From the IMG/VR virus record IMGVR_UViG_3300021440_000128, positions 1-22,524 of that record: 22,524 bases of DNA. One strand, written 5' to 3'. Below the pieces are notes generated by a model, which was given only the letters and a program-made list of their open reading frames with translations, had not been told where the DNA came from and searched no databases. The position numbers and the translations under genes were made by a program. Below, one piece after another: positions 1 to 22,524 of the stretch. This DNA comes from a virus. Numbering within the stretch: position 1 is the first letter of the stretch; each line of letters starts with the position of its first letter.

Positions 1-419
1 TTATCCGGTACCGGCGGCGGCACCGGAGCCGGGGCCTGCTGCTGGTATTGTCCGCCGTACTGCTGCGGCACGGCCGGAGCGGGCTCAGCTGCCTGCTGGG
101 CCTTCACGCCTGCAGGAATCAGCAAGTTATATTTAGTGATGAAACATTCTATTGCATTGATCTGCTGGCCGTTTCTCTCGTATGTGCTGCTTTGCATCTG
201 TCCGGTTACTGAGATCATGGCCCCCGTTTCGATGTACTTTTCGAAGAAAATGCCGGAGTTTCCCACGATAGCGCAGTTAATAAAATCCGTCTGCTCGTTG
301 CCGTTTCTGTCTTTGTCACGTCTTACGGCAAGTAGAAATTTAATATATAGCGTGCCGGTACCCGTGCGGTTTACATTTATCTTTGCCACGCGGCCCACTG
401 CCGCCCATGTGTTAAGCAT
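1..419 (-). CDS. ssb: Single-stranded DNA-binding protein (partial, C-terminus beyond window)
   Basis: Reading leftward from the ATG at 419, 139 codons stay open to the window edge with no stop. The N-terminus (MLNTWAAVGRVAKI) and the following segments (FINCAIVGN, GAMISVTGQMQSSTYERNGQ) are typical of the SSB OB-fold that coats single-stranded DNA at the replication fork. After about residue 108 the protein becomes a Pro/Gln/Ala-rich linker, as expected before the acidic SSB tip that recruits partners; the tip itself lies outside. The start is fixed by GGGAGGAAAACATT before the ATG, and it overlaps the end of the upstream 62-aa gene by 8 nt, which suggests translational coupling. It is the last visible gene of the leftward replication operon, downstream of the replisome organizer. 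Function is confident from sequence pattern; it is presumably phage-encoded, not the host copy, because of its location. Confidence 0.93.
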   Translation of the reverse strand, partial: MLNTWAAVGRVAKINVNRTGTGTLYIKFLLAVRRDKDRNGNEQTDFINCAIVGNSGIFFEKYIETGAMISVTGQMQSSTYERNGQQINAIECFITKYNLLIPAGVKAQQAAEPAPAVPQQYGGQYQQQAPAPVPPPVPD

Positions 420-600
420 AATGTTTTCCTCCCTGTGTGGCGCTATCCGGGTATTCCCTGGGCACGCTCTTTAACTTACAACAATGTTCACCGGCTTCCA
501 TATAATGGAAAATGCAGTACATACATCCGTTTTGCTCACAATACTGCTTTAGTGTCCTGGCGGCATATACTGCCGAATCAATAGAAACAAGTCTATCCAT
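412..600 (-). CDS. Small cysteine-rich protein, unknown function (62 aa)
   Basis: A 62-residue protein preceded by GGAGGG, with its ATG only 4 nt after the replisome organizer stop, so it is part of the replication operon. Cysteines lie at 21, 26, 29, 40 and 41, with His32 and His39 between them, compatible with a single small zinc-binding site (C-x4-C-x2-C then H/C pairs). The C-terminus overlaps the ssb start by 8 nt. No family is recognised. Position between a replication initiator and SSB suggests a replication accessory role, but this is context only. A non-coding shadow is unlikely because the ribosome binding site, spacing and overlap fit the operon. Confidence 0.7.
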   Translation of the reverse strand: MDRLVSIDSAVYAARTLKQYCEQNGCMYCIFHYMEAGEHCCKLKSVPREYPDSATQGGKHYA

Positions 601-604
601 AAGC

Positions 605-1534
605 TCAACCCTCCAGCGGCACGCCCGTGGCTAATGCCAGCTTTACATATTTATATTTTGTTCCGTAGTATTCCACGGGCACTTTATGCCCGAATTGCTT
701 TTCGTATTTTCTCCATAGCTCCCGCTCTTCTTCGATCGGGATCCGCTGGGCTTCCTTCTGCATGTTCTCTTCCCAGGTCATGGCAAGCGCCCGCCAGTCT
801 GTTATTGGATTTCCATTGATCTGCCAGCCCCTTTTATTGTAGTAGTCATAAAAGCCCATATTGACAATATGCGGGCAATTCTCAGCCAGGAAGCTTTCAA
901 CCTCTTCGCGCTCGTGCGCGCGCGCGGGTTCTACACTAATAGTATTGTGTATATTTTCTTCTTCTTCTATCTTTCTATTATTCTTATCTTCTATACTTCT
1001 TATATTCTCGTGACAATTTGTCACACTCTCCCGTGACATATCCGTGACACTAGCGTGACAATATGTCACGCTTTCGCGCTTTTCCCGTTCTCCGCTTGTC
1101 AAAACGTGCAAATTATCCACGTGCATGGCTTCCAGGCGCGCAGCTTCTTCCGCTTCCCGTTCTCGCTGGCGGCGCTTTCTGATCGCTGCCGGGCTGTCAA
1201 TGAGCTTTCCGGTGATCTTCGCCACTTCCGGGATATAGTAAAAATTATCCACGATTTCAAGCAGGCCCATATTGGTGAGCACTTCCAGCGCCACGCGGGC
1301 CACGTCCACATTTGTATTAGTGATCGCCGCCAGCATGTTGACGTCGTAGGCGATCATGTGGGCCGTTCTCAAATAGCCATTTTCTGCCAGGCTTTCAACC
1401 ATAAGTTTAAGATAAAAGTATGCATACTCTTTTCCGTTCGGCATGGCTTCCAAAATGCGGATTTCGCTCCGGTGGAAGAAATCACGCTGCAGCTTCAAGA
1501 AATAAAACACTTTCTTTTCTTCGTCATTTATCAT
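605..1534 (-). CDS. Phage replisome organizer (initiator)
   Basis: 309-aa protein. The first ~120 residues (KVFYFLKLQRDFFHRSEIRI at the start, then winged-helix-like segments ending in a PEVAKITG region) match the phage replisome-organizer N-terminal pattern (Phage_rep_org_N), a DNA-binding domain that recognises the phage origin and recruits helicase/loader. A basic helix follows (residues ~118-135), then a low-complexity middle and a C-terminal segment with W-rich pieces (GWQINGNPITDWRALAMTWE) like the DnaD/DnaB C-terminal DNA-binding region. The start ATG at 1534 sits behind AAAGGAGGAAGAAAACA. It overlaps the upstream 98-aa gene by 11 nt. The middle of the gene carries the repeat cluster and AT-rich stretch described separately, the arrangement seen in phages where the origin is inside the initiator gene. 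Residues ~156-175 are encoded by the repeats and look like spacer, not conserved fold. Confidence 0.85.
   Translation of the reverse strand: MINDEEKKVFYFLKLQRDFFHRSEIRILEAMPNGKEYAYFYLKLMVESLAENGYLRTAHMIAYDVNMLAAITNTNVDVARVALEVLTNMGLLEIVDNFYYIPEVAKITGKLIDSPAAIRKRRQREREAEEAARLEAMHVDNLHVLTSGEREKRESVTYCHASVTDMSRESVTNCHENIRSIEDKNNRKIEEEENIHNTISVEPARAHEREEVESFLAENCPHIVNMGFYDYYNKRGWQINGNPITDWRALAMTWEENMQKEAQRIPIEEERELWRKYEKQFGHKVPVEYYGTKYKYVKLALATGVPLEG
930..1121. other. Candidate phage replication origin (iterons + AT-rich DUE)
   Basis: Inside the replisome organizer gene, GTGACA occurs at 1010, 1033, 1044 and 1055, and its complement TGTCAC at 1019 and 1064. Two of these form palindromes: GTGACAATTTGTCAC (1010-1024, perfect 7-bp arms around one base) and GTGACAATATGTCAC (1055-1069, 6-bp arms). 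Starts are spaced 23, 11 and 11 bp, close to helical phasing. Immediately beside them, 930-1009 is an ~80-bp AT-rich, pyrimidine-biased stretch suitable as a DNA-unwinding element, bordered at 913-926 by an alternating CG run. A near-consensus DnaA box, TTATCCACG, lies at 1113-1121 and again at 1245-1253 (one mismatch to TTATCCACA). Initiator genes that contain their own origin are known in lambda-like and Gram-positive phages; assignment here is inference. Confidence 0.65.
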
Positions 1535-1820
1535 TGTTTTCTTCCTCCTTTAGTTTCTCCAGCGCCTTGCCGAGCATTTTAGTATTGATTTTTACGCAAT
1601 CTTTCTTTATGCCTATTTTTTGCTTATTGGCATCAAGACACAAAACTTTACTAGTCAAATCCATGAGAATAATATGCGCCGGTGTGTCGCACGTGTCAGA
1701 AATATCAATAATCACGCTGGCCATTATATCCAAGATGCCGTTGGGCGTTCCTCTTAGCTGCCCTTCTACCGAGTACCCTCTATCGCCCTGGATTCGTTCA
1801 AGGTTTATTTTGTCATTCAT
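1524..1820 (-). CDS. Hypothetical early protein (98 aa)
   Basis: A 98-aa soluble protein with no signal peptide or membrane segment and a lysine/glutamate-rich C-terminal helix (residues ~80-98, GKALEKLKEEENNDK). No family is recognised. The ATG at 1820 follows GGAGGTATTTAAAC; it overlaps the upstream 220-aa gene by 8 nt and the replisome organizer by 11 nt, so it is clearly a translated member of the operon. A beta-rich middle with MASVIIDISDT and HIILMDLTSKVL could be a small alpha/beta domain. A role linked to replication is suggested only by position. Confidence 0.75.
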   Translation of the reverse strand: MNDKINLERIQGDRGYSVEGQLRGTPNGILDIMASVIIDISDTCDTPAHIILMDLTSKVLCLDANKQKIGIKKDCVKINTKMLGKALEKLKEEENNDK

Positions 1821-2475
1821 GTTTAAATACCTCCGGAAGTTTCCGTATCATTTCTTCCCGTGCCTTCGGAATATCCACGCCGTAACGTTTGAGTAAATGC
1901 GCGTAGTCATTGGCCTGTCTTAGATATCTTTCCGCCAGCTTTCTGCATATCTCATAATTCTCCTGCAGCGCTTCCATTACCTCCGGGCATAACCCTTCAC
2001 GCTCCGGATCAGATACCGGCACCAATAGCCTGGGCTCTTCTTTCTTTGTATAAACGTCCTCCGGAATGTTCTCCGGCTTTTCTTCCTGTGCCGGCTCCGG
2101 GAATGTTTTATAATCACTACATACGCAATTTTCTCCACATTCGTGGCCGTATTCACATAGCAATTGAAAACTTGTTTGCATACAATGTGCGCAGCCTTTA
2201 CAGCTGTAATCATTGGTAACAATAACGGGCACTATCTCCGGAAGCCCCTGGGCCTTTTCCGCTTCCCGGCTCTTCTTCCGTTTAATATTTTTCATTTCTT
2301 CCGATCGCTTTAGCCCCTTGCTGTTTTGCGGCGTCAAATATGTAACGCCGTCTTTTATTTGGTGCTGCATGATGCGGTTATACATCGTTTTATATGGCAC
2401 GCCTTCCAAATCGGCCAGCACTTGCACGCTGGTGCCTTCCTTAGTTAGCCGCCGTTTTACTTCGGCCCATTCCAT
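1813..2475 (-). CDS. HTH protein with Cys-rich (putative zinc) centre
   Basis: 220 residues. The N-terminus (residues ~1-42) reads as a helix-turn-helix: VQVLADLEGVPYKTMYNRIM, with a basic continuation. The middle has seven cysteines within 28 residues (C92, C95, C98, C107, C113, C117, C119) plus H97 and H111, a spacing (C-x2-C-x2-C ... C-x3-C-x-C) suggesting one or two metal sites or, less likely, an Fe-S cluster. A Glu/Pro-rich linker (~125-150) leads to a helical C-terminus rich in Lys/Arg/Glu. The start follows GGGGGCATAAAA. It lies 2 nt downstream of a small HTH gene and overlaps the next gene by 8 nt. Likely a DNA-binding early regulator or replication accessory; no named family recognised. 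Confidence 0.78.
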   Translation of the reverse strand: MEWAEVKRRLTKEGTSVQVLADLEGVPYKTMYNRIMQHQIKDGVTYLTPQNSKGLKRSEEMKNIKRKKSREAEKAQGLPEIVPVIVTNDYSCKGCAHCMQTSFQLLCEYGHECGENCVCSDYKTFPEPAQEEKPENIPEDVYTKKEEPRLLVPVSDPEREGLCPEVMEALQENYEICRKLAERYLRQANDYAHLLKRYGVDIPKAREEMIRKLPEVFKHE

Positions 2476-2477
2476 TT

Positions 2478-2705
2478 TTATGCCCCCTTCTCATCGGAAA
2501 AATAAAGCAGCATATTTTCTTCCGTGGCGGGGATCCCGATCGCGGAAAGAATCAGCTGCTTTTCTAACGTGCTGAACGCCTGGCGGCCATTAAGGCAGCG
2601 CCCGACATAGCTTTCGCTCCTGTTTATTACATTGCCCAGCTCTTTGATACTCTTAAAGCTTCGCCGGATCACCGGGAATAGTGGTATATCTTTGTAGTGC
2701 TTCAT
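2478..2705 (-). CDS. Small helix-turn-helix protein (75 aa)
   Basis: 75-aa protein whose body (SFKSIKELGNVINRSESYVGRC, then LEKQLILSAIGIPATEENM) has the helix pattern of a compact XRE/Cro-type DNA-binding domain. The ATG at 2705 is chosen over an in-frame ATG at 2726 because the GGAG ribosome site lies between them, correctly placed for 2705 only. It is the second gene of the leftward early operon. It may act as an early regulator, antirepressor partner or excisionase-like factor; no obvious separate excisionase is visible elsewhere, but nothing in the sequence proves that role. Confidence 0.72.
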   Translation of the reverse strand: MKHYKDIPLFPVIRRSFKSIKELGNVINRSESYVGRCLNGRQAFSTLEKQLILSAIGIPATEENMLLYFSDEKGA

Positions 2706-2759
2706 TTTGATTTTTCTCCAATGCAAATATCAAATAGTTAAATTGAAGAGTAAAAAAAT

Positions 2760-2984
2760 TTAGTTTACTGGATTTATAAGCCGGCTTTCTCCGAATAGAA
2801 TAAAAAGAATTTCGGAATCTGTTAACTCGTAAAATTTGGCTGCGCTTGCTAATTCCTCACACGTCAATGACGTTTTTCCCGTCATTTTATTTGATACCGT
2901 CATAACATTAACGCCCCACAATGTTGCCAGCTCTTCACGTCTGTAGTTCTTTTCTGTCAGCTTTCCGCGGAATCGGTCATTCAT
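2760..2984 (-). CDS. Cro-like HTH regulator (74 aa)
   Basis: 74-aa protein starting MNDRFRGKLTEKNYRREELA with a clear XRE-type helix-turn-helix around ELATLWGVNVMTVSNKMTGK (residues ~18-37) followed by two more helices. Start at 2984 is preferred over the in-frame upstream ATG at 3005 because GGAGGG lies 6-7 nt before it and after the upstream ATG. It is the first gene read from the leftward promoter, facing the repressor gene across a short control region, the position of Cro in lambda-like switches. Expected role: represses the repressor promoter and/or its own promoter to favour lytic growth. The target sites would be the three operator-like sequences at 3015-3100 (inference). Confidence 0.82.
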   Translation of the reverse strand: MNDRFRGKLTEKNYRREELATLWGVNVMTVSNKMTGKTSLTCEELASAAKFYELTDSEILFILFGESRLINPVN

Positions 2985-3014
2985 AGCGTGCCCTCCGTTT
3001 ATCATTTCGATATA

Positions 3015-3100
3015 TTTACATGATAAATGCCATTTAATAAAATATCAATATGTTAATTGTGTCTAAAACGTATTTTTTTATCACATTTAACATGTTATTA
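3015..3100. promoter_or_regulatory. Operator-like sites of the lysis-lysogeny switch
   Basis: Three related imperfect dyads lie between the divergent genes: TTTACATGATAAA (3015-3027), TTAACATATTGATA (minus strand, 3056-3043) and TTTAACATGTTATTA (3086-3100, containing the perfect palindrome TAACATGTTA at 3088-3097). They share roughly TTWACATRWTRWTA. Two cover the boxes of the leftward promoter and the third covers the -35 of the candidate repressor promoter. Repressor or Cro binding is inferred from placement. Confidence 0.5.
3020..3048 (-). promoter_or_regulatory. Leftward early promoter (PR-like)
   Basis: On the minus strand TTGATA (3048-3043) and TATCAT (3025-3020) are separated by exactly 17 bp; each box has one mismatch to the sigma-A consensus. 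It lies ~36 nt upstream of the Cro-like start and would drive the early operon. Both boxes overlap operator-like sequences (3015-3027 and 3043-3057), so repressor binding would block it. Confidence 0.72.
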
Positions 3101-3115
3101 TTATTCGTGTAAAGT
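3087..3115 (+). promoter_or_regulatory. Candidate repressor/integrase promoter
   Basis: TTAACA (3087-3092), a 17-bp spacer and TAAAGT (3110-3115) precede the GTG start at 3141 by about 25 nt. The -35 is one base from consensus; the -10 is weak (two mismatches). Its -35 overlaps the 3086-3100 operator-like dyad, compatible with autoregulation. TATTAT motifs at 3096 and 3099 are alternatives without a good -35. Confidence 0.4.
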
Positions 3116-3140
3116 ATCTGCAATAAAAGGAAGTATAAAA

Positions 3141-3509
3141 GTGAGTAATTACAAGCACGATTTCGGCCGGCGCTTCAAGGCGTACCGGCTCAATGCCGGG
3201 CTAACCCAAAAGGAAACGGCTAAGCTCCTGGGATATGAATCACATGTAGCTATTTACAAAATTGAAAACGGAAAGCAAGACATGCCAATTTCTTTAATTC
3301 CGAAAGTGTGCCAAATTTTCCAATGTGATCCCATAACCCTTTTAGGCATCCACGAAGATTATAGCCCGGCTCATCCGGAGGGAGCCAATTTAATGGAAAA
3401 AATTGACAGCCTGCCAGCTGCACAAAGGAATCAGTTAGTTAGCACCGTCGAAATTCTAGTAAAAGGCATGAAAGAGGATAACAATGGCAACGCCAGTATG
3501 GATCGATAA
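3141..3509 (+). CDS. XRE-family phage repressor (CI-like, no peptidase domain)
   Basis: 122-aa protein with an XRE helix-turn-helix at residues ~7-60 (FGRRFKAYRLNAGLTQKETA, then AIYKIENGKQDMP), the pattern of CI-like repressors. The remaining ~60 residues form a short helical C-terminus ending in charged residues; no S24/LexA-type Ser-Lys peptidase domain is present, so RecA-stimulated self-cleavage is not expected. GTG at 3141 is chosen as start: it follows AAAGGAAGTATAAAA, whereas the longer upstream reading begins in the promoter/operator region. It is transcribed divergently from the Cro-like gene and overlaps the integrase start by 26 nt. Role: keeps the leftward early operon off in lysogeny. 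Inducing signal unknown. Confidence 0.85.
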   Translation: MSNYKHDFGRRFKAYRLNAGLTQKETAKLLGYESHVAIYKIENGKQDMPISLIPKVCQIFQCDPITLLGIHEDYSPAHPEGANLMEKIDSLPAAQRNQLVSTVEILVKGMKEDNNGNASMDR

Positions 3510-4554
3510 TGAAAAGCGCTGGTCACTCCGGTGCCAGGTCAAAGGCATCCAGCGCCGTTTCACTTCCAGCAAGCCGGGCATATCCGGCAAAAAGGAAGTG
3601 TTAAAAAAATATCGCGCGTTCATGTTCGGTGAAACTTATGAAACGCTTATTTTTTCGGAAGCCTGGGCCCGCTTTTTAGATTACATAATAGATAAGAACG
3701 GAAAAACGGAAAGTTATATAAATCTTGAAAAATACGGCCGTTTATATATCCTTCCACGGCTCCAAAAGAAAATGTTAAACACTCTAGGGCTTTCAGATTT
3801 TCAAGCATGCATATCAAAAGCGCGCCGCACTTCCGGAGGAAACGCCCCGCTTTCCCGGAGGACGCTCAGAAACTTAAAGGCCACTATAATGCAGTTTATC
3901 CATTTCGCAGTAAATAACGGCTATATGGATCCGCTGCGCGGCCAGCTCTATATTCCAGCTGCAGCGCCCAGCACCGAGCGCGTTATACTGCAGCCGTCGG
4001 ATATATCGCGCCTGTTCGCGGGATCCTCATCCGATAATTGGTATATAAATATATTTCGTTTTGCCCTGGTCACGGGCCTGCGTACCGGCGAAGTTTTGGG
4101 CATCCAAAACAGCGATATAAAAGATAATGTGTTGACGATCAACCGCGCCATAAATTGCCGGAACGTTATCACGGAAGGCAAAAACCCAAATGCACGCCGC
4201 CGGATCTATCTCAATAAGATCGCGCGGCAGATCATAAGCGAAAATCAATTCAGAAACGGCAGATTATTGACGCCGTGGGTATTCTGCAGCAAAACAGGCG
4301 GGCCGCTTTCTCAAAGTACATTGCGTAACGCCTGGCTAAAGCTTGCAGCTGAAAGAAACTTGCCGGGCTGCCCTTATTCGCTCCGGCATACCTTCATTAG
4401 CCTGCTTAAAAACGAAATGCCCGAAGCCATGCTAAAAAGCATCGTAGGCCATTCCGCCAGCATGGATACATACGGCATATATGGCCACGTGGTCAACGGC
4501 GAAATGGAGCAGGCAAGCCGCATTATAGATATCAACTTTGAGCGGTTTATGTAA
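3484..4554 (+). CDS. int: Tyrosine site-specific recombinase (phage integrase)
   Basis: 356-aa integrase that joins attP to the bacterial att site. N-terminal ~50 residues form a basic arm-binding-type domain (KRWSLRCQVKGIQRRF), followed by a SAM-like core-binding domain (~55-155) and the catalytic domain. Active-site residues: R200 in VTGLRTGEVLG, R301-H302 in YSLRHTF (the usual first His of HxLRH is Tyr298, as in many family members), H323 in IVGHSASMD and nucleophile Y333 in YGIYGHV, nine residues after H323. The start ATG is preceded by GAGGATAACA and lies inside the end of the repressor gene, so the two are co-transcribed. Its target is probably the tmRNA-like core 338 bp downstream. Length and domain order are normal. 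Confidence 0.96.
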   Translation: MATPVWIDNEKRWSLRCQVKGIQRRFTSSKPGISGKKEVLKKYRAFMFGETYETLIFSEAWARFLDYIIDKNGKTESYINLEKYGRLYILPRLQKKMLNTLGLSDFQACISKARRTSGGNAPLSRRTLRNLKATIMQFIHFAVNNGYMDPLRGQLYIPAAAPSTERVILQPSDISRLFAGSSSDNWYINIFRFALVTGLRTGEVLGIQNSDIKDNVLTINRAINCRNVITEGKNPNARRRIYLNKIARQIISENQFRNGRLLTPWVFCSKTGGPLSQSTLRNAWLKLAAERNLPGCPYSLRHTFISLLKNEMPEAMLKSIVGHSASMDTYGIYGHVVNGEMEQASRIIDINFERFM

Positions 4555-4555
4555 C

Positions 4556-4573
4556 TGTCCTAATAATAGGACA
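4556..4573 (+). other. Perfect 7-bp inverted repeat just after int
   Basis: TGTCCTA (4556-4562) and TAGGACA (4567-4573) with a 4-nt loop begin one base after the int stop codon. Followed by TTTATAT rather than a T-run, so it is a weak terminator at best; it could stabilise the mRNA 3' end or be a protein-binding site. Confidence 0.45.
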
Positions 4574-4670
4574 TTTATATGCTACAATAAAAATGTGCCG
4601 CTCTACATAACAACCTACTATACCACAAGTACCATTTATCCATTTATTGCAGATCCTACCGGCACACTGA

Positions 4671-4719
4671 GCCCACCGCCTTGCCTTTTTCCTGGCGTAC
4701 CCCCTGGCGGCGGGCTTTT
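4671..4719 (+). terminator. Probable rho-independent terminator of repressor-int transcript
   Basis: GCCCACCGCC (4671-4680) pairs with GGCGGCGGGC (4706-4715) except for one A/C mismatch, followed directly by TTTTCTTTT. The 25-nt loop is long. It stands 117 nt after the int stop and would stop the rightward transcript before the att core. Confidence 0.55.
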
Positions 4720-4760
4720 CTTTTGTCATTTTGTCATTTTTCGCGTCGACAACGGCATAA

Positions 4761-4783
4761 TTATGGATCAATTTATGGAACAA
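4761..4783 (+). repeat. Direct repeat TTATGGAWCAA x2 (candidate left arm-type sites)
   Basis: TTATGGATCAA (4761-4771) and TTATGGAACAA (4773-4783) repeat with a 12-bp period about 110 bp left of the att core. Related TTTTGGAACAG (4962-4972) and TTTCGGAACAT (4973-4983) lie to the right in the same orientation. Paired short repeats flanking a core are typical of the arm sites bound by the integrase N-terminal domain; that role is inferred. Confidence 0.45.
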
Positions 4784-4803
4784 CTATTTTATTTTTCGGA
4801 TAA

Positions 4804-4822
4804 ATGTATCTATTAGATACAT
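4804..4822. repeat. Perfect 19-bp palindrome
   Basis: ATGTATCTA (4804-4812), one central T, then TAGATACAT (4814-4822). Perfect 9-bp arms with a single-base centre point to a dimeric protein binding site, not an RNA hairpin. Located between int and the att core; candidates include an excisionase or regulator site. Confidence 0.55.
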
Positions 4823-4858
4823 CGGCGAAAGCGCCTGCAGCGCTTGTCTTTTTCGCCG
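4823..4858 (+). terminator. Nested hairpin with T-rich tract, terminator-like
   Basis: The inner stem AAGCGC (4829-4834)/GCGCTT (4840-4845) is followed by GTCTTTTT; an outer stem CGGCGAAA (4823-4830) with TTTCGCCG (4851-4858) is mutually exclusive at its edge. Either form could back up termination of transcripts from int before the att core. Confidence 0.4.
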
Positions 4859-4891
4859 TTTTAACCGTCAAAAGCCTTGCAAATAGTGGTT

Positions 4892-4914
4892 TTCGATTCT
4901 CCTCGCCTCCACCA
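4892..4914 (+). other. attP: Candidate attP core: 3' end of tmRNA (ssrA)
   Basis: The sequence reads as the end of a tmRNA: T-loop TTCGATT (4892-4898), 3' T-stem strand CTCCT (4899-4903), 3' acceptor strand CGCCTCC (4904-4910) and ACCA (4911-4914). An acceptor ending CTCC followed by ACCA is characteristic of tmRNA. The bases just 5' (TGGTT) do not pair with CTCCT, so the tmRNA identity stops at the T-loop: this is a core fragment, not a gene. It lies between integrase and the lysis end of the late operon, where attP is expected. Integration would restore the host tmRNA 3' end. The host sequence is not in the window, so core limits are inferred. Confidence 0.78.
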
Positions 4915-4918
4915 ATGT

Positions 4919-4943
4919 AAAGCGCCTGTTACTAGGCGCTTTT
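4919..4943 (+). terminator. Rho-independent terminator directly after tmRNA-like core
   Basis: AAAGCGCC (4919-4926) pairs perfectly with GGCGCTTT (4935-4942) over an 8-nt loop (TGTTACTA), ending in TTTT. It starts 5 nt after the ACCA end. After integration it would serve as the terminator of the reconstituted host tmRNA, so the phage appears to supply both the 3' end and the terminator. Confidence 0.7.
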
Positions 4944-4945
4944 AA

Positions 4946-4961
4946 TGTTTCACGTGAAACA
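4946..4961. promoter_or_regulatory. parS: parS site (canonical ParB/Spo0J binding palindrome)
   Basis: TGTTTCACGTGAAACA is an exact match to the bacterial chromosomal parS consensus TGTTNCACGTGAAACA. The palindrome extends to 20 bp (4944-4963, AA and TT flanks). ParB loads on this sequence, spreads as a CTP clamp and organises segregation and SMC loading. It sits 31 nt past the tmRNA-like core, between a terminator and phage repeats. No parA or parB gene is visible in the window, so it would depend on host ParB or on a gene outside the window. An exact 16-base match is very unlikely by chance in 22.5 kb (about 5 in a million at equal base use). Confidence 0.8.
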
Positions 4962-4983
4962 TTTTGGAACAGTTTCGGAACAT
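4962..4983 (+). repeat. Direct repeat TTTYGGAACA x2 (candidate right arm-type sites)
   Basis: TTTTGGAACAG (4962-4972) and TTTCGGAACAT (4973-4983) repeat with an 11-bp period immediately after parS. They share TTWTGGAACA with the pair at 4761-4783 on the other side of the core, in the same orientation. Candidate integrase arm sites by analogy with other tyrosine-integrase phages. Confidence 0.45.
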
Positions 4984-4999
4984 GTAACCATTTGTTACA
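4983..4999. repeat. Inverted repeat TGTAAC/GTTACA
   Basis: TGTAAC (4983-4988) and GTTACA (4994-4999) are perfect 6-bp arms around CATTT. No T-run follows. It overlaps the right repeat pair by one base; a binding site for a recombination or regulatory protein is plausible, but nothing identifies it. Confidence 0.4.
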
Positions 5000-5030
5000 A
5001 TTCGTGATTTTGTCTTTTTGGCGATTCTTT

Positions 5031-5074
5031 GGCAAGTTATAGGCAAGTTATAGGCAAGTTAAAACCGAGTTAAA
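5031..5074 (+). repeat. Four tandem 11-bp repeats (GGCAAGTTATA family)
   Basis: GGCAAGTTATA (5031-5041), the same again (5042-5052), GGCAAGTTAAA (5053-5063) and ACCGAGTTAAA (5064-5074). Exact helical-turn phasing suggests cooperative binding by a protein on one DNA face, such as excisionase, an integrase arm domain or a phage initiator. The repeat motif does not occur on the int side of the core. Confidence 0.7.
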
Positions 5075-5082
5075 ACCAAAAG

Positions 5083-5128
5083 AGCGCCCAAATGTATGTA
5101 AATATATATACATACAAGCGCGGGCGCT
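5083..5128. repeat. Large two-part inverted repeat (cruciform or hairpin)
   Basis: Outer arms AGCGCCC (5083-5089) and GGGCGCT (5122-5128); inner arms TGTATGTA (5093-5100) and TACATACA (5109-5116) around an AT loop. The two perfect stems are joined by short unpaired stretches (AAA on one side, AGCGC on the other). Read on the minus strand it is followed by CTTTTGGTTTT, which could make it a terminator for leftward transcripts; it could equally be a protein binding structure. Confidence 0.5.
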
Positions 5129-5225
5129 GAAAATTGTAGCATTTTCTTATTAATAACACTGCGCGGCTGTTCCGTCCGGATCGGATGCGATCGGCAGCGC
5201 TATAATTCTGTTTTACGTCGCCTTT

Positions 5226-5234
5226 ATTATAGCA
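5226..5234 (-). promoter_or_regulatory. Perfect extended -10 (TGCTATAAT), leftward
   Basis: Minus strand TGCTATAAT matches the extended -10 TGnTATAAT exactly; no recognisable -35 is seen 17 bp upstream, where the late terminator stem lies. It would start a transcript near 5219 reading toward the repeats and att core, with no convincing protein gene. It may make a short RNA ending at the 5083-5128 hairpin, or it may be chance. Confidence 0.3.
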
Positions 5235-5235
5235 T

Positions 5236-5268
5236 AAAAAAACACCCGGAGCGTTGCCGCCCCGGGTG
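5236..5268 (-). terminator. Rho-independent terminator of the late operon
   Basis: Minus strand: CACCCGG (5268-5262) and CCGGGTG (5249-5243) form a perfect 7-bp GC-rich stem over 12 nt, followed by seven T (5242-5236). Located 42 nt past the endolysin stop at 5310, it ends the ~17-kb leftward late transcript before the att region. Confidence 0.9.
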
Positions 5269-5309
5269 AAAACTAAGGAGATGAGTTTATGACACGCCTA
5301 ATGCGTTGG

Positions 5310-6098
5310 TCACTTGTTAATAAGGCTGTTCCATGTCTTTGCGCCTGCGATGCCGTCCACGGTCAAGCCATTGGCCGCCTGGTATTTTTTTAAAGCGGCT
5401 TCGGTTTTGGCTCCAAAGCTGGAATCAGTGGCCAATACATGGCCGTCGTTGTCTTTGTAGCCCTTCGCCTTCAAAATGCTTTGCACGGCGAAAACCTCCG
5501 GGCCTTTACTTCCCTTTTTTAATGTATCTACTGTAAGCATAATTTTATCCTCCCCAGGATCCGGCTCCGGTGTCGGTGCCGGTGTTGGTGTTTCGTCATA
5601 TATTACCCAGCTGGCCGGAAGCTTGCCGGCTTTTTGCCAGGGCGTCGAAGTCGTTTCACAAACGCCACGGGCGTGCCCGGCAGCTTCAATGACCGTTTGC
5701 GTGTCCGCATCCCAAATACCTAAATGCCCGGGCTTCCATACCACTAAGCCGGTGATATTCTTCGGCATTTTTTCAATGGGCCAGACTTCGCCCTTTTCTT
5801 CACAAATCTTTATGATCCCGTCCGCGCTGTAATCATAATTACAATTATATACGGGCTTTCCCTCCGGATTTCCCTGGCAAAATATCGCGCCTTTTAGAAG
5901 GCCCGCGCAATCGTGCCATTTTTCGCCATAGCCTGCAGTGTAAGAAGATTTTGGCCACTTGCCTATTTTGGCCGGGTACTGCTTCAATTTTGAAATATAA
6001 ACGGCTTCGCTGCCGATCTGCCCAAAGCATCCATATGTATACATACGGCCCAGCTGGCCGCGTGCGTACCGTATAAGCTGCTTACTTGTTATTGCCAT
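5310..6098 (-). CDS. Endolysin: NlpC/P60-type peptidase with peptidoglycan-binding domain
   Basis: 262-aa lysin. Residues ~5-170 form a Cys peptidase domain of NlpC/P60 type: C64 in WHDCAGLLKG is the predicted nucleophile, H125 in KPGHLGIWD the His, with E138 a candidate third residue. A Pro/Thr/Glu linker (~171-184, TPTPAPTPEPDPGE) leads to a PG_binding_1 domain (~188-262; KKGSKGPEVFAVQSILKAKG, then FGAKTEAALKKYQAANGL). No signal peptide, so release depends on the holin. Expected role: cleaves stem-peptide bonds in the host wall at lysis. Its start overlaps the holin end by 17 nt and it is the last gene before the late terminator. A cell-wall amidase with the same fold is the alternative. 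Confidence 0.9.
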   Translation of the reverse strand: MAITSKQLIRYARGQLGRMYTYGCFGQIGSEAVYISKLKQYPAKIGKWPKSSYTAGYGEKWHDCAGLLKGAIFCQGNPEGKPVYNCNYDYSADGIIKICEEKGEVWPIEKMPKNITGLVVWKPGHLGIWDADTQTVIEAAGHARGVCETTSTPWQKAGKLPASWVIYDETPTPAPTPEPDPGEDKIMLTVDTLKKGSKGPEVFAVQSILKAKGYKDNDGHVLATDSSFGAKTEAALKKYQAANGLTVDGIAGAKTWNSLINK

Positions 6099-6543
6099 TA
6101 TTGCCCCCTCCTTTTTCCATGTCCTCTTTGGCGTCCTGGAATAGCTTTTTCAACCACTTAGGAAGCGCCATTCGGTTTGCTTTGATGATGTTCTCGCAAA
6201 TTGATATACATTCATTAAGAATGATATACACGCCCACAATGGAGCCGAATAAAAGGGATTTTTCAAAAGGCAGCTTGATGCTTACCACTTCCAAAATAGT
6301 AGGAATGGAGATATCAAGGAAAAACGCGAACATGAGCGACACGAGCAGCATGATTTTTTTCCAAAAGCCTTTTGTACCTTTTTCACTTGAAAGTTTTTCG
6401 CCGTTTGCCATAGCTCTAACTAACCCCGTGATAACGTCCAGCACGATAGCAGCCGCCACAAGGATAATAAGAATAATATACTCTTCCGCAAGCGTGGCCA
6501 TAGCGCCGATCATAACGGAAGCACCCAATATATATTTATTCAT
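6082..6543 (-). CDS. Holin (phage holin 4 / TcdE-like family)
   Basis: 153-aa membrane protein with about four hydrophobic segments (~5-18, 22-44, 64-85 and 95-117) and the family signature LDVITGLVRAMANGEKLSSEKGTKGFWKK between the second and third (motif at residues ~35-63). The C-terminus is charged and ends in a Gly/Asn-rich tail. It forms the membrane lesions that let the endolysin reach the wall. GGAGGGTGTAAAG precedes the ATG at 6543; its end overlaps the endolysin gene, giving a standard holin-endolysin cassette at the end of the late operon. Confidence 0.92.
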   Translation of the reverse strand: MNKYILGASVMIGAMATLAEEYIILIILVAAAIVLDVITGLVRAMANGEKLSSEKGTKGFWKKIMLLVSLMFAFFLDISIPTILEVVSIKLPFEKSLLFGSIVGVYIILNECISICENIIKANRMALPKWLKKLFQDAKEDMEKGGGNNGNNK

Positions 6544-6562
6544 CTTTACACCCTCCGGCTAA

Positions 6563-7993
6563 TCATACTTGTGTTAACGTGTATTCAAGGCGCATTGTTT
6601 TTGATGCGTTTTTGATTACACTAGCGCCCAGGTTGTTTACTGTGGCCATGTACGGAATCACAAGCGCGGGCCCGAAGCCGTAGCGCCTGTAATATGTGCT
6701 CGTGTCCGTGCTGGCGCTTTGATACACGAGCGGGCCCCTGTTATACATGGCATAACATTCATAAGGCGTTACCTCATCGGTAAGGCCACGCCCTGCACGT
6801 GCCTGCACCGGGTACACCTTTGAGCCGTTAATCAAATAATTGCGGCCTAAGATAAGGCCATCATTTAAGATGATCGGCTGCGCTTCCTGGTTAATTGCTA
6901 CCGTGGAAGGTGTCAACACTTCCACATCCGCCACGTTATTGATATTGATCCTTACAAATGTTTTGTTATCGGATCCGCTCAGCCAGTACACTGAGCCATT
7001 CGAAATGATGCCGTTATTGATATCCGAACATGTCACGCCGGGCCGTGCCAGGGTTGCGCCGGAAATAGTCAAGGTTTTGGCCGTCACGCTTGTGAAGTCG
7101 CTCCTATCTATCACGTCAATATAAAGCTTTGTATTGCTGGAGCTATCGCGCTCCATGACATAATAGTAATTTTCATCAAAGCCGATGAAAGTATAGCCCG
7201 TGTTGAAAGAGCGGGAAAGATTAGCGGAACGGGTACCCACTTCCCTATATTTTGCCGTCCAGCTGCCGCCGCTTGTCGGCAGCGCGTTCGGATCTTCCAA
7301 AAGCCCGGCTTTTACATAAGGATGCGCCGCCGTGATCTCTTCCAGGGTTGTGCCGTTGCAATATAGGCAAATGCCGTTGCCGTCGCTGTCGATCTCCACG
7401 GGGCACGTAAGCGCCCTGTTGCGATCATAGCCGCTTCCCCATTCATTTACACGGCTATAAGTCACGCCGTCCACGTTTCGCCCTGTAAGACGTACAAAAG
7501 GCGCATTTCCCGACGGATAAAGGCCCATAAAGCTTTCATGTGCCAGGGCCACGCTGGAAATGGTGCCGTTGCCCTGTGTCATGTTCCAGTCGAAAATGAT
7601 TTTTATATGGTTGCTGGAGCTCTCCACGGCTGCCGGGTTGCCGCGGTAAGTGTCCGCCGTGCTGTGGGTTGTCTGATTCGCCCACGCAATAAGCGGGTTG
7701 CTGTCGCTGTTCGGCGGGTACATATTTTCCGCGTTTTCCGTCAACGTGTTCTGAAAGAGCATGCAGCCGCCGAACAATTTCCACATCGGTAGATATGAAT
7801 CAAAGTTCATAACGCCCATCGGGTTAGTTTCATAAAAACGCTTTACGGCATTAGTTACCATATTGTCACTTGTAATGCGTTCACGCTTCCCCGTTTTGGC
7901 ATCCGTAAGCGTTAAAGTGGCGCGGCCCTTAATGTCCGGCACGGATCCGCCCAGCAAGGCATTTTTTACTTTATCTTCGAATGAAAGTATCAT
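6563..7993 (-). CDS. Phage tail-associated protein, likely baseplate/fibre component (476 aa)
   Basis: 476-aa secondary-structure-rich protein with many beta-type repeats of Ser/Thr/Asn/Gly (e.g. NTGYTFIGFDENYYYVMERD, then NGSVYWLSGSDNK), suggesting a beta-propeller or beta-sandwich receptor-contact domain in the C-terminal two thirds. The N-terminal ~60 residues (KGRATLTLTDAKTGKRERIT) look like a small attachment domain. The ATG follows AAAGGAGCATAATAT, 3 nt after the upstream fibre gene, and 19 nt precede the holin gene. Position between fibre and lysis genes supports an adsorption or carbohydrate-contact role. No precise family recognised. Confidence 0.65.
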   Translation of the reverse strand: MILSFEDKVKNALLGGSVPDIKGRATLTLTDAKTGKRERITSDNMVTNAVKRFYETNPMGVMNFDSYLPMWKLFGGCMLFQNTLTENAENMYPPNSDSNPLIAWANQTTHSTADTYRGNPAAVESSSNHIKIIFDWNMTQGNGTISSVALAHESFMGLYPSGNAPFVRLTGRNVDGVTYSRVNEWGSGYDRNRALTCPVEIDSDGNGICLYCNGTTLEEITAAHPYVKAGLLEDPNALPTSGGSWTAKYREVGTRSANLSRSFNTGYTFIGFDENYYYVMERDSSSNTKLYIDVIDRSDFTSVTAKTLTISGATLARPGVTCSDINNGIISNGSVYWLSGSDNKTFVRININNVADVEVLTPSTVAINQEAQPIILNDGLILGRNYLINGSKVYPVQARAGRGLTDEVTPYECYAMYNRGPLVYQSASTDTSTYYRRYGFGPALVIPYMATVNNLGASVIKNASKTMRLEYTLTQV

Positions 7994-7996
7994 ATA

Positions 7997-9052
7997 TTAT
8001 GCTCCTTTCGTGTAGCGGATAGTAAATACATACAGCATGTTATTATTGTCTAGCAGCTGGGCCGCGTTGTACGTCGTATCGAAATAGATAAACGGCACAC
8101 CGTCATAAGCCGGCGGCTCTGCATAGCTTTTTTGGATCTGTACGCGGCAATATAAGCCGGAAGCGGATGCGATCGGCAGCGGCATGCTCCAAACATTAAA
8201 AGCGTTGTTTGGTGCCGTGTTCACTATTTGCGCGTCGTTTATCATGATCTTATCATAATTGACATCGCTATCAAGCACAAACACGCCCGTGATTCTGCTG
8301 CTGTCACGGCTTCCGCCTTGCATATCGGAATAAGAGAAAGTGAACACCCTTTCATATAACGTGTCATTTCCCAGTTTCCCGACAATTCTTTCGTTTGCGT
8401 CCACCTGCGGAATTGCGTGATACTGGATAGCATGTTTGAGGATAGTAGGTTTAATAAGTTTATCTGTTGTTGCCGTTCCTGCTTCGGCTTCTGCTTCTGT
8501 AATCGAACCATAGGAAGGAATATAGGAGCATGACTGCCATACCCAATAAGAACCATTAAATATGTATAGAAATTCCCTATTTGATGCACCTGTTACCATG
8601 CTCCATGAGGCAGTATATACAGACGTTCCATAGTAAATAGGATATGCCGTACCATTATTTACGGATATAGTAACATTCGATACGCTGTTTGTATTTGTGA
8701 ATTTAACGCAAATTGTTGCGCCCTTATGCAGCTTGAAATTCTGATCGCTGGAAACTGTCACGGCTTTTGCGGCTTGATTTCCCGCCGTGTCGCACGTGCC
8801 TATATATACATTTCCTTTTTTGGCCAGCTCGTTGACAGCGCCGAACACGCGCGCGCTGTTTGTTTCCGTGAGCTTCAAAGGAAATTCGAAATCATCGAAA
8901 AAGCTTTCGGCCACGTCCTGGGCTTCGATACTCCCGGAAAAATATCCCGTTTCACTTCCGGCATTTTTTGAGCCGACATAAAACAGGTCACCCAAATGCA
9001 AGGCGCTAACGGCCGTCATGGCTGATAGCTTTACCGGATCTAGTTCCGCCAT
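7997..9052 (-). CDS. Tail fibre-like protein (351 aa)
   Basis: 351 residues. N-terminal part (LKLTETNSARVFGAVNELAK, ~58-77) resembles the tail-attachment segments of phage fibres. The middle (~80-175: AAKAVTVSSDQNFKLHKGAT, VKFTNTNSVSNVTISVNNGT) matches a beta-rich module common in tail fibres of Gram-positive phages. Residues ~184-212 (EAEAEAGTATTDKLIKPTIL) are the fibre motif usually found just before a tip domain. The C-terminus would be the receptor-binding tip. GGAGGTATGAGAGT precedes the ATG. Fits the order tape measure, distal tail, tail protein, fibre. Specific receptor unknown. Confidence 0.78.
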   Translation of the reverse strand: MAELDPVKLSAMTAVSALHLGDLFYVGSKNAGSETGYFSGSIEAQDVAESFFDDFEFPLKLTETNSARVFGAVNELAKKGNVYIGTCDTAGNQAAKAVTVSSDQNFKLHKGATICVKFTNTNSVSNVTISVNNGTAYPIYYGTSVYTASWSMVTGASNREFLYIFNGSYWVWQSCSYIPSYGSITEAEAEAGTATTDKLIKPTILKHAIQYHAIPQVDANERIVGKLGNDTLYERVFTFSYSDMQGGSRDSSRITGVFVLDSDVNYDKIMINDAQIVNTAPNNAFNVWSMPLPIASASGLYCRVQIQKSYAEPPAYDGVPFIYFDTTYNAAQLLDNNNMLYVFTIRYTKGA

Positions 9053-9068
9053 ACTCTCATACCTCCTA

Positions 9069-10862
9069 TTATTCTGTTTCTATATAGAAATCGCCTGTTT
9101 CGGCTGCAAGCACATATGTGCTTGTTTCCTCTCCGATCGGCCATGCAGGTTGATACATGGTCAAGTTCACGCTTTCGTTAATCGTAGGCGTGCCCATTTT
9201 GATAGCCAGCGCGGCCACACTGTCAGAAAGCTGGAGCGTGACGGGATCATAAAGCGTAAGCGTAAAGCTTTCCGCAATTGATCCCGTGCCCATCTTGATA
9301 GGCAAGGCCTGCAAAGAATCCGCCAGGATGATAATGCCGTCCCACGTTTCTGCCTTCGAAAGCCCTTCGCCTTTAAGAACGGCAATAGCTTCATTCGGTT
9401 TAATTGTGGCCGTTCCTCCGGACGCCTGCAGATAAACTTCCCACGTGTGCACGCCGTCGCTTACGCCTTCGCTATAATTCAGCGTCAAAATGTGTTTGGC
9501 GGCATCCTCATATGTTTCCACGGGCTTTCTGTCTAATAAATCGCCGTCAAGGTAATAAGTGGCCGTGAGCTGTACGCTATTGGATCCCGTGCCCAGGGTT
9601 GTTTCAATTAAGTATTCGTGCCATACGTCGAAATCTGTTTCTTTTTCCGCCACGAAATTGATTTCGGTTACTTTCTCCGGCGCGCTTCCCACGGTAATGC
9701 CTTCCAGGTTAGAAAAGCGCTTGTAATTGGTGCTATTTAGGCGTGCGGAATTGCCTGCCCCGTTTGCAGCCTTATTCTGTGTATTGCTGGCCACAATTAC
9801 CGGATTTGCACCAAAACACTGCAATTTTGTGCCTTTTCCTGCAGTAAATACAACGGAATGTATAACCGTGACACTATTGTAATCTTCCGCTATGCCGTCT
9901 GTCAGTTTGATGCGATCGCCCAGCTCCCACACTGGCGCGCTCATGATCGTGGCCGTAAATGGCCGGAACGGGTACGAAATAGAATCAATGATAGCATGTG
10001 CCATATTGAAAAGCGTTTGATTTGTGCCGTATTGTAAAAACGGGTTAGCGCCCAGGTTGTAAACTATGCCGCTGTCGGATCCTACAAGATTATCGCTTTC
10101 GGTTTTCATGTCCTTCCATGTCACGCCGGTGAAATGCGTTGTATAGTCGGAAATGCTGGCGCCGGTCAAGCGGCGATCAGCGGGAAGCGTTGGCACGGTA
10201 CCCAATACGTTGATTTGATTTATATAGCTTTTTACTATCAATTCGCCGTTTCGGTTAATCGTACAAAATCCCGCCACGAGCTCAGCCAGGTAAAAAAGCA
10301 CATCCCGAAGCGTTTCGCAGTCATTACCGGGGTACATGCCCAAATTCTCCGTGCCGTTCGGCAGTGCTTCGCATTGTGCTTGCGACATGCCGAAGGTTAC
10401 GCCCGCTTTTGTGCACACGTCCAGCAGTATGCTGTAAAGTGATCCGCTGGGCAAATACTCCCACGTGATTTTTTTATCGAATTTTGTCATGTTATCGTAG
10501 GCCGTGACGGTCACGCCCTGGAGATTTCTCTCCGCCTGCGCCACTGTGAACACGCCCAGGCTGAAAGTTTCCCACGTTTCGGGATCCTCATCCGTAAGCA
10601 GTGAGAAATTGAGCACGATCACGCGCCCCGCCCATGTTTCCGGAGTAATTCCGATATTAGACAAAAACGTCATTTTGAGCGTGCCGACATATACGCCGCC
10701 TATTTTCATGTCAGTGCTATCGCTGCACTGATTTGACACGGTAACGGATCCCATTAGCACGTTGTCAGCTGTAAACGGTACGCCGTCAATTGTGCCGCTT
10801 ATACTATGCCTTTGTAATGGTTCCGCATTAGCGGCGCGAAATGCCAGGCTCCCCGAATACAT
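9069..10862 (-). CDS. Tail/baseplate protein, Tal-like (597 aa)
   Basis: 597-aa virion protein just after the distal tail gene. The first ~370 residues (SLLTDEDPETWETFSLGVFT, TVTAYDNMTKFDKKITWEYL, LYSILLDVCTKAGV, WELGDRIKLTDG) follow the pattern of phage baseplate hub/tail-associated (gp27-like) proteins, which cap the tube tip. The C-terminal ~200 residues are a beta-rich extension ending in two tandem 32-residue repeats (515-546 and 547-578; shared core LxIKMGTxxIxES). The ribosome site is GAGAGGTAATTATT. The protein likely contacts the cell surface and may carry cell-wall activity, but no catalytic motif is evident. Confidence 0.75.
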   Translation of the reverse strand: MYSGSLAFRAANAEPLQRHSISGTIDGVPFTADNVLMGSVTVSNQCSDSTDMKIGGVYVGTLKMTFLSNIGITPETWAGRVIVLNFSLLTDEDPETWETFSLGVFTVAQAERNLQGVTVTAYDNMTKFDKKITWEYLPSGSLYSILLDVCTKAGVTFGMSQAQCEALPNGTENLGMYPGNDCETLRDVLFYLAELVAGFCTINRNGELIVKSYINQINVLGTVPTLPADRRLTGASISDYTTHFTGVTWKDMKTESDNLVGSDSGIVYNLGANPFLQYGTNQTLFNMAHAIIDSISYPFRPFTATIMSAPVWELGDRIKLTDGIAEDYNSVTVIHSVVFTAGKGTKLQCFGANPVIVASNTQNKAANGAGNSARLNSTNYKRFSNLEGITVGSAPEKVTEINFVAEKETDFDVWHEYLIETTLGTGSNSVQLTATYYLDGDLLDRKPVETYEDAAKHILTLNYSEGVSDGVHTWEVYLQASGGTATIKPNEAIAVLKGEGLSKAETWDGIIILADSLQALPIKMGTGSIAESFTLTLYDPVTLQLSDSVAALAIKMGTPTINESVNLTMYQPAWPIGEETSTYVLAAETGDFYIETE

Positions 10863-10867
10863 AATAA

Positions 10868-11224
10868 TTACCTCTCGTAGAATGTTATGCTAATGTCATA
10901 AAGGCCGTCAGTGCCTTCCGTTAATTCAGAATCCTGCACAAGATCACAACTTTGCATCCTGGGCCGTACCGTGTGGCCGCCGTCGCCGTTTATATACAGC
11001 GTGCCGGAAGTAAGCGCGCATATGGTTTTCAGCGTATCACGCCAGTACGATGTTACCCGGAAGCTATAAGAATAAGTTGGCTTATTAAGCCGGTTAATGA
11101 TCGCTAAATCATAACCGGCTTCGCTGGTGCCCACTGTTTCCAAATGCGTGAATTTTGTTTGATTCTTCTTTGCCCACGGCAGCGCCGTGCTGTTAAAGGT
11201 CAAGTAATCATATCCCAGGGCCAT
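10868..11224 (-). CDS. Small tail protein, possible distal-tail component (118 aa)
   Basis: 118-aa beta-rich protein with no membrane or signal segment (LNKPTYSYSFRVTSYWRDTL, then a C-terminal DGLYDISITFYER). It lies between tape measure and the 597-aa tail protein, where many siphophages encode a distal-tail (Dit) or tail-tip joining protein; it is shorter than a usual Dit. The ATG follows GGAGGTAGATAATT, 2 nt after the tape measure stop. The exact family is not recognised; tail structural role by context. Confidence 0.62.
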   Translation of the reverse strand: MALGYDYLTFNSTALPWAKKNQTKFTHLETVGTSEAGYDLAIINRLNKPTYSYSFRVTSYWRDTLKTICALTSGTLYINGDGGHTVRPRMQSCDLVQDSELTEGTDGLYDISITFYER

Positions 11225-11226
11225 AA

Positions 11227-13716
11227 TTATCTACCTCCGGACAAAAATGCATTGCTTGCATTAGCGTTCGCCACAACCGTGCCAAAATTATCATTTCCAA
11301 AGTACGCGGAAACGTACACCGGCGCAGCTCCGGCAGCCGCCAGCTGTGAAATGCCGCTGTTTATGTTTGCAAGGCTTCCGGAATAGTCTGGCGCAGCTGC
11401 AGGCGTTACGCCGCCCGCGATCGTGCTGGCCATAAGGTTTATGCTGTTCTGCAATGCGGGCAATTCGCTTTCCATGCCTTCATCAAACAGCTTTACCATG
11501 TCGGCGCCTGGGTTATTATAGGCCCATTCATGCAGCGGGCCTTTTTCCGGAACGGAAAAGCCCAAAAAGTCGGCAATTCCCTCAGCAATATCCGTGCACG
11601 CATCCCACAAAGCACCCGCAGCGCTTTGAATACCGGAAATAATTCCGTCTATCATATCTTTACCCCATTGGAATACATCATCTAATGACGGAATCATATC
11701 GCGGAAAGCGTCGAACACTTCCGCGCCCTTTGTGATTACTTTTTGGATGATATCGCCAATTAAGCCGCCCACTGCCGTGAGTAATTCAACCGTGATTCGT
11801 GGCATGTCTTTAACGATCGCAACGAACAAATCGAAGCCCGTTGAAATCATTTGCCCGACGCCCTCCGGAGAAAGCAGGAAGTCAACAATTCCCGTTATGA
11901 TTTCCGGCAGCCGTTCGATGAGCTGCGGCAGGCTGTCAATTATGCCCGTGGTCAAGCCAATAACTAACTGCAGCGCCGCATCAAGGATAAGCGCCAAATT
12001 TTCCGGGGCTAACAATGTTTCGCAAATAGTGAGAATAGCATCAACTGCAGCCGGGATCAGCTGCGGAAGTGCCTGGGCGATACCCTTAACCACGGTTACA
12101 ATGATCTGTATAGCCGCATCCATGATAAGGCCGATATTTTCCAATATATAATTGGTAAGGTTAAGCACGATCTGCAGCGCCGCATCAATGATGCGCGCCA
12201 GGTTGTCCGGCGCCAGTAATGTAGTTACTAAGCTGTCAATGATCTGAAAAGCGGAATCTATCATCATAGGAAGGTTCTCTATGATGATTTCGGCCAGGGT
12301 ACTAACCACGGTGCCGATAAGTTCAAAAATAACAGGCGCCTGCTTGTTGATTTCGCCTAATACCTCTTTGAGTATATCCGACACGGCCGGGCTGATCTTT
12401 GAAATATCGCCGTCAGCGTCCTTCATGGCCAGCGTGAATTTATTAAGCGCGCTGGTGCCGGTTCCTGCAAGGCTGTTTAATGTCGGCAGCAATACCGTGC
12501 CCAGGGCGTTTTTGGCGGCCGTGGCGCCTTTATCAAGGCGTTCCATTTGGTCATCAAATGCCTGGAAGGCGTCGAAAGTTTCACTATCAAGCACGTACCC
12601 GGTTGTATGTGCTTCCTCAGAAAGCGCCTTAAATTGGTCAATGGCGCCCTCCTGGAGCAACGGGCCCAACTCTTTGGCCGACTTCCCGAGCAGCTCCATG
12701 CTCAATAAATCGCGCTCGGTGCCCGATTCCATTTCGGAAAGAGCCTGCAAAACTTCAAACATTACTTCTTCACTGTTGCGAAGATTTCCGTTTGCATCCG
12801 TTACGGATATGCCAAGCTGATCGTAAGCGCTGGCGGATTTGCTTAGCGCTTCTTCCGCCGCTTTGTTATATTCTTCCTGGGAAATCTTTCCGGCTTTCAG
12901 CTTTTCATCAAGGCCGGCAAGTGTTTCATAGTATTTTGAATCCGCTTCGTTGGCGGAGTTCATGGATTTCTCAAGCTTCGTCATGGAGCCGGTTAATGTG
13001 GTCACATCCACATCAATGAGCCCGGCTACATAATTCCATTCCTGCAGCGTTTCCGTGGAAACGCCCGTTTTCTGTGAAAGCGTGTTGATCTCGTCAACAT
13101 AATCGCCCGCGGCAAGGGTACACCCCGCCAGCGTTTCGCCTACTTCTTTGGCAGCTCCCACGGCAGCGGCAAAGGCTCCGGCCATAGCGGCACCCGTGGC
13201 GCCTGCCACGGCGCCCAGGGCATCAAGGGCCGCGCTGCTGCTGTTGCTCTCTTCTTCTACTTCTTCCAGGGCGCCGGCAGCTTCTTCCGAATTATCGGAA
13301 AGCTCTCCCATTTCCTCCGGAGCATCACCCGAAAGCCCCGACATGGCCGAGCTTGTGTTTTCCGCTTCCGTTTCAAGGCCGGCAAGTGTCTGTTCTGTGC
13401 GCGAAATTTCCGCCTGCAATTCGGCTATCTGTTCAGTAGTCGCGCCGCCTTCCTGGCCTAATGTGCTCATGGCCTGTTCAGCCGTGGCCTTCAATACGTC
13501 AAGTTTTTGGCTGTTCTGTTCTATGGCATCACTAAGCAAAGCGCTTTTGCTGGTCAATAGCTCCATGTTTGAGCTATCGAATTTTAAAGCACTGTTAACG
13601 CTCTTCAAAGCGCTATTGGTTTTAGAAAGCTGGCTGTCAGCTTCCTTTAAGGACGAAACAAGGCCGGAAGTTTTGCCGGCTATATCTATCGTTATACCTA
13701 CAATTTTCCCGGCCAT
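11227..13716 (-). CDS. Tail tape measure protein
   Basis: 829-aa protein, by far the longest in the operon, setting tail length and passed through the tube during DNA ejection. N-terminus (~20-160) is Ala/Ser/Glu-rich coiled coil; 155-205 is Ala/Gly-rich hydrophobic (GAVAGATGAAMAGAFAAAVG); ~450-660 is a long run of hydrophobic helices containing a repeat with 69-residue period (LAPDNLARIIDAALQIVLNL at 501 and LAPENLALILDAALQLVIGL at 570). The C-terminal part (SVPEKGPLHEWAYNNPGADM, ~721-740) is the conserved tape-measure tail-end motif. It follows the chaperone pair, whose frameshift tail ends in its ribosome binding site (GGGAGG), so the two are translationally linked. Confidence 0.92.
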   Translation of the reverse strand: MAGKIVGITIDIAGKTSGLVSSLKEADSQLSKTNSALKSVNSALKFDSSNMELLTSKSALLSDAIEQNSQKLDVLKATAEQAMSTLGQEGGATTEQIAELQAEISRTEQTLAGLETEAENTSSAMSGLSGDAPEEMGELSDNSEEAAGALEEVEEESNSSSAALDALGAVAGATGAAMAGAFAAAVGAAKEVGETLAGCTLAAGDYVDEINTLSQKTGVSTETLQEWNYVAGLIDVDVTTLTGSMTKLEKSMNSANEADSKYYETLAGLDEKLKAGKISQEEYNKAAEEALSKSASAYDQLGISVTDANGNLRNSEEVMFEVLQALSEMESGTERDLLSMELLGKSAKELGPLLQEGAIDQFKALSEEAHTTGYVLDSETFDAFQAFDDQMERLDKGATAAKNALGTVLLPTLNSLAGTGTSALNKFTLAMKDADGDISKISPAVSDILKEVLGEINKQAPVIFELIGTVVSTLAEIIIENLPMMIDSAFQIIDSLVTTLLAPDNLARIIDAALQIVLNLTNYILENIGLIMDAAIQIIVTVVKGIAQALPQLIPAAVDAILTICETLLAPENLALILDAALQLVIGLTTGIIDSLPQLIERLPEIITGIVDFLLSPEGVGQMISTGFDLFVAIVKDMPRITVELLTAVGGLIGDIIQKVITKGAEVFDAFRDMIPSLDDVFQWGKDMIDGIISGIQSAAGALWDACTDIAEGIADFLGFSVPEKGPLHEWAYNNPGADMVKLFDEGMESELPALQNSINLMASTIAGGVTPAAAPDYSGSLANINSGISQLAAAGAAPVYVSAYFGNDNFGTVVANANASNAFLSGGR

Positions 13717-13721
13717 GTTTT

Positions 13722-14269
13722 TTAACCTCCCATAAAATGGCTGCGCAGCATTTTACCGTCGCCCTTGATAGGCCATTGCTGGCGGTCGTTATGGTTTTCT
13801 GCGCATAGATCTAATAACTGGCCCACGGTAATGAAATCCAGTTCAAAAATAGAAAAGCCCAGCTGTTTGGCGCGGAGCCGTAAAATGTTTCTATTATTGG
13901 TTCTTACTGTGGGCTGATTTGGTTTTTTTCTTTTGCTGTACTGGCGAAGCTTTCGACCCAGCCCGTCAAAATGGCATCATTGGCGGCGGATCCGGCAACA
14001 AATGCGCCGGCGTCAAACTGTTCCGCCCATTCCAAATACATGGCCATTGTGAGCCTGTTCGAAAGCTCTTTGATGCTCTTTTCGGCCTGCATGTTGGTAA
14101 CAAAGGCCATTTTCTGCAGACGGCCACGCTTGTGGAATAGCGTTTTATCCTCTTTTAGCTTCAAAGTGAGTTCAATAAGATCCTCACCAAATACCTGGTA
14201 ATATAGTTCTGCTGTATTCGCATTAAATACAAATTTATATTCTTTTCCGTTTAAAATTGCTGTTTTCAT
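13722..14269 (-). CDS. Tail assembly chaperone, -1 frameshift fusion (GT-like, 182 aa)
   Basis: Codons GAA AAA AAC at 13930-13922 place A AAA AAC in the correct phase for simultaneous -1 slippage. After slipping, the -1 frame stays open for 66 more codons and stops at TAA 13724-13722, six bases before the tape measure ATG. The product is 116 zero-frame residues plus a 66-residue tail (begins PNQPTVRTNN, contains FSIFELDFITVGQLLDLCAE), giving 182 aa, the GT form that recruits the tape measure protein. The new tail contains the typical D-x-x-T/V-x-GQ/EL-x-DL pattern. No strong downstream stimulatory stem is obvious. Slippage frequency cannot be judged from sequence. Confidence 0.85.
13904..14269 (-). 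CDS. Tail assembly chaperone, short form (G-like)
   Basis: 121-aa zero-frame product. The ATG at 14269 (MKTAILNGKEYKFVFNANTA) is chosen because GGGAGAAAGCAATAC precedes it; a longer in-frame start at 14329 has no such site and lies in the intercistronic hairpin. The protein starts with a small beta domain and continues as an alpha-helical domain, the layout of siphophage G-type chaperones that bind tape measure before tail tube polymerisation. Located between major tail protein and tape measure. Near its end is the slippery heptamer A AAA AAC (13928-13922). Confidence 0.85.
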   Translation of the reverse strand: MKTAILNGKEYKFVFNANTAELYYQVFGEDLIELTLKLKEDKTLFHKRGRLQKMAFVTNMQAEKSIKELSNRLTMAMYLEWAEQFDAGAFVAGSAANDAILTGWVESFASTAKEKNQISPQ

Positions 14270-14301
14270 GTATTGCTTTCTCCCTAAATTATTCCCCCTA
14301 T

Positions 14302-14329
14302 AAAAGTGCCCCGGACGAATCCAGGGCAC
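14302..14329 (-). terminator. Intercistronic hairpin with UUCG loop, probable attenuator after major tail gene
   Basis: Minus strand RNA: GUGCCC (14329-14324), a U/G pair, GGA, the stable UUCG tetraloop, UCC, GGGCAC (14311-14306), followed by UUUUA. This 10-bp stem and U tract lies between the major tail protein stop (14380) and the chaperone start (14269). It could lower transcription downstream of the highly needed tail tube gene or protect the upstream mRNA 3' end. Confidence 0.7.
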
Positions 14330-14379
14330 CCAAATAGGAAGGAAGCAACCATGCAGTTACATGGTAGCTAGCTGAATGA

Positions 14380-15000
14380 TTAAATTGACGGTGCATAAAC
14401 AGCTTCGTAGAAGTCATCGTATGCGGTCGCGTCCGTGGTAGCCGATACAGTGGCGCCAATCGCGTGCTTATTAAGGCCGCCTACAACATCCACATCAGCG
14501 CGCGGCATAACACGGATGTTTGCCGTAGCTGTTTTCGGTGTCGTGCTATCCGTCTTTGTTTCCCAATCGCCGGACGGATTTGTAAGCATGCACTTATAAA
14601 ATACGTATCTTGTCGGCACGGTGTCGGTGTCTGTTTCGAACATAAGCGCAAAATAAAGCGGGCGATCTTCGGAACATTCAATAATTGCGCCGTTGTTATC
14701 TTTGAGCCTGCCAAGCAATTCCGTGGCAGCCCACTCCGGCACGTGCATGCTCTCGTATGATCCGTCATAACCCGGGTTACTCATGGTTGTGTACCAGACG
14801 CCGTTATCTGCGTAGCTGTCCGCGCTTGTGGCCTTTGTGTTCAATGTCATATGTACGGCACCCGGCCACGCCTTCGGCTCCCCGTATGTCGTTGTTACTT
14901 CACCCGTTAACGCGTCGCGTGCTTCGGTTACGCTGGCAATGTAAACATTGCTAAGGCCAAACATGACGGAGCCTTCTGCTCCTTTTGGTGTAATAGCCAT
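14380..15000 (-). CDS. Major tail protein (tail tube subunit)
   Basis: 206-aa protein with the pattern of Gram-positive siphophage tube proteins: N-terminal FGLSNVYIASVTEA, then LKDNNGAIIECSEDRPLYFA and FYKCMLTNPSGDWETKTDST (near 160), ending in a small C-terminal segment. Polymerises around the tape measure to form the tail tube. The ATG follows AAAGGAGGAATAACAAA, the strongest ribosome site in this part of the operon. A hairpin with U-run follows the gene. Positioned between the head-tail connector block and the tail chaperones, exactly as in HK97/phi11-like genomes. Confidence 0.88.
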   Translation of the reverse strand: MAITPKGAEGSVMFGLSNVYIASVTEARDALTGEVTTTYGEPKAWPGAVHMTLNTKATSADSYADNGVWYTTMSNPGYDGSYESMHVPEWAATELLGRLKDNNGAIIECSEDRPLYFALMFETDTDTVPTRYVFYKCMLTNPSGDWETKTDSTTPKTATANIRVMPRADVDVVGGLNKHAIGATVSATTDATAYDDFYEAVYAPSI

Positions 15001-15015
15001 TTTGTTATTCCTCCT

Positions 15016-15468
15016 TTATTGTTGTAGTGCTTTTTCTATCTCTTTAGGTAGTTCCGTTTCGATCATCTTAGAAACGGGCTCAATGTGCTTTTTCCCGGCA
15101 ACACGTTGGCCGCTGGCCTTTGGCTTTTTGCCCCAAAGTATTTTTTCGTGGCCGTTTTCCAGCAAGTGCGTGAGCTGGCCGTATTTCTTGTTATAAAGAA
15201 TGTTACGGCGCACGCCCTTTTTATCCGCCTTACTCTCGTACACCCAGCCGCGCGCGTAGTTTCTCCAGCCGTTTTCCATTGATGCGGCCCGGAGCTCTAA
15301 CACGGCTTGTTTTGACACGTCATCAATAACGGCCTGCATGGTTTCATCCACGGCCATGCCGTAGGCTAATAGCACGTCGTTGATTTCGCGCCTTATGTCG
15401 CTGGCATCATCCAGGATTAGCGAACGTTCCCGCCGGAGCTTTCCGGCTTCGGTCATTGGCCTGCCCAT
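15016..15468 (-). CDS. Head-tail connector protein (HK97 gp10-like)
   Basis: 150-aa protein. The HK97 gp10-like signature is clear: a helical N-terminus, then LTHLLENGHEK (~99-109), the Gly/Lys-rich GKKPKASGQRVAG and HIEPVSKMIE (~127-136). These proteins sit at the neck and tail terminator interface, sealing the head before tail joining. The ATG follows GGAGGGCTAACAC, 3 nt after the preceding stop. It is one of four consecutive small connector genes between the capsid and tail modules. Confidence 0.85.
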   Translation of the reverse strand: MGRPMTEAGKLRRERSLILDDASDIRREINDVLLAYGMAVDETMQAVIDDVSKQAVLELRAASMENGWRNYARGWVYESKADKKGVRRNILYNKKYGQLTHLLENGHEKILWGKKPKASGQRVAGKKHIEPVSKMIETELPKEIEKALQQ

Positions 15469-15471
15469 GTG

Positions 15472-15891
15472 TTAGCCCTCCCCGTTTTCCTCCGGATCTT
15501 CCTCCGGATCATCCGGCACGGGTTCCGGCTCCGGTGTCGGTGTCGGTTCCGGTGTCGGCAGCGGTTCCACGGCTCCCGTGATCGCGCCAAACGTGTAAAC
15601 TTCCATAAAAGCGCGCTGGCCGTCTATGAATGAAGTATCATGCTGCCACGGAAGCTTTGCCGCCTGGAGCGCGTTCTCAATTTCGGCCATTGCTGAAAAA
15701 TCCTTACTGAGCGTGTAAAGCTCCAGGGTGCCGGAAACGTTAACGCTATAAGTCACGTTATCAGCTGCAGTGTTATTATCCGCGACAACGTGCAGCACGG
15801 CATAAGGCAGGAACGTGCCCGCCGGTGCCACGTCAGTACATACCGGGAAGCTGCAGCCGTCAAAGATGCTATAAACTTCATCAAGTGTCAT
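15472..15891 (-). CDS. Tail completion/terminator protein with acidic Pro-Glu tail
   Basis: 139-aa protein. The first ~105 residues (FDGCSFPVCTDVAPAGTFLP, TYSVNVSGTLELYTLSKDFS, AEIENALQAAK) are a compact alpha/beta domain like the tail-terminator/tail-completion proteins that end tube polymerisation. The last ~34 residues are low complexity and strongly acidic (PLPTPEPTPTPEPEPVPDDP, then EEDPEENGEG), unusual for this family and probably a disordered, exposed extension. It overlaps the upstream gene by 4 nt (ATGA). Function inferred from length, fold-like pattern and order. Confidence 0.75.
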   Translation of the reverse strand: MTLDEVYSIFDGCSFPVCTDVAPAGTFLPYAVLHVVADNNTAADNVTYSVNVSGTLELYTLSKDFSAMAEIENALQAAKLPWQHDTSFIDGQRAFMEVYTFGAITGAVEPLPTPEPTPTPEPEPVPDDPEEDPEENGEG

Positions 15892-16226
15892 GGTGTCACC
15901 TCCGGAGCTGCCGCCGAAGTATTCGGGCCCGTTTCAAAACCGAAATGGAGTTCTATCTTGTTTCCGCCGGGTAAATACGTTCTATAGATCGCATACCGCT
16001 GGCCGGAGATCTCTATAACGGTTTCGTTGTGGTACTCAAAAGCCCATAAAAGGGCTTTGCCTTCGGCTGTTAGTCCTGCACTGCTTGCCTGGAAAAATTC
16101 ACTTTGCTGTGCGCTGTAGATCTGTGCGAACACTTCCCGCGTGGCCGTGTCTGTTATGATCGGCTCATGGCGTGCTCCATAAGTCACGCTGCGCGTGATA
16201 AGCTTAACTTTCTTCACGTTCGGCAT
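15888..16226 (-). CDS. Phage head-tail adaptor (head closure) protein
   Basis: 112-aa protein with the pattern of SPP1 gp16-like head-closure proteins: a beta-rich body with AQIYSAQQSEFFQASSAGLT (~34-53), ending in TYLPGGNKIELHFG. It lies between the connector (16230-16547) and tail completion genes and probably forms the stopper ring that closes the portal after packaging. The ATG follows GGAGGTGTAAGCC and starts 3 nt after the preceding stop; its stop overlaps the next ATG. Confidence 0.8.
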   Translation of the reverse strand: MPNVKKVKLITRSVTYGARHEPIITDTATREVFAQIYSAQQSEFFQASSAGLTAEGKALLWAFEYHNETVIEISGQRYAIYRTYLPGGNKIELHFGFETGPNTSAAAPEVTP

Positions 16227-16229
16227 GGC

Positions 16230-16547
16230 TTACACCTCCACGCTGGAAAAATCCCCGAACGCGCTTGACATTGCCAGCGCGCTTACTTGTCTTTCATATA
16301 GGGCTTCCCATTTCGCATGCTGATCCGCATCCGTTTCCAGCTCTTTGGCCACGTAAAGGAACAGCGCCACTTTGTACAGGTCATCAATAGCCAGGGTGTC
16401 GCTTGTCGGGCTGAAATCTGCAACGGCCACAACGTCCGCGGTTTTAGTCATTGAGGAATAACCGGCATTTAAAAGCTGGGTGATTTTCCCGTCGCGGTCA
16501 TTGTCGGTAATATCCAAATAGATTTTTGTTTCGCTTAGAAGTGACAT
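16230..16547 (-). CDS. Head-tail connector protein (gp6-like)
   Basis: 105-aa mainly helical protein (LSETKIYLDITDNDRDGKIT, then LAIDDLYKVALFLYVAKELE) typical of phage head-tail connectors (gp6/gp15-like) that bind the portal ring. Start at 16547 is chosen because GGGAGGGTACCGCA lies before it; a longer in-frame reading from 16655 crosses the terminator hairpin at 16580-16605 and is rejected. It is the first gene after that internal attenuator. Confidence 0.8.
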   Translation of the reverse strand: MSLLSETKIYLDITDNDRDGKITQLLNAGYSSMTKTADVVAVADFSPTSDTLAIDDLYKVALFLYVAKELETDADQHAKWEALYERQVSALAMSSAFGDFSSVEV

Positions 16548-16579
16548 TGCGGTACCCTCCCACTGAGATAGAAAAGCCG

Positions 16580-16605
16580 AAAAAAGGAAGCTGTTATGCT
16601 TCCTT
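16580..16605 (-). terminator. Internal terminator/attenuator after capsid block
   Basis: Minus strand: AAGGAAGC (16605-16598), loop ATAACA, GCTTCCTT (16591-16584), then a run of T. An 8-bp stem with U-run; the stop codon of the 64-aa gene (TAA, 16596-16594) lies in its loop, so translating ribosomes would partly cover it. It divides the operon between capsid and connector genes and probably sets a high capsid-to-connector ratio. Confidence 0.75.
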
Positions 16606-16788
16606 CTTTCTTCCCCGCTTCGCGGGTGCTTTCTTTGTTTCTTCTTTCGGATCATCTTCCGGAGCAGGATCCTGCTCCACGGGCTCCATCAAAGCGCTGT
16701 CGAAATCCTTTTCTTTCACTTCGATGATATCGCCCTTTTTAAATAATCCGTAATCGCTGAAAAATGCAGCTTTTACTCTTGCTTTCAT
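16594..16788 (-). CDS. Small basic/acidic-tailed protein, unknown (64 aa)
   Basis: 64 residues. The N-terminal ~32 (MKARVKAAFFSDYGLFKKGD, IIEVKEKDFDSAL) look like a tiny beta-barrel; the rest is an acidic then basic tail (EPVEQDPAPEDDPKEET, KKAPAKRGRKKEA). Start at 16788 follows GGGAGGATTAAACCA. The gene is between the glycosyltransferase and the connector. Small proteins with charged tails at this place can be capsid decoration or scaffold-like factors, but no family is recognised. Confidence 0.65.
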   Translation of the reverse strand: MKARVKAAFFSDYGLFKKGDIIEVKEKDFDSALMEPVEQDPAPEDDPKEETKKAPAKRGRKKEA

Positions 16789-16792
16789 TGGT

Positions 16793-17419
16793 TTAATCCT
16801 CCCTAAGTGCTTCATAGTATTGCTGCGTGAAAACTGTGTGGCCGACATGGCCAAGCTTCAAATCTGTGTCTAAATAGATCTTGTAGCCGAGCTGTCGGGC
16901 ACGCCAGCAAAATGCCAAATCTTCGCCCACGTTGTAAATAGGCCCAAAGAAATCGCCATATTGTGCAGCCATCTCTAAAAGCATATCGGTTTTCATAAGT
17001 ACGCAGCCGAATCCGACGCCCGCCACTTCCTGCAAGCCGGTGAGCGGCCCGGTGTAATCACTCCAGGCCGCTTTCCCGTCTTTGATTTCCAGCTTGTCAT
17101 ATGCCACGGGCGTGAACGGTGCCACGCGCCGGAAGTAAAGGCCGCTTATGAGATCCGCGCCACTCTCATTTATGCGTTTAAGCAAGTGTTTGAGCGTTTC
17201 CGGCGGGAAAACCATATCAGAATCAAGCCATAAAATGAAATCACATTCAAATTTCATGGCCTGTTTGGCCAAATCGTTCCGGCTGTTATATATAAGGCTT
17301 CCAATGACAAAACTAACAAGGCACTGGCCTTCCTTTTCAAGCATGGCCAGCGCCTGGCTAAACTGTGCCGCCACGGAATCCATGCACGGCACGGCTATAA
17401 GAATTTTAGGCGTTTTCAT
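16793..17419 (-). CDS. Glycosyltransferase family 2-like protein (GT-A fold)
   Basis: 208-aa protein. N-terminus KILIAVPCMDSVAAQFSQAL (residues ~5-24) is the nucleotide-sugar binding start; FILWLDSDMVF carries the DxD motif (D66-S67-D68) that binds the metal and sugar nucleotide; SGLYFRRVAPFTPVAY (~92-107) and VGEDLAFCWRARQLGYKIYL (~164-183, E166-D167) are further GT-A family 2 motifs, with His191/His194 in the C-terminus. Start at 17419 is chosen because AAGGAAG lies correctly before it. No membrane segment, so it is cytosolic. Its location between capsid and connector genes suggests it glycosylates virion proteins, or wall precursors during infection; the substrate cannot be read from sequence. 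Confidence 0.88.
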   Translation of the reverse strand: MKTPKILIAVPCMDSVAAQFSQALAMLEKEGQCLVSFVIGSLIYNSRNDLAKQAMKFECDFILWLDSDMVFPPETLKHLLKRINESGADLISGLYFRRVAPFTPVAYDKLEIKDGKAAWSDYTGPLTGLQEVAGVGFGCVLMKTDMLLEMAAQYGDFFGPIYNVGEDLAFCWRARQLGYKIYLDTDLKLGHVGHTVFTQQYYEALRED

Positions 17420-17457
17420 AGCTTTGTACTTCCTTCCCAAAAAGTAGAGCTTTTAAA

Positions 17458-18615
17458 TTACTCCGTCGGCTTAGCGATCTTAACGAAGCAGTTCGGGCCA
17501 ACGATACCGATACCAACCATTTGGCGGCCAATGATTCTTACAAGATCATTAGTAGCAAGTGTGGTTTCGTCGTACTTGATGGTTACATCGTCGCCGTTCG
17601 GGGTTGTGAGCAGTGCGCCTTCTGCGAAGTCACCAACGTAAGCGAATGTTACGCCGGAAGTAGCTGCGGAGAAAGAAGCGATAGAGTTATCAAATTCAAC
17701 TTCAAGGCCTTCGAAAGGATCATAGCCATAGTTACCGGCAGCCTGTACAGCCTTGAAGGCGCTCCATGTCTGCTTATTCATAACAATAACGGGGTTAGTA
17801 GCCTGGTCAGACAGCTGGCCCATAGCGCTTGCAATAGTTCCCAGCGCAATGGATCCAGTAGAAACAACCGGAACGCCTACGCAAGTAGTGCCCACGTTAG
17901 TGGAAACGGTGCCGCATGCTTCGATAGCGGCAATAAGAAGCGCCTGGATCTTCTTAGCGATCTGATATGTGAGCTCATCATAGATATAACGCAGAAATTC
18001 TTCGCCGCGCATGTCTACTACTTCGTCACTGATATTGATAAACTTCTTAACAGACTGCGGCACAATGGTGAGAATACCGAGCACGAGAGTTTCCTCAGTG
18101 ATCGGGTCACCGCCCTCAGTGTGTACCACGGCCCCGCTTGCGGAAATCTCAAAAGATACTTTTAAATTACCCTGTACGGCAAGGCGGCGAACGCGGGAAA
18201 CAAGCGTATTACGCTGCCAAGCGTTCTTAACGATATCATAGACTACTGCAGGAACGGGCACCGTTCCGGAAGCGTTCTCAGTAAGAAGGGCGCGGCACTC
18301 CATGAAATTGTCATCACCCTTGCGGATAGCATTAGCGTACGCATCAACATATGCGGCGCTGTTACGGATCTCGTTTACATCCATTTTTCTTTCCTCCAAT
18401 GTTGTGTTGTCGATCTGCGCAACGGTTTCCACATCCAGGGCACCCGCTGCAATTTTATTTCGTACTTCCTGGCGCTGTGCTTCCGCGTCAGAAAGTTCCT
18501 TTTTTCTAGCCGTCAGCTGTTCAACCTCAGCATTGAGCGCGTCAAGGTCAGCGCCTTCCGCTGTGATCTCATCGGCAATAGCGGCCAAACGTGTGTTGAT
18601 CTCGTCAATGTTCAT
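17458..18615 (-). CDS. Major capsid protein (HK97 fold)
   Basis: 385-aa protein forming the icosahedral shell. Residues ~1-75 are a Glu/Ala-rich coiled-coil delta domain (NAEVEQLTARKKELSDAEAQ) acting as built-in scaffold. The HK97-fold body starts near residue 80 (NEIRNSAAYVDAYANAIRKG) and contains QSVKKFINISDEVVDM, the E-loop/A-domain segments and a C-terminal DDVTIKYDETTLATNDLVRI. The protease gene just upstream is expected to remove the delta domain near residue 70-80. Good ribosome site TGGAGGTATAAAA. Highly confident by order and pattern. Confidence 0.94.
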   Translation of the reverse strand: MNIDEINTRLAAIADEITAEGADLDALNAEVEQLTARKKELSDAEAQRQEVRNKIAAGALDVETVAQIDNTTLEERKMDVNEIRNSAAYVDAYANAIRKGDDNFMECRALLTENASGTVPVPAVVYDIVKNAWQRNTLVSRVRRLAVQGNLKVSFEISASGAVVHTEGGDPITEETLVLGILTIVPQSVKKFINISDEVVDMRGEEFLRYIYDELTYQIAKKIQALLIAAIEACGTVSTNVGTTCVGVPVVSTGSIALGTIASAMGQLSDQATNPVIVMNKQTWSAFKAVQAAGNYGYDPFEGLEVEFDNSIASFSAATSGVTFAYVGDFAEGALLTTPNGDDVTIKYDETTLATNDLVRIIGRQMVGIGIVGPNCFVKIAKPTE

Positions 18616-18617
18616 TT

Positions 18618-19256
18618 TTATACCTCCATTGCGATCTTGATTTTTAGCGCCAGCTCCCGGCGCTTTCTATCTGCTTCGCGCTTTGCTGCAAGCTCCTTGC
18701 GCACTTCTTCGGCCACTCCTGCCGCGTAAGCGCTGCGCGTTGCTTCTATTTGTGTTCCCGGATTCGCGGGAAGAGAAACGGCGGAAACGTCATATAATTT
18801 CCTTATGCCGGTGATAGTTACCAACACGTCAACAGTTCCATCATCGTTTTCCGTTATGGTTTCCTCTTTGCTGGCGATCGTAAAGCCGAAGCTCATTTTT
18901 GTGGTATATCCGCCGGCTATCTCTTCATAGAGCTGGCGGCCTATCGCCGTGCCTTCAAGATCGGCGCGGCATTTATAGCCGTGCTCATCATTGGCCAGCA
19001 TTAAAGTGCCGTTGCTGTTTCGGGCATATACATGGCCCTGGTGGTCATATTGCATGATAACGTCCGACACGTCGCAATTATTAAATGCGTCCGGGGCCAC
19101 TTGTTCCCGCACTGTCACATTTTCATAACTATAAAGCTCATACGGATCGTTAAACGTTGTGCAGTAGCCTTCTACAATGTACCCGTCGTCATCCTGGGCG
19201 CGTTCCTTCGCCCTGAGCGTCATGCTCCTGTATTCTCTTTCGTCACACTGCGGCAT
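18618..19256 (-). CDS. HK97-family prohead protease
   Basis: 212-aa serine protease that matures the prohead. His72 in MQYDHQGHVYARNSNGTL and Ser122 in TKMSFGF match the conserved catalytic positions of the HK97/herpesvirus protease fold; the C-terminal ~50 residues are helical and basic, possibly binding the capsid scaffold. The start at 19256 is fixed by GGAGGACAGGAAA and overlaps the portal gene end by 14 nt; the longer open reading upstream has no ribosome site. Sits between portal and major capsid protein as in HK97. Confidence 0.92.
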   Translation of the reverse strand: MPQCDEREYRSMTLRAKERAQDDDGYIVEGYCTTFNDPYELYSYENVTVREQVAPDAFNNCDVSDVIMQYDHQGHVYARNSNGTLMLANDEHGYKCRADLEGTAIGRQLYEEIAGGYTTKMSFGFTIASKEETITENDDGTVDVLVTITGIRKLYDVSAVSLPANPGTQIEATRSAYAAGVAEEVRKELAAKREADRKRRELALKIKIAMEV

Positions 19257-20442
19257 TTTCCTGTCCTCCTGTTTCTTTATCCTCTTGATTTGCCGGAAGT
19301 TCCCCGGCCGGGCTGTAGTAATACTCACCACGATGCGGGAATACCTGGCCGGCTCCGTTCGGAAGCGGCGGCAAGTTCCAAATATCGCGGATTTCGTCAA
19401 GCATCATAAGGCCGCTATTTGTGGCCATTTCAGAAACGGCCCGTTTATCGCTGTTGCTCATAAACTGCAGCCGGTTAGAAGTAGCATATATATAATTGCC
19501 CGTATTGATCTCCCGCACGGAATATACACACGCGCTTATTTCGTCGCTGAATTGAATAGCAAACGGCTCAATAGCACCCTCATAAAATGCGCTGTATTCG
19601 TCGGGCGTGGCACTGTTCTGCAGGATCTTTTCATTGACGCCGAAGTAATTGAAAACGTTCGTTTTTATCTGTTCCGTTTCCTTCGGATCAACAACGAACG
19701 GGCTTGATTCTACTTGCTTAATATCCTGCATGTTCTGAGGAAACAGCAAAAGCCCGGAGCTGTCCGCGCTCATGTTGTTTTCAACGAATCGTTTTTTACT
19801 TTTCTTTAAATCCTCATCTTTTGCCAGGTTAGAAGCGCGGGCAATAAAACGGAATGTTGCGCTGTTCTTTATGGCCTCTTTGATAGCTTGGTTATTTATA
19901 TCTATCAATGACATAGTGGAAGTCATGCAGGCGTTCGACGTGCCGAAATAATCATCTTTATATTGGTGCTTATTCATCAAAAAGCACTTTGACAGCTCCA
20001 CAGCTGCGCGCCGTCTGTTCGCAAACGTATAGCGCAGGTATTCGGTGTCGTTATACTCCACAACTTCGCATTTTTCCGGCGCCACTGGAAGGAAGCCGCG
20101 CAAAGAGCCGTATGCATCCAGCTCCGGAACAAATATACAATTGTTATCCATATCCAGGATCGTGCTGGCGCGATAGAAAAACTTATAAAAGCTTTGCATA
20201 CTGTTTGGCCGCGCCTTAAAGCTTGCCGTAAATGACGGCTGCGCGGATCCGGTAATAGATATCTGCAGCTTAGCGGCAGCGCGCGCCCTGGCGTCGATCG
20301 CCGCGCGTACTAATTCACTTTCATATAGCCGGCCATTCCAGGAAGTGAACGCGGGCCGGTAAACGGTAAGCCCTGTATATGTCGTTGATACTTCCGCCAG
20401 CTGTTTTTCTTTTGGCGTGAAAAGCTTTTCAAAAAGGCCCAT
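19243..20442 (-). CDS. Portal protein (HK97 family)
   Basis: 399-aa protein of usual length. N-terminal GLFEKLFTPKEKQL and VRAAIDARARAAAKLQISIT, the clip/stem region around TNVFNYFGVNEKILQNSATP (~280-299), DEYSAFYEGAIEPFAIQFSD and the late LMMLDEIRDIWNLPPLPNGA are characteristic of HK97-type portals. Twelve subunits form the vertex through which TerL pumps DNA. Starts behind GGGAGTTAAAACA, 17 nt after the TerL stop. The C-terminus is a charged linker after the PHRGEYYY segment. Confidence 0.93.
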   Translation of the reverse strand: MGLFEKLFTPKEKQLAEVSTTYTGLTVYRPAFTSWNGRLYESELVRAAIDARARAAAKLQISITGSAQPSFTASFKARPNSMQSFYKFFYRASTILDMDNNCIFVPELDAYGSLRGFLPVAPEKCEVVEYNDTEYLRYTFANRRRAAVELSKCFLMNKHQYKDDYFGTSNACMTSTMSLIDINNQAIKEAIKNSATFRFIARASNLAKDEDLKKSKKRFVENNMSADSSGLLLFPQNMQDIKQVESSPFVVDPKETEQIKTNVFNYFGVNEKILQNSATPDEYSAFYEGAIEPFAIQFSDEISACVYSVREINTGNYIYATSNRLQFMSNSDKRAVSEMATNSGLMMLDEIRDIWNLPPLPNGAGQVFPHRGEYYYSPAGELPANQEDKETGGQENAAV

Positions 20443-20459
20443 TGTTTTAACTCCCTCTA

Positions 20460-22112
20460 TTATTCGTTTTCTAGCTGTTCCCCTATTTCGTCGAAATACT
20501 TAGATCTAACGGCCAGCGCGTCCAGGATGCTGGCCACGCCGTCAATATGTGCGTACTTACTTATTTTTACTATCTTCACGCGGCGGCTTTCCGCATCCGA
20601 ATAAAGCGCCGTATTGAGTAAGTGTATTTTCAAAAGATCATTATCACCTATATTTATGGTGCCGTCCTGCATACCGCCTTCAAGCTCATAAATCATATTG
20701 GTAAGATTGTAGCCCTGGAATACATCATCAGTGTGATAGCCCTGGGCTTTCAATGATTTAATTAGATACTGTGAGCTATAGCGATCGTAGCCGATCTTTA
20801 GCGGCAGAATTTCATAATCATTCACTAGCATGTCAACCCAGCGCGCCACGTCCTCAAAATCAACGAAGCTTTCACCGCTCAGCTGTAAAATGCCACGGTC
20901 AATATATTCCCGGTATGGGATCCCGTCGCGGGCCGTGGCCGTTTCCAGCTTCCCCGCCGGTAGCCAAAACTGAGTATATATATAATCTATGCCGTTCTTT
21001 CTAACTATGATCGTAGCGGCCGTAAGGTCAACGCTTTGCGATAGGTCAATACCGAGCACACAATACGAGCCCCGAAGATCCTCCAGCGTGATCTGATCAC
21101 CGCAGGCATGTTTAACCGTGTCGGAAGATACCCAGGCCATAGCGCTGCCCTGTTTGATATTGCAATACTTACAAAGAAACTCATATTTTTTCGATAAGCT
21201 TTGCTCAGCTATTGCTATTTCTTCAAGCATGTAATCAACGCTAACGCTTACGCCTAAATTTGGGTTAGCCTTTTTTAGCTCGTTGATATCGTTCCATTTT
21301 TCCACATTGTCGATCATGTAGAAAACCGGCAGCAGCCTTTTTTCTTTTCCGTCACCGAGCAGCACGCGCGTGCCGCGGGCGATAAGCTCATCATATACGC
21401 CCTCATTTTCATAACCCGCCGTGCTGATCGAAATCAATAAAGGCTGTTGGCGTGCACCGAATGAGCTTTTGATAACCTCATACATCTTTTTCCCTGGATC
21501 CCCGCGCCAGCTGGCTATTTCATCATTGATACAAAAAGAAATGTTAAAGCCGTCAGATTTCTTCGCGCTCAGCGCAAGCGGGGCCGCGCTGCTGTTGGTA
21601 CTTTCAATATATATATCTGTCCGGCGCTTTTTACATAGATTAGAAAGCTCCGGCTCTTTGCTAATCATTTGGTAAAAGGCATCATAACATAAGCTGGCTT
21701 GCTGCAACTTCGGCGCGCAAAAGTAAATGCGCGCGCCGTATTCGCCGTCACAAAAAGTAGCATACGACGCCCAGGCGGCAGCCAATAAGGTTTTACCGTT
21801 CTTCCTGGCAATGATTATGCACACTTCGCGGAATTGCCGGAAGCCGTTAGCGTCAACAATTCCAAATATCAAAGCTGTTAGAGCTTTCTCCCACGGCTCC
21901 AGCTTGATGAGCTCCGGAGCTAATGCGCCCTCATGGTGCCGGCAAAAGTTTTCAACGAACGAAATAGCCCTGTTGGCTTTCTTCGCATCATAGAAAAAAG
22001 CCTTTTCCTGGAGCCCGTTTATTATCCAGGCATATAATAATCGGATCCAGCGGCCCACTATTTCGCTGCCGTCCTTAATGGCCTGGTAATAGGCCAATAT
22101 ACTATTATCCAT
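20460..22112 (-). CDS. Terminase large subunit
   Basis: 550-aa packaging motor. ATPase domain: Walker A ARKNGKT (102-108), Walker B ISFCINDE (191-198) and the coupling motif SISTAG (228-233). Nuclease domain: VLGIDLSQSVDLTA with D356 and D362, followed by KIGYDRYSSQYLIKSL and a late DALAVR acidic position. It cuts concatemeric phage DNA and drives it into the portal. The ATG overlaps the TerS end by 8 nt. Belongs to the common Terminase_1 type found with HK97-like capsids; the packaging mode (cos or pac) cannot be decided here. Confidence 0.95.
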   Translation of the reverse strand: MDNSILAYYQAIKDGSEIVGRWIRLLYAWIINGLQEKAFFYDAKKANRAISFVENFCRHHEGALAPELIKLEPWEKALTALIFGIVDANGFRQFREVCIIIARKNGKTLLAAAWASYATFCDGEYGARIYFCAPKLQQASLCYDAFYQMISKEPELSNLCKKRRTDIYIESTNSSAAPLALSAKKSDGFNISFCINDEIASWRGDPGKKMYEVIKSSFGARQQPLLISISTAGYENEGVYDELIARGTRVLLGDGKEKRLLPVFYMIDNVEKWNDINELKKANPNLGVSVSVDYMLEEIAIAEQSLSKKYEFLCKYCNIKQGSAMAWVSSDTVKHACGDQITLEDLRGSYCVLGIDLSQSVDLTAATIIVRKNGIDYIYTQFWLPAGKLETATARDGIPYREYIDRGILQLSGESFVDFEDVARWVDMLVNDYEILPLKIGYDRYSSQYLIKSLKAQGYHTDDVFQGYNLTNMIYELEGGMQDGTINIGDNDLLKIHLLNTALYSDAESRRVKIVKISKYAHIDGVASILDALAVRSKYFDEIGEQLENE

Positions 22113-22482
22113 TTGCCTTCAAGAAAGCATCAAGGCGGGAAGCCGCCCGCGTTTCCGGCAGCTGTGCGCTCAGCTCTTTGATCGTCGCTTGATAATTTTT
22201 ATATAGCGCGTTCCATGCCTGTAGCGCCGCGCTTTGTTTTATGCCTTGTTGGTTGTCGCCGTTCTGATAAGCTTCTAAAAATCCGTTTCGGTTTATCTCT
22301 TCTTCCAATTCCTCCAGCGTGACAAGCTGGAAGGCCGCCCGCTCTATCAACCTCATGGCCATGTGTAGCCGATCGGCCGGAAGATCCTTGTAAAAGCTTT
22401 TAAGTTTTCTAACTTCCTGGCTTATTCGTCTAACTTTCGACTTCTCCGTATTTTTTAGAGTAATTTCGGTTATTTGGGCCAT
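22105..22482 (-). CDS. Terminase small subunit (putative)
   Basis: 125-aa protein, mostly helical, matching the pattern of small terminases of Firmicutes phages in LVTLEELEEEINRNGFLEAY, YQNGDNQQGIKQSAA and YKNYQATIKELSAQLPE. It would recognise the packaging start and recruit TerL. Starts at 22482 behind GGGGGTGTAACT; only 42 bp remain to the window edge, so the late promoter and upstream genes (often HNH endonuclease) are outside. Overlaps the TerL start by 8 nt. Confidence 0.87.
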   Translation of the reverse strand: MAQITEITLKNTEKSKVRRISQEVRKLKSFYKDLPADRLHMAMRLIERAAFQLVTLEELEEEINRNGFLEAYQNGDNQQGIKQSAALQAWNALYKNYQATIKELSAQLPETRAASRLDAFLKANG

Positions 22483-22524
22483 AGTTACACCCCCCTAAGC
22501 GTACCCTACCCAGTTTGCTAGCAG

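Follow-up and report, generated by a model that had tools for sequence, protein, structure and literature searches.

Once bound to parS, ParB closes into a CTP clamp and spreads; its partners are ParA and SMC (PMC9178275; PMC10197239). In Bacillota chromosomes, the parS consensus is TGTTTCACGTGAAACA (PMC10197239). A chromosomal parS, together with parAB, stabilizes an unstable plasmid (PMC4368675), and the stability of the integrative element SGI1 is raised by parS sites stolen from a plasmid (PMC10954446). SGI1 has no complete Par system; it carries two copies of the IncC plasmid parS and works with a helper protein, Sci, as has been experimentally proven (PMC10954446). Partition functions are also found in temperate phages: the RedRock-type parABS phages encode their own ParA and ParB and carry a repeat-type parS, and RedRock has no integrase (PMC7157519). 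Integrative elements that target ssrA (the tmRNA gene) or tRNA genes include the ssrA genomic islands of Dehalococcoides, which use a serine recombinase and show a 20-nt repeat (PMC3146451).

The locus described here shares traits with each of these systems. It lies in a 22,524 nt stretch of DNA (hereafter, the window), which is IMG/VR virus record IMGVR_UViG_3300021440_000128 and most likely stems from a temperate tailed phage of Clostridia-type bacteria; a megablast search of the window against phage records returned no match. Like the Dehalococcoides islands, the phage appears to target ssrA, but with a tyrosine integrase, a 23-nt core, a phage terminator and a parS. Like SGI1, it appears to lack a complete Par system and carries a copy of another replicon's parS; unlike in SGI1, that replicon is the host chromosome, and there is a single putative site, placed inside attP. 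With the RedRock-type phages it would share a partition function in a temperate phage, but it has an integrase, no recognizable ParA or ParB, and a host-type parS. The 16-nt palindrome itself is identical to the parS of Bacillota chromosomes (PMC10197239), down to a natural variant, except that in candidate hosts the chromosomal sites are grouped on a single contig, whereas this one sits on a phage. In the literature searched, there was no description of a single conserved host-type parS in phages without recognizable Par genes.

We consider it likely that the phage integrates into the T-loop of ssrA and carries a host centromere site, parS, onto which host ParB is loaded. This reading is built on the identity of the core, the terminators, the identity and conservation of parS, the lack of a recognizable ParB, and the parS type observed in hosts; from these we infer the crossover point, the binding of ParB and the benefit to the phage. 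The features are listed in Table 1.

Table 1. Features of the attP region and its flanking genes; positions are those of the window.
Feature	Positions	Strand	Details
Tyrosine integrase, 356 aa	3484..4554	+	PF00589, E 8.1e-16; phrog_1 integrase, 4.8e-47
Putative P-arm integrase sites TTATGGATCAA / TTATGGAACAA, 12 nt apart	4761..4783	+	Direct repeat; predicted role
attP core TTCGATTCTCCTCGCCTCCACCA: last 23 nt of ssrA (T-loop, 3' T-stem, acceptor strand, CCA)	4892..4914	+	Exact in ssrA of many Bacillota genomes
T-loop TTCGATT, predicted 7-nt crossover region between two integrase core sites	4892..4898	+	Host identity starts here
Phage-supplied intrinsic terminator for rebuilt ssrA	4919..4942	+	Hairpin, z -4.4
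Orphan parS TGTTTCACGTGAAACA (candidate host ParB site)	4946..4961	.	Exact palindrome, single in window
Putative P'-arm integrase sites TTTTGGAACAG, TTTCGGAACAT, 11 nt apart	4962..4983	+	Direct repeats after parS; predicted role
Endolysin gene, converging on attP	5310..6098	-	PF01471; phrog_2649 endolysin

The integrase gene ends 337 nt upstream of the attP core. An earlier note on this DNA claimed that this core is the last 23 nt of tmRNA. The claim holds: at least 120 stretches of a bacterial genome collection contain the 23-mer without a mismatch, and 117 of the 120 matches listed carry a tmRNA T-arm (GGAC[A/G]GGAG upstream), the other three falling into neither the tmRNA nor the tRNA-Ala class. 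Four representative bacterial loci with the 23-mer were identified as tmRNA by Rfam (RF00023), and the calculated chance of the 23-mer occurring in the window is ~6e-10. ARAGORN and Rfam, run over the whole window, called no tmRNA and no tRNA; positions 4892–4914 are therefore a 3' fragment only. Directly before the T-loop, host ssrA reads AGGAG and the window TGGTT, so that the match to ssrA extends from the T-loop through CCA. The note had likewise started the identity at the T-loop, with the partner T-stem strand not intact, and the alignment with host ssrA that it proposed bears out a shared 3' end, the common core stopping at CCA. The window core is thus well supported as a tmRNA-derived attP of an ordinary kind, a new member among the known ssrA-targeting elements.

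The same 3' end is also found in another gene. Four contigs in IMG/VR (L127, L129, L132, L137) contain a tRNA-Ala(UGC) whose last 23 nt are identical to the core, and one related integrase (L293) adjoins a tRNA-Ala(GGC)-type end; conceivably, then, the phage rebuilds tRNA-Ala(UGC) instead of tmRNA. We regard this as very improbable, since a tRNA-Ala T-arm was seen in none of the 120 genome matches listed, the inspected loci of the host order are all tmRNA, and the related integrases L290, L307 and L306 have their att sites at tmRNA. As the target, tmRNA is strongly favoured over tRNA-Ala.

A terminator does begin shortly after the core, as the note had stated: the first base of its stem is the fifth base past CCA. 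The stem comprises 10 pairs followed by a T tail (-14.6 kcal/mol; z -4.4; 0 of 200 shuffles equal). A hairpin lies directly after CCA in all seven distinct attPs of the clade defined below, with energies of -14.5 to -17.4 kcal/mol and differing sequences. Upstream of the core, the window contains a further terminator-like hairpin (4828–4845), the 5' arm of which, AAAGCGCCTG, is also the 5' arm of the terminator at 4919.

In host ssrA, the T-loop TTCGATT is bordered by the inverted arms AGGAG and CTCCT. The simplest explanation is therefore that crossover takes place in the T-loop, with the T-stem strands acting as core-type sites. Integrase would insert the phage into the T-loop of host ssrA, and crossover in TTCGATT would join the 5' part of host ssrA to the 3' 16 nt carried by the phage. 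Only the right-hand part of the core must match ssrA, because this part becomes the new 3' end. The tmRNA would stay intact, ended by the phage terminator, and the rebuilt ssrA would adjoin the endolysin gene. A model attL was built by joining the 5' portion of ssrA from a Clostridia genome (L312) to the window from the T-loop onward: ARAGORN calls an intact tmRNA in this attL, and none in attP or in the predicted attR. The proposal that integration rebuilds ssrA with a phage terminator is therefore supported in silico.

The note had also proposed to look for lysogens at ssrA. In genome G349, a distant relative (L307, L314; integrase 34% identical) shows the predicted geometry: an intact tmRNA at C15:1577, the 23 nt repeated at C15:41174 just after int, and 39.6 kb between the two ends. 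A second relative (L290; integrase 46% identical) adjoins an intact tmRNA. A protein-profile search of ~1,300 whole genomes—covering core-bearing genomes, two orders and two classes—recovered no lysogen of the window's own clade. Related integrases were most frequent in the likely host order, where 16 of 188 genomes carry them. In 27 genomes of this order, the exact core occurs once per genome, and the site is therefore apparently unoccupied. Four further related integrases (L295, L296, L298, L304) adjoin intact tRNA genes (Leu, Pro, Lys); right after each tRNA is a hairpin that resembles an element-supplied terminator, with GAAACA..TGTTTC stems.

Scanning for integrase and core sequences gave nine records: the window, L002/L125, L003/L134, L124, L126, L130, L131, L133 and L136. 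These contain seven distinct attPs; since the nine records form one clade, the seven attPs share ancestry. The integrases of the other attP-bearing records are 54–80% identical to that of the window, the order int, core, terminator is constant throughout, and the core is 100% identical in the seven attPs. Short direct repeats of the TGGAACAA type, spaced ~11–12 nt apart, flank the core and parS on both sides. Upstream of the core, all seven attPs have repeats of the P-arm type, with drifting sequence, and more distant integrases have different repeats at corresponding positions. The flanking repeats match what would be expected of arm-type integrase sites, and we treat them as putative arm sites.

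Several other repeats were seen downstream of attP. The window contains three tandem direct repeats of GGCAAGTTATA followed by AAAACCGAGTTAAAACC (5030–5077), which may be an additional group of binding sites; L130, L131 and L126 have comparable CAAGTTA/CAAATTA repeats downstream of attP. An AT-rich palindrome, TGTATGTAAATATATATACATACA, is present at 5093–5116 of the window, with comparable ACTTACGTATATA repeats at about the same place in L136 and L002. L034 and L075, in which the core lacks the T-stem (attR-like), were set aside on account of integrases that fall outside the clade.

Between the terminator and the P'-arm repeats lies an exact match to the chromosomal-type parS palindrome, TGTTNCACGTGNAACA. 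It is the only match in the window at up to three mismatches, where 0.08 would be expected; the note, whose coordinates end at 4943, does not mention it. Exactly one parS is found in each of the nine clade records, always 26–41 nt past the core end, with the terminator preceding it and the P'-arm repeats following. Six viral contigs that match CTCCACCA plus parS (L269–L274) have neither integrase nor T-arm, and were rejected as chance matches. When the seven attPs are compared in 4-nt bins, pairwise identity is 1.0 in the core and 0.93–1.0 in parS, against ~0.2–0.5 in most of the surrounding bins; the DNA around these two near-identical islands is ~30% alike overall. The 16-nt consensus is matched exactly in six of the seven attPs; the sole variant, TGTTTCACGTGGAACA (L002/L003), is one base off, and is also a chromosomal form in Pelosinus.

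A palindrome in this position could instead belong to the recombination machinery of an otherwise ordinary tmRNA attP, for instance as a pair of inverted arm-type sites or as an Xis or operator site. The half-site, GTGAAACA, is similar to the arm repeat TGGAACA, and the palindrome lies between the core and the P' arm. We think this unlikely. Firstly, the arm repeats drift between phages, from GGAACAA to GGGACAA (the latter in L131 and L136), while parS is constant and the palindrome retains GAAACA and the centre CACGTG; the arm domain of the integrase is therefore not what keeps parS fixed. Secondly, the palindrome equals the parS consensus in all but one of the attPs, and a natural parS variant in the seventh. 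Thirdly, it is missing from relatives whose arm repeats differ.

The site is both a real feature of the sequence and specific to this clade. Integrase relatives outside the clade (30–48% identical) have no parS, and neither do the TerL relatives Butyrivibrio phages Arawn and Idris, phage nd12 and MT835660. Capture of parS along with DNA downstream of host ssrA was considered and rejected for the genomes inspected: none of their core-bearing loci has a parS within 400 nt of the core. Viral parS matches in general are a mixed set, partly due to chance. Among 119 sampled viral contigs with an exact parS, a narrow home-made HMM detected no adjoining integrase; in 34 of the 65 viral parS loci that could be analysed, parS lies inside an ORF; and the genes flanking 29 intergenic viral parS included no ParB and no integrase among the 25 Pfam families listed. 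Four viral contigs (L154, L181, L190, L200) each contain three to five exact chromosomal-type parS, and are possibly partition loci or proviral pieces.

Candidate hosts carry two or three parS each, as a rule close together on one contig. In the likely host order, that of genome G034, 83 of 188 genomes have a parS that is exactly TGTTTCACGTGAAACA; four checked genomes of the order without it use TGTTCCACGTGGAACA, and all four lack the ssrA end carried by the phage. Of the 27 genomes of this order that contain the exact core, 25 have the exact phage-type parS, as against 58 of the 161 others (Fisher p 2e-8, a value that overstates the evidence because the genomes are related and the association of parS with the core is confounded by phylogeny).

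No gene for a partner protein was recognized in the phages. ParB_N (PF02195) is absent from all nine clade records, while positive controls were detected. Three of the assemblies look complete and circular: G003 (27,007 nt) is bounded by a perfect terminal repeat of 127 nt and G007 by one of 49 nt, and a run of 126 nt occurs close to the ends of G004. Among the 36 larger ORFs of G003, Pfam returned no ParA or ParB family; the families recovered were those of an integrase, replisome organiser, SSB, repressors, packaging, capsid, holin and lysis proteins. A ParB-like protein too divergent for the Pfam families may have escaped detection. Judged by their gene content, these appear to be phages without recognizable partition genes, as opposed to phages with a parABS cassette.

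If the favoured reading is right, host ParB would load at parS, between the terminator and the P'-arm sites. The host ParABS/SMC machinery would then handle the circular phage genome, before integration or after excision, as well as the prophage end. The benefit to the phage would lie in tethering, segregation, and less frequent loss of the circle. By analogy with SGI1 and with the stabilization of plasmids by parS and parAB, the likeliest use of the site here, too, is that the circular form is kept from being lost. An ectopic parS could, conversely, harm the lysogen.

Other uses of the site have to be weighed against retention of the circle. One is that parS mainly loads ParB and SMC at the prophage end, organizing or silencing the prophage rather than partitioning the circle. 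After integration, parS would indeed sit at the ssrA end beside the lysis genes, and chromosomal parS are known to recruit SMC (PMC10197239), but the benefit of such organization or silencing is speculative and we give the idea a low probability. Slightly less probable still is a role for parS in the assembly or control of the intasome, in which host ParB would influence the architecture or the timing of integration and excision. The fixed place of parS in the seven attPs, past the core and abutting the P'-arm repeats, fits such a role. However, the distance from core to parS differs by up to 15 nt among the attPs, a spread incompatible with strict helical phasing, and attP is a long intergenic region in which a parS could be merely tolerated, making position a weak guide. 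We hold in similar doubt the idea that host ParB, once loaded in the stretch from the core to the P' arm, ties both the decision to integrate or stay episomal and the later excision to the chromosome segregation machinery of the host. A part for ParB in recombination is possible, and less likely than retention of the circle.

Integration at ssrA with a phage-supplied terminator is, in itself, ordinary; a lone, strictly conserved parS of the host type is out of the ordinary in phages lacking recognizable Par genes. If host ParB does load at the site in attP, the phage would be an integrating phage that borrows the centromere system of the host chromosome instead of encoding its own, and the trick of SGI1 would extend from plasmid to chromosome. 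The loading of ParB and SMC could then also be studied at an ectopic parS that occurs naturally and in a defined place.
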